Positions 1 to 64,000 of a stretch of 64,000 nt of DNA are shown here, piece by piece (position 1 is the first letter of the stretch; each line of letters begins with the position of its first letter). The notes under the pieces were generated by a model that did not search any database, was not told the origin of the DNA, and was given only the letters and a program-made list of their open reading frames with translations. The translations under genes and the position numbers were made by a program. Source of the DNA: Vicingus serpentipes (GTDB lineage Bacteria > Bacteroidota > Bacteroidia > Flavobacteriales_E > Vicingaceae); NCBI GenBank assembly GCA_024103385.1, contig JAGFIT010000048.1, forward strand, positions 1 to 64,000, read 5' to 3'.

Positions 1-2
1 AT

Positions 3-1007
3 GCCTATGCTAATGGGCAACGCTCTATAGAAGCATTACCCTCTATTTTAGCAGGGCTTCCACCATTAATGAACGCCAATTATGTTGTATCTAACTATTC
101 AGGAAGTAAATTAGATGCGCTCCCCAAGATTTTGAAAAAAACAGGTTATAACACTTCTTTTTACCATGGAGGAGCTAATGGAACAATGGGCTTTAACGGA
201 TTTGTAGGAAGTATTGGAATTGAAAATTATTTTGGTATTAATGAATACCCTGAAAAAGACAAGGAGAAAGATTTTGATGGTCTTTGGGGTATTTTTGACG
301 AGCCTTATCTCCAGTATTATGCGAAAGAGCTGAGCCAGAAAAAACCACCATTCTTTAGTGTTTTATTTACCATTTCTTCTCATCATCCTTACCCCATACC
401 TGAAAAATATAAAAATCGTTTTCCAAAAGGCACACTTCCCTTACATGAATCTGTAGGGTATACGGATTTGGCATTAAAACATTTTTTTGAAACTGCAAGA
501 GAAATGTCTTGGTTTAATAATACCTTATTTGTTATTACTTCCGATCATTCTGCTCAATCAGAAGCTATTAAATACAATAATCGTTTTAATCAATTTGCTA
601 TTCCTTTGTTCTTTTATGACCCTTCTGGGATGCTTATTGGAAAAAACAATCATTTTTTTCAACATTTAGATATTACCCCTAGCGTACTAAATCTACTAGG
701 AATCAATAAAACAATTATCTCCTTTGGAAACAATGCTTTTAGTAACAAAGAAAAATTTGTTGTAAACTACGTTAACAATACTTATCAAATAGCTGAAGGA
801 GAATATTTTCTGCAATTAACCAAAAATGCAACCATTGGATTTTACCATACAGCTAAAGATAGTTTACTACAAAATAATTTGATTGAAAAAAGTAAGCTGA
901 GCAAAAAACATCTTCTAGCTAAAGAGCAACTAGAAAAAAAATTAAAAGCTATTATACAACAATACAACAACCGACTCATCAATAATGACCTAACTTTTAA
1001 TGAATAA
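3..1007 (+). CDS. LTA synthase-family sulfatase-fold membrane enzyme, C-terminal part (5' cut by window edge)
   Basis: The frame is open from base 3, so the first in-frame ATG (69) is internal and the gene starts before the window. The first residues visible, YANGQRSIEALPSILAG, match the conserved block of LtaS/OpgB-like phosphoglycerol or phosphoethanolamine transferases of the alkaline phosphatase superfamily. The metal-binding TSDHS block lies about 55 % of the way along. The nucleophile Thr and the N-terminal membrane segments should lie upstream. These enzymes act on the outer face of the inner membrane and move head groups from phospholipids; the substrate cannot be read here. It overlaps the following lipid kinase gene by 8 bases, which suggests one operon for lipid or envelope metabolism. 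Confidence 0.8.
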   Translation, partial: AYANGQRSIEALPSILAGLPPLMNANYVVSNYSGSKLDALPKILKKTGYNTSFYHGGANGTMGFNGFVGSIGIENYFGINEYPEKDKEKDFDGLWGIFDEPYLQYYAKELSQKKPPFFSVLFTISSHHPYPIPEKYKNRFPKGTLPLHESVGYTDLALKHFFETAREMSWFNNTLFVITSDHSAQSEAIKYNNRFNQFAIPLFFYDPSGMLIGKNNHFFQHLDITPSVLNLLGINKTIISFGNNAFSNKEKFVVNYVNNTYQIAEGEYFLQLTKNATIGFYHTAKDSLLQNNLIEKSKLSKKHLLAKEQLEKKLKAIIQQYNNRLINNDLTFNE

Positions 1008-1872
1008 CAAAAAAGAAATATTATTCATCATTAATCCTGTTTCAGGAACTGGAAAACAAAAAGTTGTTGAAGATCTTATTACCAAACACCTTGACAAAAC
1101 AATTTTTAACACTACCATTCAATACACTCAGCAAGCCAAACACGCTATTGAAATTGGAGAACAAGCCGCAGGAAAGTTCGATATTGTTGTTGCCGTTGGA
1201 GGAGATGGAACGGTAAATGAAGTTGCTAAAGGATTAATCAATACCAATACCTCCCTAGCAATTATAGCTACAGGTTCTGGAAATGGTTTAGCAAGACATT
1301 TACAGATACCAATGAACCCAAAAGATGCAATACTCCGTATTAATCAATTGAATTACAAAAAAATAGATACTATAAAAATTAACGAATACCATTTTTTAGG
1401 AACTGCTGGAACTGGATTTGATGCACATATTGGATGGAGATTTGCAGAAGCTACTAAAAGAGGTTTTTGGACCTATTTAAAAATCACAGTTAAAGAATAT
1501 TTCAACTATCAAGAAGAAAATTATACCATCAATGTGGATGGTAAAGAAATTAAAACCAAAGCTCTGCTAATTACCTTTGCTAACTCTAACCAATACGGCA
1601 ATAATGTTTATGTTTCTCCTAACTCAATAATAGATGATGGATTTCTACAAATAATTATTTTAAAAAGATTTCCATTAATTTATGCTTTTGAATTTGCCTA
1701 TCGTATTTTTAGTAAAAAACTTTCCAACTTTAAATTTGTTACTGAATTAAAAGGAAAAAGAGTAACCATTATATCCCCTAAAAATGAACTCCATATAGAT
1801 GGAGAACCTTTTAAAATGGAAAAAAACATTCATTTGGAGGTCGTTCCAAAATCGCTAAACATATTAACGTAA
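1000..1872 (+). CDS. Diacylglycerol kinase-family lipid kinase (YegS/BmrU type)
   Basis: 290 residues, the usual size for the family. An N-terminal INPVSGTGK phosphate loop is followed by GGDGTVNEV near residue 67 and GSGNGLARHL near residue 92, the signature motifs of the DAGK catalytic domain. The C-terminal half is the beta-sandwich with an HIDGEPF motif. Family members phosphorylate diacylglycerol, sphingoid or other lipid alcohols with ATP at the membrane; the substrate is not predictable. It overlaps the preceding sulfatase-fold gene by 8 bases, and its stop overlaps the ATG of the next gene (TAATG), so the three genes are probably co-translated. Confidence 0.9.
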   Translation: MNNKKEILFIINPVSGTGKQKVVEDLITKHLDKTIFNTTIQYTQQAKHAIEIGEQAAGKFDIVVAVGGDGTVNEVAKGLINTNTSLAIIATGSGNGLARHLQIPMNPKDAILRINQLNYKKIDTIKINEYHFLGTAGTGFDAHIGWRFAEATKRGFWTYLKITVKEYFNYQEENYTINVDGKEIKTKALLITFANSNQYGNNVYVSPNSIIDDGFLQIIILKRFPLIYAFEFAYRIFSKKLSNFKFVTELKGKRVTIISPKNELHIDGEPFKMEKNIHLEVVPKSLNILT

Positions 1873-2216
1873 TGAGTAAGAAAAATAAAAAAAGAATTAA
1901 TGTTGTTTACTCCACCAATCCAGATTATGGATACGAGATGGATGGAGATGATAAAGAGACATTAGAAAACGAACAGCAACAACTCAAAGTATTAATTGAC
2001 CGTAAGCAACGAAAAGGGAAAGCTGTTACCCTTGTTACAGGGTTTATTGGAAATGAAGATGATTTAAAAACATTAGCCAAACAATTGAAGGCTAAATGTG
2101 GTGTTGGCGGAAGTGCTAAAGATCAGGAAATTCTTATACAAGGAGAACTAAAGGAAAAAGTTTACCTCTTATTATTAGAAATGGGATATTCAAAAACAAA
2201 AAAAATAGGTGGATGA
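1872..2216 (+). CDS. SUI1/YciH-family translation initiation factor-like protein
   Basis: 114 residues with a highly charged N-terminus and a C-terminal SUI1 fold: the stretch KGKAVTLVTGFIG, then LKAKCGVGGSAKD, is the typical YciH/eIF1 signature, followed by an IQGE block. Bacterial homologues are thought to influence start-site fidelity at the ribosome. The ATG overlaps the TAA of the lipid kinase by one base. The gene is the last of its operon, with a strong hairpin terminator only 2 bases after its stop. Confidence 0.85.
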   Translation: MSKKNKKRINVVYSTNPDYGYEMDGDDKETLENEQQQLKVLIDRKQRKGKAVTLVTGFIGNEDDLKTLAKQLKAKCGVGGSAKDQEILIQGELKEKVYLLLLEMGYSKTKKIGG

Positions 2217-2218
2217 TT

Positions 2219-2242
2219 CCGCTTTTTAAAGCGGTTTTTTTT
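2219..2242 (+). terminator. Rho-independent terminator after the SUI1 gene
   Basis: The 7-bp arms CCGCTTT (2219-2225) and AAAGCGG (2228-2234) are followed by an uninterrupted run of eight T. The formal loop is only two bases, so in practice the inner pair opens to a tetraloop. The next open frame begins within about 10 bases of the T-run. Confidence 0.85.
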
Positions 2243-2321
2243 CATTATTATTGTTAAAAAATCAACTCCAATCAAAAATAATCTTACCCATATCTTTTTA
2301 TTATTAGTTTCCACCATTATT

Positions 2322-5309
2322 GTGGAAATAGCTCTTGCTCAAAACTATAATTTTGAATACTACAATGTTGCTGACGGATTACCACAGGCTCAGGTCAATG
2401 CTATCACGCAAGATTCTAGAGGCTATCTATGGTTAGGAACAGCCGGGGGTGGACTAAGTAAATTTGATGGACTTTATTTCACCAACTATGGTGAAAAAAA
2501 AGGATTAGCTGGTGACATCATTAATAGTATCTGTGAAGATAAAGAAGGAAATATATGGAGTGCTTCCAGTTGGGGTGGTATCACTAGATTTGATGGACGA
2601 AGATTTTTAGCTTTCACAAAAAAAGACGGACTACTTAGTGACAATGATAACAAAGTCATATTCTGTGACCAATCAGGAAAAATATGGATTGGTAGCGAGA
2701 AAGGAATAACTACTTATGCTAATGGTAGTTTTAAAAATTATACTAAAGAACAAAAAAATCACCTTAATTCTAAAGTACGTATTATATTCGAGGATAGTAA
2801 GCACAATATTTGGATTGGAGGAGATGAAGGCATTACTTTCATTTCAAAAAAAGATACTTTTCAAATAACTACCGAGAATGGGCTTCCTTCTAATTCTATT
2901 TCTGCTATTTATGAAGATAATAATGGAGATTTTCTAATTGGTTTCAAAGAAAACGGAGCTATTAGACTGTTAAATGGTAGTATAGATAACAAAAAAGAAT
3001 TTCAATTTAAAAGCATTCCATCACTTCCCGATTACTTAAATATTGTATCCATAAAAAAGGATAAAGACCACAACATATGGATAGGATCTGAGAATAACGG
3101 CATTTATGTCATAAAGAAAGATAAATTAATTATTAGATACTCGGATACAAATGGCTTTAAATCAAAATATACAAAGACCTTATTTATTGATAAAGTAGGT
3201 AATATTTGGATTGGAACAAGCGGAGATGGATTGGTTAAATACACCAATGAAGCTTTTGTTTATTATAATAACATGGAAGGACTGAAGTCCTCTCTTATTT
3301 TTCGTATTTGTAAGGACAACGAAAATAACATTTGGACCGCTTCGTATGGCGATGGTTTAACTAAATATGATGGTAAACAAATTACTAGATATACAACAGA
3401 GAATGGGTTACCTAGTAATAAAGTATTTTCAATTATTAAAGACAAAACAGGAACTCTTTGGATTTCGACTCGGAAGGGGCTATTAAAGTTTAGCAACAAT
3501 CAATTTAAAACTTTCAATACAAGTAACGGGTTACCATCAAATTCATTAACTGCTTTAATGGTTGATAAAAAGAATAATTTATGGATAGGAACCAGAACTG
3601 GTGAAGTCTATAAATATAATCACTCCACATTTACTACTTACGATCTTAAAGATAAATTAACAGGCCTTTTTATACAAAAATTATTTGAAGACTCAAAAGG
3701 AAATGTTTGGGTGGGCACAAGAGAAGGTGTTTGTAAAATAAAAGATGAAAAAGTTATCCATTTTAATACTTCTGAGTTTTGCAACTTATACATAGAAGAC
3801 ATCACAGAAGATATTCATGGCAATATTTGGTTTGCAACAGCTAGATGTATTGTTAAATATGATGGATTGGATTTCCAAACTATTGATATGGATGATGGCC
3901 TATCCTCCAAGGTAACTTTTTTTATTCATTCAGATAAAAAAGGTAATATTTGGGTAGGGACAAATAATGGTTTAGATAAAATTACCTTAAACAGTTACGG
4001 GCAAATTAAACAAATTAAAAATTATCATGTTGAAGAAGGCTTTAAAGGAATTGAATGTAACAGTAGAGCTATCTATGAAGATAACGAAAGTAATTTATGG
4101 ATAGGAACTGTCAATGGATTAATTAAATACAATCCTAAAAAAGATAAAAACAATGTTTTTGAGCCCGTTTTGCATTTAGACAATATTAAGTTGTATTTTG
4201 AGGATGTTGATTGGTTAAAACACAATAAAAATTTAACCAAATGGGATAATCTCCCCATTGACCTTTCTTTAGATTACGATCAAAATCATTTAACTTTTGA
4301 ATTTTCTGCCATCAATCTTAATTTCCCTAAAGGTGTACATTATAGTTTCAAGTTAGTCCCTTTTGATAAAGATTGGTATCAAATCACAGAAAAAAAATCA
4401 GCTACCTACTCCAACCTTCCTCCGGGAAATTATACGTTTTACGTAAAAGCGAGAAACAACGATGGTGTTTGGAATCAAACACCTATTGCTTATAGTTTTT
4501 CTATAAAATCTCCATTCTGGAAAACATGGTGGTTCTATCTCATTATTTCAATAGTCACTTTATATATTCTATATCAATTAGCTACCTATAAAGAAAGAAA
4601 TCAATTAAGGATTAGTAAAGAATTAGAAGAGAAAGTAAAACAAAGAACGTTATTAATCGAAACCCAAATGGCTGAAAAAGAAGTTCTTTTGAAAGAAATT
4701 CATCACAGGGTTAAAAACAATCTACAAGTCATCAATAGCTTACTAAGTATTCAAGCAAATTATACCGATGACAAAAGGGCGTTAGCTCTTTTTGATGAAG
4801 CTAAAAACAGAATTCGTTCCATGGCTATGATTCATGAAAAAATGTATCAAACTGGTGATTTAGCACGTATTGATTTTCAAGATTACATTACTGATTTAAT
4901 TGATGATTTAATTAAAACATATTCTATCAATTGTGAAATTTCTTTAAATAAAAAGATTGAAGATATAAGATTTGATATCGACACACTCATTCCCATTGGT
5001 TTACTAATTAACGAAGTGATTTCTAATGCACTTAAATATGCTTTTCGCGATAAAAAAGAAGGCGAAATCATTATTCATTTATCATACAATAAAAAAGAGA
5101 AGGAATATACATTAATCGTGGGAGACAATGGATCTGGAATGGACAAGGAAATTTTTAATTCAGAAGAAGGTTCTTTAGGTATGGAATTGATTAAAGTTTT
5201 TGTTGATCAAATAGATGGAAAAATCACTTTACAAAAAACAGAAGGAACTGTTTATGAGGTAAAGTTTCATCCAAGAGAAAACAACCCTTCCTTGTCCCAA
5301 CACGTCTAG
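2322..5309 (+). CDS. Two-component regulator-propeller sensor histidine kinase (reg_prop, Y_Y_Y, HisKA_2, HATPase)
   Basis: The first half consists of repeated blades of the form G-N-I-W-I-G-(T/S), typical of two-component regulator propellers. A Y_Y_Y domain follows (about residues 640-725, ending YSNLPPGNYTFYVKARNN), then one membrane segment (WWFYLIISIVTLYILY). Next is a HisKA_2-type dimerisation domain with EIHHRVKNNLQVI, whose His is the phospho-acceptor, and a HATPase_c with NEVISNALKYAF and DNGSGMD. It is probably an envelope sensor for a ligand such as a glycan. No response regulator is adjacent. The listed start is GTG, but the frame is open back to 2217. Translation from about 2244-2250 adds a perfect signal peptide (KK, then a hydrophobic stretch ending ALAQ), so the real start is probably a non-standard codon (ATT) near 2244-2250. 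Confidence 0.88.
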   Translation: MEIALAQNYNFEYYNVADGLPQAQVNAITQDSRGYLWLGTAGGGLSKFDGLYFTNYGEKKGLAGDIINSICEDKEGNIWSASSWGGITRFDGRRFLAFTKKDGLLSDNDNKVIFCDQSGKIWIGSEKGITTYANGSFKNYTKEQKNHLNSKVRIIFEDSKHNIWIGGDEGITFISKKDTFQITTENGLPSNSISAIYEDNNGDFLIGFKENGAIRLLNGSIDNKKEFQFKSIPSLPDYLNIVSIKKDKDHNIWIGSENNGIYVIKKDKLIIRYSDTNGFKSKYTKTLFIDKVGNIWIGTSGDGLVKYTNEAFVYYNNMEGLKSSLIFRICKDNENNIWTASYGDGLTKYDGKQITRYTTENGLPSNKVFSIIKDKTGTLWISTRKGLLKFSNNQFKTFNTSNGLPSNSLTALMVDKKNNLWIGTRTGEVYKYNHSTFTTYDLKDKLTGLFIQKLFEDSKGNVWVGTREGVCKIKDEKVIHFNTSEFCNLYIEDITEDIHGNIWFATARCIVKYDGLDFQTIDMDDGLSSKVTFFIHSDKKGNIWVGTNNGLDKITLNSYGQIKQIKNYHVEEGFKGIECNSRAIYEDNESNLWIGTVNGLIKYNPKKDKNNVFEPVLHLDNIKLYFEDVDWLKHNKNLTKWDNLPIDLSLDYDQNHLTFEFSAINLNFPKGVHYSFKLVPFDKDWYQITEKKSATYSNLPPGNYTFYVKARNNDGVWNQTPIAYSFSIKSPFWKTWWFYLIISIVTLYILYQLATYKERNQLRISKELEEKVKQRTLLIETQMAEKEVLLKEIHHRVKNNLQVINSLLSIQANYTDDKRALALFDEAKNRIRSMAMIHEKMYQTGDLARIDFQDYITDLIDDLIKTYSINCEISLNKKIEDIRFDIDTLIPIGLLINEVISNALKYAFRDKKEGEIIIHLSYNKKEKEYTLIVGDNGSGMDKEIFNSEEGSLGMELIKVFVDQIDGKITLQKTEGTVYEVKFHPRENNPSLSQHV

Positions 5310-5406
5310 TTCTGGTTAACAGTTCTTTGTTCATAAACTAGTTATTCTTCAACTATTTTTTGTGATTAAATATGTCATCTTTACACTCGAGTAAAAATTA
5401 CTTTTA

Positions 5407-6879
5407 TTGGTGCAAAAAATAACGACACATACCCTAAAAATACTTGGCTGTACTATTTTTTTTATCCCTACAATAGCTACTACTGTATACAGTCAAAAAG
5501 ACTATCCATTTACTCCACCTAAAACTGTTTACACTAACGCATTTTACAATAGCAATAAAAGCGTATTTAATCAATCTATTGTTAAATACATTGAACTTTC
5601 ACAGCCTATTTATCTTACAGGATCTAAAATCAATACTAATCCTGTGTATATCAATAACCGGTTAAAAAAATACGATAACAGCTACCTCTTTACTTTAAAT
5701 TATTATGTTCAACAATATATTACTACTTACACTGAATATCCATCAAAAATTGCTTATTCCACAAACTTATTAAATCACTATTCTACTATTATTAATGATG
5801 CTATAAATAGCCATAAATTACCAAAAAGCTTTCAGTTTATCCCTTTAGTATGTTCTGGTTTTAATCCTTTATCTGTTAACCAAAGAGGAGGATATGGATA
5901 TTGGCACCTTAACTATGCACCTGCCGTTAAATATGGATTAACCATAAATGAATGGGTAGATGAGCGTAAAGATTTTAAAAAATCAACCCTTGCCGCAACT
6001 TCCTATCTCGAATACTTATACGCTCTCTATCACGACTGGGAATTAACTTTAGCGGCTTATTCTTGTGGTATAACTACAGTTAATAAAGCACTAAAACGAA
6101 CAGAGAGTCAAACTTTTTGGGAAATTTATCCTTATCTTCCTGAATCAACTAGAGATTTTGTGCCTGCACTAACGGCAATGGCTTACTGTTATTATGAAGC
6201 AAGAAATGACAACTACTTATTAGAGAAAGTGGAGCTTAATAGGGACACCATCTTAATTGAGAGAAAACTTCATTTTTTTTCTCTTAAACAGGTATTGCTT
6301 ATTGATACCTCAATTTTAGCGTTATTAAATCCTAGTATCAATCAACAAATATTTCCAAAAGGATTTAATGCTATTTTTCCAGGAAACAGTAAAAGCAAAT
6401 TTTTAACACTAAAGGATAATATTTATTATTATCAAGATTCTGTCCTTTTAAAACCTAAAACTAAAACTCCATCTGTTGTAATTCCTAAAGAAGGTGAACC
6501 TTTTACTTACAAAGTTAAATCGGGAGATGTTCTAGGATTAATTGCTGAGCGTTTTAATGTAAGAGTGTCTCAAATACAAGAGTGGAATAACTTGAATGGA
6601 ACAAGAATAAATATTGGTCAAGAGCTAACCATATACGGAAAATCAACCCCTCCAACTAACAAAAATAAACCAGAAGAAAATAACCCTTTAAGCAGCACTA
6701 CAAAGCAAACTCAAACTGTTTCTAATGATGATTTCTATATCTATACTGTTAAATCAGGAGACAATTTATGGCTAATAGCTAAAGATTTTCCTGACACATC
6801 TGCAGAAGATATTATGGAGTTGAATGATATTGATGAAAATTTACAAATAGGACAAGTATTAAAGATCAAGAAAAAATAG
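5407..6879 (+). CDS. Secreted LysM protein with degenerate MltD-like lytic transglycosylase domain
   Basis: 490 residues starting at TTG 5407 (or GTG 5410), with a signal peptide ending VYSQ. Residues about 125-270 align well with the SLT domain of MltD: LPKSFQFIPLVCSGFNPLSV, GYWHL, NEWVDERKDF, LAAYSCG. The catalytic Glu expected in the P-x-V-E-S motif is Cys here, GLWQF has become GYWHL, and AYNAG has become AYSCG, so muramidase activity is unlikely. Two C-terminal LysM domains follow (about 367-415 and 444-490; YKVKSGDVLGLIAERF and YTVKSGDNLWLIAKDF), which bind peptidoglycan sugars. It probably acts as a wall-binding scaffold or sensor. It heads a run of genes for SGNH and MBOAT proteins. 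Confidence 0.85.
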   Translation: MVQKITTHTLKILGCTIFFIPTIATTVYSQKDYPFTPPKTVYTNAFYNSNKSVFNQSIVKYIELSQPIYLTGSKINTNPVYINNRLKKYDNSYLFTLNYYVQQYITTYTEYPSKIAYSTNLLNHYSTIINDAINSHKLPKSFQFIPLVCSGFNPLSVNQRGGYGYWHLNYAPAVKYGLTINEWVDERKDFKKSTLAATSYLEYLYALYHDWELTLAAYSCGITTVNKALKRTESQTFWEIYPYLPESTRDFVPALTAMAYCYYEARNDNYLLEKVELNRDTILIERKLHFFSLKQVLLIDTSILALLNPSINQQIFPKGFNAIFPGNSKSKFLTLKDNIYYYQDSVLLKPKTKTPSVVIPKEGEPFTYKVKSGDVLGLIAERFNVRVSQIQEWNNLNGTRINIGQELTIYGKSTPPTNKNKPEENNPLSSTTKQTQTVSNDDFYIYTVKSGDNLWLIAKDFPDTSAEDIMELNDIDENLQIGQVLKIKKK

Positions 6880-6935
6880 AAAAAAAGGGCAAGAACGTTT
6901 CTCCCATAATTACTTGGCTAAGTTTATTAGCTATA

Positions 6936-8342
6936 ATGGGGATATTATTTCTTATCATGTCTGTATTCCCTGAAAGAGGTATACAAATAGGCTCCTCATC
7001 TATTCAATTTCCTAGCATTAATGATTTTTTTATATCTCAACTACAAAAAGATAGTTTAGAAAATAGAGAAAAAGATTTGTTTGAATTATTTGATTCTACA
7101 ATAGTTGTTAGCGAAATTGATTCTACAATTATACAAGCAAAACTCGACTCTCTAAAAAAACACAGAAAAAGTATTCAAATTACCAACAAAGGAAAATCTG
7201 CTATTCACCATTTCTTTGCTGCGTTAGATAATGCTAAAAACAAAAAGGTACGCATTATGCATTACGGTGATTCTCAAATAGAAGCAGATAGAATTACTTC
7301 TTATTTAAGAAACGAATTACAAAATAGATTTGGAGGATATGGAGTTGGTTTATTCCCTATCATACAAGTGGCCCCTAAAATGAGTGTAAACACCGAATAT
7401 TCTGAAAACTGGATACGCTATGCCGGTTTTGGAAAAAAAGACAGCACCATTACGCATAACAAGTATGGCGTACTTATGAATTTTAGTCGATTTGCTCCTG
7501 TTCCTTCCTCTAATATTGTTAATGACAGTATTGTTTATACTGGTTGGTTAAAAGTTAGGAAACCTAAAGCATCTTACGGAAGAACCAAATCCTACACCCA
7601 GTTAAATATTTATTTAAGCAATAACTACTCATCCGTTAATTACAATATTTTAGCAGATGGAGAAACTATTAAATCGGGAATTATTGACGCCAACACTCCT
7701 TTTCAGGTTCTGAAAACAAATTTCACACAAACACCTGAAGAAATCACCATCACCTTTACAGGAAATGATAGCCCTGATATTTACGGTGTATCCCTTGAAG
7801 GAAATACAGGGATAGTAATGGATAACATTCCATTAAGAGGTTCTTCAGGAACTATCTTCACGAAACAGAATGCAACTTTACTTAGTAATATGTATACTCA
7901 CTTATCTCCTGGTTTAATATTACTAGAGTTTGGAGGAAATACCGTTCCTTATATTGAATCTAAAGAAAAAGCCGATGAATATGGGAGATGGTTTAAATCT
8001 CAAATTAATTTCATGAAAAAGCTAAACCCTAATGCTGCTATTATTGTTATCGGACCAGGAGACATGTCAATAAAAGAAAAAACAGAATACGTTACCCATC
8101 CCCAACTAGAAAACGTTAGAGATGCACTAAAAAAAGCAGCTCTAAGCTCTGGTTGTTTGTTTTGGGATATGTACGAAGTTATGGGAGGAAGAAATTCTAT
8201 GCCAAAATGGGTAAATGCAGAACCTTCATTAGCCGCTTCTGATTATATCCATTTTAGCCCTAAAGGAGCTAAGAAGATTGCCGAGGAATTTAATATTAAA
8301 TTATTCAAACTCTATGATGAATATAAAAAAGATAAAAAATAA
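6936..8342 (+). CDS. Membrane-anchored SGNH/GDSL-type hydrolase, first paralogue
   Basis: 468 residues from ATG 6936. The SGNH block I is RIMHYGDSQIEAD (catalytic Ser about residue 112), block III appears as LLEFGGNT, and block V is SDYIHFSPKG (Asp-x-x-His), so a Ser/Asp/His triad is plausible. A conserved WDMYEVMGG is shared with the next gene. The frame is open upstream of the ATG and encodes KKGKNVSPIITWLSLLAI, which completes an N-terminal membrane anchor. The real start may therefore be a non-ATG codon around 6858-6880, overlapping or abutting the previous stop. Such proteins act in the periplasm as esterases or as acyl carriers for an MBOAT partner (compare AlgJ/AlgX, PatB, DltD). The specific reaction is inferred from neighbours only. 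Confidence 0.75.
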   Translation: MGILFLIMSVFPERGIQIGSSSIQFPSINDFFISQLQKDSLENREKDLFELFDSTIVVSEIDSTIIQAKLDSLKKHRKSIQITNKGKSAIHHFFAALDNAKNKKVRIMHYGDSQIEADRITSYLRNELQNRFGGYGVGLFPIIQVAPKMSVNTEYSENWIRYAGFGKKDSTITHNKYGVLMNFSRFAPVPSSNIVNDSIVYTGWLKVRKPKASYGRTKSYTQLNIYLSNNYSSVNYNILADGETIKSGIIDANTPFQVLKTNFTQTPEEITITFTGNDSPDIYGVSLEGNTGIVMDNIPLRGSSGTIFTKQNATLLSNMYTHLSPGLILLEFGGNTVPYIESKEKADEYGRWFKSQINFMKKLNPNAAIIVIGPGDMSIKEKTEYVTHPQLENVRDALKKAALSSGCLFWDMYEVMGGRNSMPKWVNAEPSLAASDYIHFSPKGAKKIAEEFNIKLFKLYDEYKKDKK

Positions 8343-8345
8343 TTC

Positions 8346-9590
8346 ATGAGGGTTCATCTTAAACATATCACTACCTTCTTTTGTTGTTGTTCTTTATTAT
8401 TATCAAAGGCACAAAACAATCCCCATCTATTACCTCAACATGATTTTATTGAATACGATTCTAATTACATCCATTTTTACAGTGATAGTGCTAACTATGC
8501 TTCTTTCTTCAATAAATTAGATACCCTTGTTTTTAAAGGAAAAGGGAAAGTAAACATTATGCAAATTGGCGGGTCTCATATTCAAGCGGACATATGGTCA
8601 GATCAAATGCGAAAAAATTTCCAACAACTTTCTCCTGATTTAAACGGTGGAAGGGGTTTTCTATTTCCATACACATTAGCACACACCAATAATCCCCATT
8701 ACTACAAAGTAAGCTACACCGGGAAATGGGATGGTTATAGAAATTCCGTAATGAAGCACGATATTACATGGGGGGTTTCTGGAATAACTGCGTCAACAGG
8801 AGATAGTTTATCTTCTTTTAAAATTTTGTTCAGAGGTAACAATACCCCTTCTTATGATTTTAACCGTATTAAAGTATTCCATGACCTTGATAGTACTAGC
8901 TTCTCTATTCGTTTTTTAGGCGATTCATGCGTTACTACTAAAACAAATAAAGAGATAGGTTATACAGAATTTTTCTTAAATGATTATGTTGACTCTTTAG
9001 AATTTGAAATTGTACAAACCGATAGCAATCAAACACATTTTAATTTATACGGAATCAGTTTAGACAATGATGACCCTGGAATAATCTATAACTCTATTGG
9101 TGTAAATGGAGCAAGCACTAAAAGTTATTTAAGATGTGAACTGTTTACCCAACATCTAAAAGCCATTAATCCTGATTTGGTTATTTTTTGTATAGGTATC
9201 AATGATGCTTATGATTCTGATTTTTGTGAATTCTGTTATGAAGAAAACTATGATACATTAGTAAGTTGGTTCAGGTCTGTCAACCCTGATGTTCAATTTC
9301 TTTTTGTGACCAATAATGACAGTTATTACAAACGTAGATACCCGAATAAAAGGGTTTTTAAAGCCCGGGATGTAATGATTAACTTAAGTAAGAAGTACAA
9401 TTCAGGAATGTGGGATATGTTTAATATTATGGGAGGTTTAGGCTCTATAAGAACGTGGCAAAAATATGGACTCGCAAAAAAGGATAGGGTACATCTAACA
9501 AAAAATGGCTACATCATAATGGGGGATTTAATGTTTTCTGCATTAATGAAAGAATACGAAAAACACCTGCAAATACAGAATGTTAAATAA
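8346..9590 (+). CDS. Secreted SGNH-type hydrolase, second paralogue
   Basis: 414 residues, beginning 3 bases after the stop of its paralogue, with a signal peptide ending SKAQ. Block I is IMQIGGSHIQAD (GDS has become GGS), block III is FCIGINDAYD, and block V is DRVHLTKNGY. Ser, Asn, Asp and His are all retained. It shares GMWDMFNIMGG with the upstream paralogue, so the two arose by duplication and probably work as a pair, like AlgJ and AlgX. It is a likely periplasmic partner of the MBOAT protein encoded downstream; the substrate is unknown. Confidence 0.75.
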   Translation: MRVHLKHITTFFCCCSLLLSKAQNNPHLLPQHDFIEYDSNYIHFYSDSANYASFFNKLDTLVFKGKGKVNIMQIGGSHIQADIWSDQMRKNFQQLSPDLNGGRGFLFPYTLAHTNNPHYYKVSYTGKWDGYRNSVMKHDITWGVSGITASTGDSLSSFKILFRGNNTPSYDFNRIKVFHDLDSTSFSIRFLGDSCVTTKTNKEIGYTEFFLNDYVDSLEFEIVQTDSNQTHFNLYGISLDNDDPGIIYNSIGVNGASTKSYLRCELFTQHLKAINPDLVIFCIGINDAYDSDFCEFCYEENYDTLVSWFRSVNPDVQFLFVTNNDSYYKRRYPNKRVFKARDVMINLSKKYNSGMWDMFNIMGGLGSIRTWQKYGLAKKDRVHLTKNGYIIMGDLMFSALMKEYEKHLQIQNVK

Positions 9591-9677
9591 GAAATTATGA
9601 CTAAAGCAATAAACATACTCTACAATAATGGTAACACGGAAGATTTTCATTTTTTAAACTTGATAAACCTTTAAACT

Positions 9678-10331
9678 TTGAACTCAATAAAAGCAGTAAT
9701 ATACGATATGGATGGTGTTCTGATTAATTCTGAACCTTTATGGAGAGAAGCCATCATTACTACTTTTAAGAAAGTGGGACTTCATTTTACAGAAAAAATG
9801 TGTCAACAAACCATGGGCATGCGTTTGTATGAAGTTATTGAATATTGGCACCACAAAACTCCTTGGGAAGGACTAACATTGAAAGAAGTAGAATCTGATT
9901 TATTAAAAACAGTTACTCAATTAATCCTAGAAAAAGGGAAAGCTTTACCTGGCGTGAATGAATCTATTCAATTTTTCCAAAACAAAGGATATAAAATTGC
10001 ATTAGCATCTTCATCAGCAAACAGCTTAATTAATGCTGTTTTAAAAAAATTAAACCTCAATGATGTTTTTACAGTAATCAACTCTGCTGAACACCTTACT
10101 TTCGGAAAACCTCATCCCGAAATATTTATTAAAACAGCATTAGAGTTAGGTGTAAAACCAGTTAATTGCCTAGTCATTGAAGATTCTTTTAACGGTGTTT
10201 TAGCAGGTAAAGCAGCTATGATGAATGTTATTGCTATTCCTGAAGAAGAAAACTGGAACGACCAGCGATTTTGTATTGCTGACTACAACTTGAAAAGTTT
10301 AAACGAAATAACCGCACTAGATTTTGAATGA
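9678..10331 (+). CDS. HAD-superfamily sugar-phosphate phosphatase, HxpB-like
   Basis: 217 residues from a TTG start. HAD motif I is YDMDGVLINSEPLW, motif II is ASSSAN, motif III is KPHPE and motif IV is VIEDSFNGVLAG. The cap resembles E. coli HxpB (YniC), including the PWEG segment, a family that dephosphorylates 2-deoxyglucose-6-phosphate and hexitol phosphates. Its stop overlaps the TTG start of the MBOAT gene by 8 bases, so it is translated with that gene. Whether its sugar phosphate has anything to do with the acylated polymer is unknown. Confidence 0.8.
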   Translation: MNSIKAVIYDMDGVLINSEPLWREAIITTFKKVGLHFTEKMCQQTMGMRLYEVIEYWHHKTPWEGLTLKEVESDLLKTVTQLILEKGKALPGVNESIQFFQNKGYKIALASSSANSLINAVLKKLNLNDVFTVINSAEHLTFGKPHPEIFIKTALELGVKPVNCLVIEDSFNGVLAGKAAMMNVIAIPEEENWNDQRFCIADYNLKSLNEITALDFE

Positions 10332-12027
10332 GCCAACTAACATATCACAATGGATAAATTGGTTTTTTAGTTTAGAAAACCTAAAAAATATCTTCACCTA
10401 TAATGAAGGTGAACCGATGATTTTTACCCAATTTTTCTTTTGGGGATTTTTTGCTGTAGTACTCCTATTCTATTCTATTATCTACAAGAAAAGAGGGATT
10501 AGAAATGCTTATTTATTCTTAGTTAGCTTATTTTTTTACTATAAAACAAGCGGTTTATTTATAAGTATTCTTCTATTTTCTACCATTTCAGATTATGTTA
10601 TCGGATGGTTGATGTATTCCTCTAAAAAGAAACTCTCTAAGCAATTGTTGGTCGCAACGAGTGTATTCATTAATCTTTTTGTACTCTGTTATTTTAAATA
10701 TGCTTATTTTTTTACTGAATCTTTCAACGAACTTTTTAATACCAATCACCAAGTATTTAATCACTTTGCACAATGGACCAATGAAAATGTAGGCACTCAT
10801 TTTTCAGTCAACAAAATATTGTTACCTGTTGGTATTTCTTTTTACACCTTCCAAACCATTAGTTATGCTATTGATGTGTATCGAGAAGAAATTAAACCTG
10901 TTAGAAATATCTTAGATTTTGGGTTCTATGTTTCTTTCTTCCCCCAACTGGTAGCAGGACCTATTGTAAGAGCTGCGGAATTTATTCCTCAACTATATCA
11001 ACCATATCAACTTTCTAAACAGCAATTTGGGTTGTCCTTATTTTGGATATTAAAAGGATTAACTAAAAAAGTAATTATTGGAGATTACATTGCTGTCAAC
11101 TTTATTGATCGGGTATTCAACAACCCTACTATGTTTACTGGATTTGAAAACTTAATGGCATCATATGGTTATTCCTTGCAGGTTTATGCTGACTTCTCGG
11201 GTTATACAGATATAGCCATAGGTGTAGCTTTATTAATGGGATTTACACTACCTACCAACTTTAACTCTCCATATAAAGCGAAAAATGTTGGTGAGTTCTT
11301 GAAACGTTGGCACATGAGTCTTTCTTCTTGGTTAAAAGATTACTTATACATTCCTCTAGGAGGTAACCGCGGAGGGAGTATTGGTACTTGGATAGCACTA
11401 TTTTTTATTAGTGGATTCATTATATTATTGTCGGGCAAAATGATAGTACTCTACGGATTTATCTGGGGAGGATTATTAATTGCATTTTTAGCCATTTGGA
11501 TTAAACGATTTAGAGCTTGGTTAACCACGAATATCAATTTGCTTATCACTATGTTATTAGGAGGTTTGTGGCATGGAGCTAGCTGGCAATTTGTTATTTG
11601 GGGAGGACTAAACGGATTAGGGTTAATAGTTTATAAGTTATGGAGAAAAATTAGTCCTTACGAGAAATACGATAATGCCCTTGCTCTAATTGTGAAAGTA
11701 TTTGTTACGTTTAATTTTATCACATTCACTCGTATCTGGTTTAGAGCAGAAAATATGGAAAGCACTCAACAAATTATTCGCCAAATACGAACTAATTTTA
11801 GTCCAGAACTAATTGGTGAGATAGTAACTTCCTACCATAATGTTTTTATTGTAATGTTAATTGGTTTTATTATTCATTGGTTACCTACGAAATTAAAAGA
11901 TTGGTACACCCAAAAATTTATTGCACTGCCCTTTACTTTTAAAATTCTGATTAGCGTGATTACTATATTTTGTGTATATCAAGCAATGTCCTCAGAACTA
12001 CAAGCTTTTATTTACTTCCAGTTTTAG
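10324..12027 (+). CDS. MBOAT-family membrane-bound O-acyltransferase (AlgI/DltB/PatA type)
   Basis: 567 residues with about 11-13 hydrophobic segments. Family hallmarks are PVGISFYTFQTISYAIDVYR, LVAGPIVRAAEFIPQ, YADFSGYTDIAIG, KRWHMSLSSWLKDYLYIPLGGNR and the catalytic-His block GGLWHGASWQFVIWGGLNG. These proteins move acetyl or other acyl groups across the inner membrane to an extracytoplasmic glycan acceptor, using SGNH partners. With two SGNH proteins and a LysM protein upstream, O-acylation of peptidoglycan or an exported glycan is the best inference. The start is TTG 10324, overlapping the HAD gene; no in-frame ATG lies nearby. Confidence 0.9.
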   Translation: MNEPTNISQWINWFFSLENLKNIFTYNEGEPMIFTQFFFWGFFAVVLLFYSIIYKKRGIRNAYLFLVSLFFYYKTSGLFISILLFSTISDYVIGWLMYSSKKKLSKQLLVATSVFINLFVLCYFKYAYFFTESFNELFNTNHQVFNHFAQWTNENVGTHFSVNKILLPVGISFYTFQTISYAIDVYREEIKPVRNILDFGFYVSFFPQLVAGPIVRAAEFIPQLYQPYQLSKQQFGLSLFWILKGLTKKVIIGDYIAVNFIDRVFNNPTMFTGFENLMASYGYSLQVYADFSGYTDIAIGVALLMGFTLPTNFNSPYKAKNVGEFLKRWHMSLSSWLKDYLYIPLGGNRGGSIGTWIALFFISGFIILLSGKMIVLYGFIWGGLLIAFLAIWIKRFRAWLTTNINLLITMLLGGLWHGASWQFVIWGGLNGLGLIVYKLWRKISPYEKYDNALALIVKVFVTFNFITFTRIWFRAENMESTQQIIRQIRTNFSPELIGEIVTSYHNVFIVMLIGFIIHWLPTKLKDWYTQKFIALPFTFKILISVITIFCVYQAMSSELQAFIYFQF

Positions 12028-12093
12028 TGTTATTGTGAATAACTAGCATTTACTTTCTTGGTTTTTTTAACTTAATATTGTGTCAAGAAAATT

Positions 12094-14364
12094 ATGAGAA
12101 ATTTAATTGCTATATCACTTTTATCAATAACCCTTACCTGTTTTTCCTCTATAGGTTTATCTCAACAATTTGCAAAAAAAAGCTATTACCTCATAGATAG
12201 CCTTGTTTTAAGTGATTTACATGAAAGTGATTCTCAATTAATTGATAGTTGCTTAAAAATATTCCACACGGCTCCACATGATACCACTAAAATAAATGCC
12301 ATTTACGCTATTGTAGATGGTAGTTGGGATGCTAATGTATGGCCTAAGTACAATGATTGGGTTTATCACTTCGTTAAGAAGAAACTCCAGAATAAAGACG
12401 AAACTACCAAAGGATATAGAAAGAAATTATTAAACCACCTATCTATTGCTTATAACAATATGGGAGTCTTATATATTACTCAAGGAGACATCTCTAAAGC
12501 ATTAAAATTTTCCCTTAAAAGCTTACTAATCCAAGAGCATATTGGAGATGATGAAGGAATTGCTCAAAGCCTCAATAACATTGGCTATATGTATAACAAT
12601 CAAGGTGATATTGAAAAAGCATTAGAATACTACCTTAGAAGCTTAAAAATACAAGAAAAAATAGGACATAAAGAAGGTGTAGCTGCAAGTTTAAATAATA
12701 TTGGAAATATATATAAAAATCAAAAAGACATTAATAAAGCATTAGATTATTACAACAAGAGTTTAAAGCTAGAAAAAGAAATAGGAAACAAAAATGGAAT
12801 AGCCAGTGGACTGAATAATATTGCTGGTGTTTACAAAGACCAAAACAATTTGGAAGCAGCACTTGAATATTACAACAAGAGTTTAAAAATAAGAGAAGAA
12901 TTAAATGACAATCGAGGAATTGCTGAAAGTTTGAACAACATAGGTACCATTTACAACAAACAAGGAGAAATTCCTAAGGCGCTAGATTATTACAAAGAAA
13001 GCCTAAAAATTCGTGAAGAAATAAAAGACAAGGTTGGTATTACAAGTTCATTGAATAGTATTGCCAATGTGATGTTGAGTCAGGGTAATTTAAAGGAAGC
13101 TAAAAAGAATGTAAAGAGAAGTTTAGAGATTTCGAAAGAATTGGGATACCCTGTAAACATTAGAAATGCTGCAGAGCAATTGAGTGAAATCTATGAAAAA
13201 GAAAAAAATGGAATGGAAGCTTTAAGTTTATACAAGCTATACATTGTCATGCGTGATAGCATTAATAATGAAGAGACTCAAAAAATAACCACCAGGCAAC
13301 AAATCAAATACGAATACGAAAAACAAAAAAGTTTAGATGACGCTAAACACGAAAAATTACTAGCCATCAAACAAAAAGAAAAACAGAAACAACAAATTAT
13401 TATTTACGCTACTGCTGCTGGACTAGCTTTGGTGATTGTTTTTTTAATCTTTGTTTTTAATCGTTTAAAAATTACCAATAAACAGAAGTTAGTCATCGAA
13501 GAACAAAAAGAAGTTGTAGAAGCTGCCCACAATCAGTTAGAAGAGAAAAACAAAGAAATACTAGATTCCATCAATTACGCCAAACGTATTCAATCAGCCA
13601 TTCTTCCTCCTGAAAAAATGGTAAAAAAATACCTAAAAGAATCTTTCATTTTATATAAACCAAAAGACATTGTTGCGGGTGATTTTTACTGGGTAGAGAA
13701 CCATACTACGGATCAAAAAGATAGTGTTTTATTTGCGGCCGCTGACTGTACAGGACATGGCGTTCCTGGAGCTATGGTAAGTGTGGTATGTAAAAATGCG
13801 CTTGACCGTTCCATTAAAGAACATGGCTTATCGGAACCTGGCCAAATCTTAGATAAGACAAGAGAAATAATCATTCAGGAATTTGAAAAGTCAGATGATG
13901 AAGTGAATGATGGAATGGACATCGCACTATGCGCTATTACTGATAATAATTTACAATATGCTGGAGCGTACAACCCTTTATGGTTAGTTCGTAAATCTAA
14001 TTCCAATAACGAATCTATCCATCCTTCATTTTCTTCCAGCACTAATGAAAACGGTTATCAACTCTTTGAAATCAAAGGGAATAAGCAACCAATAGGGAAA
14101 TTCGACAATCCTGTCTCTTATGAAACACACACCATTAAATTAGAAAAAGGAGATACACTCTATATTTTTTCTGATGGTTATGTAGATCAATTTGGAGGAG
14201 AAAAAGGCAAGAAGTTTAAGGCCTTAAGCTTTAGAAAATTACTTTTAAGCATCCAAGAAAAATCCATGAGCGAACAAATCTCAATCATTGATAAAGCATT
14301 TGAAGACTGGAAAGGTGACATGGAACAAGTGGATGATGTTTGTGTTATTGGTGTAAGAGTTTAA
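12094..14364 (+). CDS. TPR-containing membrane protein with SpoIIE-type PP2C phosphatase domain
   Basis: 756 residues: signal peptide (ending GLSQ), about six consecutive 40-residue tetratricopeptide repeats of the SLNNIGxIYxxQGDxxKALxYY type (residues about 110-350), one membrane helix (IIIYATAAGLALVIVFLIFV), a coiled coil, then a SpoIIE/PP2C domain (from DIVAGDFYW through AADCTGHGVPGAMVSVV to EQVDDVCVIGV). The acidic metal-binding residues are present. In this architecture an exported TPR sensor controls a cytoplasmic Ser/Thr phosphatase, often acting on anti-sigma antagonists. It follows the MBOAT gene by 66 bases and may be its own unit. The TPRs give a visible 120-bp DNA periodicity from about 12540 to 13100. 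Confidence 0.88.
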   Translation: MRNLIAISLLSITLTCFSSIGLSQQFAKKSYYLIDSLVLSDLHESDSQLIDSCLKIFHTAPHDTTKINAIYAIVDGSWDANVWPKYNDWVYHFVKKKLQNKDETTKGYRKKLLNHLSIAYNNMGVLYITQGDISKALKFSLKSLLIQEHIGDDEGIAQSLNNIGYMYNNQGDIEKALEYYLRSLKIQEKIGHKEGVAASLNNIGNIYKNQKDINKALDYYNKSLKLEKEIGNKNGIASGLNNIAGVYKDQNNLEAALEYYNKSLKIREELNDNRGIAESLNNIGTIYNKQGEIPKALDYYKESLKIREEIKDKVGITSSLNSIANVMLSQGNLKEAKKNVKRSLEISKELGYPVNIRNAAEQLSEIYEKEKNGMEALSLYKLYIVMRDSINNEETQKITTRQQIKYEYEKQKSLDDAKHEKLLAIKQKEKQKQQIIIYATAAGLALVIVFLIFVFNRLKITNKQKLVIEEQKEVVEAAHNQLEEKNKEILDSINYAKRIQSAILPPEKMVKKYLKESFILYKPKDIVAGDFYWVENHTTDQKDSVLFAAADCTGHGVPGAMVSVVCKNALDRSIKEHGLSEPGQILDKTREIIIQEFEKSDDEVNDGMDIALCAITDNNLQYAGAYNPLWLVRKSNSNNESIHPSFSSSTNENGYQLFEIKGNKQPIGKFDNPVSYETHTIKLEKGDTLYIFSDGYVDQFGGEKGKKFKALSFRKLLLSIQEKSMSEQISIIDKAFEDWKGDMEQVDDVCVIGVRV

Positions 14365-14482
14365 ACTTTATCTTCCTCATTTTTCTGATTTTAAACAACT
14401 TATCCCTTTTTTAGCGTTAAAAAAATATTATGAATTATAATTTGAATTCTATAATTTCGCGTTACACGTATAACCATTAACT

Positions 14483-15817
14483 ATGAAAAAAATTTACACT
14501 CTTTTTATTGCATTAACAATATGTTCATTAAGTATAGCGCAAACTATAAAGGTACAGCTTGAAAGCAGTAATGGTAGCTGTAATGCATATACTGTTTTTG
14601 AAGACTCCTACAATTATGTAAATTGGACTTGGTACAATGATCAATCTACAAGCCTTCAAGTAGATGGTGATACTTTGTTTGCTTTATGCTCAGGTAGTTA
14701 CTTCATCGTTCATCTGGATTATCAATCAACACTAGATACTACCATATTTGTTGTTGATAGCATAACTCCTTGTACTGGTTTTGATGTTTTAACTGAAACC
14801 ATTAATGCTACCGGACTTAGTTCATGTGACGGGGCAGCTTCAGCATCTACTCTTGGAGGTACCCCTCCTTTCAGTTACTATTGGGACAATACAGAAACCA
14901 CTCCACAAATTCAAAATATTTGTATAGGTACCTATACCGTAACAGTAACGGATGTTAATCAATGTAGCGCTATGGATACAGTTGTTATTGACACTACAAC
15001 TGCAGGTACTAGCCCCATTGTTGTTACCATCATAACTACTGATGAAACCGCTTTAGATTCATGTGACGGAACTGCTACTGTATCCGCTACTGGAGGAACT
15101 CCACCGTACAGCTTCTTTCATTCTAACGAAGCAGATACCACCTATAATACTGGATTATGCTCAGGGGTATATCGCTTAGATGTAACCGATAGTCTTGGAG
15201 TTCAAACTACCATTTATTACTTAATTTCTACAGCTGGTAATGTATTTATTAATAACACTTACTCTGATTCCACTGTTTTAGATACCGTTGCAGGAAAAGT
15301 AGTTACCAATTGCGATATCAGATACGAATCAGTGGATTCTGTTAAAGTTGTTGATTACACTTTCTTTTCAACAGAAGTTGCTACAGCTACATGGGCAGTT
15401 TACTACTTAGGAACCGTTGAGTACATCACGGTATCTTACGAATTTACAAAAGGGAATGGAATTTACACTGTACTTTTATTCGTTGATTGTGTGGATAAAG
15501 CTTCTGGGAAATTCCTTAAAGCTACCGATCAAATCAGACACACTACGAGTAGTGTCATCAATAATGTTGCGAATGTTACTCAAAAAATAGAGGGCAATAT
15601 TTATCCTAATCCTTTTTCTGATCAAGTAACTATTCTCTTTACCAATGCTGATACATACAACATCTATTTATCCGATATAAGTGGTAGAATTATATTAACT
15701 AATACTTATAATAAAACCAACACTATAAATCTTGATTTAGCTCATCTTCCCCAAGGACAATACATCCTTCAAGTTCAAAATCAAGAAGGTGTAATAACAA
15801 CAAAATTGATTAAGTAA
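14483..15817 (+). CDS. Secreted SprB-repeat protein with type IX secretion (type A) sorting domain
   Basis: 444 residues with a signal peptide (MKKIYTLFIALTICSLSIAQ). Two SprB-like repeats occur near residues 105-165 and 185-245; each has SCDGxAxxxxxGGTPPxS, a feature of Bacteroidota adhesins. The last 75 residues are a type A sorting domain: IYPNPFSDQVTI, then LPQGQYILQVQ and a final KLIK. It should therefore cross the outer membrane by the type IX system and be anchored or released at the surface. The ligand is unknown. A strong terminator follows. Confidence 0.87.
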   Translation: MKKIYTLFIALTICSLSIAQTIKVQLESSNGSCNAYTVFEDSYNYVNWTWYNDQSTSLQVDGDTLFALCSGSYFIVHLDYQSTLDTTIFVVDSITPCTGFDVLTETINATGLSSCDGAASASTLGGTPPFSYYWDNTETTPQIQNICIGTYTVTVTDVNQCSAMDTVVIDTTTAGTSPIVVTIITTDETALDSCDGTATVSATGGTPPYSFFHSNEADTTYNTGLCSGVYRLDVTDSLGVQTTIYYLISTAGNVFINNTYSDSTVLDTVAGKVVTNCDIRYESVDSVKVVDYTFFSTEVATATWAVYYLGTVEYITVSYEFTKGNGIYTVLLFVDCVDKASGKFLKATDQIRHTTSSVINNVANVTQKIEGNIYPNPFSDQVTILFTNADTYNIYLSDISGRIILTNTYNKTNTINLDLAHLPQGQYILQVQNQEGVITTKLIK

Positions 15818-15834
15818 AAAAGTAAACCTATTAC

Positions 15835-15867
15835 AAAGAGGATATCCATGGGTATCCTCTTTTTTTG
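15835..15867 (+). terminator. Rho-independent terminator after the T9SS protein gene
   Basis: The 10-bp arms AAAGAGGATA (15835-15844) and TATCCTCTTT (15853-15862) flank an 8-base loop. T-rich sequence follows on the + strand. Confidence 0.9.
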
Positions 15868-15898
15868 TTTTGATTTTTTCTCTGCTATATTAATTTAC

Positions 15899-15906
15899 TA
15901 CATTTG
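15899..15906 (+). promoter_or_regulatory. Bacteroidota -7 promoter element for the M28 peptidase gene
   Basis: TACATTTG matches TAnnTTTG and sits 18 bases before ATG 15925, giving a leader of about a dozen bases. It covers the TTG at 15904 and so argues against that earlier start. No well-placed -33 TTG was found. Confidence 0.5.
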
Positions 15907-15924
15907 GTACTCAAACCCCATCCT

Positions 15925-17286
15925 ATGAAAAAAATACTTGTATTACTCTTTTTTATCACTACCACCATAACTGGATTTACACAATCTGATTCTATATTTA
16001 TTAGAGAAATATATGATGAAGCTTTAGAAAAAGGAGAAGCGTACGAAAACTTAAGAAGTCTTTGTAAAGATATTGGTTCACGAATTACAGGGTCTGCAGA
16101 GGCAGAAATGGCTATCAAATGGGGTGAAAAACTACTCCATTCTTACGGATTCGACAAAGTATACCTGCAGGAAATTAAAGTTCCCCACTGGGAAAGAGGC
16201 ACCAAAGAAGCTGCTTGGATAATTAATGAGAAAGGAGCTACTTTTAAGTTAGACATTTTAGCCTTAGGCGGGTCTGTAGGAACTAATGGATTGATTGAAG
16301 GGGAAGTTATTCAAGTAGAAAATATTGATGCTTTAAAAAAATTGAAGAAAGAACAAGTTCATGGGAAAATAGTTTTCCTAACACAAGCTTTCGATCAAAA
16401 GCAAATTATGACAGGAAAAGCTTATGGGGCATGCTTTCCTATTAGAGGACAAGGAGCTAACGAAGCAGGAAAACTAGGTGCAAAAGCAGTTGTTATACGC
16501 TCTTTATCTTCTACTACCGACCATTTTCCTCATACAGGGATGATGAGTTATGAAGAAGGTATTAATAAAATACCTGGAGCGGCAATGAGTACTGAAAATG
16601 CTGACTTGTTAACTAAATGGTTAAAAAATGGGAAAGTTGTGTTAAAAATGGAGATGGATTGCAAAACTTTTCCTGATGTTATCTCCTACAATGTTATTGG
16701 TGAGATAAAAGGTAAAGATGAAAAAATTATTAGCTGGGGAGGACACCTTGATTCTTGGGATGTTGGAGAAGGAGCTCATGATGATGGTGCAGGAGTTGTA
16801 CATTCTATAGAAGCATTAAGAATATTGAAAGTACTAAACTACCAACCCAACCATACACTAAGATGTGTATTGTTTATGAATGAAGAAAATGGAAATATGG
16901 GAGGGAAAAGCTATGCAAAGCTAGCCAAAGAAAAGAATGAAGAACATATTTGTGCTATTGAAAGTGATAGAGGAGGATTTCTTCCTATTGGTTTTGACAT
17001 TGATGGTTCCATAGAACAAGTAAAAATGATAAATGAGTTTAAAAATTTGTTATCCAACTTTGAATTATATCGTTTTAACAAAGGGTTTGGTGGTGTTGAT
17101 ATTCGTCCATTAAAAGAGTACTATCCTAACATGATTCAGTTAGGAATGACAATTAATTCACAAGTGTATTTCAACTACCACCATACCAATAACGATATTT
17201 TTGAAAACGTAAATAAACGAGAACTAGAGTTAGGTGCAGCAGCAATGGCAACAATGATTTACTTAATGGATAAAAATTTAAAATAG
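15925..17286 (+). CDS. Secreted M28-family zinc aminopeptidase/carboxypeptidase
   Basis: About 453 residues from ATG 15925. An upstream TTG (15904) is rejected because a promoter motif overlaps it and the signal peptide begins at MKKILVLLFF, ending GFTQ. A PA-like insert is followed by the M28 catalytic domain: GGHLDSWDVGEGAHDDGAG supplies the His/Asp zinc ligands and bridging Asp, FMNEENG the general-base and ligand Glu, ESDRGGF the next acidic ligand, and YHHTNND the final His. The arrangement is closest to the carboxypeptidase Q (PGCP-like) group. It probably degrades peptides in the periplasm or outside the cell. Confidence 0.88.
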   Translation: MKKILVLLFFITTTITGFTQSDSIFIREIYDEALEKGEAYENLRSLCKDIGSRITGSAEAEMAIKWGEKLLHSYGFDKVYLQEIKVPHWERGTKEAAWIINEKGATFKLDILALGGSVGTNGLIEGEVIQVENIDALKKLKKEQVHGKIVFLTQAFDQKQIMTGKAYGACFPIRGQGANEAGKLGAKAVVIRSLSSTTDHFPHTGMMSYEEGINKIPGAAMSTENADLLTKWLKNGKVVLKMEMDCKTFPDVISYNVIGEIKGKDEKIISWGGHLDSWDVGEGAHDDGAGVVHSIEALRILKVLNYQPNHTLRCVLFMNEENGNMGGKSYAKLAKEKNEEHICAIESDRGGFLPIGFDIDGSIEQVKMINEFKNLLSNFELYRFNKGFGGVDIRPLKEYYPNMIQLGMTINSQVYFNYHHTNNDIFENVNKRELELGAAAMATMIYLMDKNLK

Positions 17287-17350
17287 ACAACATGAGTTAA
17301 ATCATTATTTTTAAAAAGTATTTATACTAACTTGGTTCAAAATCATAAAT

Positions 17351-17731
17351 ATGCTCAATACCGAACAATACATCAAAAACTGGGATTACAGACATTATTT
17401 GGCATACATGTACATTGCAGTTGCTAATTCTGACTACGAGATTTCAGAAGATGACTTAAAAGTACTCCATGATAAATTAGCTCCCACAATCTTTGATGAA
17501 GCCAACTACCAGGAAATGTACAAAGAAGTGTTGGATGTTTATGAACAACAGAATGATAATGAGGTGTTTAACCTCTTATTTCAATTGAGTAAAAAACACA
17601 TTACATCCAATGAGCAAAAGGAGAAGGTGTTAAAAGATATTCACGAAATAATTGATGCTGACGGACATGAGACAGGTAACGAAACCATCATGTTTATGAG
17701 TATTCGAAAAATATTGAATAATTCTATATAA
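17351..17731 (+). CDS. Small all-helical protein, possibly TerB-like
   Basis: 126 residues, acidic and helical, without signal peptide or membrane segment. The start YLAYMYIAVANSDYEISEDDLKVL and the ADGHETGNE segment near residue 105 recall the TerB/DjlA-like helical fold with its acidic metal-binding loops, but the match is by eye only. It lies between the M28 gene and the convergent glycosidase fusion and has no functional context. Confidence 0.6.
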   Translation: MLNTEQYIKNWDYRHYLAYMYIAVANSDYEISEDDLKVLHDKLAPTIFDEANYQEMYKEVLDVYEQQNDNEVFNLLFQLSKKHITSNEQKEKVLKDIHEIIDADGHETGNETIMFMSIRKILNNSI

Positions 17732-17749
17732 CTTAATAAACTCCTTTCA

Positions 17750-20713
17750 TTATTTATTTTTTATCGCGTTATATATCACTTGTTGTATATCTGTTCTGAT
17801 ATTGAGGTGCAATAGTTTTTTATTCTCCGCATCCGGATGTATTCTGTTTGATAAGAACACATACACTATTTCTTCTTCAGGGTCAGCCCAAGCTATCGTT
17901 CCTGTAAATCCAGAATGCCCAAAGCTCAAATAAGACACACAATTACAGGTTGGTCCACCTTCTCCATCCATTACAGGTTTATCAAACCCTGCACCTCTCC
18001 TATTTTCATCATCAATACAATACTGACATTTTGTAAACTCTGCCAATGTAGTATCTGTGATGTAACGCTCTCCTCCATAAACTCCTTTGTTTAAATACAT
18101 TTGCATCAACTTCGCCAAATCATTGGCATTGGAAAAAACACCTGCATGCCCACCTACTCCTCCCAGCATTGCTGCTCCAGGATCATGCACATCTCCATGA
18201 ATCAATTGTTTCCGAAATACTTGATCGTCTTCTGTAGGAACAATTCGGTCTAACGAAAAACGATATCGAGGGTAATATCCCGCAGTAGTCATTCCCAGTT
18301 GAGCATACAGCTTTTCAACATATTTATCCAAAGATACACCTGTTTGCTTATCAACTATTCTCTTTAAAAAATAATACCCTAAATCACTATATCGGTATTC
18401 TTTCTCCTTGATAGGTCCTTTTAATATTCGCTGATAAATAATATCCGGATAATGCTGATTGATATAAATTCCCTCTGCTACTCTATAGGGATAAAAAACA
18501 GATGAATCTTTAGAGTAAATAACAGAATCTAACTGCTTATTTATCATTGTTTTAAGATAAAAAGGAACCCACGCCTGCAAACCCGATTGATGAGCTAATA
18601 TTTCCTTTAAATTCAAATCTCCATAAGCGGAAGAATCTGGTATCAAATCAGACAAATACGCGCTCAAATTAGAATCTAAACTAAACTTTCCTTCGTCCTG
18701 TAATCGCATTACCGCTAATAAAGTAGCTGATATTTTTGTGATGGATGCCAAATCATAAACATCTGTATTCTGCACCTCTCTTTTTTTTTCGTAAGTATGA
18801 TAACCAAACGATTTGTTATAAATTACTTTCCCACTTTTAGCTACCAATACCTGACAACCCGGATAAGCCCCTTCATAAATTCCCTTTAATGCTATCGAAT
18901 CTATTTGATATAAATCACCTTGTAAAATACCAACTTCTTCCGGCACAGTATATTTAAAACGATGAGTCGCCTTTACATCAATGCCAACTCCCACCTTAAA
19001 CTTATCCGAAACGCTAACCGGCAACTTTCCATTTGCTCCAATTCCACCAAAAATCAATTGAGCAGCCCCCTTATTTGCATAAACACTATTCTGATAAGCC
19101 ATAATGAGAGCATCCACTTTTTCAGCAGCTGGAAAATCAATTAAACTGTATGGATTAGCAAATACCGTTAAAATGACTTTATTCCTCATTGATAAATTCG
19201 CTATCATATCTTTAGTTCCTGTCCCAATTTCATAACTTTTCCATGGATTTTTGTCGGAAGTATGTATAGACACAATAATCGTATTGTATGTTCTTAACGT
19301 ATCTAATAATTGAGTATTTTTTTTGCTCTCCAACTCCTTAATTGTAAAATGATCTACTTTACTGTAAAGTGATAACTGTTGTTGAAACTCGCTAATATTA
19401 CCTTCCCCTATAGATAAAGAAGCTATTCTCAAAGTATCCAATCTTTTTAAAGGAATAATGTTCTCTTTATTTTGAAGTACTGTTAACGCTGCTTCCGATA
19501 ACTGTTGGTTCAATAATTCATATTGATTTGTATTTAAATCCGCATAGAGACTATCCAATTTTACAGGCTGATAATCATTTAATTCCATCCATTGCTTCGC
19601 TTTTAAAATCTTCAAACACCTTTGATCAATAGTTGCTTGAGTGATTTTTCCCTCAGCAATAGCTTCCTTAATTTGACGAATAGCTACCGGAACATCTTCT
19701 GAAAACAACAACACATCATTACCAGCTAACAAAGCTTTTACATCTACTTCTCCAGGCTTAAAATAAGAGCTCACCCCTTGCATATTTAATGCATCTGTAA
19801 ATATCAATCCCTTAAACCTTAAGCTATCCTGAAGTAAGTGCGTAACTACATTTTTAGATAATGTAGTTGCAGTATTGGCTGTTTTTTCATACGCTGGAAT
19901 ATACAAATGTGCTACCATCATACTTGTTAATCCGTTATTAATTAACTGTTTAAATGGATATAATTCCACCGAATCCATGCGGGCTGCTGAATGAGGGATA
20001 ACAGGCAATGATTTATGTGAATCTTTATCCGTATCTCCATGTCCTGGAAAATGTTTTGCATTCGCCATTACACGAACAGACTGCATTCCTTTCATATAAG
20101 CTATCCCTTTATTCGCTACATTATTCTTGTCTTCTCCAAAAGAACGTGCATTGATAATTGGGTTTTTCGGATTCACATTCACGTCCACCACGGGAGCAAA
20201 ATTGATGTGTAATCCCACTCTTTTACATTGTTCTCCGATATGTACTCCCATTTGATAAATTAGGTCTTCATTTTGAATGGCACCTAAGGTCATTTGCCAT
20301 GGATATTTGATTGTACTATCTAATCGCATCGCTAACCCCCACTCGCCATCTATCGCCATCATTAAGGGCACTTTAGAAATTTGTTGATACTCGTTGACCA
20401 AAGCCGCTTGCCGAAGTGGTCCTCCCTGCATAAAAATCAATCCTCCTATCTTGTATTTACTAACCAGCTCTTTAATCTGGTTAACATGGTTATTATCTTT
20501 ATTGGAATAAGCAGCCACCATAAATAACTGTGCTATTCTTTCTTCAGGAGTTAACGTTTTAAAAACAGAATCTGCCCAAACTGTACTCACCTGAATATAT
20601 GGGTACTGCTCTTTACGCAATTGCAATTCTTTATCCCACTTCGGCTTAACGAAAGAAGACGAGACAATGAGTATTAAAATCAAACTTATTCCTATGTGTT
20701 TTTTTCTATACAT
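17750..20713 (-). CDS. Exported GH3 beta-N-acetylhexosaminidase fused to a serine beta-lactamase-like domain
   Basis: 987 residues with a signal peptide (MYRKKHIGISLILILIVSSS). Residues about 50-380 are a GH3 domain of NagZ type: KHFPGHGDTDKDSHKSLP holds the His/Asp acid-base dyad, and FTDALNMQGV provides the nucleophile Asp. A GH3 C-terminal-like linker leads to a class C beta-lactamase/esterase domain (about 600-985) with SITK (SxxK), YSDLGYY (YxN-like) and GHSGFTGT. Such fusions occur in Bacteroidota. They suggest that one protein cleaves GlcNAc-MurNAc units and also acts on the peptide or ester part of wall fragments during recycling. It is convergent with the 17351 gene and divergent from transketolase. 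Confidence 0.9.
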   Translation of the reverse strand: MYRKKHIGISLILILIVSSSFVKPKWDKELQLRKEQYPYIQVSTVWADSVFKTLTPEERIAQLFMVAAYSNKDNNHVNQIKELVSKYKIGGLIFMQGGPLRQAALVNEYQQISKVPLMMAIDGEWGLAMRLDSTIKYPWQMTLGAIQNEDLIYQMGVHIGEQCKRVGLHINFAPVVDVNVNPKNPIINARSFGEDKNNVANKGIAYMKGMQSVRVMANAKHFPGHGDTDKDSHKSLPVIPHSAARMDSVELYPFKQLINNGLTSMMVAHLYIPAYEKTANTATTLSKNVVTHLLQDSLRFKGLIFTDALNMQGVSSYFKPGEVDVKALLAGNDVLLFSEDVPVAIRQIKEAIAEGKITQATIDQRCLKILKAKQWMELNDYQPVKLDSLYADLNTNQYELLNQQLSEAALTVLQNKENIIPLKRLDTLRIASLSIGEGNISEFQQQLSLYSKVDHFTIKELESKKNTQLLDTLRTYNTIIVSIHTSDKNPWKSYEIGTGTKDMIANLSMRNKVILTVFANPYSLIDFPAAEKVDALIMAYQNSVYANKGAAQLIFGGIGANGKLPVSVSDKFKVGVGIDVKATHRFKYTVPEEVGILQGDLYQIDSIALKGIYEGAYPGCQVLVAKSGKVIYNKSFGYHTYEKKREVQNTDVYDLASITKISATLLAVMRLQDEGKFSLDSNLSAYLSDLIPDSSAYGDLNLKEILAHQSGLQAWVPFYLKTMINKQLDSVIYSKDSSVFYPYRVAEGIYINQHYPDIIYQRILKGPIKEKEYRYSDLGYYFLKRIVDKQTGVSLDKYVEKLYAQLGMTTAGYYPRYRFSLDRIVPTEDDQVFRKQLIHGDVHDPGAAMLGGVGGHAGVFSNANDLAKLMQMYLNKGVYGGERYITDTTLAEFTKCQYCIDDENRRGAGFDKPVMDGEGGPTCNCVSYLSFGHSGFTGTIAWADPEEEIVYVFLSNRIHPDAENKKLLHLNIRTDIQQVIYNAIKNK

Positions 20714-20867
20714 CCATACTGCTATTTGATAATAAAAGTAACCTTAAAAACAAGTAGAGTTAAAGCAACTTTAATGGATTATCAACAATTGAATTTTCAT
20801 ATCTGCAATTGTTAAAAACTCGTTATTAAAGTTTTTTTTTATTCCCATAAATTCTTGTTTTATCAAC

Positions 20868-20875
20868 TATTTTTG
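20868..20875 (+). promoter_or_regulatory. -7 promoter element upstream of the transketolase N-terminal gene
   Basis: TATTTTTG fits TAnnTTTG and lies 43 bases before the ATG in the 204-bp divergent spacer. No convincing -33 TTG is at the usual distance. Confidence 0.45.
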
Positions 20876-20917
20876 CTGGGATAAACTAAATTATATCATC
20901 CTAAAAACACAATAAAA

Positions 20918-21763
20918 ATGCCAGCAATTAGCGAATTAGAAAAAACAGCTACTCAAATAAGAAGAGACATTGTTAGAATGGTACATGCCGTTAGTTCAGG
21001 ACACCCCGGAGGGTCTTTAGGTTGTGCCGATTTTTTAACCGCACTGTATTTTGAAGTGATGAACCACACCCCTCAACCATTTAATATGGACGGAACCAAT
21101 GAAGATGTATTTTTCTTATCGAACGGACACATATCCCCTGTTTTTTATAGTGTTTTGGCTCGATCTGGTTACTTTCCTGTTGAAGAATTAAAGACGTTTA
21201 GAAAATTAAATAGCCGATTACAAGGTCATCCTACTACTCACGAAGGATTACCAGGTGTTAGAATTGCTAGTGGTTCTTTAGGTCAAGGGATGTCAAACGC
21301 AATTGGAGCTGCCTTAACCAAAAAGTTAAATGGCGATAAAGGAATTATTTTCTCGCTACATGGCGATGGTGAAATACAAGAAGGTCAGATATGGGAAGCA
21401 GCAATGTATGCCGCTCACAACAAAGTAGATAACTACATTGCAACAATTGATTACAACCACAAACAAATTGATGGAGACATCAGTGATGTATTGGATTTGG
21501 GTGATATAGATGCAAAATGGCAAGCTTTTGGATGGGATGTGATGCATATGAATGGAAATGACATGCAAAACGTAGTTAACACCTTAAACGAAGCTAAAAC
21601 ACACTTAGGAAAAGGAAAACCCGTTATGATTATTATGAAAACAGAAATGGGACAAGGAGTGGACTACATGATGCATACACACAAATGGCATGGAAGCGCT
21701 CCTAATGATGAACAATTAGCTAGTGCACTAAACCAATTGGAAGAAACATTGGGAGATTATTGA
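20918..21763 (+). CDS. Transketolase, N-terminal (thiamine pyrophosphate-binding) subunit
   Basis: 281 residues, typical for the split form. It contains SSGHPGGSLGCADFLTALYF, SNGHISPVFYSVL, GSLGQGMSNAIGAA and the TPP/metal motif HGDGEIQEGQIWEAAMYA, then KTEMGQGVDYM. With its partner it moves two-carbon ketol units between sugar phosphates in the non-oxidative pentose phosphate pathway in the cytosol. In relatives the C-terminal subunit gene follows directly; here a VWA gene and a REP-like repeat lie in between. Confidence 0.95.
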   Translation: MPAISELEKTATQIRRDIVRMVHAVSSGHPGGSLGCADFLTALYFEVMNHTPQPFNMDGTNEDVFFLSNGHISPVFYSVLARSGYFPVEELKTFRKLNSRLQGHPTTHEGLPGVRIASGSLGQGMSNAIGAALTKKLNGDKGIIFSLHGDGEIQEGQIWEAAMYAAHNKVDNYIATIDYNHKQIDGDISDVLDLGDIDAKWQAFGWDVMHMNGNDMQNVVNTLNEAKTHLGKGKPVMIIMKTEMGQGVDYMMHTHKWHGSAPNDEQLASALNQLEETLGDY

Positions 21764-21770
21764 TCAACAT

Positions 21771-21812
21771 CATTGCGATTCCGGTGAAGAATGAAACCGG
21801 AAGAAGCAATCT
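21771..21812. repeat. REP-like palindromic repeat between transketolase N gene and VWA gene
   Basis: The arms ATTGC-GA-TTCCGGT (21772-21785) and ACCGGAA-GAA-GCAAT (21796-21810) form a long, slightly bulged hairpin with a 10-base loop. The sequence resembles the dispersed intergenic repeats of Bacteroidota that read CATTGCGA...GAAGCAATCTC. It starts 7 bases after the transketolase N stop and ends about 12 bases before the GTG of the VWA gene. Confidence 0.75.
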
Positions 21813-21824
21813 CTTTAAAACAAA

Positions 21825-23204
21825 GTGAAAACACTAAAAAAACATACCAACCTAATTCTTACTGCACTACTATTGGTGCTGACTGCTACCTCCTACTCCC
21901 AAACCCCACAAAAAACAAGAATACTTTTTGTACTAGACGCTTCTCAAAGTATGCTCGGAAAATGGGATAAAGAGCAAAAAATGAAGGTGGCAACACGTTT
22001 GATGAGCAACTTAATGGACAGCCTAAAAACCATTGAGAATCTGGAGGTGGCGCTACGCGTTTATGGTCATCAGTTTTCTGTTGCTATGGGCGAAAGAAGT
22101 TGTGAAGATACCAAATTAGAGGTCCCTTTCAACCCGAACAATTACGACAAGATTAAAAGCGTACTAAAAGGACTTTACCCACAAGGAACAACTCCTATTG
22201 CTTACTCATTAGAACAAACCAAAAACGATTTCCCCCCATGCAGCAACTGCAAAAATATCATCATTTTAATTACGGATGGTATTGAAGAATGTGATGGAGA
22301 CCCATGCGCTGTAGCTTTAGCATTGAGAAAAAATGGAGTTACGCTTAAACCTTTTGTTATTGGAATGGGGCTCGATTTAGAAACTATTGATGCTTTTAGA
22401 TGCATCGGAACCTTTTTTGAAACCAATGATCAAGCTTCTTTTGAAAATGTGCTGAACATTGTTATCTCTCAAGTAATGAACAACACGTCTGTTCAGGTCA
22501 ATTTAATTGATGCTAACGGGTTTCCTTCTGAAACAGATGTGAACATGACCTTCTATGACAGCTTCTCAAAAGCCATACAATATAATTTTATGCATACCAT
22601 TAATCACAAGGGAAACCCAGATACTATTCCTTTAGACCCTGCTCTCAAATATGACCTAGTCGTTCATACCCTTCCTCCTATTGGGAAAGAGAACATTACC
22701 ATCAACCCAGGCAAGCATAATATTATTGCGTTAGATGCCCCTCAAGGACTGCTCCAGTTAAAGATGAATGGATTGAATGAGTACAGTGACTTAAAATGTA
22801 TTGTTAGAAAAGCTGGAGAAATGAACACCCTTTACGTCCAAAATTTTGAAGAAACGACCAAGTACATTACCGGCAACTACGATCTGGAAATTTTAACCTT
22901 ACCCAGAATGTACGTTAGTGATGTAAATATCGCCCAAAGCCACACTACTAAAGTGTTTATCCCTGAACCCGGCATTGCCACCATTTACCTGCAAAGCAAA
23001 GGCATCACCAGCATTTTTGTGGAGAAAGAAAATAAATTGGAATGGATATATAACATTCCTGAAAGTCATACCAGACAAACCATTGTTTTGCAGCCCGGAA
23101 AGTATAGAGCAGTAAATCGTGGGTTAAATTCAAAACAAGTCATTTTTACTAAAGAAATTCAATTTCAAATAACTTCAGGAGCTTCAACTCAGGTTAAATT
23201 TTAA
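21825..23204 (+). CDS. Exported von Willebrand factor A domain protein inserted between transketolase genes
   Basis: 459 residues from a GTG start, with a signal peptide (MKTLKKHTNLILTALLLVL, ending SYSQ). The VWA domain spans about residues 30-205 and keeps a full MIDAS: LFVLDASQSM (DxSxS), GTTPIAYSL (Thr) and LITDGIEECDGDPC (Asp). The remaining 250 residues look like beta-sandwich repeats with no clear family. Periplasmic or surface metal-dependent protein binding is likely, with an unknown partner. The gene sits between the two transketolase subunit genes and is only 5 bases from the second, so it may be co-transcribed. Its codon use looks somewhat richer in C than its neighbours, a visual impression only. 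Confidence 0.82.
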   Translation: MKTLKKHTNLILTALLLVLTATSYSQTPQKTRILFVLDASQSMLGKWDKEQKMKVATRLMSNLMDSLKTIENLEVALRVYGHQFSVAMGERSCEDTKLEVPFNPNNYDKIKSVLKGLYPQGTTPIAYSLEQTKNDFPPCSNCKNIIILITDGIEECDGDPCAVALALRKNGVTLKPFVIGMGLDLETIDAFRCIGTFFETNDQASFENVLNIVISQVMNNTSVQVNLIDANGFPSETDVNMTFYDSFSKAIQYNFMHTINHKGNPDTIPLDPALKYDLVVHTLPPIGKENITINPGKHNIIALDAPQGLLQLKMNGLNEYSDLKCIVRKAGEMNTLYVQNFEETTKYITGNYDLEILTLPRMYVSDVNIAQSHTTKVFIPEPGIATIYLQSKGITSIFVEKENKLEWIYNIPESHTRQTIVLQPGKYRAVNRGLNSKQVIFTKEIQFQITSGASTQVKF

Positions 23205-23209
23205 AAAAT

Positions 23210-24157
23210 ATGAAAAAATACACATACACAGAAGAAAAAGATACTCGTTCAGGTTTTGGAGATGGCCTAACTGAATTGGGAAGAGAAAACAAAGATGTGG
23301 TAGCGCTATGTGCGGATTTAACAGGTTCGTTAAAAATGAACGACTTTGAAAATGAAAATCCCGATCGTTTCTTTCAAGTTGGTATTGCAGAAGCAAACAT
23401 GATTGGTATTGCTGCTGGAATGACTATTGGTGGCAAAATTCCTTACACGGGCACTTTTGCTAACTTCTCTACAGGAAGAGTGTATGACCAAATCAGACAA
23501 GCTGTAGCCTACTCTGGTAAAAACGTTAAGATATGTGCATCACATGCTGGAATAACACTTGGGGAAGACGGTGCAACCCATCAAATATTAGAAGACATAG
23601 GTTTAATGAAAATGTTGCCTGGGATGACTGTTATCAACACTTGCGACTATAACCAAACCAAAGCAGCAACCAAAGCAATTGCCAACCATAAAGGACCTGT
23701 TTACTTGCGTTTTGGAAGACCAAAAGTACCTGTGTTTATGAATGAGGAGTTTGTTATTGGTAAAGCCATTACGTTAAACGAAGGGACCGATGTAAGCATA
23801 TTTGCTACCGGTCATTTAGTATGGGAAGCCATTAAAGCCGGAGAGATTTTGGAAGAAAAAGGGATCAACGCAGAAATAATAAACATCCACACCATTAAAC
23901 CTTTAGACGAAAAAGCAGTCTTAACCTCAGCAAGCAAAACAAAATGCATTGTAACTGCCGAAGAACACATGAGAAACGGTGGTTTAGGAGATAGTATCGC
24001 TCAGGTTATCTCCCAAAACAACCCAATGCCAATTGAATATGTTGCTGTAAATGATAGTTTCGGAGAAAGTGGAACTCCGAACCAATTGATGGAAAAATAT
24101 GGTTTAACTGCTGAAGCAATAGTAGCTGCTACAGAAAAAGCAATTGCAAGAAAGTAA
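23210..24157 (+). CDS. Transketolase, C-terminal subunit
   Basis: 315 residues. It contains the pyrimidine-binding domain (RSGFGDGLTELGRENKDVVALCADLTGS, FFQVGIAEANMIGIAAG) with the conserved Glu in GIAEAN, then HAGITLGEDGATHQ, and a C-terminal domain with AEEHMRNGGLGDSIAQ. It pairs with the product of the 20918 gene to form active transketolase. The two genes are separated by about 1.45 kb. It is followed by a REP-like element, not a clear terminator. Confidence 0.95.
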   Translation: MKKYTYTEEKDTRSGFGDGLTELGRENKDVVALCADLTGSLKMNDFENENPDRFFQVGIAEANMIGIAAGMTIGGKIPYTGTFANFSTGRVYDQIRQAVAYSGKNVKICASHAGITLGEDGATHQILEDIGLMKMLPGMTVINTCDYNQTKAATKAIANHKGPVYLRFGRPKVPVFMNEEFVIGKAITLNEGTDVSIFATGHLVWEAIKAGEILEEKGINAEIINIHTIKPLDEKAVLTSASKTKCIVTAEEHMRNGGLGDSIAQVISQNNPMPIEYVAVNDSFGESGTPNQLMEKYGLTAEAIVAATEKAIARK

Positions 24158-24198
24158 TAAAACCTAAGAAAAGACTGTCTGTAAAACACCAAATAATC

Positions 24199-24278
24199 CG
24201 TCACCCTGAACTCGTTTCAGGGCCTATGTACCGATAAAACAAAATCCTGAAACATTCCGACAGCTATTGGAACAGGAT
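24199..24278. repeat. REP-like multi-arm inverted repeat
   Basis: CCCTGAA (24204-24210) pairs with TTCAGGG (24216-24222); alternatively GTTTCAGG (24214-24221) pairs with CCTGAAAC (24246-24253). A further pair is ATCCTG (24244-24249) with CAGGAT (24273-24278). The GTCACCCTGAACTCGTTTCAGGG-type start is a familiar dispersed Bacteroidota repeat. It fills most of the gap between transketolase C and the sigma factor gene. Confidence 0.65.
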
Positions 24279-24318
24279 AGTGCAAACGTTCTTCTTCAAG
24301 CAATTTTTAAATGTAAGT

Positions 24319-24867
24319 ATGGAACATTACTCTGACGATAAGTTATTAGAAATGTTTCGGGATGAAAAATCCCGGAACAATGCTTATGCACTGATTGTTC
24401 ATAAACACAAAGAACGACTCTATTGGCATATCCGTAGGATAGTAATTAACCATGATGATGCTGATGATGTTTTACAAAACACACTTATCAAAACATGGAA
24501 AGGACTATCTAACTTTAAGGCTGAATCGAAACTTTACACTTGGCTATACCGAATTGCCACCAACGAATCCATTACTTTTTTAAACCAGAAGCGAAAACGC
24601 TTTTTCATACCAATTGTTGACGTAGAACAAGAACTTGCTCAATCGTTAGAGAGTGATGAATATTATACTGGTGACGAAATTCAACTGAAATTACAGAAAG
24701 CCATCCTTACCCTACCTGAAAAACAACGACTGGTGTTTAACATGAAATACTACGAAGAAATGAAATATGAAGAAATAGCGGATATTTTAGGAACTTCTAT
24801 TGGCGCATTAAAAGCATCTTATCATCATGCCGTAAAAAAAATTGAAATTTATTTAACCGCAAATTAA
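24319..24867 (+). CDS. ECF-type RNA polymerase sigma factor
   Basis: About 182 residues from ATG 24319. The longer frame from 24280 begins inside a repeat and is not supported. Region 2 has DDADDVLQNTLIKTWKGL and FKAESKLYTWLYRIATNE; region 4 has LPEKQRLVFNMKYYEEMKYEEIADILGTSIGALKASYHHAVKKI, the helix-turn-helix that reads the -35 element. It should direct RNA polymerase to envelope-stress promoters. The two genes that follow, a single-pass membrane protein and a Spy-like periplasmic protein, form the regulatory unit usually seen with such sigma factors in this phylum. Confidence 0.9.
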   Translation: MEHYSDDKLLEMFRDEKSRNNAYALIVHKHKERLYWHIRRIVINHDDADDVLQNTLIKTWKGLSNFKAESKLYTWLYRIATNESITFLNQKRKRFFIPIVDVEQELAQSLESDEYYTGDEIQLKLQKAILTLPEKQRLVFNMKYYEEMKYEEIADILGTSIGALKASYHHAVKKIEIYLTAN

Positions 24868-24899
24868 ACCTTTTGCAAAAAACAATGTCTTAACTACAA

Positions 24900-25349
24900 A
24901 TGAAAAACAAAAATAACATACCCGAAAATCCATTAAAAGATGCCCCATTTCTTTCCAAAATAAAGAAAGAAAACCATTTTTTAACCCCAAAAAACTATTT
25001 TGAATCTTTAGATGAAGTAAGATTAGATAAATACCTGAATAAAAATAAATTAACAATTATTTTTGACAATTTGTCATACCGTATTTTTATCCCTTTAGCT
25101 GCATGTGTTGCCATTTTTATATTGGTATTTAACTACAATTTAAAAACCAACAAAACATCCCTTACTTCCGAACAAGTATATGAGACATTAGTGAACGAAG
25201 ATTACATTGAAATTGAAGATGATTTATTGTATGAAACTTACTATGAAGTTACCCAATCATCCTCACCTACGCTAGAAGAAAATGACGAATACATTGAATA
25301 CTTAATAGAAAACGATATCGATATCAATTTAATAATAGCTGAATTATAA
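24900..25349 (+). CDS. Single-pass membrane protein, probable partner (anti-sigma) of the adjacent sigma factor
   Basis: 149 residues: a cytoplasmic N-terminus with the conserved-looking segment FLTPKNYFESL, one membrane helix (RIFIPLAACVAIFILVFNY, about residues 62-80) and a very acidic extracytoplasmic tail. No zinc-binding anti-sigma motif is present. The position 32 bases after the sigma gene and the topology suggest an anti-sigma role, an inference from context. Confidence 0.65.
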   Translation: MKNKNNIPENPLKDAPFLSKIKKENHFLTPKNYFESLDEVRLDKYLNKNKLTIIFDNLSYRIFIPLAACVAIFILVFNYNLKTNKTSLTSEQVYETLVNEDYIEIEDDLLYETYYEVTQSSSPTLEENDEYIEYLIENDIDINLIIAEL

Positions 25350-25366
25350 ACTTAAATTAAAGAATT

Positions 25367-25861
25367 ATGAAAAAATCAACCTCAATTGTTATAGCATTAC
25401 TATTATTATGCTCAACACTACTGGCTCAACATCATGGTGCTGAAGACAGAAAAGAATACAAAGAAAAGATCAAATCCATGAAAATTGCTTTTATTACCGA
25501 AAAAATGGACCTTACCCCTGAAGAAGCACAGCAGTTTTGGCCTGTTTATAATGAGTATGAAAACAAACGGGAAACACTTCTAAAAGAAAAGTGGGCAGAA
25601 AAGAAAAAAAACAAAGAGAACCAAGAACTTTCTAACGAAGAAATAAAAAAGCACATTGAAAACCACTTCGTAACAAGACAAAAAGAACTAGATCTAGACA
25701 AAGAGTACCACACTAAATTTCTAGCTGTTTTACCAATTAAAAAAGTAGGTGCGCTTTACATGGCAAGAGAGCAATTTAAACGTGATTTACTCAAAAAAAT
25801 GAAAAACCATAAACAAGGAGAGCATCACAGAGAAGGACACCCAGCTCCACCTGCAGAATAA
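25367..25861 (+). CDS. Spy/CpxP-like periplasmic protein
   Basis: 164 residues with a signal peptide (MKKSTSIVIALLLLCSTLLAQ). The mature part is charged and helical. It has LTPEEAQQFWPVYNEYENKRE, the LTxxQ-like motif of the Spy/CpxP group of periplasmic chaperones and metal sensors, and a His-rich end (HKQGEHHREGHPAPP) that could bind metal. It closes the sigma/membrane-partner operon 17 bases downstream, and a strong symmetrical terminator follows. Confidence 0.75.
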   Translation: MKKSTSIVIALLLLCSTLLAQHHGAEDRKEYKEKIKSMKIAFITEKMDLTPEEAQQFWPVYNEYENKRETLLKEKWAEKKKNKENQELSNEEIKKHIENHFVTRQKELDLDKEYHTKFLAVLPIKKVGALYMAREQFKRDLLKKMKNHKQGEHHREGHPAPPAE

Positions 25862-25879
25862 ATAAGCAATAGACTTATT

Positions 25880-25913
25880 AAAAAGAGGACATCCAATTGG
25901 ATGTCCTCTTTTT
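25880..25913. terminator. Strong symmetrical terminator after the Spy-like gene
   Basis: A perfect palindrome with 17-bp arms centred on CCAATTGG (A5-GAGGACATCCAA and its complement ending T5). The A-run and T-run at the ends would let it stop transcription from both sides. Confidence 0.9.
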
Positions 25914-26007
25914 CTTATAAATAACCGTATATTTAAACGTTTATTATGCGATTAATCTACGAATAACTATTTCAACTCCTTTAAGGATAAATCTTGCCGT
26001 AATTCTG

Positions 26008-26015
26008 TATATTTG
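26008..26015 (+). promoter_or_regulatory. -7 promoter element of the NACHT insert
   Basis: TATATTTG, followed by G, with a TTG 11 bases upstream (25994-25996). The same TTG-N11-TATATTTGG arrangement precedes the insert at 50512. The predicted transcript starts just before the palindrome at 26028. Confidence 0.6.
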
Positions 26016-26027
26016 GAATGTATAATG

Positions 26028-26057
26028 CGAATAAAGTACACTAGTGCACTTTATTCG
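26028..26057. repeat. 30-bp palindrome at the head of the NACHT insert
   Basis: Arms CGAATAAAGT (26028-26037) and ACTTTATTCG (26048-26057) are perfect. The centre ACACTAGTGC has one unpaired position (A26038/C26047). It is a close relative of the palindrome at 50550-50577. There is no T-run, so it is not a terminator. Confidence 0.85.
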
Positions 26058-26058
26058 G

Positions 26059-26069
26059 TTGTTGGCAGC
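26059..26069 (+). repeat. 5' member of the inverted repeat that brackets the NACHT gene
   Basis: TTGTTGGCAGC here is the exact reverse complement of GCTGCCAACAA at 28070-28080. It lies 2 bases after the palindrome and 12 bases before ATG 26082. Confidence 0.8.
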
Positions 26070-26081
26070 AAGCAGAATATT

Positions 26082-28061
26082 ATGGAAATAGATACAGTTA
26101 AAAATATAGCAACAATTGCAGCACCGCTTACTAAAGTTGTTTTTGATACATTCTTAAAGCCTAAGCTTGACGAAATTAAAAAGTCTTGGAAAAGAGATAA
26201 GAATATTATTGATCATGCATTTGAGGATAAGTTCTTGGAATATTTGAATGAGACCTATGAAAAAAATGCAATCCTAAACACTGTCGCATTCAAAAGGAGA
26301 AAAATTCTTTTAGATGAAGTATATATTCCCTTAACAATACAATATCGAGATAAAAATGATAAACGAGAAAGTATACTAATTGACCAGTATAGTGACAGTA
26401 TATTCAAAGAATCCAACAAAATATTAATTACCGACACCGCAGGCATGGGTAAGTCAACTATGTCGAAAAAATTACTCTTGTCGTGTATTGATAATAATGA
26501 AGGCGTTCCAATGCTTATAGAACTCAGGCGACTCTCAAAAACTAAAGACGTCATTCAAGAAATTTTAGAACAGCTCAATCCAATAAATGAAGAAATTGAC
26601 AAACAGTTTGTACTTGACTTGATTAAAAGAGGTGATTTTATTTTCTTCTTTGACGGATTTGACGAAATATCAATTACAGACAGAGCACACGTAACAACTG
26701 AAATTCAGAAATTTATTTCAAAAGCTCGTAAGAATAAATTTGTTTTAACATCACGCCCAGAGGAAGCCTTGTCTTCATTTGGCGACTTTTTCAAATACCA
26801 AATAAAACCATTAGTTCCGGATGAAGCTTATGAATTAATAAAACGTTATGATGTATCTAAAAAAATTGCTTCACTATTAATTTCCAAAATTCAAGAGAAA
26901 GATAATTTTTCGAACATTAAAGAATATTTAACAACCCCATTATTAGTGTCGCTTTTGTTTACCGCATTTGAACATAAACAAAGCATCCCTTTTAAAAAAC
27001 ATATTTTCTATAGACAAGTATTTGATGCCTTATTTGAATCTCATGACCTATCCAAAGGAGATTCCTTTGAAAGAGAAAAACATTCAAAACTAGGTTCTGA
27101 TGAATTTCATCGTGTTTTAAGAGCATTCGGATATTTCTGCTTGAAGCAAGAGAACAAAATAGAGTTCACAAGAGATGAACTTGGCTTAATTGTTCAAGAG
27201 TCACTAGACTACGTTGGTGAAAACAATGTAAAATCTTCGGACTTTATAAAAGACCTGTTAATTACAGTTCCAATTTTTTCAAAAGACGGAATGTATTACA
27301 AATGGTCCCACAAATCCCTTCAAGAATATTTTGCTGCACAATTCATATTTATTGATTCAAAAGAAATTCAAAAAGACATATTAAAACATATTGCCTTTCA
27401 TGAAAATAATATGTCTTACATCAATGTTTTAGACCTTTATCGAAGTATGGATCCTTTAGGTTTTGAAGGTGTAATTACACTTTCATTGCTAAATAAATTC
27501 TTAGAATACCTTGATAATAGTTACAAAAACTTTGACGGTGCAGAAAAATTAATAAGACAGGAACTAACTTTTGGATATGACATATATCTTATAAGAATTC
27601 GATTTGATTTGAAGCCAAAGGAAAATCATCCTTCCGAAGTATTTAGGATACTTAAAAACAGGTTTAAAATAAAATACCCAAGAATGTCAATTGGTATTAA
27701 TGTGACTAAAAATGAAGACGATATTTCTTGTATAAAAATCCCTGAAATAAAGAAACCTGAACAAAACCTAATTGAGTATCATAGCAACTTAGTTTGTGAT
27801 TTTATAAAACAAATTGACATTGCCTCAGTTTCTGAAAAAGTTGATTTACAATTAGCTAAAAGAAAACCCTATCATGTCACAGATAGAAATAACTCAATAT
27901 TAAACAGAGAAGCCAATTTTTCGAAGGTGAATGATTTAATCAAGATTCATCTCCGCAAACGATCATTCTTAACAATAGATAAAGACGAAGCTTTAGAACA
28001 GATCAGTAAAATTAGTAGTAGAATAAAAAAATCAAATAACAACAGCTTATTGAATTTTTAA
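26082..28061 (+). CDS. NACHT-domain NTPase, probable anti-phage defence protein
   Basis: About 659 residues from ATG 26082; the in-frame TTG at 26013 lies inside the promoter and is rejected. A short helical N-terminus (about 90 residues) leads to a NACHT module: Walker A DTAGMGKST (about residue 122), Walker B FIFFFDGFDEIS, and the LTTPLLVSLLF and WSHKSLQEYFAAQFI segments typical of NACHT winged-helix regions. No nuclease, TIR or protease effector is recognisable. The 200-residue C-terminus could be a short sensor domain, as in compact bacterial NACHT (bNACHT) proteins shown to block phage. The gene is alone in an insert with defined ends between convergent neighbours, which fits an acquired defence gene. 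Function is inferred from family and context. Confidence 0.85.
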   Translation: MEIDTVKNIATIAAPLTKVVFDTFLKPKLDEIKKSWKRDKNIIDHAFEDKFLEYLNETYEKNAILNTVAFKRRKILLDEVYIPLTIQYRDKNDKRESILIDQYSDSIFKESNKILITDTAGMGKSTMSKKLLLSCIDNNEGVPMLIELRRLSKTKDVIQEILEQLNPINEEIDKQFVLDLIKRGDFIFFFDGFDEISITDRAHVTTEIQKFISKARKNKFVLTSRPEEALSSFGDFFKYQIKPLVPDEAYELIKRYDVSKKIASLLISKIQEKDNFSNIKEYLTTPLLVSLLFTAFEHKQSIPFKKHIFYRQVFDALFESHDLSKGDSFEREKHSKLGSDEFHRVLRAFGYFCLKQENKIEFTRDELGLIVQESLDYVGENNVKSSDFIKDLLITVPIFSKDGMYYKWSHKSLQEYFAAQFIFIDSKEIQKDILKHIAFHENNMSYINVLDLYRSMDPLGFEGVITLSLLNKFLEYLDNSYKNFDGAEKLIRQELTFGYDIYLIRIRFDLKPKENHPSEVFRILKNRFKIKYPRMSIGINVTKNEDDISCIKIPEIKKPEQNLIEYHSNLVCDFIKQIDIASVSEKVDLQLAKRKPYHVTDRNNSILNREANFSKVNDLIKIHLRKRSFLTIDKDEALEQISKISSRIKKSNNNSLLNF

Positions 28062-28394
28062 AAAAGCCAGCTGCCAACAAAACCTATACGTAATGCGGGT
28101 TTTAGTGCTAAATTGAAAGCAAGTGAATATAAACAAACATATGGGTAGGCGGACAGTGAAGTGCCTTGAAATCCCGCACTACGCATAGCCGAGACGTCCA
28201 AAACAAATTCCCTACCAAATTATCATCCCTACTTCGACTCTCCTCTACAGATACTCCATAGATACTTCACCTCAAAGCCATGTATAGTTCACCTTAGTTC
28301 ATGAGGAATTCACCTCAATTAACCAAAAACCACTATTTTTCATCAGAAACACAACAAAATGCTACGATTATGCGTTATTAAAATAGAAATACCT
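28062..28394. other. 3' tail of the NACHT insert, otherwise non-coding
   Basis: No gene is seen. It holds the 3' inverted repeat arm (28070-28080). A tail hairpin follows in which 28084-28099 (CTATACGTAATGCGGG) and 28173-28188 are inverted copies matching at 14 of 16 positions. Further along are three short TTCACCT direct repeats (about 28266-28318). The insert probably ends near 28195, after which the sequence runs to the convergent helicase stop at 28395. Confidence 0.6.
28070..28080 (-). repeat. 3' member of the inverted repeat that brackets the NACHT gene
   Basis: GCTGCCAACAA, exact complement of 26059-26069, starting 9 bases after the NACHT stop codon. It runs into the AACAA...TATA...TGC tail also found after the second insert. 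Confidence 0.8.
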
Positions 28395-29942
28395 CTAAAA
28401 AAACTTCAAAAGGTTCTTACCCAACTTCTCTTCATAATCCTCTTTTAACCATTTCAAATAATTGTCTGTGCTTTTGCATATGCAATAGGAAAACAACCTC
28501 ACCCTATAGGCTATATCCTCACTTAACAGCTCCACCAGATTTCTAGCTTCCACAATATCCTCACTATTTTCCACACACATTTTTGTATGCTGCTCTATAG
28601 AACGCTCTATAACCACTTTAGGTCTCAAATTCTTTTTCCGCACATCTTTATAAACAGCATCCACATCAAAAGAAATATCTGCTGATTTATTGAACTTCAT
28701 CCTGATCTCATCAGGCATAACGTATTTAAAATGTTTTTCAATTTCTGTATCCGTAACCAAATTATTTAAATAAAAGTCTGGCGTTCTGAATATCCCATGC
28801 CAATCTATTTTTGTATCCCAGGGGCCAAAGCGAGCCACATTATTTCCTAGATCAATTACAGTAAACGTTGTTTTATTAGGAAGCACCCTTGATCCTCTCC
28901 CTATCATCTGAAAATACAAAGTGAGTGATTTGGTTGCCCTGTTCAAAATAATGGTTTCTACCGTAGGTTCATCAAATCCTGTTGTTAGTATACTTACTGA
29001 GGTCAATATCGCATCAGGCTTGTTTTTAAACCATTCCAATATTTCCTTTCTTTCTTTAGGCGTATTGGTATTATCTAAATGTTTTATCTCATACCCGGCT
29101 TTAGTAAATGTGTCATAAACATTAAGAGAGGTGGCTATTCCATTATTAAAAATCAATGTTTTCTTTCCTAACGATTTTTCCTCATAAGCGTACAATAACT
29201 TCTGCAGCATTGGGAAATCACCGTACAGCATATCCGAAGAGCGCACCGTATAATCTCCATTAGCCCCTATTTTCAATGAAGATAGCCCTACATCATAACA
29301 ATAAGTGGTTGGTGTTGACAAATAGCCATTTTCTACCAAATACGAAATAGATTCACCAACAATCAACTCATCATAATTTTCATACATCGGTAATTTAATA
29401 TTAGAGCTCAAAGGGGTAGCTGTTACACCTAACATCACACAATTTTCAAAATGATGAAACAATTTTCGAAAAGAATTGTAATGCGCCTCATCAATGATAA
29501 CCAGCCCAACATCTTTCAAATCTATTTTTTCATCCTGTAAACGATTGTTAAGCGTTTCCACCATGGCTACAAAACATTTATAATCGTTTTGAGCAGGAAG
29601 CTCCTTTACTTTACTATCAATCACCTTATTCGTTACATCAAACCCATGCAACATTGCAGAAGTTTGAGCGCACAACTCTATACGGTGAGTTAAAATCAAT
29701 ACTTTCTTTTTGCTATTGGCAATGTACCTTCTGGTAATTTCAGAAAAAATCACTGTCTTTCCTCCTCCTGTAGGAAGTTGGTACAATAAATTATGATTAT
29801 CAGGGGCTTTTTCTAAAGATTGGAAGATCTTATCCATACCCCTCTTCTGATAATCATAGAGTTGTTTTTTTGCTGTTTTTTCAGATATTACCATATTTTT
29901 TTTGGACAGAAACATAAAAAAGGGGGCGACTAATTTAGGCAT
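28395..29942 (-). CDS. DEAD/DEAH-box superfamily II helicase (RadD/SSL2-like)
   Basis: 515 residues. Motif I is LPTGGGKTVIFSE, motif II IIDEAHYN, motif III VTATPLSS and motif VI QMIGRGSRVLPN, with a C-terminal helicase domain and a 130-residue tail of unknown fold. It is a cytosolic ATP-dependent DNA or RNA translocase in the group of RadD and the helicase part of restriction enzymes; the exact task is unknown. The start may be 29942 or the in-frame ATG at 29894 (MVISEKT), which better fits the folded domain. The upstream TPM gene ends 17 bases away on the same strand. Confidence 0.85.
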   Translation of the reverse strand: MPKLVAPFFMFLSKKNMVISEKTAKKQLYDYQKRGMDKIFQSLEKAPDNHNLLYQLPTGGGKTVIFSEITRRYIANSKKKVLILTHRIELCAQTSAMLHGFDVTNKVIDSKVKELPAQNDYKCFVAMVETLNNRLQDEKIDLKDVGLVIIDEAHYNSFRKLFHHFENCVMLGVTATPLSSNIKLPMYENYDELIVGESISYLVENGYLSTPTTYCYDVGLSSLKIGANGDYTVRSSDMLYGDFPMLQKLLYAYEEKSLGKKTLIFNNGIATSLNVYDTFTKAGYEIKHLDNTNTPKERKEILEWFKNKPDAILTSVSILTTGFDEPTVETIILNRATKSLTLYFQMIGRGSRVLPNKTTFTVIDLGNNVARFGPWDTKIDWHGIFRTPDFYLNNLVTDTEIEKHFKYVMPDEIRMKFNKSADISFDVDAVYKDVRKKNLRPKVVIERSIEQHTKMCVENSEDIVEARNLVELLSEDIAYRVRLFSYCICKSTDNYLKWLKEDYEEKLGKNLLKFF

Positions 29943-29959
29943 TATTAATCGTCTTTACA

Positions 29960-30838
29960 CTACACTTCTGCAATATCTCCTTTTCTTTGAAAGCCCAAAA
30001 CCCTTAATTCAAAAGGGTGAACCATAGTCACTCTAGCATACAGACGAACAATCTGTCCTTTATTTTTTTCTCGTAACAATGGAATAATGTCTCTATTGTA
30101 TTTCAAAAGAAAAGAAGTATTGGTCTTACTCATCGTACTAATGGTATAAATACCTTCAGCAAATTCTGTTGGACCTGTATCTTCAAAATGAGCAGAACCA
30201 GAAACACCCGAAATCACATCAATAATCCTCCGGTCTTCCAACACCATTATTTTACCTACCGCATTTTGGCCATCATTTTCCATTTGAGCAAAAGAGGTGT
30301 AAAATATTTCCCAATCTACCCCTGAAGATTCCTCTATTAATGTTTTTAAAGCGTTATGAATCCCTCCATAATAATCTTGTTGCCCAAAATAAGCACCTAT
30401 TTGATTAACGATAGCACCCGCTTTTTCGTTGTTAATTTGCCACTTTAATCCGGTTCCTATCTTTAATTGAATGCTCTTGTCCTCTAAAGCAATAAATATT
30501 AATGCTCCATTATTAATAAAAAGTCGCCCCACATTTAACTCATTAACAATTTTATTCGCATAAGCAGATGGATCTTCTCCATTTAATTTCGACACCGTAT
30601 AAACAACTATCTGAGCAGTCGTTTTTTGATCCAAACCTTCTAATAAAGAGCGAATACTATCCCTTTGGTTTTCAGAAAACAATCCTGCATTATCATAAAC
30701 ATAAGAGAGCCTTGAAACAACTTTTTTTTCGCTCACTACCTCTTCTTTTTTCGCTGTTTTTCTTTCTTCCTTACACCCTAAAATAGATAAAGTAACAAGA
30801 AATAAAAGAAACAACTGGTATTGAATAGTGTACTTCAT
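29960..30838 (-). CDS. TPM-domain lipoprotein
   Basis: 292 residues with a lipoprotein signal (LFLVTLSILGC; lipobox Cys about residue 22). A TPM_phosphatase domain follows from about residue 45 to 170 (YDNAGLFSENQRDSIRSLLE, ALIFIALEDKSIQLKIGTGL, GIHNALKTLIEES), the fold found in TLP18.3/Psb32 and in many Bacteroidota envelope proteins. The last 120 residues are a separate unrecognised beta-rich domain. It lies 8 bases after the cytochrome c synthase gene and is probably in that operon. Confidence 0.82.
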   Translation of the reverse strand: MKYTIQYQLFLLFLVTLSILGCKEERKTAKKEEVVSEKKVVSRLSYVYDNAGLFSENQRDSIRSLLEGLDQKTTAQIVVYTVSKLNGEDPSAYANKIVNELNVGRLFINNGALIFIALEDKSIQLKIGTGLKWQINNEKAGAIVNQIGAYFGQQDYYGGIHNALKTLIEESSGVDWEIFYTSFAQMENDGQNAVGKIMVLEDRRIIDVISGVSGSAHFEDTGPTEFAEGIYTISTMSKTNTSFLLKYNRDIIPLLREKNKGQIVRLYARVTMVHPFELRVLGFQRKGDIAEV

Positions 30839-30846
30839 AAAATAGG

Positions 30847-33800
30847 TTAAAAGGATTTAAAAAGGATTTTCTTGTTTCTTAAGTAAGCTAAAACAGCCAC
30901 TACAAATACAACTGCAACAGTATAATAAACAAATACAGGTATTGGTACTGGATCTCCTTTAGCATAAGAATGCAAGCCCGCCAAATAGTAGTTAACACCA
31001 AAATAGGTCATAATAACACTTGCAAAACCTACTAACGAAACTAAGTTAAACAAGTATTTTCCATTGGCTTTAGGAATAAAACGCAGGTGTAAAATCATGG
31101 CATACACCAACACAATAACCAAAGCCCATGTTTCTTTAGGGTCCCAACCCCAATAACGCCCCCAACTTTCATTCGCCCAAACACCTCCCAGAAAAGTTCC
31201 TACAGCAGCCATAAACAAACCAATAGTTAAGGTCATTTCATTAATGTAGGTCAATTCTTTAATGGTAGCATCAATTCTAATTTTGTTTTTCGCATTTTTA
31301 ATAATCATTAAAATCAAATTCATAAAACCTAACAACGCTCCTAAACCTAAAAAACCATAGCTACCTGTAATTATAGCTACATGTATCATTAACCAATATG
31401 ATTTTAGAACAGGAACCAAAGGTGTTATTTCTGGATCTAACCAATTGAGATGCGCCACCATTAAGATTAAGGAGGTTAAAATTGCTGTTGCCGCCAAGGT
31501 CATTTTGGAAGTTCTAGAAAACACAAAACCGGCCAAAATGGTTACCCAACCTATATAAATCATCGATTCATATCCATTACTCCATGGAGCATGACCAGAA
31601 ATATACCATCGTGCAGCTAAACCTAATGTGTGTATTGAGAAAAGAACAAATAGGCCTATGGACAAGTAGCTCACTACTTTTTGTTTCCATTTTTTAGCAC
31701 TAAAAATATCCATAAAAATAAAGAGCAATATTAGCAAGCCTACAAAGGTGTAATACATAAACAAACGCTTAAATACATTGACTTTGTTGTAGATAATTTC
31801 TGCATCTATTTTTTGTTGCGGAGGAATAACCTCACCTCCAAACTTCATTTGATAATCGGCAATATACTTCAATGTACTATCGGCTAACGACCAATCCTTT
31901 TTATCAAAAGATTGGTTGATGGACATAAAATAAAAAGGCAATATGCTTTTCACAAAAGAAGAATCGTGTGTAGTAAACTTTTTGTAATCCATCTGTGTAA
32001 ACCAAGTATTGTTTTCATCCTTGGCTTTTGGGAATATCCTTAACATTCCGCCTTGATAGACCATGTAACAAATGTTGGCACGCTCATCCACTTTAATTAC
32101 TTCCTTATCATACTTGGATTGTTCTGCTGGCTTTTTACGGTTAGCAATAGCCACATCTTCTGTTAAAATGTAATTAAACTCTTTATCGAAAAAATCCAAG
32201 AAAGAAACATAATGGTCTTTCGCCCCCAACTTTTCTTCCAATTGTGGATGACTAACTTTAATCATCGGTACGGTTTGCCAATAGCCCGGATTATATATCA
32301 TACTCAACAATAATTGAGAAGGGTTCAATCCATTAAACACCTCTTTTCTAGTCACTTTTCGAATAACTTCAGAAGCCATTGTGTTTACAGGCTTAATCCT
32401 ACCCCCTCTATCTTGCACTAATAGTCGCCCAAATTTATCGGCATGAGCTGCATCAATCTTATAATAATTTTTTGCTGTTTTTTGATGGTTTTGAGCACGA
32501 AGTCCTCCGCTTAATAGCACTGCTATTATCAACACTGCTCTGGCTGCTCTCAGTTGCTTTATTTTCCTTCTCAATTCGTTAAAACGAGATTTCTTGACTA
32601 TTAAAGTAATTACCATCCCCAACATCATCAAAAAGTACCCCAAGTAAGTTATCATCGTTCCCCAATAATCATGATTAACGGATAAAATAGTTCCCAATTC
32701 ATCTTGGTCATAAGAAGATTGAAACAAGCGATACCCATCGTAATCCAACACATTGTTCATGTAAATACGCTGTGAAAATTCTTTCCCTCCATTTCGGCTA
32801 TCAAAAACGGTGACTTCACTTTCGTAAGAAGAAGGGCTCATAGAGCCAGGGTACTTATCTAAAATAAAATTATCTAACCGAACATTAAAAGGAACCGCTA
32901 TTGTTTTTGAACCGTAAGCTAAAGAAAAATTCAACCCTTTTAATTGAAAAATAGTGTGATTGGAGGTATATCCTTGCCCTCCAAAAAGAGTTACTTCCAT
33001 TTTCTCATTACCACAAAAAACATCTACCACTAATGCATCCTCCCCATTTTTAACGGATTTAGGTGCGCTCATTTTTACAATTTTAGATTGTTCGTGAATT
33101 GTTTTAAATACCAATTGTAATTGTCCAATACTGTATAAGCGTCTATTCTTAAATGGCTGTAATGAATCAGGAACAATTACGGATCTACTTTGGTCATCCA
33201 TGCTCATGTACTGCATTTCATATGGCGACAACACAAATAATCCTGAATCAGTATCCAGGATCTTAACCGCTTCTGTTCGTGTTGTATTATTATAAGCTAT
33301 AGGAATCTCTCCAAAAAATTTAATTTTTCCTTCCTCTATATAACGCGATTCTCTTCCGTTTTGTCCTACCGTAACTATTTCTATTATTTTTTTTCCATGC
33401 TCATCAGGCAAAACTGTATCAATTGAATTAAGTATGAAATCTTTGTACTTAACTTTAATTGGTTGATTGTTAAATTCAAAATCGTATTCAAAAACTTTAT
33501 TATGTAATGGATTTAAAAATAATTGCTTATCGAAAGCAACTTGTTGTTTTTGATCATCTACTTTAAACTGCAAATAAGTATCAGCAGAAACTATCTGGTT
33601 ACTTGTAGCTCCTTCTCTGATATGCATACTGCCTTCAAAACCAATATACCGAGTGATGCCCGCTCCAATTAAAATAACAATTAGCGCCACATGAAAAATG
33701 AGTACTGGCAATTTTTCTAAGCGAAACATCCTGTATTTAAAAATGTTTCCTACTAAATTAATGGTGAGTAATACAAATATTAACTCCAACCATTTCGTAT

Positions 33801-33939
33801 TAAACACCAATGCTTTAGATGCTGGAGTCCCAAAATCATTTTCGATAAAAGTAGCCGTACCAATTGCTAGTGCAAAAACAATCAACAACAAAGCAGTTAA
33901 TTTGGTAGAAAACAGAATGTTTTTGATGGCTTTAAACAT
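30847..33939 (-). CDS. CcsBA fusion: system II cytochrome c synthase (ResB + CcsA)
   Basis: 1030 residues. The N-terminal half is ResB/CcsB, with four hydrophobic segments and a long extracytoplasmic domain. The C-terminal half is CcsA, with multiple helices, a heme-ligand His (GHAPWSNGYESMIYIGW) and the WWD-type heme-handling motif ESWGRYWGWDPKETWAL. The fused form is known from Bacteroides and epsilonproteobacteria. It exports heme and attaches it to CXXCH apocytochromes. A consensus promoter precedes it in the divergent spacer. Confidence 0.94.
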   Translation of the reverse strand: MFKAIKNILFSTKLTALLLIVFALAIGTATFIENDFGTPASKALVFNTKWLELIFVLLTINLVGNIFKYRMFRLEKLPVLIFHVALIVILIGAGITRYIGFEGSMHIREGATSNQIVSADTYLQFKVDDQKQQVAFDKQLFLNPLHNKVFEYDFEFNNQPIKVKYKDFILNSIDTVLPDEHGKKIIEIVTVGQNGRESRYIEEGKIKFFGEIPIAYNNTTRTEAVKILDTDSGLFVLSPYEMQYMSMDDQSRSVIVPDSLQPFKNRRLYSIGQLQLVFKTIHEQSKIVKMSAPKSVKNGEDALVVDVFCGNEKMEVTLFGGQGYTSNHTIFQLKGLNFSLAYGSKTIAVPFNVRLDNFILDKYPGSMSPSSYESEVTVFDSRNGGKEFSQRIYMNNVLDYDGYRLFQSSYDQDELGTILSVNHDYWGTMITYLGYFLMMLGMVITLIVKKSRFNELRRKIKQLRAARAVLIIAVLLSGGLRAQNHQKTAKNYYKIDAAHADKFGRLLVQDRGGRIKPVNTMASEVIRKVTRKEVFNGLNPSQLLLSMIYNPGYWQTVPMIKVSHPQLEEKLGAKDHYVSFLDFFDKEFNYILTEDVAIANRKKPAEQSKYDKEVIKVDERANICYMVYQGGMLRIFPKAKDENNTWFTQMDYKKFTTHDSSFVKSILPFYFMSINQSFDKKDWSLADSTLKYIADYQMKFGGEVIPPQQKIDAEIIYNKVNVFKRLFMYYTFVGLLILLFIFMDIFSAKKWKQKVVSYLSIGLFVLFSIHTLGLAARWYISGHAPWSNGYESMIYIGWVTILAGFVFSRTSKMTLAATAILTSLILMVAHLNWLDPEITPLVPVLKSYWLMIHVAIITGSYGFLGLGALLGFMNLILMIIKNAKNKIRIDATIKELTYINEMTLTIGLFMAAVGTFLGGVWANESWGRYWGWDPKETWALVIVLVYAMILHLRFIPKANGKYLFNLVSLVGFASVIMTYFGVNYYLAGLHSYAKGDPVPIPVFVYYTVAVVFVVAVLAYLRNKKILFKSF

Positions 33940-33964
33940 AAATAGAGTAATAATTTTAAGCCAA

Positions 33965-33972
33965 CAAATTTA
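33965..33972 (-). promoter_or_regulatory. -7 promoter element for ccsBA
   Basis: Read on the minus strand it is TAAATTTG, an exact TAnnTTTG match 25 bases before the start codon in a 76-bp divergent spacer. A TATTTTTA on the plus strand just beyond it could serve the opposite gene. Confidence 0.5.
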
Positions 33973-34015
33973 GTTATTTTTACAGAGTCTAAATAGGATA
34001 AACACCATTATTAAT

Positions 34016-34801
34016 TTGTCAACAACAATAAGCATCATAGGATCTGGAAATGTAGCTAACCATTTAGGTAAAGCTTTTTATCAAAAACGACTCACTATCA
34101 AACAAGTATATAGTCAATCTATTGAAAATGCAACTGTTTTAGCTCAACAAATTAATGCAACCCCAATAGCTAATCTTGATGCAATTAAACCTGATGCTGA
34201 TTGTTATATTATTAGCATTAAAGATGATGCCATCGAATCTGTTTTAGAACATTTTCCATTTAAAAATAAATTAATTGCACATACTGCTGGAGGATTATCA
34301 ATAGAAGTGTTTAAAAAATACGGGTTTACCAATTATGGCGTGTTTTATCCGCTCCAGACCTTTTCTAAAAACAAAAAATTAGATTTATCTGCTGTTCCTT
34401 TTTGTATTGAAGCCAATAACGAACTTAATCAAAACCTACTCACCCAATTGGCCCAACAATTATCAAACAGCATCTACCCTATTGATTCTGAACAAAGAAA
34501 AACACTACATGTTGCTGCAGTTTTTGCCTGTAATTTTCCTAATTACCTATACCACATTGCTGAAAAAATAACTGCTCAACAAAATATGGACTTCAACATT
34601 TTAAAGCCACTCATCCAAGAAACGGCTGAAAAAATAATAACACACTCTCCTTCCGATACTCAAACTGGACCAGCAATCAGAAATGACCAAGAAATAATAA
34701 AAAATCATATCCAAATGTTAGCTGATTTTAAAGATTATCAGGACATTTACCAGCTATTAACAAACAGCATTATTAAAGAAAAAACCAATGGCGAACTTTA
34801 A
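34016..34801 (+). CDS. Rossmann-fold DUF2520 protein (ProC/NADP-oxidoreductase-like)
   Basis: 261 residues from a TTG start (no ATG fits). The N-terminal nucleotide-binding motif ISIIGSGNVANHLGKAF is followed by a DUF2520 C-terminal helical domain (VAAVFACNFPNYLYHIAE). The family resembles pyrroline-5-carboxylate reductase and F420-dependent oxidoreductases, but its substrate is unknown. It overlaps the kdsC-like gene by 14 bases, a pairing common in Bacteroidota. Confidence 0.85.
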   Translation: MSTTISIIGSGNVANHLGKAFYQKRLTIKQVYSQSIENATVLAQQINATPIANLDAIKPDADCYIISIKDDAIESVLEHFPFKNKLIAHTAGGLSIEVFKKYGFTNYGVFYPLQTFSKNKKLDLSAVPFCIEANNELNQNLLTQLAQQLSNSIYPIDSEQRKTLHVAAVFACNFPNYLYHIAEKITAQQNMDFNILKPLIQETAEKIITHSPSDTQTGPAIRNDQEIIKNHIQMLADFKDYQDIYQLLTNSIIKEKTNGEL

Positions 34802-35306
34802 GGAACTTTTACCCAACATTAACTCTTTCATTTTTGATGTAGATGGTGTGTTAACAGATGGCTCTGTTACCATTATGCCTGATGGAGAACAGGTTAGGCA
34901 AATGAACATTAAAGATGGTTACGCTCTTCAATATGCTATAAAAAAGGGATATAATATTGCTATTATATCTGGAGGTAGCTCGGAATCTGTTCGAACACGA
35001 TTAAATGGTCTGGGAATCAAAGATATCTATTTAAAAGTCGCTGATAAGGTGGCTGTTTTTGAAGATTATATTTTGGAGAAAGATATTCAACCTGAAAACA
35101 TTCTTTACATGGGTGACGATATTCCTGATTATGATGTAATGCAAAAATGTGGTGTAGCTACCTGCCCTAAAAATGCTGCCATAGAGATTAAAAATATTTC
35201 TGATTACATCTCAGATAAAAATGGTGGTGAAGGCTGTGTAAGAGATATTATTGAGCAAGTTTTGCGTTGCAATGGAGATTGGATGGAGGAAGCTCCAAGA
35301 AAATGA
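34788..35306 (+). CDS. kdsC: KdsC-like HAD phosphatase
   Basis: 172 residues, the size of the C0-type HAD family without a cap. It has DVDGVLTDGSV (motif I), ISGGSSESVRTRLNGLGI, ADKVAVFEDYI and MGDDIPDYDVM (motif IV), matching 3-deoxy-D-manno-octulosonate 8-phosphate phosphatase. This enzyme makes free Kdo for lipopolysaccharide. Its start lies inside the DUF2520 gene (14-base overlap), so translation is probably coupled. Some Bacteroidota homologues act in sialic or nonulosonic acid synthesis instead. Confidence 0.85.
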   Translation: MANFKELLPNINSFIFDVDGVLTDGSVTIMPDGEQVRQMNIKDGYALQYAIKKGYNIAIISGGSSESVRTRLNGLGIKDIYLKVADKVAVFEDYILEKDIQPENILYMGDDIPDYDVMQKCGVATCPKNAAIEIKNISDYISDKNGGEGCVRDIIEQVLRCNGDWMEEAPRK

Positions 35307-35661
35307 TAATTTCCAATCAAAATCAAATAATACCCTTCCCAACTATATAAGTCGCTTACAACTTCTTACTCCTAGATAAATTCACTATTAATTAAATACT
35401 GGAGTATCTGCGTTATCAGTGTTTGAGTCCATAGTTTGCTTATTTAATTGCGCTACACAATAGTCAACAATAAAATAGTTCAAACAAAGAAATACATTGA
35501 ACTTTATTATTAAAAAAGAACATTTCTATTTGGTAATAATTTTATATAACACACCTAATTAAAATATTAATATTTAGTAAAAAAAGAACATGTCTATGCA
35601 ATCTAAAAACACCACTACTTAGCCGGATATTAATTATATTTACAAATAACCTTAATCACCA
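35307..35661. other. 355-bp AT-rich intergenic region
   Basis: No gene is seen. Two direct copies of AAAAAAGAACATnTCTAT occur about 67 bases apart (near 35513 and 35580). A -7-like TATATTTA at 35635-35642 is 20 bases before the next start. The direct repeats flank the upstream side of that promoter and could be a protein-binding site. Confidence 0.4.
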
Positions 35662-37206
35662 ATGAAAAAAAACGAGGCGCTATATCATCTTATTAAATCA
35701 CTTAACAAAACCGAAAAAAGATACATCACCTTACAGATTTCTTCACAAAAAAGCACTCCTCCTATATACTTAAAATTATTTTATCTTTTAGACAAGATGA
35801 AATCATACAGTGAACAAGGTTTAAAAAAAGAGTATGATAAATTAAATGAAAACACCCCTTTGGCTCGTGTAAAAAGATATTTATACCATCAACTAAAAAA
35901 AATATTGTTAGCCTACCAAATGGACAACTCCATATATGGTAAAATATTAATAGAATTGCATGCTGTAGAGTTTTTTTATAATAAAAACCTTTATGATTTA
36001 AGTTGGGATGCTGTAGTAAAAGCTAAGAAATTAGCCATTGATAGTGAGAAAAATGAAATCCTAATAGATATTCTAAGATGGGAGAGAGTTTTACTTGCTT
36101 TCCAAGCACCTAAAGAAAAGGAGGCAACTCAAAAAGAATACAAAAGAACTATCGCCAAGGTAAATAATGAATATGACACTTTTGTTTTAAGTGACCAGGT
36201 ATATGACATCATTACATCTGGAGAAGCAAGTAAAGTTAGAATAGAAAAATTGCAAAAAGCTAAGCTGCTAGATGATCCTCTGTTGAAAGACATTAACCTT
36301 GCACAATCCGTAAGGGCTAAATTACACTTTCATAACGCTTACTTTTTTTACCACCAAACACTAGGAAACTACGCATTATGTTGCCAGGCAACTAAAAACA
36401 ATATTGCCCTTCTAGAAAACTCACCTAAATATACCTACCACAATCCTAGGTCATACTTAAACAGCCTAATCAATCTAATTGTAAGTCAGCTTGAACTTAA
36501 CAATCCAGAAGAGACTACTAAAACCCTAAACAAACTAAAACAATTAGAAAAAACTGCTCCATACAACAAAAGCAAACATATTTTAGCAATCATAAATGCT
36601 TATTACTACGAACTTTCAAATATCTTATATGTGTATAATGGCCACTTTAAAGAAGCTAAAGCTATTCGAAATATATCAGAAAAAACCCTAGACACTTACA
36701 AAGAATACATCAAACCTTATCAAAAAATGTATTTTCAACAAATTCTTGCTTTGGGGTGCTTTGGTAGTGACGATTTTAAAGAGGCACTAAACTGGACCAA
36801 CAAAATGCTCAATGAAAAATCAGCCTTTGTTGGAGGTGTTAAAAGTCAATTCTACATGCTTAATATTATAATCCACTTTGAATTAGGAAATATCGACTAC
36901 CTTCCTCATTGCATAAAAATAGCTCAACAATATTTAAAAAAAACCAACACTATCTCTAAGTCTGATCTACTACTTCTTAAACATCTCAACAAAATAAAAA
37001 AAACAGCCACGAAAGAAGAAATAAAAAAATTCTTTCAAAAACTACTCTTTGAAATTGAACCGCTAACCAAAAACCCACAAGAGAATTTTAGTTACCGAAA
37101 TTATGAATTTACTATATCTTGGTTAATTGCTAAACGTGACAATCGTAAATTTGAACACGTATTTCGTGAACGAATAGCTGAAAACCCAATTCATGCGGAT
37201 AGATAA
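35662..37206 (+). CDS. Large helical (TPR-like) protein of unknown function
   Basis: 514 residues, almost entirely alpha-helical, rich in Lys, without signal peptide or membrane segment. The start (LIKSLNKTEKRYITLQIS) resembles a widespread Bacteroidota family of helical-repeat cytosolic proteins whose first 60 residues look like a small helical DNA- or protein-binding module. Degenerate 34-40-residue helix pairs continue to the end. Function not known. It is convergent with cinA, with one base between the stops. Confidence 0.7.
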   Translation: MKKNEALYHLIKSLNKTEKRYITLQISSQKSTPPIYLKLFYLLDKMKSYSEQGLKKEYDKLNENTPLARVKRYLYHQLKKILLAYQMDNSIYGKILIELHAVEFFYNKNLYDLSWDAVVKAKKLAIDSEKNEILIDILRWERVLLAFQAPKEKEATQKEYKRTIAKVNNEYDTFVLSDQVYDIITSGEASKVRIEKLQKAKLLDDPLLKDINLAQSVRAKLHFHNAYFFYHQTLGNYALCCQATKNNIALLENSPKYTYHNPRSYLNSLINLIVSQLELNNPEETTKTLNKLKQLEKTAPYNKSKHILAIINAYYYELSNILYVYNGHFKEAKAIRNISEKTLDTYKEYIKPYQKMYFQQILALGCFGSDDFKEALNWTNKMLNEKSAFVGGVKSQFYMLNIIIHFELGNIDYLPHCIKIAQQYLKKTNTISKSDLLLLKHLNKIKKTATKEEIKKFFQKLLFEIEPLTKNPQENFSYRNYEFTISWLIAKRDNRKFEHVFRERIAENPIHADR

Positions 37207-37207
37207 A

Positions 37208-38446
37208 TTACCTAAGCAACTCTTCCCTCAACATATTCAATGCCTTAGAAGCTGCTTTCAAAATATTACGCTCTCTATCTTTTCCTAAAAGGAACTTTTT
37301 AGATACTACACCATTTGGTGTTGCCATTCCTACCCATACTGTTCCTACAGGTTTCTCCTCACTTCCTCCATCAGGACCCGCAATACCAGAAGTAGATAGG
37401 GCATAATCTGTTTTCATTTTAGCTTTTACTCCAATCGCCATTTGTTCTACTACTTGTTGACTCACAGCTCCATACGTGTTCAAATCATTTTCAGTAACCC
37501 CTAATTCTCTTACCTTAATTTCATTGGCATAAGAAATTACGGACCCTTTATAGTAATCAGAACTTCCTGAAACACTTGTAATTAAATGCGAAATATAGCC
37601 ACCTGTACAACTTTCTGCAGTAGCAATAGTAGCATTGTTTTCTCTCAGCAATTTCCCTATTATTTCTTCTACTTTTTCTTCTTGAGTAGAATAAATAGCG
37701 GTTGGAATAATTGTTTTTAAAACAGCTACCTGCTCATCTATTGCTGACTGCAATTGCACTCTATTTTTTCCTATAGAACTCAAACGCAATTTTACGCCAT
37801 CGTAAGAAGGTAAATACGCTAATTTAATGGTTGCTGGTAAATTTTCTTCCCAGCCACTTAATTTTTCAGCCAAAATAGATTCTGCTATACCCTGTGTGTA
37901 AACTAATTGATGTACAATTTCAGGTAAGATGTACTTTTCTTTTAACCAAGGGATAACAGTATTAGTTATCATCCCTCTCATTTCAAAAGGAACACCAGGC
38001 ATAGCTACCACCACCTTACCTCCTTTTTCAAACCACAAACCAGGTGCAGTACCGTATTCATTTCTTATTGCCTTGCATTGGTCAGAAATCAAAGCTTGTT
38101 TTTTATTGTTCTCATTCATCCAAAATCCACGCGCTGTCACCAACTTTTCAATATCTTGATAAACTTGTTTATCCTCAACCAGACTACCTCCAAAATAGTT
38201 ATTTAAAACAGGTAAAGTCAAATCATCATTAGTCGGACCTAACCCACCAGTAATTAAAACCACATCCACATTACTCAAAGAATCATCCAATGTCTTTACA
38301 ATATGATTTTCTTCATCACTTATTGTAGTTTGTTGTCTTATTGTAAAACCAATTTGATTCAATTCATGAGCTATCCAATGTGCATTTGTATTTAAGGTAT
38401 GCCCAATCAACAATTCATCCCCTATGGATAATATATCTATATTCAT
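37208..38446 (-). CDS. cinA: CinA-family protein (NMN deamidase / ADP-ribose pyrophosphatase type)
   Basis: 412 residues, full two-domain form. The N-terminal MoCF-like domain has SIGDELLIGHTLNTN, VLITGGLGPTNDD and MPGVPFEM. The C-terminal PncC domain has TAESCTGGYISHLITSVSGSS and STSGIAGPDGGSEEKPVGTVWVG. Full-length CinA proteins cleave ADP-ribose (N domain) and deamidate NMN (C domain) in pyridine nucleotide recycling. A consensus promoter sits directly before the ATG, so the transcript may have almost no leader. Confidence 0.93.
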   Translation of the reverse strand: MNIDILSIGDELLIGHTLNTNAHWIAHELNQIGFTIRQQTTISDEENHIVKTLDDSLSNVDVVLITGGLGPTNDDLTLPVLNNYFGGSLVEDKQVYQDIEKLVTARGFWMNENNKKQALISDQCKAIRNEYGTAPGLWFEKGGKVVVAMPGVPFEMRGMITNTVIPWLKEKYILPEIVHQLVYTQGIAESILAEKLSGWEENLPATIKLAYLPSYDGVKLRLSSIGKNRVQLQSAIDEQVAVLKTIIPTAIYSTQEEKVEEIIGKLLRENNATIATAESCTGGYISHLITSVSGSSDYYKGSVISYANEIKVRELGVTENDLNTYGAVSQQVVEQMAIGVKAKMKTDYALSTSGIAGPDGGSEEKPVGTVWVGMATPNGVVSKKFLLGKDRERNILKAASKALNMLREELLR

Positions 38447-38450
38447 CCTG

Positions 38451-38482
38451 CAAATTTAAAAATATGAATTAAGATATTTCAA
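38451..38482 (-). promoter_or_regulatory. Promoter of cinA, probably leaderless
   Basis: On the minus strand there is a TTG (38480-38482), a 21-base spacer and TAAATTTG (38451-38458), the full Bacteroidota -33/-7 layout. The start codon begins 4 bases after the -7 box. Confidence 0.5.
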
Positions 38483-38507
38483 TTCTTATAAAATGTTTTG
38501 GTTTTGC

Positions 38508-38515
38508 TATATTTG
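38508..38515 (+). promoter_or_regulatory. -7 promoter element for the DUF4197 lipoprotein gene
   Basis: TATATTTG, an exact match, 20 bases before ATG 38536. The -33 region is not clear. Confidence 0.5.
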
Positions 38516-38535
38516 GTACAACAATTACAAATCAT

Positions 38536-39249
38536 ATGAAAAAAATTATCCTCATCACCATCTCCACACTCTTATTAATAGGCTGTGCAGAGATGAATTC
38601 AGTATTAGAAGAAGTGAATAAAGTAACCGATACTGGGCCTGCCCCGTTATCTAATTCTGAAGTGATTAGCGGATTAAAAGAAGCACTAACTGTTGGCACC
38701 AACAACTCTACCTCTTTAACATCTCAGTTAGATGGTTTTTATAAAAACCCAGAAATTTTTATTCCATTTCCTCCTGAGGCTTTAAAGGTAAAAGAAAAAG
38801 TAGAGGCTTTAGGTATGCAAAAACAAGTGGATGAGTTTGTAATGACCTTAAATCGTGCTGCTGAAACGGCATCAAAAGAAGCTGCTCCCATTTTTATTAA
38901 TGCCATCACCAGTATGAGCATTGCTGATGGTTTTGCTATTTTAAAAGGGAACGATAATGCTGCCACACAATACCTTAAAGATAAAACTTCAGCACAACTG
39001 AAAATCAAGTTTAATCCTATTGTTAAGGATGCTATTAGCAAGGTTAATGTTACTAAATACTGGAACCCCATTATTACTACTTACAATAAAGTTCCCTTTG
39101 TTGATAAACAAAACCCTGATTTAGAAGATTACATTACCACCAAAGCAATGGAAGGCTTGTTTTTAATGATTGAAAAAGAAGAGCAAAAAATCAGAAAAGA
39201 TCCATTAGCGAGAGTTACCGACATTTTAAAACGTGTTTTTGGTAGTTAA
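38536..39249 (+). CDS. DUF4197 lipoprotein
   Basis: 237 residues with a lipoprotein signal (LLLIGCAEM). The body matches DUF4197 by its pattern: SEVISGLKEALTVGTNNSTSLTS, FIPFPPEALKVKEKVEALGM, ADGFAILKGNDNAATQYLKDKT and a C-terminal GLFLMIEKEEQKIRKDP. It is a helical envelope protein of unknown role found across Gram-negatives. It is followed 14 bases later by the broken Nudix gene. Confidence 0.85.
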   Translation: MKKIILITISTLLLIGCAEMNSVLEEVNKVTDTGPAPLSNSEVISGLKEALTVGTNNSTSLTSQLDGFYKNPEIFIPFPPEALKVKEKVEALGMQKQVDEFVMTLNRAAETASKEAAPIFINAITSMSIADGFAILKGNDNAATQYLKDKTSAQLKIKFNPIVKDAISKVNVTKYWNPIITTYNKVPFVDKQNPDLEDYITTKAMEGLFLMIEKEEQKIRKDPLARVTDILKRVFGS

Positions 39250-39263
39250 TACACTCAAAAAAG

Positions 39264-39815
39264 ATGAAAGAAAATCCATGGAAAACACTAAAAAGTGAAA
39301 TCAAATACGATAACCCCTGGATTAAGGTAATTGAAAATCAAACCATTAACTCTTCTGGAAATGAAGGTATTTACGGAGTAGTTCATTACAAAAACATCGC
39401 TATTGGAATTATTCCTCTTGACGAAGAGTACAACACATGGATAGTGGGACAATATCGCTACCCGCTCAAACAGTACAGTTGGGAAATTTGTGAAGGAGGA
39501 GGTCCAATCGGTACCTCTCCCCTTGAATCTGCTCAAAGAGAATTATTGGAAGAAATGGGCATTAAAGCCAACGAATGGAGCGAATTACTTCGCTCCCACT
39601 TAAGCAATTCTGTTTCTGATGAGTTGGGTATTTTGTATGTTTCAAAAGATTTATCTTTTCATACTCCATAACCGGAGGATGGAGAAGTATTACAACTTAA
39701 AAAATTACCCTTTGAAGAAGCTTATCAAATGGTAATGAATGGAACAATAACTGATAGCCTTTCTGTTGCAGGAATATTAAAAACAAAGTTACTCATCGAT
39801 AAAGGAGAAGTTTAA
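39264..39815 (+). pseudogene. Nudix hydrolase gene interrupted by an in-frame TAA
   Basis: The first 135 codons encode an ADP-ribose pyrophosphatase-like Nudix protein: WIVGQYRYPLKQYSWEICEGGG, then the Nudix helix RELLEEMGI. At 39669-39671 a TAA stands inside ...SFHTP-stop-PEDGEVLQL. The same frame then continues without other stops for 47 codons to TAA 39813-39815, encoding LKKLPFEEAYQMV and DSLSVAGILKTK, the normal C-terminus of the family. One substitution (GAA or CAA to TAA) explains it. The missing end is part of the fold, so the short product is probably inactive unless the stop is read through. The downstream gene starts on the base after the original stop. Confidence 0.85.
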
Positions 39816-41345
39816 ATGAGTTTTGTTGCGTTCATAAAAAAAAAATCCATCTGGATTATTTGTACCCTTTCTTTTTTATCCGCCTTATTTTACAACGAAT
39901 TAAACATTCATCAACTCGACAACAATCAACTACGAGCTAATGAAACCATAATTACCAATGACGATGCCAGCTACCTAAATCCTCCAACCAACTACCTCAA
40001 CACCAAGCAATGGAAAGACAATAGCATTGGCAAACAAAGCTATTTTATTAGGCCGCCTGGCTATGGAATATTCTATTTCCTTTTTCTCAAAACAACTGGA
40101 TTCCCACTAGCATTAAAAGGATTAAAGATTACTCAATTGCTTTTGTTTTCAGCCTCTATTTACTGGTTATTTTTCATTGTTTTCAACTTAACAAAAAACA
40201 AAACAATAGCGCTAGCAAGCGCTGCTGGATATGGATTAATGCCTTTTAGCATTGGTTTTCTATACTACACGTTAACCGAAGGGATTACTCCTGCTTTGTT
40301 ACTCTTGTATATTTTTCTATTGTTAAAAGGCTACCTTAATAAAACCGACCTACTTAAAAACACCTTTTACCTCATTGCCTCTTTTGTTTTTGCGTTCTTG
40401 CTCATCACTCGTCCTCAATTAGGCTTTTTTGGATTGTTAATTCCCATAGTCATCATTAAAGATTATTGGACTATTTCCTTAAAAAAAGCTGCCCTATTAA
40501 CTGTTATTTTTAGCGTTATGGGGGTTAGTTTTTATGGAGCATGGCAATACCGCAACTACAAAATCACTAACCAAATATTAGGAACACACCCCATCTACTA
40601 TGCTGATGGAAATTCGTTTTTTAGACCATCCCTTAAGGCTTATTGGAAATTTGTTGGTGGTTGGGCGCAAGAAGGTGCCACCGCATATTCCTACATGGTT
40701 CCGATGTGGCAAGCTGCCATTAAAGGAGACACTTCCATTACCCATATCAATAAAGCATTAACTACTTTTCCACCTAAAGTAATTCATCATTTTGGAAAAG
40801 AAAAATTAATCTATGCTTTTAGGAAGTACCAAAAAAGTGTATTGTATCAAAAACCTTATTTTGAACAGCAACTCCCCATGCCTGAACAATTATCGGCAAT
40901 AGAAACTGAAACTATAGAAGCATTTAACGACCTTACAAAAGAGTACAAAAATAATTTTTGGTGGGATTATCATTTTATCGCTCCACTAGCAGTATTTAAA
41001 AAATTAGCTTTCCATTCTAATTTATCGCTACATATTTTTCAACATACATACAGAGGAGATTTATTAATGGAAGTTATCCGATGGATATCCTTCCTCCTTC
41101 ACTCCTCTTTATTTATCGTGATGCTGTTTCGTTTATTCCTCTTCAAAAACAAAAAGACAATTGCTTATTTCATTAATTTGATTTGCTTTGCTTATGTTTT
41201 TTACCTCTGCTACTTCCAACGAGGAATTGAAGAACGTTACACACTACCTATGTTGCCTTTACTAATTGTTGGCTTTTTTGAATTCTACCAAAACAACAAC
41301 ATCTTGATATATTTGAATAAAAAACTATGGAGCAAATCTATTTAG
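39816..41345 (+). CDS. Polytopic GT-C-type glycosyltransferase-like membrane protein
   Basis: 509 residues with about 11 membrane helices. The first extracytoplasmic loop has TNDDASYL and RPPGYGIFYFLFL, the acidic motif and loop typical of GT-C (ArnT/PMT-like) enzymes that use lipid-linked sugars. A further loop of about 170 residues lies in the C-terminal half. The acceptor is unknown. The ATG follows directly after the TAA of the Nudix frame (TAAATG), so its translation would have been coupled to that gene, and the nonsense codon 145 bases upstream might reduce its expression. Its end overlaps convergent pdxH by 21 bases. Confidence 0.75.
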   Translation: MSFVAFIKKKSIWIICTLSFLSALFYNELNIHQLDNNQLRANETIITNDDASYLNPPTNYLNTKQWKDNSIGKQSYFIRPPGYGIFYFLFLKTTGFPLALKGLKITQLLLFSASIYWLFFIVFNLTKNKTIALASAAGYGLMPFSIGFLYYTLTEGITPALLLLYIFLLLKGYLNKTDLLKNTFYLIASFVFAFLLITRPQLGFFGLLIPIVIIKDYWTISLKKAALLTVIFSVMGVSFYGAWQYRNYKITNQILGTHPIYYADGNSFFRPSLKAYWKFVGGWAQEGATAYSYMVPMWQAAIKGDTSITHINKALTTFPPKVIHHFGKEKLIYAFRKYQKSVLYQKPYFEQQLPMPEQLSAIETETIEAFNDLTKEYKNNFWWDYHFIAPLAVFKKLAFHSNLSLHIFQHTYRGDLLMEVIRWISFLLHSSLFIVMLFRLFLFKNKKTIAYFINLICFAYVFYLCYFQRGIEERYTLPMLPLLIVGFFEFYQNNNILIYLNKKLWSKSI

Positions 41346-41975
41346 CTCCCAATCTGTTTCATTCTTAGAAAAAACCAATCGATCATGTAAACGGTTGGGC
41401 CTACCTTGCCAAAACTCAACCCTCAAAGGTTTTACTATATAACCTCCCCAATTATCAGGACGAGGAACATCCATATCTTTGTAATGCTCTGTATAATACC
41501 GTACTTTATCTTCTAATTCTTTCCTGTTTTTAATAATTGAACTTTGAGTTGAAGCCCAAGCTCCAATTTGACTTTCTCTAGGGCGACCAGCAAAATACAC
41601 ATCTGATTCTTTTTTTGATAATTTTTCTACTTCCCCCTCTATTCTTATCTGGCGCTCTAATTCTCCCCAAAAGAAATTAAGTGCCACTTTTTTATTTTCC
41701 AACAAGTCTTTCCCTTTCTGACTATTATAATTCGTATAAAACTTAAATCCTTCTTCAGAAATACCTCTTAAATAGACTATTCGAGTTGAAGGTTGATCAT
41801 CATAACTCACTGTTGCCAATGACATGGCATAAGGATCTAAAATTTGAGCATTCACTGCTTCCTCGAACCATTTTTCAAATTGCTTAAAAGGATTATCAGC
41901 TACTGATTTTTCATCTAATGGTTGATCAGCAAAATCTCTTCGTATTGAGTTTAAATAATTCTGTAATTCTTCCAT
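41325..41975 (-). CDS. pdxH: Pyridoxamine/pyridoxine 5'-phosphate oxidase
   Basis: 216 residues, the normal length. It has RIVYLRGISEEGFKFYTNYNSQKGKDLLEN (FMN-binding), FFWGELERQIRIEGEVEKL, QIGAWASTQSS and the C-terminal signature EFWQGRPNRLHDRLVF. This is an FMN-dependent cytosolic enzyme making pyridoxal phosphate. It overlaps the convergent GT-C gene by 21 bases and has no terminator of its own there. Confidence 0.95.
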   Translation of the reverse strand: MEELQNYLNSIRRDFADQPLDEKSVADNPFKQFEKWFEEAVNAQILDPYAMSLATVSYDDQPSTRIVYLRGISEEGFKFYTNYNSQKGKDLLENKKVALNFFWGELERQIRIEGEVEKLSKKESDVYFAGRPRESQIGAWASTQSSIIKNRKELEDKVRYYTEHYKDMDVPRPDNWGGYIVKPLRVEFWQGRPNRLHDRLVFSKNETDWELNRFAP

Positions 41976-42081
41976 ATTTCATTTCAATAGGTGTAAAGTT
42001 AAATCTTTCCTTTTTTATTAACAATTATAAAACACAAACAATATTTAGGTAAATTTATTACATCAAATAAACACAAGAGCT

Positions 42082-42675
42082 ATGCTAATTAATCCTTTAG
42101 ATTACAACATATCTGAACTCAATAAATTAAAAGCAAAAAAAGGAAGGTTATTAATTGCCGAACCTTTTATGGAAGATCCTCATTTTAAAAGGTCCGTAAT
42201 CCTTTTAACGGAATACAATCCTGAAGGCGCATTTGGTTTTATTTTAAACAAACCAATGGACATTACCATCAATGAAATTATACCTGAGTTCCCCAAATTT
42301 AACGCTCCAGTATTTATGGGTGGTCCTGTACAATCAGATAGTTTATTCTACATTCATACACAAGGAGAAAGTATTGAAGGTAGTCAACACATTAGTGGTA
42401 ATTTATATTGGACAGGGAACTTTGACCAATTAAAACAAATGGTAGCCGACCAGCAAATATTCCCCAATGAAATAAAATTTTTCGTGGGTTATTCGGGTTG
42501 GGATTTTAAACAATTGGAAAAAGAAATACAAGATGAATCATGGATTATTGGAAAATCTGATGACCATTCGATAGAAGATTTTATTGATAATAGTACATGG
42601 CAAAGTATCTTACAAAAAATGGGCAATAAATATGCTGTTTTATCCAACTTTCCTGAAGATCCTTCCTTGAATTAA
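42082..42675 (+). CDS. YqgE/AlgH (DUF179) family protein
   Basis: 197 residues. It has KGRLLIAEPFMEDPHFKRSVILLTEYN, GAFGFILNKP, FMGGPVQSDSLFYIH and FFVGYSGWDFKQLEKEI, the conserved blocks of the family. It is cytosolic and of unclear biochemical role. It is separated by 44 bases from the acyltransferase gene, but that gene has its own consensus promoter. Confidence 0.92.
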   Translation: MLINPLDYNISELNKLKAKKGRLLIAEPFMEDPHFKRSVILLTEYNPEGAFGFILNKPMDITINEIIPEFPKFNAPVFMGGPVQSDSLFYIHTQGESIEGSQHISGNLYWTGNFDQLKQMVADQQIFPNEIKFFVGYSGWDFKQLEKEIQDESWIIGKSDDHSIEDFIDNSTWQSILQKMGNKYAVLSNFPEDPSLN

Positions 42676-42683
42676 ATTAACTA

Positions 42684-42712
42684 TTGTTTTACAATTCGTA
42701 TGATTACATTTG
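42684..42712 (+). promoter_or_regulatory. Consensus promoter for the lipid A acyltransferase gene
   Basis: TTG (42684-42686), an 18-base spacer, then TACATTTG (42705-42712): a complete Bacteroidota -33/-7 promoter. The predicted transcript start almost coincides with ATG 42720, so the mRNA may be leaderless. The -33 TTG is the apparent earlier start of the open frame, which is therefore rejected. Confidence 0.65.
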
Positions 42713-42719
42713 TAAGTCA

Positions 42720-43595
42720 ATGGATGCCATCAAATATTACATATCACTACCCTTTATTTATTTAATATCGCTTTTGCCTTTTTGGTTTATTTATCGAGTT
42801 TCTGATTTTGTCAATTTCATTTTATTTACCGTTATTGGCTACCGACAAGAAGTCATTGCAACGAACTTAAAAAATTCTTTTCCCGAAAAAACAGAAGAAG
42901 AAATAAAAACTATTCAGAAAAAATTTAATCGATTTTTTTGTGATTTAGCACTAGAAACATTTAAATCCTTAACCATTTCTAAAAAAGAAGCTTTAAAACG
43001 TTGTAAATTCAAAGACACGGAGCTGCTTGATAAATTGTACTCCGAAAAAAAGAAAGTCATTTTTGTATTAGGGCATTATGGTAACTGGGAATTAGGTGGT
43101 GCTGGAATGAGCGCTCAAAGCAATTACCAACTGTATGTAATCTACCACCCGCTTACCAACAAGTATTTTAATCAACTCATCATTAAAATGAGAACCCGAT
43201 TAGGAACAAAACTCATCAGCATGAATAACACCTTCAGAAAAATGGTTGCTTTAAAAAATAGTGAAGAAATAAGTGCTACAGCTTTTATTGCCGACCAAAC
43301 GCCCTCTTCTAAAAATGCCTACTGGACCACTTTTTTAAATCAAGATACCCCTGTTTTTTGGGGAACTGAACTAATTGCCTCTAAACTAAATTATCCCGTC
43401 ATATACATTAAGATTAATCAAGTAAAGAGAGGCTACTATGAAATGACTGCTGAAATGCTATGCGAAAACCCAAAAGATACCAGTAAAGGAGAAATTTCTG
43501 AACTACATACAAAGCGTTTAGAAAAGGATATTATCGAACGGCCTGAATTTTGGCTCTGGTCACATAAAAGATGGAAACATAAAAGAGTTCAATGA
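42720..43595 (+). CDS. Lipid A biosynthesis lauroyl/myristoyl acyltransferase (LpxL/HtrB family)
   Basis: About 291 residues from ATG 42720. An N-terminal membrane anchor (YYISLPFIYLISLLPFWFIY) is followed by the catalytic HX4E motif in FVLGHYGNWELGG and the ADQTPSSKNAYW block, and WLWSHKRWK near the end. It adds secondary acyl chains to the Kdo-lipid A precursor at the inner membrane. It overlaps the FkbM-like gene by 4 bases (ATGA). Confidence 0.9.
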   Translation: MDAIKYYISLPFIYLISLLPFWFIYRVSDFVNFILFTVIGYRQEVIATNLKNSFPEKTEEEIKTIQKKFNRFFCDLALETFKSLTISKKEALKRCKFKDTELLDKLYSEKKKVIFVLGHYGNWELGGAGMSAQSNYQLYVIYHPLTNKYFNQLIIKMRTRLGTKLISMNNTFRKMVALKNSEEISATAFIADQTPSSKNAYWTTFLNQDTPVFWGTELIASKLNYPVIYIKINQVKRGYYEMTAEMLCENPKDTSKGEISELHTKRLEKDIIERPEFWLWSHKRWKHKRVQ

Positions 43596-44359
43596 AAAAG
43601 CTATTCTGGAACCTGTTTACTTCATTAGATGCTCAACTGAAATTTCCTAACCTTAAAAAAGGAGAAGTGGGTATTCAACTTGGATTTGATATGTCCTACC
43701 CCATTACTTCAGACTTATTTACTATGCACAAAAGAGTTGCTCCTACAGGAAAGATCATTGGTATAGATCCTGACCCTAACAATCACCTTATTGCTCAAAA
43801 AATTATTAAAGAAAACAACTATTCTATCCAACTCATTCAAAAAGGGACATTCCATAAGAAAGACCACGTAACTCTTCTGATAGGAGAAAAAAGCAGTTGG
43901 AACCAACTCAACGTAATTCCAAAAGACTCTACCGTAGATTTCACTGAAAAAGAAATAGAAGTGGAAGTCGATCAACTAGATTACATTATTCAAGAGATTG
44001 GGGTAGACATCCAAAAAATAGCCCACATCAACCTAACCATTAACGGTGCAGAATATCACACCTTATTAGGAATGGAGAAAATCCTAAGCGAAGCCCAAAA
44101 TATAACACTTACTGTTATTGCGGGAAGACATGATGAAAGTGGAACAATTGACGGAAAGAAAGATTACGAGCTCATCCTTCCTCTTTTACACTCTTACGGG
44201 TTTACCACCAAATTTAAACGAATTAACGAACTGTTTTGGTGGGGATTCATTGTGAAAACGTTAGTCAACCGAAAATGGATATACAGCCAACCTAATTTTG
44301 GAGTAATTATGGCTGCAAAAGGAAATAAAAAAATAAAGTGGTATCAATCGTTTTCCTAA
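43592..44359 (+). CDS. FkbM-like SAM-dependent methyltransferase
   Basis: 255 residues. A degenerate glycine motif, GEVGIQLGFD, is followed by KIIGIDPDPNNHLIAQ, QLDYIIQEIG and AHINLTINGAEYHTLLGMEKIL, the order of blocks in the FkbM family of O-methyltransferases that modify sugars and polyketides. The normal second half is present. The 4-base overlap with the acyltransferase gene suggests action on lipopolysaccharide or another envelope sugar, by inference. Confidence 0.72.
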   Translation: MKKLFWNLFTSLDAQLKFPNLKKGEVGIQLGFDMSYPITSDLFTMHKRVAPTGKIIGIDPDPNNHLIAQKIIKENNYSIQLIQKGTFHKKDHVTLLIGEKSSWNQLNVIPKDSTVDFTEKEIEVEVDQLDYIIQEIGVDIQKIAHINLTINGAEYHTLLGMEKILSEAQNITLTVIAGRHDESGTIDGKKDYELILPLLHSYGFTTKFKRINELFWWGFIVKTLVNRKWIYSQPNFGVIMAAKGNKKIKWYQSFS

Positions 44360-44395
44360 GATGAGTTCTAAAAATTGTGTTTTTTAATGACACAC

Positions 44396-44425
44396 CCCAC
44401 CCCCCCCTCTTCATAGAGGGGATAC
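44396..44425. repeat. C-rich hairpin between convergent genes
   Basis: CCCCTCT (44404-44410), loop TCAT, AGAGGGG (44415-44421), preceded by an eight-C run that follows CACACCCCA. It resembles the second C/G-rich dispersed repeat near 51705. It has no T-run but may still block convergent transcription between the FkbM-like and arsC genes. Confidence 0.55.
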
Positions 44426-44431
44426 TAAATG

Positions 44432-44839
44432 TTAATTTTTAAAACTCTCTCGAGTAATTGTTTTAATTAATTCTATCACCTCCGATTCAATAATATCTCT
44501 TACTTTATTAAACTCTTCAGGTTCCATGTGTTTAGGATCAGGCAATCCCCAGTCTTCTCGATGATTAGCACTTATCATCGGGCATTCATCTCCACACCCC
44601 ATTGTAATGGCATAATCCCATTTTATTTGAGGAATTTCATCCAACCCAAATGAATTGTGTTGGCTCAAATCATACCCTATTGCTTTCATACTTTCAATAG
44701 CTTTAGGGTTAACTACTCCTGATGGTTTTGAACCAGAACTATACACATTAATAATCCCTTCTCCATGTATTTTACCAAACGCTTCTGCCATCTGACTACG
44801 GCATGAATTCTCTACACAAACAAACAATACGTTTTTCAT
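44432..44839 (-). CDS. arsC: Arsenate reductase, LMW phosphatase/thioredoxin-dependent type
   Basis: About 135 residues from the ATG at 44839, which follows the aquaporin stop by 7 bases; an upstream in-frame ATG at 44860 overlaps it. The P-loop VCVENSCRSQMAEAF (CX5R) is near the start. CGDECP about residue 81 supplies further Cys for the disulfide relay, and DWGLPDPKHM is the general acid loop. It reduces As(V) to As(III). It is the last gene of arsR-arsM-aquaporin-arsC. Confidence 0.92.
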   Translation of the reverse strand: MKNVLFVCVENSCRSQMAEAFGKIHGEGIINVYSSGSKPSGVVNPKAIESMKAIGYDLSQHNSFGLDEIPQIKWDYAITMGCGDECPMISANHREDWGLPDPKHMEPEEFNKVRDIIESEVIELIKTITRESFKN

Positions 44840-44846
44840 AATTTTA

Positions 44847-45518
44847 TTAGTTTTCTGCAATATGCTCCCTATCTCTTGTTACACGAAAAGTAAATACTGC
44901 GATAATTGCTCCTATAAAAGTAGCCACGACATACACCCACAAATACTCTGTATGACCTGATACTATTGCCGGACCTATAGAACGTGCCGGATTCATCGAT
45001 GCTCCGCAAATAGGACCTGCAAACATAGCCTCCATACCCACCGTAGCTCCAATTGCTGCACCTGCCATAATTCCTTTTTCCTTTGCTCCTGTAGAAACAT
45101 GGAGGATTACAAACATGAGTAAAAAAGTTAAAATAGTTTCAAATGCAAAAGATTGCTGCCAAGTACCAGCAGGTAAACTAGCTCCCAATGTCTCGTTATA
45201 AGGAAATAAAAATTTCAAACTAAAACTAGCCACCAAAGCTCCTAAAAGTTGCACTAAAATATATGGAACAACTTCTTTAATCGGAAACCGCTTCGCAAGA
45301 AAAAAACCAATGGTAACAGCAGGGTTCAAATGTGCTCCAGAAACATCTCCAATAGTGTAAATCAACACCATCACAATCAATCCCCAACTTATAGCTACAC
45401 CAACATGACTAATTTCTCCTCCTACATGCTGATTAACCACCATGGCTCCACACCCCACAAAAACAAGGAAAAAAGTACCTATAAACTCCGCAATATATTT
45501 CTTCAAGCTATTACCCAT
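44847..45518 (-). CDS. MIP-family channel (aquaglyceroporin, AqpS-like) in the arsenic operon
   Basis: About 223 residues from ATG 45518, whose first base overlaps the arsM stop (TAATG). Six membrane helices, with NPA boxes at GAHLNPAVTIGF and GASMNPARSIGP; the Arg after the second NPA is the selectivity-filter Arg. MIP channels pass uncharged As(OH)3 and methylated arsenicals. No ArsB, Acr3 or ArsP pump gene is in the operon, so this channel probably provides the downhill exit for the products of ArsC and ArsM, as AqpS does in Sinorhizobium. Confidence 0.88.
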   Translation of the reverse strand: MGNSLKKYIAEFIGTFFLVFVGCGAMVVNQHVGGEISHVGVAISWGLIVMVLIYTIGDVSGAHLNPAVTIGFFLAKRFPIKEVVPYILVQLLGALVASFSLKFLFPYNETLGASLPAGTWQQSFAFETILTFLLMFVILHVSTGAKEKGIMAGAAIGATVGMEAMFAGPICGASMNPARSIGPAIVSGHTEYLWVYVVATFIGAIIAVFTFRVTRDREHIAEN

Positions 45519-46351
45519 TAACAACAACCTGAATTAGGATTACAACAAGGTTTCTGGCCGTAAACAGTTATCGAATAAATTCCAAAACGCCCATCCTCGT
45601 ATTGTTTCATTTCTTCTTCGCTTAAATACTTCGTTATAATTTCTTTAGGTAAAATCACTACTTTTTCTTTCTGAACAGTTGCTTCCGAAAAACCAGTTTG
45701 GTGAATAATCTCCATATATTCTGTTAGTTGTATAGCACCCGAAACACACCCTGCATACATTTCTGCATCCTGTTTTAAATTTTCTGGCAAATTTCCTTTT
45801 AGCACTACATCGCTCATGCTAAAATGTCCTCCAGGTTTTAATACTCTATAAACCTCTGCAAAAGCTTTTACTTTATCTGGCACCAAATTCAGCACACAAT
45901 TACTAATTACTACATCTATTTGATTTCCTCCAACCGGTAAATTTTCAATGTCGCCCAATCTAAATTCCACATTATTAAAATTGAGTTTTTCAGCATTTTC
46001 ACGAGCTTTATCTATCATTACGTCTGTCATATCTACCCCTATCACTTTTCCAGAAGCACCAACCAATTCTCTAGCAACAAAACAGTCGTTCCCTGCACCT
46101 GAACCTAAATCCAAAACTTTATCTCCTTCTTTTATTTGAGCAAACTCTGTCGGAATTCCACATCCTAACCCTAAATCAGCATCAGAATTATAACCACCCA
46201 ATTTGCTATAATCTTCAGCAAAAACAGCATAATCCACCGTACTGCAACCTCCAACACCACAACAAGAAGATTCATTTTCTCCTTTAGATTGATTGGCAAT
46301 TTCTGTATATTTTTCTTTTACTACGTTTTTTAACTCTTCTGATGTTTTCAT
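45518..46351 (-). CDS. arsM: Arsenite S-adenosylmethionine methyltransferase
   Basis: 277 residues. The SAM motif is VLDLGSGAGNDCFVAR, followed by GVDMTDVMIDKARENA. The ligand Cys are found in ESSCCGVGGC and LGLGCGIPTEFA (N-terminal) and MYAGCVSGAIQ (the conserved catalytic Cys). A Cys-rich tail, PCCNPNSGCC, may hold arsenic. It methylates As(III) to mono- and dimethyl forms. It starts 12 bases after arsR. Confidence 0.92.
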   Translation of the reverse strand: MKTSEELKNVVKEKYTEIANQSKGENESSCCGVGGCSTVDYAVFAEDYSKLGGYNSDADLGLGCGIPTEFAQIKEGDKVLDLGSGAGNDCFVARELVGASGKVIGVDMTDVMIDKARENAEKLNFNNVEFRLGDIENLPVGGNQIDVVISNCVLNLVPDKVKAFAEVYRVLKPGGHFSMSDVVLKGNLPENLKQDAEMYAGCVSGAIQLTEYMEIIHQTGFSEATVQKEKVVILPKEIITKYLSEEEMKQYEDGRFGIYSITVYGQKPCCNPNSGCC

Positions 46352-46363
46352 AATTTATTTCTT

Positions 46364-46693
46364 TTAACAACATTTATCATTTATAGCATAACTATCTATT
46401 AAGGAATTATTCATTTCTTTCAATTCACTCCATATTTTATCATCAATACAATAACACATTTTCACCCCTTCAATTTCTCCTTTAATGATTCCTACTTGCT
46501 TTAATTCTTTTAAATGCTGAGAGATAGTAGATTGCGAAAGTGGTAATTGATCAACAATATCACCACAAACACAAGAGTTTTTACGAATTAAAAACTCAAT
46601 AATAGCAATACGTGCAGGATGCCCCAAAGCTTTATACAATTCAGCTTTACGATTTTGAGCAGCAGTAAAATTATTAGATTTTGTAGTTCCCAT
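46364..46693 (-). CDS. arsR: ArsR-family arsenic-responsive repressor
   Basis: 109 residues with a winged helix: LGHPARIAIIEFLI, the metal-binding-like NSCVCGDIVDQLP on helix 3, and the recognition helix LSQSTISQHLKELKQVGII. Extra Cys occur at MCYC and at the C-terminal CC. As(III) binding to the Cys pair should release the operator. Dyad repeats of ATTCAA/TTGAAT lie directly upstream. It is the first gene of the arsenic operon. Confidence 0.92.
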   Translation of the reverse strand: MGTTKSNNFTAAQNRKAELYKALGHPARIAIIEFLIRKNSCVCGDIVDQLPLSQSTISQHLKELKQVGIIKGEIEGVKMCYCIDDKIWSELKEMNNSLIDSYAINDKCC

Positions 46694-46702
46694 TTAACAA
46701 TG

Positions 46703-46775
46703 ATTCAATTTTTGAATGTCTGAATGCTTGAATAAATATAGTCAATTCAATCATTCCTACATTGAAACATTCATT
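46703..46775 (-). promoter_or_regulatory. Probable ArsR operator region
   Basis: The perfect dyad ATTCAA-TTT-TTGAAT (46703-46717) begins 10 bases from the arsR start codon. Further TGAATG, TTGAAT, ATTCAAT and ATTGAA half-sites follow to about 46770. The cluster in a 128-bp spacer upstream of arsR fits autoregulation. Confidence 0.55.
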
Positions 46776-46821
46776 TTATCTATCGCAATATTACGATTAA
46801 ATAATTATAAGAACCTAATTT

Positions 46822-47226
46822 TTAGAAATATTTTTTTAATTTTTCAATAAAATATTCAGGTGCAGAACATGGTTTCATCGTTGATTTATTAATAAAAACC
46901 AGTGTTGTTTCTGCTTCATTCAACAATTCATCATTCGCATTATATGTCTTGTATCTAAAATAAATTCGTGCTTTTGGAATCTCCTTAATAATTGTTTCTA
47001 TTGTCAACTCATCATCATAAAAAGCTGGTTTATAGTATTTTATAGAATAATCCAAAACAGGTAAAGCTATGCCTTGATCTTCCATTTGCCGGTAGCTAAC
47101 TCCTAATGATCGAATCGCCTCCACTCTTGCTACCTCAAAATACGTAGCGTAATTACCGTAATATACGTAGCCCATCATGTCTGTTTCTGAATAACGGACC
47201 CTCACTTTTGTTATCGATTTATACAT
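46822..47226 (-). CDS. YbgC/4HBT-family acyl-CoA thioesterase
   Basis: 134 residues, hotdog fold. It has VRYSETDMMGYVYYGNYATYFEVARVEAIRSLG, where the conserved Asp/Tyr/Asn motif of the 4-hydroxybenzoyl-CoA thioesterase group is complete. It hydrolyses acyl-CoA thioesters; the chain preference is unknown. It is transcribed away from dnaA. Confidence 0.9.
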   Translation of the reverse strand: MYKSITKVRVRYSETDMMGYVYYGNYATYFEVARVEAIRSLGVSYRQMEDQGIALPVLDYSIKYYKPAFYDDELTIETIIKEIPKARIYFRYKTYNANDELLNEAETTLVFINKSTMKPCSAPEYFIEKLKKYF

Positions 47227-47658
47227 AAATTATTGATTCATTTAAAGCATTATTAAATGGAAAAATAATAATATTATTTCAGGAAAAATAAAAACAGAGA
47301 ACTTATCAATAAAAAATGCGTAAAAAAGACTGGATGTCCCGAAAAGATTAATTCCGGGCAAATTTTGAAACTATTTTTTAAGTGTAAGAAAAATTACTTC
47401 TTTAAGAATCAGAAGATTAAAAATAGAGAGAAAAAAGTTTTAATAAAACAATAGTAAAAAAGTTTTTTTTTTCACTTTTTTATTCAAATATTTGCTAAAG
47501 TAAAACAAAGAGGCAGTTTTTATTTAAAATTTGCTGGTTTTGAGAAAGTTACAAAAATAATCGAACTTATTTTTTTATAAACAACTTACTCTTAAAACCT
47601 AATATCGTTTTCGGGCAAAAAAAAATTTATTTTTAATATTTAAACAAGGAGCTAAAAA
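47227..47658. other. 432-bp AT-rich region between thioesterase gene and dnaA
   Basis: No gene is seen. It contains a weak hairpin (CCCG 47339-47342 with CGGG near 47355), long A and T runs, and a TATTTGCTAAAG stretch near 47490 that resembles a -7 promoter. Only poor DnaA-box-like sites (TTATCAATA) were found, with no cluster, so it is not called as an origin. Confidence 0.4.
47647..47652 (+). promoter_or_regulatory. Shine-Dalgarno-like sequence before dnaA
   Basis: AAGGAG lies 6-7 bases before ATG 47659. Almost no other gene in the window has such a site, so dnaA may be read with unusual anti-SD pairing. Confidence 0.6.
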
Positions 47659-49092
47659 ATGCAGCAAGACTTTAATACGGTTTGGGAAAATTGCCTTCAA
47701 GTGATAAAAGACAACGTAAGTCTACAAAGTTACAAAACATGGTTTGAACCAATCGTTCCTATTAAACTAAAAAACAAAGTCTTAACCATTCAAGTTCCTA
47801 GTCAATTTTTTTACGAGTGGCTAGAAGAGCACTACGTAACCATCCTAAAGAAAACAATAAAGAAAGAATTAGGAAGCGAAGGGAGATTAGAATATAGCAT
47901 TGTGATGGATAGTGGACAAAATTCGACTAAACCTTACACTGTTAAAATTCCTACTACTAACCGACAAGCCATAAAAAACAAACCCGTATCCATGCCTATT
48001 GATTTAAACAAAGATAAATCAATTCGTAATCCGTTTATTATCCCTGGTTTAAAGAAGATTAATATTGATTCTCAGTTAAACCCTAACTACTCATTTAAAA
48101 ACTTTGTTGAAGGAGATTGTAATCGTTTAGCACGTTCTGCTGGTTTTGCAGTAGCAAAAAATCCTGGAGGAACTGCCTTTAACCCATTATTAATTTATGG
48201 TGGTGTTGGTTTAGGAAAAACCCATTTAGCACACGCTATTGGTATAGATGTAAAAAACAGGTTCCCTAACAAAACGGTATTATACGTTTCTTCAGAAAAA
48301 TTTACACACCAGTTTATTGATGCTGTAAGAAACAATGAACAAAATGATTTCATCCACTTCTATCAAATGATTGATGTATTAATCATTGATGATGTTCAGT
48401 TTTTTGGTGGAAAACCAAAAACACAAGATGTATTCTTCCATATATTTAACCACTTACATCAGTCAGGTAAACAGATTATCTTAACAGCTGATAAGGCTCC
48501 TGTAGAAATCGTAGGAATGGAACAACGTTTACTATCTAGATTTAAATGGGGACTAGCTGCAGATATCCAAACTCCTGCTTTAGAAACGAGAATCGCTATC
48601 TTGGAGATGAAAATGTACCAAGAAGGATTGGAGCTACCTAAAGATGTTGTGGAATACATTGGATATAGCATTACTACTAACGTACGTGAATTAGAAGGTG
48701 CTTTAATTTCTATTTTAGCACAATCATCATTGAATAAAAAAGCGGTTAATCTTGATTTGGCTCGCCAAATGGTGGATAAGTTTGTTAAAAATACTGCTAA
48801 AGAAGTATCTATAGATTATATCCAAAAAGTGGTTTGCGATTATTTTGACATGCAAATCGATACTCTAAAATCAAAAACTAGAAAAAGAGAAGTAGTACAG
48901 GCACGTCAAATAGCGATGTATTTTTCAAAACAAATGACCAAGTCAAGCTTAGCGACAATTGGAATGCACTGTGGAGGAAAAGACCACGCAACTGTACTTC
49001 ATGCTTGCAAAACAGTAAACAACTTAATGGATACCGATAAGAGATTTAGAGGATACATTGACGACCTGAAGAAGAAAATCAGTTTACAATAA
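47659..49092 (+). CDS. dnaA: Chromosomal replication initiator DnaA
   Basis: 477 residues. N-terminal DnaB/DiaA-interacting domain I (VWENCLQVIKDNVSLQSYKTWF), variable linker, AAA+ domain with GGVGLGKTHLAHAIG (Walker A) and LIIDDVQFFGGK (Walker B), and DNA-binding domain IV with VVQARQIAMYF and CGGKDHATVLHACKTV. It opens the replication origin by binding DnaA boxes. A terminator follows. Confidence 0.97.
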   Translation: MQQDFNTVWENCLQVIKDNVSLQSYKTWFEPIVPIKLKNKVLTIQVPSQFFYEWLEEHYVTILKKTIKKELGSEGRLEYSIVMDSGQNSTKPYTVKIPTTNRQAIKNKPVSMPIDLNKDKSIRNPFIIPGLKKINIDSQLNPNYSFKNFVEGDCNRLARSAGFAVAKNPGGTAFNPLLIYGGVGLGKTHLAHAIGIDVKNRFPNKTVLYVSSEKFTHQFIDAVRNNEQNDFIHFYQMIDVLIIDDVQFFGGKPKTQDVFFHIFNHLHQSGKQIILTADKAPVEIVGMEQRLLSRFKWGLAADIQTPALETRIAILEMKMYQEGLELPKDVVEYIGYSITTNVRELEGALISILAQSSLNKKAVNLDLARQMVDKFVKNTAKEVSIDYIQKVVCDYFDMQIDTLKSKTRKREVVQARQIAMYFSKQMTKSSLATIGMHCGGKDHATVLHACKTVNNLMDTDKRFRGYIDDLKKKISLQ

Positions 49093-49139
49093 TATTTTAA
49101 GAAGCAATCAATAATGATTCTCATTATTTTGCACTAACT

Positions 49140-49171
49140 AAACAGGAACTTTTATAAGCTCCTGTTTTTTT
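49140..49171 (+). terminator. Rho-independent terminator after dnaA
   Basis: AAACAGGA (49140-49147) and TCCTGTTT (49160-49167) with a 12-base loop, then T-rich sequence. The start of the next small gene lies at its last T. Confidence 0.85.
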
Positions 49172-49174
49172 ATG

Positions 49175-49312
49175 ATGAGTTTTTTAAATCAAAAATACAA
49201 AACCCCACCGCATTATAAACCACTTAGCAAAAGAGGGCAAAAAGTATTGTTTTACATTATTATAGGATTAATAGTTTTTACCTTTCTTTACATCATTTCT
49301 TTTTACCTATGA
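49175..49312 (+). CDS. 45-residue single-pass membrane protein
   Basis: This short frame begins ATGATG (49172 or 49175). It encodes a basic N-terminus (MSFLNQKYKTPPHYKPLSKR) followed by one membrane helix (VLFYIIIGLIVFTFLYIISF) and stops at TGA 49310-49312. It overlaps the ATG of the phosphatase gene by 4 bases (ATGA), a strong sign of a real coupled gene. It begins immediately after the dnaA terminator. Function unknown. Confidence 0.65.
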   Translation: MSFLNQKYKTPPHYKPLSKRGQKVLFYIIIGLIVFTFLYIISFYL

Positions 49313-49773
49313 AAAAAGTATTATTTGTTTGCTTAGGAAACATTTGTCGTTCCGCAATGGCTGAAGGGATTTTAAAACACAAAATTGAAACAGCAGGTAT
49401 AACTATGAAAGTGGATTCTGCTGGAACTTCTAATTACCACATTGGTGAAGCTCCTGATAAAAGAATGCAAGCAAAAGCCATTGAGCACGGAATAAACATT
49501 TCCGACCAACGAGGAAGACAATTTAAAGTAGGAGATTTTGATGTATTTGATTACATTTTTGCTATGGACAATTCTAATTACCAAAACATAATGCACTTGG
49601 CTAGAAATGAAAATGACATAAATAAAGTACATCTATTCTTAAATTATGATTACCCCAGCCAAAATTTAGATGTTCCTGATCCTTACTATGGAGGAGCACA
49701 AGGTTTTGAAGATGTGTACCAATTACTAAACTCCGCTTGTGACACTTTTTTAACTACACTCAACAATGAATAA
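49309..49773 (+). CDS. Low-molecular-weight protein-tyrosine phosphatase
   Basis: 154 residues. The P-loop VCLGNICRSAMAEGIL (C-X5-R-S) is near the N-terminus, VDSAGTSNYHIGE follows, and the general acid is in VPDPYYGG. It is cytosolic, and such enzymes often regulate exopolysaccharide kinases. Its ATG overlaps the small membrane gene by 4 bases, and its end overlaps the RsmI-like gene by 8 bases. Confidence 0.93.
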   Translation: MKKVLFVCLGNICRSAMAEGILKHKIETAGITMKVDSAGTSNYHIGEAPDKRMQAKAIEHGINISDQRGRQFKVGDFDVFDYIFAMDNSNYQNIMHLARNENDINKVHLFLNYDYPSQNLDVPDPYYGGAQGFEDVYQLLNSACDTFLTTLNNE

Positions 49774-50473
49774 ACAAGGCACTTTATACCTAATTCCTGT
49801 CACATTGGGAGATACCCCCATCAACCAAGTCATTCCTGAATTTAACAGCTCTATCATCAATGAAATAGGCACTTACATTGTAGAAAATATTAAAACAGCC
49901 AGACGTTTTCTGAAAAAATCAGGCCTTACCAAACCCTTAGATGAAATCACTTTTTTTGAAATTAACAAACGTACTCCAGAACACGACTACCCTACTTTCA
50001 TTAAACCACTTTTAGAAGGAAAAAATATAGGTGTTTTATCTGATGCGGGGTGTCCTGGTGTTGCAGACCCCGGAGCTAACATTGTTGCCTTAGCACATCA
50101 ACAAAACATCAAAGTAGTTCCTTTAGTAGGACCCTCCTCTATTCTGTTAGCTTTAATGGCTAGTGGTTTTAACGGACAAAGCTTTTGTTTTAATGGCTAT
50201 CTACCCAAAGAACAAAAAGATCGTGTTTATAAATTAAAAGAATTAGAAAAACGAGCGAAAAACCTCCAACAAACTCAATTGTTTATTGAAACTCCTTATC
50301 GGAACACTCATGTTTTGGAAGACATTTTAAAAAATTGCCACCCCACTACCCAACTCTGTATAGCTGTTGATATTACCCTACCCTCCGAGAAAATTCATAC
50401 CAAAACCATTGCCGAATGGCAAAAAGCCAAGATTGATTTAAATAAAAAACCTTGTATTTTTTTGATGGGGTAA
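49766..50473 (+). CDS. RsmI-like SAM-dependent methyltransferase (tetrapyrrole methylase fold)
   Basis: 235 residues. It has LYLIPVTLGD, NIGVLSDAGCPGVADPGANIVALAHQ, VPLVGPSSILLALMASGFNGQ, FNGYLPKE and FIETPYRNTHVLEDIL, all shared with RsmI, the 16S rRNA C1402 ribose 2'-O-methyltransferase. The N-terminus and a shortened C-terminus differ from classical RsmI, and Bacteroidota often encode this form as an extra paralogue, so the symbol is not assigned. It is the last gene before the second insert. Confidence 0.82.
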   Translation: MNKQGTLYLIPVTLGDTPINQVIPEFNSSIINEIGTYIVENIKTARRFLKKSGLTKPLDEITFFEINKRTPEHDYPTFIKPLLEGKNIGVLSDAGCPGVADPGANIVALAHQQNIKVVPLVGPSSILLALMASGFNGQSFCFNGYLPKEQKDRVYKLKELEKRAKNLQQTQLFIETPYRNTHVLEDILKNCHPTTQLCIAVDITLPSEKIHTKTIAEWQKAKIDLNKKPCIFLMG

Positions 50474-50511
50474 TCCACTTGAAAGCAAAGAAAGTATTTG
50501 GCTGAAATGCT

Positions 50512-50519
50512 TATATTTG
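50512..50519 (+). promoter_or_regulatory. -7 promoter element of the second insert
   Basis: TATATTTG, followed by G, with a TTG 11 bases upstream (50498-50500). The layout equals that of the NACHT insert at 26008. Confidence 0.6.
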
Positions 50520-50549
50520 GTAAAAAACAACTAAATCAAAGATATAGTA

Positions 50550-50577
50550 CGAATAAGTACACTGGTGTACTTATTCG
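50550..50577. repeat. 28-bp perfect palindrome at the head of the second insert
   Basis: CGAATAAGTACAC (50550-50562) and GTGTACTTATTCG (50565-50577) with a TG centre. It differs from the 26028 palindrome mainly by the loss of one A:T pair in each arm and in the centre. No T-run follows. Confidence 0.88.
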
Positions 50578-50581
50578 GTCA

Positions 50582-50590
50582 TTAGCCACC
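50582..50590 (+). repeat. 5' member of the inverted repeat that brackets the second insert gene
   Basis: TTAGCCACC is the exact complement of GGTGGCTAA at 51594-51602. It starts 4 bases after the palindrome and ends 4 bases before the ATG at 50595. Confidence 0.75.
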
Positions 50591-50594
50591 ATAG

Positions 50595-51590
50595 ATGAAA
50601 ACTTTATCACTTTTAATAACACTAAGTTCATTTTGCAACCTGTTTTCGCAGAATAACATTAACCATGACTCACTGATTAACTTTTCTGAGAACGTAGCCT
50701 TTATTCATTTTACAGATAAATTGATTACAAAAGAATATACAAATAGAAATAAAGAAACTATTTTAGATACGGTTTATTCTTGCAATTACAACGCCAATAA
50801 AAAGATTGAATCAGAACGATTTTACAAATATGACAGCAGAGTAGACCTAATAAGATATTATACATACGACACACTTAATCGTGAGGTTTTCCAGACCGAG
50901 TTTTATGCCCCGTATTATGATAGCTTAAATGTGACTAAAATTGGATATTCTCAATCTTATTACAACCTATTTGACAGTTTATCTCATACGGAAAATTATG
51001 GAGGAAGTAGAATTAGAAATCCGCCTTTAATCGAAGAAAAAGACGGTTATGTTTCTCATAGTTTTTCTACTGGATACTCTTCAAACTGGGAATGGTGCAA
51101 ACAGAGTATCTGGCGCAAACATTATGACACTTCAAAAAGATTAATACAAGTAAACAATCTAACAAGTGAAGCTGACAAACTTCCTTGTGGTGGAATAAAT
51201 GTTTTAGATTGCTCTACGAGTTATAAATATGACACACTCAATAGAAAGATCCGAGAATCCTTTATCGAGTACTCTATGAATGGATCTTGTCATCATTCAA
51301 ATGAATTCGAATACAACTACGAATTATTTTATCATTATGATTCTAATATGGTAATAATTACTAATTCCTCTCCTTATTGGAATCCATTTTCTCAAAAAAT
51401 TATTTACTACGACAATCAAGGAAAAATCAAAAAAGAAGATGTAATAACTGTTAGTGACTATTCAGATACAGATAATTCGAAGGTTACAACAGAATATTTT
51501 TATGATAAATTCAGCAGATTATTGAAAAAGATAGAACAACGCAATGATTCACAGAATAAAACGATTTATCGCTACTATTACAATAAATAG
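50595..51590 (+). CDS. Exported YD/RHS-like repeat protein of unknown function
   Basis: 331 residues with a signal peptide (MKTLSLLITLSSFCNLFSQ). The mature part is rich in Tyr, Asp and Asn and has repeated YYxYDTLNRxV-like strands (YTYDTLNREVFQTEF, YKYDTLNRKIRESF, YYDNQGKIKKEDV, YFYDKFSRLLKKIE), the pattern of YD/RHS repeats that form a beta shell. It is too short to be a toxin-delivering RHS protein. It is the only gene of an insert with the same end structures as the NACHT insert. Role unknown. Confidence 0.72.
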   Translation: MKTLSLLITLSSFCNLFSQNNINHDSLINFSENVAFIHFTDKLITKEYTNRNKETILDTVYSCNYNANKKIESERFYKYDSRVDLIRYYTYDTLNREVFQTEFYAPYYDSLNVTKIGYSQSYYNLFDSLSHTENYGGSRIRNPPLIEEKDGYVSHSFSTGYSSNWEWCKQSIWRKHYDTSKRLIQVNNLTSEADKLPCGGINVLDCSTSYKYDTLNRKIRESFIEYSMNGSCHHSNEFEYNYELFYHYDSNMVIITNSSPYWNPFSQKIIYYDNQGKIKKEDVITVSDYSDTDNSKVTTEYFYDKFSRLLKKIEQRNDSQNKTIYRYYYNK

Positions 51591-51593
51591 AAC

Positions 51594-51602
51594 GGTGGCT
51601 AA
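51594..51602 (-). repeat. 3' member of the inverted repeat that brackets the second insert gene
   Basis: GGTGGCTAA starts 3 bases after the stop codon and is complementary to 50582-50590. It runs directly into the AACAA tail. Confidence 0.75.
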
Positions 51603-51704
51603 CAATTTGTATATTGCATTTTGCTTGCAAGCAGCTTAGTTATTTGAAACTTTTACAGTTTACGCCATAATTTTTGCTAGTGTTAAAAAAAGCCCACTAT
51701 TATA

Positions 51705-51812
51705 CACCCACCTTAATCCTCCCTCAAGGGAGGAATATTCTCCCTTTGAGGGGTTTGATATTAAGAGGAAAATCTACATAAGTAGATTTGGTTTTTTTAA
51801 GAGAGGGGTGTT
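51705..51812. repeat. Dispersed C/G-rich inverted repeat with terminator-like end
   Basis: TCAAGGGAG (51724-51732) faces CTCCCTTTGA (51740-51749) inside a longer imperfect palindrome beginning CCTTAAT and ending ATTAAG. Next is AAATCTAC-ATAA-GTAGATTT followed by a T-run, which could terminate transcription. A shorter relative lies at 44396. Confidence 0.6.
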
Positions 51813-51881
51813 TACTCACAAAATCATTACTTTTAAGCATTGTGAACAAACTAAAAGCATATTACATAAGCAACATCACAC

Positions 51882-52283
51882 TCACTCACAACCACAAACC
51901 TGCTCTTCTTTCCCTATAACACTAACATTTCTGAGTGTAGCTGTTTTTTCGGATTCACAAGCTTCTATGAAGATTAAAATATTTCCTGAGGTAATTTTAT
52001 ACTCTGGACAAGGTTGACGTTCAACAGCGCTTTCTTTAAAGTTCACTTTTGCAGCTTCCCAAAAAGCAGCATTCATAAAATCAGTAGAAATGGAGTAGCA
52101 CTCCATTTGGCATTTGGCTTTATCGTTAATTGCAACTTCGGTTTCGTCTAAAAACTCCAACACTCTTCCTTCAGGCATCCATGCCGGTCGATCAGCATTT
52201 CTATAAAACATTGCCCAAACGAGTACACAACCTAATCCAAATCCAATAAAATAAAACAAAAATCTTCTCGCTAATCCCTGCAT
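51882..52283 (-). CDS. Membrane-anchored DUF4258-like cysteine-rich protein
   Basis: 133 residues. An N-terminal membrane segment (FLFYFIGFGLGCVLVWAMFY) is followed by a short domain with AKCQMECYSISTDFMNAAFWEAAKVNFKES, RQPCPEYKI, IFIEACES and a C-terminal CGCE. This Cys spacing and order match the DUF4258 domain found in many Bacteroidota; function is unknown. The Cys may bind metal or form disulfides. It ends in the repeat-rich spacer next to the second insert and follows ald by 9 bases. Confidence 0.72.
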   Translation of the reverse strand: MQGLARRFLFYFIGFGLGCVLVWAMFYRNADRPAWMPEGRVLEFLDETEVAINDKAKCQMECYSISTDFMNAAFWEAAKVNFKESAVERQPCPEYKITSGNILIFIEACESEKTATLRNVSVIGKEEQVCGCE

Positions 52284-52292
52284 TTTCTTCTT

Positions 52293-53507
52293 TTACATTG
52301 CCATCAGCAATAAATTAATATCCTTGTACGGCAAACTAAATGTTTCTGCTAAATACTTATTAGTTAGCACTCCTTTATAGATATAAACTCCATTTTGAAT
52401 TCCTCGGTACGATTTAACCATAGCTTCCACGCCTCCATATTCTCCCGTATCTAATATAGTTGGCGTAATCACATTACTCAATGCATAAGAGGCTGTTCTT
52501 GCTACTCTCGATGCAATATTAGGCACACAATAATGTATCACCCCGTACTTAGAAAATATAGGTGCTTTATGGTTGGTAACTTCACTTGTTTCTATACAAC
52601 CTCCTTTATCAATACTCACATCCACAATCACAGAAAAATCTTTCATATTACTCACCATATCTTCAGTAACAACAATTGGAGCTCTCCCTACTGTTTTACT
52701 TATTGCTCCAATTACTACATCAGCAGTTAACAAGGCTTTCGCTAAAACACGGGGCTGAATAATCGAGGTTGATATCCGTTGCCCTAATTTAGACTGCAAC
52801 CTTCTTAACTTATGAGTATTATTATCAAAAACCTTTACTGTTGCGCCCAAACCCAAGGCAGACCGTGCAGCAAACTCTCCCACGGTTCCTGCCCCTAAAA
52901 TTATCACCTCAGTTGGAGATACACCAGAAATACCTCCAAACAACTGACCTTGTCCTTTATGCGCATTGCTCAAATATTCTGCTGCAATTAATATCGCTGC
53001 ATTACCTGCTATTTCACTCATAGCGCTCACTATTGGTAAAATTCCCTGTGGATCTTTGATGTAGTCAAAAGCAATGGCAGTAACTTTTTTACTTATTAAT
53101 TTCTTTAAAAAATCTTTAGGTTGAATAGGTAACTGTAAAGCCGAGATTAGTAGTTGTCCATTTTGCATCATATCAATCTCCTCTAACGATGGTGGTTCCA
53201 CTTTCAATATCATGTTGGCTCTATAAACTTCTTCAGTACTATATACAATCTGAGCTCCTGCTTCACTATAATCTTTATCACTAAAACTGGCTCCATCTCC
53301 TGTTCCTGTTTCAATAATCACTTCATGACCGTTGTTAACCAATACTGCAACAGCATCTGGCACAACAGGAACTCTTGTTTCTTGGATGGAGGTTTCTTTG
53401 GGTATTCCTATTTGTAGTTTGCTTTTTTTTCTAGCCACTTCAAGCATTTCTTCTTGTGGCATAAATCCTTCTGCTAAGGATTTTAATAATTCATCGGATT
53501 TTGACAT
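52293..53507 (-). CDS. ald: Alanine dehydrogenase / transhydrogenase alpha-like enzyme
   Basis: 404 residues. The AlaDh/PNT N-terminal domain (QIGIPKETSIQETRVPVVPDAVAVL) has an extra 30-residue N-terminal extension. The NAD-binding domain has VIILGAGTVGEFAARSALGLGATVKVFDNN and SVIVDVSIDKGGCIETS. The lack of a second subunit gene and the overall length favour alanine dehydrogenase (NAD-dependent alanine/pyruvate conversion) over transhydrogenase PntA. A consensus promoter lies inside the end of tsaE. Confidence 0.88.
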   Translation of the reverse strand: MSKSDELLKSLAEGFMPQEEMLEVARKKSKLQIGIPKETSIQETRVPVVPDAVAVLVNNGHEVIIETGTGDGASFSDKDYSEAGAQIVYSTEEVYRANMILKVEPPSLEEIDMMQNGQLLISALQLPIQPKDFLKKLISKKVTAIAFDYIKDPQGILPIVSAMSEIAGNAAILIAAEYLSNAHKGQGQLFGGISGVSPTEVIILGAGTVGEFAARSALGLGATVKVFDNNTHKLRRLQSKLGQRISTSIIQPRVLAKALLTADVVIGAISKTVGRAPIVVTEDMVSNMKDFSVIVDVSIDKGGCIETSEVTNHKAPIFSKYGVIHYCVPNIASRVARTASYALSNVITPTILDTGEYGGVEAMVKSYRGIQNGVYIYKGVLTNKYLAETFSLPYKDINLLLMAM

Positions 53508-53524
53508 CTAAAAGTGGTTTACTA

Positions 53525-53554
53525 CAAAGTTAAAAAATATGGGTTATCACGCAA
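53525..53554 (-). promoter_or_regulatory. Consensus promoter of the alanine dehydrogenase gene
   Basis: On the minus strand there is TTG (53552-53554), a 19-base spacer and TAACTTTG (53525-53532), 18 bases before the start codon. The -33 box lies within the end of tsaE. Confidence 0.6.
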
Positions 53555-53969
53555 CAGCTATCAATCTATTATTTTCATTATCTAAAACAATCTTCACTTT
53601 TACGGTATTTTCGGGTAATAAGTTCAAAATCTTTTCTGGCCATTCTATAAAACAATAATTTCCACTATAAAAATAATCTTCATAACCTAAATCATACACT
53701 TCTTCCTCGTCTTCTATTCGGTAAAAATCAAAATGAAACAGCGTTTTCCCATCAATGGTTAAATATTCATTCACAATAGAAAATGTTGGACTGTTTGCAA
53801 TTTCATTAACACCTAATTGGGTACTTAATTCTTTTATTAGTGTTGTTTTTCCCACCCCCATTTCTCCAAAAAAAGCAATTACTCGATGCTTCCCGAACTC
53901 GTTTAATAAGTCTTTTGCTATCTCTTTTAAATCGGTTAATGTTTTTGCTTGATAAGTCCCCAAAATCAA
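53547..53969 (-). CDS. tsaE: tRNA threonylcarbamoyladenosine biosynthesis ATPase TsaE
   Basis: 140 residues from a TTG start. Walker A is FFGEMGVGKTTLIKEL, followed by SPTFSIVNEY, the Walker B-like LFHFDFYRIED, and CFIEWPEKI. TsaE drives the TsaB-TsaD complex in making t6A37 of ANN-reading tRNAs. The upstream ATG on this strand is in a closed frame, and the promoter position supports the TTG start. Confidence 0.93.
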   Translation of the reverse strand: MILGTYQAKTLTDLKEIAKDLLNEFGKHRVIAFFGEMGVGKTTLIKELSTQLGVNEIANSPTFSIVNEYLTIDGKTLFHFDFYRIEDEEEVYDLGYEDYFYSGNYCFIEWPEKILNLLPENTVKVKIVLDNENNRLIAVA

Positions 53970-53989
53970 TTTGTTTTTAAGCCATTGTA

Positions 53990-54021
53990 CAAAAATACAG
54001 ATTTAGATAATTTGCTGTCAA
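53990..54021 (-). promoter_or_regulatory. Consensus promoter of tsaE
   Basis: On the minus strand: TTG (54019-54021), 21-base spacer, TATTTTTG (53990-53997), 20 bases before the TTG start codon. Confidence 0.5.
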
Positions 54022-54181
54022 TTTAACATAATATTTAAATATGTGCTGCCAAAATTACTGGTTTAACATATTTATCTCAAATGGATAGTAATTTGATGAT
54101 GGTTTATTGCTGTTTAAAGTGATGATAAATATCATTTTTAAAACAGTAAGAAAATAAGAGTTTTAACAAAAATAATAAACT

Positions 54182-56788
54182 ATGAATTTTAATAATTTCA
54201 CTATAAAATCGCAGGAAGCTGTACAACAAGCACAGCAAATTGCAACAGGAATGGGTAACCAATCCATTGAGACTGGGCACATCTTAAAAGGAATATTAGA
54301 AATTGATGAAAATGTAACACCTTTTATCTTAAAAAAATTAGGTGTTAATGTTAACCTATTTAAACAAGCGTTGGATAAAATAGTTGAGTCCTACCCTAAA
54401 GTATCTGGAGGGGATCAATTTTTATCTAAAAATGCAAATAAAGCATTACAAAAAGCAAGTTCTTTATTAAAAGAATTTAATGATGAGTATGTTGCTATTG
54501 AACATCTTTTACTAGGATTATTAAGTACAGATGATACAATCGCTCAATTGATGAAAGATAACGGCATCAAAGAAAAAGATATGAAGACTGCCATTCAAGA
54601 ATTGAGAAAAGGTGAAAAGGTGACCTCTCAAAGTCAGGAAGAGCAATACAATGCATTAAATAAGTATGCCAAAAACTTAAACGAATTAGCTAAAGAAAAT
54701 AAACTAGACCCTGTAATTGGAAGGGATGAGGAAATACGAAGAGTATTACAAATTTTATCTAGAAGAACTAAAAACAATCCTATTTTAATTGGTGAGCCTG
54801 GTGTAGGTAAAACTGCTATTGCAGAGGGATTAGCTCACCGTATCATTAGTGGCGATGTTCCAGAAAATTTAAAAGACAAACAAATCTTTTCCTTAGATAT
54901 GGGAGCTCTGATAGCTGGAGCAAAATATAAAGGAGAGTTTGAAGAACGATTAAAAGCTGTTGTAAAAGAAGTTATTGCTGCCGAAGGAGACATTGTATTA
55001 TTCATTGATGAAATACACACTCTAGTTGGTGCCGGTGGCGGTGAGGGAGCAATGGATGCTGCAAATATCTTGAAACCAGCTTTAGCTAGAGGAGAATTGA
55101 AAGCAATTGGGGCAACTACTTTAAATGAGTATCAAAAATATTTTGAAAAAGATAAAGCGCTAGAAAGGCGCTTCCAAAAAGTGATGGTTGATGAGCCAAG
55201 TACTGAAGATGCTATTTCTATACTAAGAGGAATAAAAGAGAAGTATGAAAACCATCATAAAGTACAAATAAAAGATTCTGCTATCATTTCAGCAGTAGAA
55301 TTATCTCAACGGTACATTACCGATCGATTTCTACCAGATAAAGCCATTGATTTAATTGACGAAGCTGCATCACGTTTAAGAATGGAAATCAATTCTAAAC
55401 CAGAAGCATTGGACGAAATTGAACGAAAAATAATGCAGTTAGAGATTGAGCGGGAAGCGATTAAAAGAGAGAATGACAAGAAAAAATTAGAAAAAATACA
55501 AGAAGAATTAGCCAATTTAAATGAAGAAAAGAATAGCTTAACTGCAAAATGGCAAGCGGAAAAAGATGTGGTAGACGGTATTCAAAAGGCTAAGGAGCAA
55601 ATTGAAAATTTAAAATATGAAGCTGAACAAGCCGAACGGAATGGTGATTTTGGAAAAGTAGCAGAAATCCGTTATGGAAAAATGAAAGAAGCTGAAACAG
55701 ACTTAGAAAATTACAAAGCCCAATTAACAGAAATTCAAGCTACTTCAAAAATGATTAAAGAAGAAGTCACTACCGAAGAAATTGCGGAAGTTATTTCTAA
55801 ATGGACAGGAATTCCTGTTTCTAAAATGATTGAAAGCGAGCGAGAGAAACTATTAAGATTAGAAGATGAATTGCATCATCGTGTTGTTGGACAAGAAGAA
55901 GCTATTACTGCTGTTGCTGATGCTGTTAGAAGAAGTAGAGCTGGATTACAAGATGAAAAACGACCAATTGGTTCTTTCATTTTCTTGGGCACAACTGGTG
56001 TTGGTAAAACAGAACTAGCAAAAGCATTAAGCGAGTTTTTGTTTAATGACGAAAACGCGATGACGAGAATTGATATGAGTGAATATCAAGAGAAACATTC
56101 TGTTTCAAGACTATTGGGTGCGCCTCCGGGGTATGTTGGTTATGACGAAGGTGGACAATTAACTGAAGCCGTGAGAAGAAAACCTTACTCTGTTATCTTA
56201 TTAGATGAAATTGAAAAAGCACACCCCGATGTATTTAATATCTTATTGCAAGTATTGGATGATGGAAGGTTAACAGACAATAAAGGACGAGTAGTGAATT
56301 TCAAAAACACTATTATCATTATGACATCTAATATCGGGTCACATATTATTCAAGAAAGTTTTGAAAACTTAGGAGATGTAGATAGAGAAAGTGTTATCGA
56401 AAAAACAAAAATTGAAGTTTTTGGCTTACTGAAAAAAACGATGAGACCAGAATTATTGAATAGGATTGATGAAACCATTATGTTTACTCCATTAACTAAA
56501 GAAGACATCCATCAAATAGTTGAAATTCATTTAAAAGGATTAGCTAAAATGCTAACTAAAAACGACATTAAATTGAGTTATACAGAAGAGGCCTTAAATA
56601 AAATTGCTGAATTGGGGTACGACCCTCAATTTGGTGCCAGACCAGTAAAAAGAGTTATCCAACGAAATGTTATGAACGCACTTTCTAAAGAAATTTTAGC
56701 TGGGAAAGTAAAAGCAGATTCTGAAATTTTATTAGATGAATTTGATGGATTATTTGTTTTTAGGAATACCTCGGACAAAGTTTCTTAA
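54182..56788 (+). CDS. clpB: ATP-dependent chaperone ClpB
   Basis: 868 residues, the normal length. N-terminal Clp repeat domain (two copies around residues 1-145), first AAA+ domain with [15 protein letters not shown] and [12 protein letters not shown], a long coiled-coil middle domain (about 400-525) that distinguishes ClpB from ClpA/C, and a second AAA+ domain with [14 protein letters not shown] and [13 protein letters not shown]. No ClpP-binding IGF loop was seen. It disaggregates proteins together with DnaK after heat stress. A bidirectional terminator follows. Confidence 0.97.
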
Positions 56789-56803
56789 ATACTAACAATA
56801 AAA

Positions 56804-56830
56804 AAAAGAGGAGCAAATTGCTCCTCTTTT
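56804..56830. terminator. Bidirectional terminator between clpB and the convergent exported-protein operon
   Basis: Perfect 13-bp arms AAAAGAGGAGCAA (56804-56816) and TTGCTCCTCTTTT (56818-56830) around a single A, with a further A-run on the left and T4 on the right. Confidence 0.9.
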
Positions 56831-56847
56831 CATACAGTACAAAATAT

Positions 56848-58356
56848 CTACCTATAGGAAACTTTATTGATGAAATAAACGCTTCTTTTTTTCTTTCCTA
56901 TATCTTCTGTTTTATTTTTAATTGTTTGTCTTCCATGAGCTAAGAAATATTTATCATACCAATGCTCTAAGTTCGAATAAGAGTATTTCACTTTATCTTC
57001 ATCATCATTAGTTTCTACATAAGAATAATCATTCTCTTTATAAACCTCGCCATTATCATAGAAAGACATGGTTTTAATTTTTGTTCTAGAAGCAAATAAC
57101 AAATTTAACTTCTTATCATTATCTATAGAACTAGTAATAAACTTTTTAGCATAGTAAGGCTTATAAGATGGCCACATTTCAAAAGTGTTATCCCATAATT
57201 TTTCTCCTTTCTCATTAAAACCAGCAATCACAGCATGTGTATACTGATACCCATCAAAAACGGTTCTAGTACTTGTTGTAGCTTTTCCATTCACATAGGT
57301 GGTGTATGTTTCTGTCCGATAAGTTGCATAATAAGCTTCTCCAAGATAAACAAATTGACCATTAATAACCATAATATCATGAGAAGCCATTCTATAATCC
57401 AACTTAAACTCTTTTCCTTTTTTAGCCTTTTTAACCTTTTTCTTTTCTATTTTCTCTTGTTTCTTTTCAGGCAAATAACTCAAGAACTTATCGAAATCCA
57501 AGAAATTATAAAACTTAAAAAAACTTACTATCTTACCTTTCGTCTTACACAAGTAAACACCTTGAGAGCTTGTACTACTCTTATCTGAATATGTTCCTGT
57601 ATAAGCATATGCATTATCTCCCAAGTATGACGCTGAAACTGAAGACAACTTCATATCGTGTCCTTTTGTTAAATTAAATGTAGATTTCTTATCTCCTTCA
57701 TTGTTAAATTGAATAACATACAAATCATGTTCTTTTTTATCGTATGCATTGATATATACCATCACTTCATTTGCTTCTTCAATAACCTGAATATCTTCAA
57801 TACTCAAATATTTAGGGTCATATCCACTCAACGTGATTGGAATTAGATCTTGTCTTTCAGATTGTAAATTCAGTTTAAACAGCATTGGTGATTTTTTAAT
57901 TTTTGCATCAAAAAATACAATATCATTAATTACATGTATTTCAAATACGATGGCTTTTGATGGTAAAGTTCCTGTGATTTTTTTGATTTTTAATGTTCTA
58001 GCATTTATTTTAAAAAAAGAATAAACTCCTTTTTTACTGCTAAAAAACATATACAAATCAGTATCTGTCGTATAAGATTTACCTAAATATTGATCTTTAG
58101 GAATGGTTAAAAATTCTGTTTTTTTGAGTTCTAAACTAGTATTGTACTGTTCAATTTTCCATTCTCTAGTTTTACCTTTTTTATCTGTACTCTTAGAATA
58201 AAAAAGTATTCCATTATCTTTAAATTGAGCTAAATCATGACTTTCATAGCCTTCCTTTAATTCAAACTCAATTCTTTTCTTTGTTTCTACCTGTGCAAAA
58301 CCAAGTAAAAATATAAAATTAAGAATTAGTAATGTAAGTTGTTTTTTCTTGTTCAT
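56848..58356 (-). CDS. Exported protein of unknown function, probably beta-propeller-like
   Basis: 502 residues with a signal peptide (MNKKKQLTLLILNFIFLLGFAQ). The mature part is rich in beta strands and in Lys. Repeated segments such as YMFFSSKKGVYSFFKIN, DLYVIQFNNEGDKK and AVIAGFNEKGEKLWDN look like degenerate propeller blades, with a Lys-rich linker near residue 310. No sorting domain is seen. It is the third gene of a three-gene operon of exported proteins. Confidence 0.7.
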   Translation of the reverse strand: MNKKKQLTLLILNFIFLLGFAQVETKKRIEFELKEGYESHDLAQFKDNGILFYSKSTDKKGKTREWKIEQYNTSLELKKTEFLTIPKDQYLGKSYTTDTDLYMFFSSKKGVYSFFKINARTLKIKKITGTLPSKAIVFEIHVINDIVFFDAKIKKSPMLFKLNLQSERQDLIPITLSGYDPKYLSIEDIQVIEEANEVMVYINAYDKKEHDLYVIQFNNEGDKKSTFNLTKGHDMKLSSVSASYLGDNAYAYTGTYSDKSSTSSQGVYLCKTKGKIVSFFKFYNFLDFDKFLSYLPEKKQEKIEKKKVKKAKKGKEFKLDYRMASHDIMVINGQFVYLGEAYYATYRTETYTTYVNGKATTSTRTVFDGYQYTHAVIAGFNEKGEKLWDNTFEMWPSYKPYYAKKFITSSIDNDKKLNLLFASRTKIKTMSFYDNGEVYKENDYSYVETNDDEDKVKYSYSNLEHWYDKYFLAHGRQTIKNKTEDIGKKKRSVYFINKVSYR

Positions 58357-58374
58357 CGTTATTTATATTAATTA

Positions 58375-59202
58375 TTAATATGCTAAAAATCCTATACCAA
58401 GTGTTATGTTAAAAGCTTCTACCTGAGCCATTCTCTTAATTGCTTGTTTCTGAAATAGTTCTTTTGCTTTTGATAAAGATGTTTCTCCATAGTTAAGATA
58501 ATAATCATCGTCTTCAACAGATTGGAACATCGAAAACAATTTTAAAGGAAACAACGTTGATTCTACTCCTAACCTTAAAGTGACTTTATCTGCTACTATT
58601 CTATTTACCCCATAACCCCATACAAATCCTAATTGCATCACTGAGGTCTCACTTGAAGATAGGTTATAATAATCCTTTTGATGTGAACCGCTCCCAATAT
58701 AATAAGTATTTGAAAATTCTAAGTCAGAAAAATCCATTGACGCATAAAGCAGCTTTACTCCCAATATAGAATGTTTTCCTAACGGAGCTATTCCTTTTTT
58801 ATATTTGTAACGATATAAACTTACCCCTTTCACATTTAACCTTCCATAGCCTTCATAGTAATAACTTTCTGGATAATCAGACCCCCAAGAAGAACTATGA
58901 TCACTAGCTGGATGATGTTTATATAAAGTAAATTCTGGTTCCATACCTGTTGAGTACATTTCAAATGCTACTCCATAAGATATTTTTCTATTAGCTGCAA
59001 AATCTAAAGAAAACCTGTGCGCATAGTTAAAAGTTGTGAAGCCTTGTTCTCCATTCTTGTTAGGATTAAATGCTGAGAGCATAAATTTAGGTGTATACGA
59101 CAACACCAATCTTTTTCCTAAATAACCTGGTGCTTGCTGTGCTGCAACAAGGTTAATTGTGAAAATAAAAATTGCTACTAATACTATTTCCTTTGCTTTC
59201 AT
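58375..59202 (-). CDS. Exported, probable outer-membrane beta-barrel protein
   Basis: 275 residues with a signal peptide (MKAKEIVLVAIFIFTINLVAAQ). The body alternates polar and aromatic residues in strand-like segments (KISYGVAFEMYSTGM, VKGVSLYRYKYKKG, VMQLGFVWGYGVNRI) and ends in a strand (ITLGIGFLAY), as expected for a small outer-membrane barrel. No known family was recognised. It lies 9 bases from the M48 peptidase gene and 18 from the third gene, so the three are an operon. Confidence 0.7.
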   Translation of the reverse strand: MKAKEIVLVAIFIFTINLVAAQQAPGYLGKRLVLSYTPKFMLSAFNPNKNGEQGFTTFNYAHRFSLDFAANRKISYGVAFEMYSTGMEPEFTLYKHHPASDHSSSWGSDYPESYYYEGYGRLNVKGVSLYRYKYKKGIAPLGKHSILGVKLLYASMDFSDLEFSNTYYIGSGSHQKDYYNLSSSETSVMQLGFVWGYGVNRIVADKVTLRLGVESTLFPLKLFSMFQSVEDDDYYLNYGETSLSKAKELFQKQAIKRMAQVEAFNITLGIGFLAY

Positions 59203-59211
59203 AAAATTAGA

Positions 59212-61437
59212 CTATTTAGATTCTTCAGATAGTTCTTCAGATAATTTTTTAGATGGTTTCTTTGACGATTTAATTTGATTGTAAGAATCATAAACATATG
59301 ATTTCATTAAATCTTTGTTATCTTTTATCTTAACATAATCCTCTTTTGCCATCAACAGATTATAGTTAGTAACATTTGCAACATAGGTATAATAAAACGT
59401 ATGGTTTTCGGGCGTTAAAACTTGATAAATCCCTATTGGTATACCTATACCATAATAGATGCAAGCCAACGCCAAATATCCCCATTGAATATTCTTCTGA
59501 GCATGTATTGCATACATTCCTGTCCAACCAAAGTATTTTGTATTATACTTAGTAGCCAACTCATCTGTGTACATTTTACAGTAAGGAAGAATTCTAACAT
59601 TTTTATGATCAAATCTTTCATCCATCCAATCCGTTAAGAGGCTAATATCATTGTATTGGTCAGTAGATTCAAAGTAGGTATTACTTAATATTTCTAATTC
59701 AATACCTCTTTTTTCTGCACAAAACTGATTTAACTTTACAAAGTCTTCTTTTTTATATTCTGAGTATTCATGTTGGGTAATTACTTTCTTACCTAAGTCA
59801 TATTTTTTATAATCAGGAGCTACCATCACTATTTTTTCAATACCCAATGCCTGTCCCTTCTTCTCTAATTTTTTATGCTCTACTCTTTCCTCTTTATCCG
59901 TCTTCACACCTTTTGCTTCTTTTACATATTCTTTTTCATACTTACTCATTAAATCAGCAAACTCTTCATTTTTAAATAAATCAACAAATGCATATTTTAA
60001 ATAACCTTCAGAGTCATCTTTGATTTTTACAATTTTATCATATTTACTCTCCTCTCCATCATCAGTTTCTACAGCTATATTTCCATCTTTATTCTCAGGG
60101 TACTTCTTTCTGTAATCTGATTTTCGAGCACCAGACTCTAGTAACAACTCTTTTACTGCATTTTTTGCAACCGCATCTAAAAATGTATTCTCCTTAATTG
60201 TAGATTTTAACTCCCATAAATATTTTACAGCAAGAGTATTTAATGTTTTCTTATCCATCTCATCAAACAGATAATATACCCGTTGAGATTCTCCTTCAAC
60301 GTCATCATAGTCAGTTAAAACGCTATGTATTTTCCCTTCATTCTTATATTTTGAAAGAGCATAAAGCGAATAGGCAATGTTAATTTTTAAGAATTCATTG
60401 TTTGGGCTCTTTTTAAGTAATACATAGCTATTGTATATAGCTTCTCCATACATTCTATCTTTAGTATATAAATAAGATAACTCAAACCTTGCTAGTGATT
60501 GTATTCGGTAAAAATCTTTTTCTGAAACAATAAAATCAAGTCTCCCCTCATTTGATTTACCCTCTAACTCATCTGACATTACAGCCCTTCTTTTATTAAT
60601 GTTAGGATGAGTATGACTTTCATCATCTTCATCATCAATTGCTTGTATTGCTTTTATTTCTTTCTTATTTAAATTTTCAGGTAAAACAAAAAAACCATTA
60701 TTAAAATAAGTACTATCAAAAGCTATATCTTCAATAGGCAAATGAGCATATTGCAGCACATTAAACACTGAACTAACTTCCTTTAAACTATATTTTGTAT
60801 CTAAATATATTTTTACCCCTTCAATGTCAGCTTCTAACTCTAATTCTTTAGAGTATTTATTTTTACTAATTTCTTTATTCCACCTTGTTCTCTTGTACTC
60901 TCCTCTTCCTTGCTCTATCCTTTTATTTTCGACAAACCCTGTTTTAGCATGTTTGTTCTGAAAGTGAACTATTTCATGAGACAAAACAAAAGCTAATTGA
61001 GCCTCATTTTCTATTTGGGCCAATAAACCAATAGTAATAAATATAGTCCCTCTATCTGTTGCAAAAGCATTAACCGCTTGAGATTTAAGAACGTAAAATC
61101 TTAAATTACTTCTCAGCTCTTTATTAACTTTTAAAACTTCATCAGCTACCCTAGACACATAAGAACTTAACTCATCATTATAAAGTACCATTCCACTTTC
61201 CAGCATTCCGTCAATAAGGTAATTACTTTCTAGTGCAAATAATTTTTCTGCTTTCTGGTCTGTTCTGTTTTGCTCTTTTGAAACCGCTTTGATATCTTCC
61301 TTTACCTTTAGTGCTGAAGATTTATTAAATTCATTAGGCACATCGCCTTTAGACTTAAGTATCTCAAAATTTGACATATCTTGAGCTGAAACACTACTAA
61401 TACTGATTAATAGACTAAAAAACAATCTGATTCTCAT
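59212..61437 (-). CDS. Exported M48-family zinc metallopeptidase with long C-terminal extension
   Basis: About 741 residues from the ATG at 61437; the frame extends to 61470 but the signal peptide starts at MRIRLFFSLLI and ends SVSAQ. The M48 domain (about 55-290) has LSHEIVHFQNKHAK (HExxH) and ELELEADIEGVKIYL with the third zinc-ligand Glu, as in BepA/LoiP-type periplasmic peptidases. The remaining 450 residues contain TPR-like helices and a charged, Lys-rich region with a hydrophobic stretch (WGYLALACIYYGIGIPIGIY). It is the first gene of an operon with a probable outer-membrane protein, suggesting envelope quality control. Confidence 0.85.
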   Translation of the reverse strand: MRIRLFFSLLISISSVSAQDMSNFEILKSKGDVPNEFNKSSALKVKEDIKAVSKEQNRTDQKAEKLFALESNYLIDGMLESGMVLYNDELSSYVSRVADEVLKVNKELRSNLRFYVLKSQAVNAFATDRGTIFITIGLLAQIENEAQLAFVLSHEIVHFQNKHAKTGFVENKRIEQGRGEYKRTRWNKEISKNKYSKELELEADIEGVKIYLDTKYSLKEVSSVFNVLQYAHLPIEDIAFDSTYFNNGFFVLPENLNKKEIKAIQAIDDEDDESHTHPNINKRRAVMSDELEGKSNEGRLDFIVSEKDFYRIQSLARFELSYLYTKDRMYGEAIYNSYVLLKKSPNNEFLKINIAYSLYALSKYKNEGKIHSVLTDYDDVEGESQRVYYLFDEMDKKTLNTLAVKYLWELKSTIKENTFLDAVAKNAVKELLLESGARKSDYRKKYPENKDGNIAVETDDGEESKYDKIVKIKDDSEGYLKYAFVDLFKNEEFADLMSKYEKEYVKEAKGVKTDKEERVEHKKLEKKGQALGIEKIVMVAPDYKKYDLGKKVITQHEYSEYKKEDFVKLNQFCAEKRGIELEILSNTYFESTDQYNDISLLTDWMDERFDHKNVRILPYCKMYTDELATKYNTKYFGWTGMYAIHAQKNIQWGYLALACIYYGIGIPIGIYQVLTPENHTFYYTYVANVTNYNLLMAKEDYVKIKDNKDLMKSYVYDSYNQIKSSKKPSKKLSEELSEESK

Positions 61438-61618
61438 AATAATAATTTTATGGCACGCAATGTAAAACAATTAAGTATTACACTCCTAAATATTTACCAA
61501 TTATTTATTTAACGGTCGCTTTTGAGTGATTAATGGTCATTTTTTGAAAAGTTTTGTATGTATTCATTAAACTTCAATCCCTGAAAGTAAATTCCATTTA
61601 AAATTCCCAAATAATTTT

Positions 61619-61645
61619 TTGAACACATTTTTTGAGTTAAATTTG
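61619..61645 (+). promoter_or_regulatory. Consensus promoter of ffh
   Basis: TTG (61619-61621), a 16-base spacer, then TAAATTTG (61638-61645), with a leader of about 30 bases to ATG 61681. Confidence 0.6.
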
Positions 61646-61680
61646 TGACTCCTCAAAAAAATAAAAAAAACGAGTAATTC

Positions 61681-63009
61681 ATGTTTGATAGTTTATCTGA
61701 TAAGTTAGAGAGAGCCTTTAAAGTTTTAAAGGGACAAGGACAAGTAACAGAAATCAACGTTGCCGAAACCGTTAAAGAAATACGAAAAGCATTGTTAGAT
61801 GCCGATGTAAGCTACAAGGTTGCAAAACAATTTACCGACACCGTTAAAGAAAAAGCACTAGGGCAAAATGTAATCAATTCTTTATCTCCCAATCAGTTAA
61901 TGGTAAAAATTACCCATGACGAGTTAGCTCAATTAATGGGGGGAGGAATGGTAGATATCAACCTTCAAGGAAACCCTACTGTTATTTTGATATCTGGACT
62001 ACAAGGATCTGGTAAAACGACATTTTCTGGTAAACTAGCCTTACATCTCAAAACCAAGAAAGGGAAGAATCCTTTATTAGTAGCTGGTGATGTGTATCGT
62101 CCTGCTGCAATTGACCAATTACATGTTTTGGGAGAACAAATTGGCGTGAATGTATGGTCAGACAAAGAAAACAAGAACCCTGTTGATATTGCTAAAAAAG
62201 CAATTGCTGAGGCTAAAAGCAAAGGAAACAATGTGGTAATTATTGATACTGCTGGTCGTTTAGCTGTAGATGAGCAAATGATGAATGAAATTGAGGAAGT
62301 AAAAAAAGCGGTTTCTCCTCAAGAAACGTTATTCGTTGTAGATGCCATGACTGGTCAAGATGCTGTGAATACAGCGAAAACCTTTAACGACCGACTTGAT
62401 TTTAATGGGGTTGTTTTAACCAAATTAGATGGTGATACTCGAGGTGGTGCTGCACTATCTATTCGTTCTGTTGTTGATAAACCAATTAAGTTTGTTGGTA
62501 CAGGAGAAAAAATGGAAGCGTTAGATGTTTTCTACCCTGAGCGTATGGCTGACCGAATATTAGGCATGGGGGACGTTGTAAGTTTAGTAGAACGTGCGCA
62601 AGAACAATATGATGAAGAAAAAGCTAGGAAACTTCAAAAAAGAATAGCCAAAAACCAATTCGATTTTAATGACTTTATGGACCAAATTGGTCAAATTAAA
62701 AAAATGGGAAATGTAAAGGATTTAATGGGAATGATTCCTGGTGTTGGTAAAGCCATGAAAAATATGGATATTGATGATGATGCTTTTAAGGGAATTGAAG
62801 CCATCATTCATTCTATGACACCCCTAGAACGTTCTCAACCTAAAATAATTAACGGAAGTAGAAGAAAAAGACTTGCTGATGGTAGTGGAACTTCTATACA
62901 AGACGTTAATAAATTAATTAAACAATTTGAGCAGACTAGTAAAATGATGCGCATGATGGGTGATAAAAAGAAAATGGCTCAAATGATGAAAAATATGCCG
63001 AAGAGATAA
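61681..63009 (+). CDS. ffh: Signal recognition particle GTPase Ffh
   Basis: 442 residues. N domain, then G domain with GLQGSGKTTFSGKLA (G1), GDVYRPAAIDQL, IIDTAGRLAVDEQM (G3) and LTKLDGDTRGG (G4). The Met-rich M domain ends MMRMMGDKKKMAQMMKNMPKR. It binds 4.5S RNA and delivers nascent membrane proteins to FtsY and Sec. folD follows 54 bases later. Confidence 0.97.
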   Translation: MFDSLSDKLERAFKVLKGQGQVTEINVAETVKEIRKALLDADVSYKVAKQFTDTVKEKALGQNVINSLSPNQLMVKITHDELAQLMGGGMVDINLQGNPTVILISGLQGSGKTTFSGKLALHLKTKKGKNPLLVAGDVYRPAAIDQLHVLGEQIGVNVWSDKENKNPVDIAKKAIAEAKSKGNNVVIIDTAGRLAVDEQMMNEIEEVKKAVSPQETLFVVDAMTGQDAVNTAKTFNDRLDFNGVVLTKLDGDTRGGAALSIRSVVDKPIKFVGTGEKMEALDVFYPERMADRILGMGDVVSLVERAQEQYDEEKARKLQKRIAKNQFDFNDFMDQIGQIKKMGNVKDLMGMIPGVGKAMKNMDIDDDAFKGIEAIIHSMTPLERSQPKIINGSRRKRLADGSGTSIQDVNKLIKQFEQTSKMMRMMGDKKKMAQMMKNMPKR

Positions 63010-63063
63010 ATTGGTTAAGACAAAACACTATAAACCAAACACTACAAACTAAAAACCAAAATT

Positions 63064-63963
63064 ATGGAACCAACAATTGTAAGTGGAACAGAAGTTTCCA
63101 ATAAAATAAAAGAAGAAATTGCTACAGAAGTTCAAAAAATAAAAACAAGTGGAGGAAAAATACCTCATTTAGCTGCTGTTTTAGTTGGTGATGATGGGGC
63201 TAGTAGAACATATGTTAATGCTAAAGTAAAAGCTTGTGAAAAAGTTGGTTTTGGATCCACATTGGTAAAGTTACCTGCTGACATTAGTGAGGCTGATTTA
63301 TTAGCAGAAATAGACAAGTTAAACAACAACCCTGATATTGATGGTTTTATTGTTCAACTACCGCTACCTAAACATGTTGACGAACAAAAAGTAACTGAAG
63401 CTATTGCTCCTGAAAAAGATGTAGATGGTTTTCATCCTGTAAGCTTAGGAAAAATGTTATTAGACTTACCTAGCTTCTTACCCGCTACTCCTTATGGAAT
63501 TATTCAAATGTTAGCGCATTACAACATTCCTACTGAAGGAAAACACTGTGTAGTTATTGGAAGAAGCCATATTGTAGGTTCCCCAATGAGTGTATTGATG
63601 GCTCGCAACACTTATCCTGGTAACAGCACCGTAACACTTACTCATAGTAGAACTCAAAACTTAAAAGAAATTACTCAGTCTGCAGACATCTTAATTGTAG
63701 CTATTGGAAAACCCGAGTTTGTTACTGCTGATATGGTTAAAGAAGGTGCTACTGTAATTGATGTAGGTATTCACAGAATTGATGATGCTTCTAGAAAGTC
63801 AGGATTTAAACTATTAGGGGATGTTAAATACGATGAAGTAGCACCTAAGTGCGCTTTCATATCTCCAGTACCTGGTGGTGTTGGACCAATGACAATCGCT
63901 TCATTATTGAAAAATACATTATTGGCTGTTCAATTAAACAGTGAAACACTAATAGAAAACTAA
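63064..63963 (+). CDS. folD: Bifunctional methylene-tetrahydrofolate dehydrogenase/cyclohydrolase
   Basis: 299 residues. It has [21 protein letters not shown] (with the YxxxK catalytic Lys), [28 protein letters not shown], the Rossmann block [20 protein letters not shown] and [15 protein letters not shown]. It interconverts methylene-, methenyl- and formyl-tetrahydrofolate in the cytosol. It probably shares the ffh transcript. Nothing further is seen in the last 37 bases of the window. Confidence 0.96.
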
Positions 63964-64000
63964 TCCTATAAATTCTCAAATAAAAAAACCAGCTAAATAG

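Follow-up and report, generated by a model that had tools for sequence, protein, structure and literature searches.

An integron-type gene cassette in a stand-alone attI platform of Vicingus serpentipes, very probably part of a Flavobacteriales integron system

In class 1, Vibrio and other chromosomal integrons, each cassette gene lies between complementary R' and R'' core arms. The attC sites of known integrons have an L''/L' stem, conserved AAC and GTT triplets, and a bottom strand that folds better than the top strand; a promoter lies upstream of attI, crossover is presumed to occur at G^TT, and the cargo includes toxin-antitoxin and defence-like genes. The system described here is alike in all of these respects. 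The integron integrase IntI (TIGR02249; VchIntI4, structure 2a3v) is a tyrosine recombinase whose gene adjoins attI and the cassettes, as is the recombinase described below. In known integrons, attI is recognised by its sequence (PMC4792948). Integron surveys demand the IntI-specific domain (PMC9668308), and IntegronFinder 2.0 reported one complete integron in the Bacteroidetes, in Salinibacter ruber (PMC9024848). Clusters of attC sites without an integrase are known as CALIN. XerA and archaeal Xer recombinases act on dif-like chromosome sites.

The window analysed here is a stretch of 64,000 nucleotides from the Vicingus serpentipes contig JAGFIT010000048.1. It contains two inserts, named here for their cargo the YD insert and the NACHT insert. 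The YD insert is very likely an integron-type gene cassette. The attI platform that holds it stands alone and very likely belongs to an integron system of the Flavobacteriales; both identifications are inferred from sequence alone. The palindrome and promoter very probably belong to the docking site (attI), with the cassette consisting only of arm, gene, arm and attC. The order of the YD unit (50512–51870) is -7 box, hairpin attI, R' arm, one gene, R'' arm and attC, with the following features:

50512–50519, + strand: presumed cassette promoter Pc, -7 box TATATTTG (Bacteroidota consensus TAnnTTTG)
50550–50577, + strand: attI hairpin, a perfect 28-bp palindrome with 13-nt arms and a 2-nt loop
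50578–50583, + strand: attI recombination core, GTCATT, mutated (GTTGTT in nearly all other copies)
50582–50590, + strand: left end of the cassette, R' arm TTAGCCACC, with its exact complement at 51594–51602
50595–51590, + strand: cargo gene, 331 aa (ATG at 50595, stop at 51588–51590)
51594–51603, + strand: attC R'' arm GGTGGCTAAC, complementary to the R' arm
51606–51622, + strand: attC L'' arm, placed by aligning it to the long attC sites of sister genome G017
ca. 51701–51811, no strand: repeat of ca. 110 bp within the attC, inverted ends ACACCC...GGGTGT, boundaries approximate
51853–51869, + strand: attC L' arm AAAAGCATATTACATAA; the R' core beyond L' is lost

The sequence-only reading of this stretch had described the perfect palindrome and the complementary arms on either side of the gene, and both held. 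It had placed the end of the insert at 51650, which failed, as the attC reaches ca. 51869, some 220 bp further. The hairpin has a single-stranded DNA folding z of -4.7. The R' and R'' arms of this copy match exactly (TTAGCCACC and GGTGGCTAA), and TTAGCCACC is found exactly twice in the 64-kb window, once per strand, on either side of the YD gene. The tail reads AACAATTTGTATATTGC; no other copy of this exact pattern was found in the same genome, because attC sequences differ. Rfam gave no match anywhere in the window. A tRNA-targeted element was considered and rejected, as the window has no tRNA.

The description of the cargo as a YD-repeat exported protein held in part. There is an N-terminal signal-like stretch, and YD-like repeats (YDTLNR, YDKFSR and YDTSKR) can be seen by eye, but the protein reached no Pfam or NCBIfam model and belongs to no known family. 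No relatives of it were found in 45 other genomes of its order or in plasmids.

The second insert repeats this layout – box, palindrome, arms, gene and tail are all present, as had been claimed – in the order TATATTTG (26008), palindrome, GTTGTTGGCAGC, gene, GCTGCCAAC (28070) and tail:

25926–25961, + strand: operator-like 36-bp element preceding the NACHT platform; integrase loci have it too, between the integrase and a divergent Zn-ribbon gene
26008–26015, + strand: -7 box TATATTTG
26028–26057, + strand: attI hairpin
26061–26069, + strand: R' arm GTTGGCAGC, with its complement at 28070–28078
26082–28061, + strand: cargo gene (Pfam NACHT 4.5e-10, SNaCT5 1.9e-16)
28070–28190, + strand: attC (R'' 28070–28078, L'' 28083–28099, L' 28173–28190)

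The NACHT cargo is a NACHT-domain protein with a short NACHT-associated C-terminal domain, and is unrelated to the YD protein (BLASTP E=1.7), as the sequence-only reading had said. The pattern CGAATAA-N(6-16)-TTATTCG occurs twice in the window, exactly at the two inserts, where 0.01 occurrences are expected.

Over 119 nt, the tail of the NACHT insert shares 85% identity with a spacer in a cassette array on plasmid pPP2 of Persicobacter psychrovividus. In the array this spacer stands between one small gene and the next, and its parts are, in order, R'' (GCACAAC), L'' (GGCTATACG...), L' (CGCATAGCC) and R' (GTTGTGC), an arrangement that by its sequence is very probably that of an integron attC. 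Spacers resembling attC were seen in the 8 kb of pPP2 that the analysis covered. The region 355000–400000 of the plasmid (NZ_AP025294.1) has ca. 40 small genes in one orientation, resembles a cassette array and is not annotated as an integron. The bottom strand of the NACHT attC forms an unbroken stem of ca. 16 bp, and the top strand does not fold in this way. No match to the NACHT attC was found in phage records, nor to the NACHT 5' module in plasmids.

In sister genomes, a 382-aa tyrosine recombinase is followed, 10–25 nt past its stop codon, by the same palindrome and GTTGTT, and then by a cassette. A further 73 integrase loci were taken from named genomes, isolates included, and 55 of these could be tested for the palindrome. 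It was found (score >= 6.5) no more than 70 nt from the stop in 43 of the 55, compared to 8 of 220 random windows. Of 29 integrase loci, 22 have an exact downstream complement of the first cassette's R' 9-mer, where 0.98 are expected. The palindrome and GTTGTT are therefore the attI. Integrase, attI and cassettes very likely form an integron layout in the sister genomes, as judged from the sequences, with everything in the same direction; compared to class 1 integrons this order is inverted, which counts against the integron reading. The system is also present in cultured Flavobacteriales, including Aquimarina, Maribacter, Zobellia, Brumimicrobium and Tenacibaculum.

Thirty-five attI sites, picked solely by their outer seven bases and core, were used to examine covariation. 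Although the sequence varies, 153 of the 175 inner pairs are complementary, relative to a mean of 81 and a maximum of 102 in shuffles. What is conserved in the attI arms is pairing rather than sequence. The palindrome and core are at a fixed position before the cassette in all 35. The R'/R'' rule holds at 15 of 28 attI sites (0.18 expected), and about half of the sites have no exact partner inside 4.5 kb. The sequence of these arms varies from copy to copy, with matches only within a copy.

The box TAnnTTTG is found within 60 nt before attI at 19 of the 35 sites (1.5 expected), mostly 20–27 nt upstream. At integrase-linked sites it falls on the final codons of the integrase gene, whose end would therefore contain Pc. 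Many solitary attI sites retain the box without an integrase gene. That it acts as a promoter is inferred and has not been shown. At five loci (L179, L182, L185, L030 and L034) the palindrome CCCGATAGCTATCGGGAG stands directly before attI in place of the usual TAAACACATAATG; it is degenerate in L030 and L034 and looks like a genome-wide repeat.

The attC sites of the group also covary. In an alignment of 14 sites, stem covariation was 0.523 (0.134 when shuffled), with 66 double-change cells (24 when shuffled). Only clear attC sites were taken, which overstates regularity. At two stem positions a mismatch is nearly universal (14 of 14 and 12 of 14 sites). The fixed one is A.C in the top strand and so a T.G pair in the bottom strand. 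This is the asymmetry that a site used as a folded bottom strand would display. The test of attC membership, an imperfect L''/L' stem with bottom-strand asymmetry, is met by the NACHT attC and by the alignment. An attC model (R1) found attC-like sites in 10 of 14 genomes of the genus. In the window's genome it found five, on five contigs. Three attC-like sites of this genome (on C4, C83 and C76) have no attI palindrome nearby. Two loci in genome G026 (L225 and L226) have attC-like arrays, and a search of that genome for the A1-type integrase found nothing; another integrase could possibly serve them.

The attC of the YD insert has both L'' and L', but it is interrupted and its R' is lost. Tail positions 213–275 match the G017 tail in the attC alignment, and the ca. 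110-bp repeat is missing from the homologous attC sites. With its inverted ends, this repeat may be MITE-like. Because the core has changed from GTTGTT to GTCATT and the attC is split by the ca. 110-bp insert, the YD copy is probably fixed. With no such recombinase in the genome either, it is likely a relic that is no longer mobile.

The recombinase of the sister genomes, of the A1 family, scores best against the XerA-type model NF040815 (232.6 bits, cut-off 220) and falls below the cut-off for the integron integrase model TIGR02249 (194 bits, cut-off 265). Its catalytic domain can be aligned to VchIntI4 2a3v (E 2.9e-35), but unlike IntI it has a gap in place of 2a3v residues 199–244, which are taken to be the IntI-specific additional domain. 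This segment is absent from every member of recombinase alignments of 9 and 31 sequences, and the usual integron search would therefore miss such loci. The closest solved structures by sequence are the XerA and archaeal Xer recombinases 4a8e and 5hxy; the new gene differs from these in having attI, cassettes and a Zn-ribbon gene as its neighbours.

The recombinase also differs from IntI in an extra N-terminal region of ca. 105 aa. The first ca. 80 aa are confidently predicted to fold as beta-beta-alpha-beta-beta-alpha-beta (pLDDT 90.6). The predicted domain compares at a middling level with archaeal XPB N-terminal domains (VIA-align Z 5.8–6.2) and more weakly with SMARCAL1 HARP 4o66 (Z 4.1); it has no Foldseek hit with E <= 0.001 and no Pfam match. 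A HARP/XPB-like N-terminus, first suggested by eye and weakly supported by the comparison of predicted folds, is a possibility and a lead only.

Upstream of nearly every integrase examined there is a divergent gene for a Zn-ribbon protein of 119–124 aa (CxxC...CxxYC; loci L032, L037, L039–L041, L046, L063, L070, L073 and L078). Between the two genes is the 36-bp element, with CGTTTA-type repeats, that is also found at 25926–25961 in the window. The gene and the element may be a regulator and operator of the system. Viral contigs had nothing beyond two distant recombinases.

No A1-type integrase was found in the window's genome, a metagenome-assembled genome that is 97% complete, and recombination there cannot be argued from that genome alone. 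Stand-alone platforms are numerous in it. The right half of attI, used as a search pattern, gave 11 hits, compared to 2 for a control pattern, and six hits outside the window (L179, L180, L182, L183, L184 and L185) have the palindrome. With the window's two, there are at least eight attI platforms with differing cargo, including the NACHT protein, an AAA ATPase, HipA halves and a HATPase-like protein. The sequence-only reading had taken conserved ends with different cargo to indicate a cassette or mobile element and not gene-specific regulation. The cassette reading held – at least six more 5' modules with other cargo were found in the genome – though the integron type had not been recognised. 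Four platforms have a common upstream module of ca. 230 bp (75–83% identity), which points to platform duplication. The AAA ATPase in the cassette at L182:2203–4293 matches the PADLOC candidate defence family PDC-S06 (E 6e-269).

Solitary platforms are also found alongside the enzyme. G017 has two intact integrases and, besides them, seven or more solitary attI sites whose cores are intact; one of its platforms has a ParE-like toxin as cargo. The idea that a solitary platform is an integrase locus after a simple internal deletion is weakened, as the 36-bp element of the NACHT platform is in the opposite orientation relative to integrase loci and no integrase remnant was found near the solitary loci tested.

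The strongest evidence for cassette turnover, which is likely though inferred by comparing sequences, is different cargo in a shared platform. The YD locus follows a gene of the TP-methylase (tetrapyrrole methylase) family (49766–50473 in the window). G017 has the same 5' module with the same attI in this place, and an attC of the same long type, but a 461-aa BNR-repeat protein replaces the YD protein. No attI was found behind the TP-methylase-family gene in the eleven other genomes of the genus in which that gene was found. At the NACHT locus, G023 and G017 have other cassettes, and several other genomes have none. The boundaries of these empty sites cannot be read precisely, as the sister species have diverged (66–77% identity in a neighbouring protein). 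The different cargo at one locus is indirect support for cassette excision and insertion; no circle was observed.

Compared to known integrons, the system has its cassettes singly or in very short arrays, dispersed over many platforms; its attI is a perfect hairpin of variable sequence, and some of its attC sites are very long (ca. 230–270 nt). Of the criteria for a complete integron, the IntI-specific domain is not met by the recombinase, and an integrase beside attI and cassettes is met in the sister genomes and isolates but not in the window's genome. CALIN likewise have attC cassettes with no integrase nearby, but here most cassettes are single and each has its own attI and promoter. The CALIN criterion of at least two nearby attC sites without an integrase is not met, as the window's cassettes are 24 kb apart and the five model hits are on five contigs. 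What is new is likely to be the enzyme, the hairpin attI and the spread over many stand-alone platforms; the cassette itself is of integron type.

In the proposed mechanism, a platform would consist of a promoter (TAnnTTTG), a hairpin of 26–32 bp and the core GTTGTT, and a cassette of an R' arm, one or a few genes, an R'' arm and an attC hairpin. The enzyme would be a XerA-like tyrosine recombinase whose gene lies elsewhere or was once present; it would join the attC of a circular cassette, as a folded bottom strand, to the attI core at G^TT, and insertion would put the gene just behind the platform promoter. The anatomy, the copy number, the linkage of attI to the recombinase, the structure and strand asymmetry of attC, and the differing cargo at one and the same locus are shown by the sequences. 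Recombination chemistry at G^TT, the circle, action in trans, and promoter activity or expression are inferred from sequence alone, and no circle, joint or activity was observed.

A bolder reading makes three claims jointly, and as a whole it is held to be slightly more doubtful than credible. The first is that the Bacteroidota have a distinct integron lineage whose cassettes are moved by a XerA-like recombinase that lacks the IntI domain, with an N-terminal HARP/XPB-like domain perhaps reading DNA structure. The second is that attI too would be recognised as a hairpin, by shape and not by sequence. The third is that a single integrase would serve numerous dispersed attI platforms, each providing a place from which one cassette is expressed. 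The genome would then be a scattered integron instead of one array.

The alternative that survives best, and remains possible, is that complete integrons were inserted long ago and lost their integrase, so that the two inserts are dead remnants and there is no dispersed-platform organisation. The damaged core and attC of the YD copy and the lack of an A1 integrase in the window's genome favour this, as do solitary modules that start ca. 30 bp before the expected integrase stop, for example right after mfd in L184. Against it, tblastn found no integrase remnant near either window insert or any of 27 loci with solitary sites, the solitary sites of G017 have intact cores in a genome with intact integrases, cargo at one locus differs between species, and four platforms have the upstream module in common.

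Three other explanations are very unlikely. In one, an integrase put cassettes into genomic sites other than attI (attG), and the palindrome is an unrelated neighbour. Integron integrases are known to target such sites (PMC12901181), and the attC-like sites on C4, C83 and C76 have no attI palindrome nearby. However, the same palindrome and core stand directly after integrase genes and at a fixed position before cassettes, and the attG criterion, no attI at the point of insertion, is not met, as hairpin and core lie directly upstream of the cassette. In another, the inserts are transposons or MITEs with the short arms as terminal inverted repeats, as short inverted arms around one gene and dispersed copies with different cargo could suggest; target-site duplications were not examined and there is no close empty site. 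But the arms differ among copies and match within a copy, as the R'/R'' rule of integrons has it and transposon ends do not, and the tail is a folded, covarying attC. Finally, a regulatory 5'-UTR hairpin of a regulon, with the arms as pairing mRNA ends, would fit a hairpin just behind the promoter box (and so in the mRNA leader) and the 36-bp operator-like element upstream of some sites, but the hairpin is also found behind integrase stops, attC sites follow, and the genes downstream are not related to each other and at one locus change from species to species – though a leader role besides the attI role is not excluded.

The integron-type reading is the preferred one. No paper describing the system was found in the CC-licensed literature searched; most subscription journals and preprints were outside this scope. 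The gene-capture system is likely one of marine Flavobacteriales that was previously unrecognised. If this is true, cassette capture would be more widespread than has been counted, and the IntI domain would not be needed for it. The dispersed platforms would then be a mechanism for the turnover of single genes, defence-like genes included, at fixed chromosomal sites.
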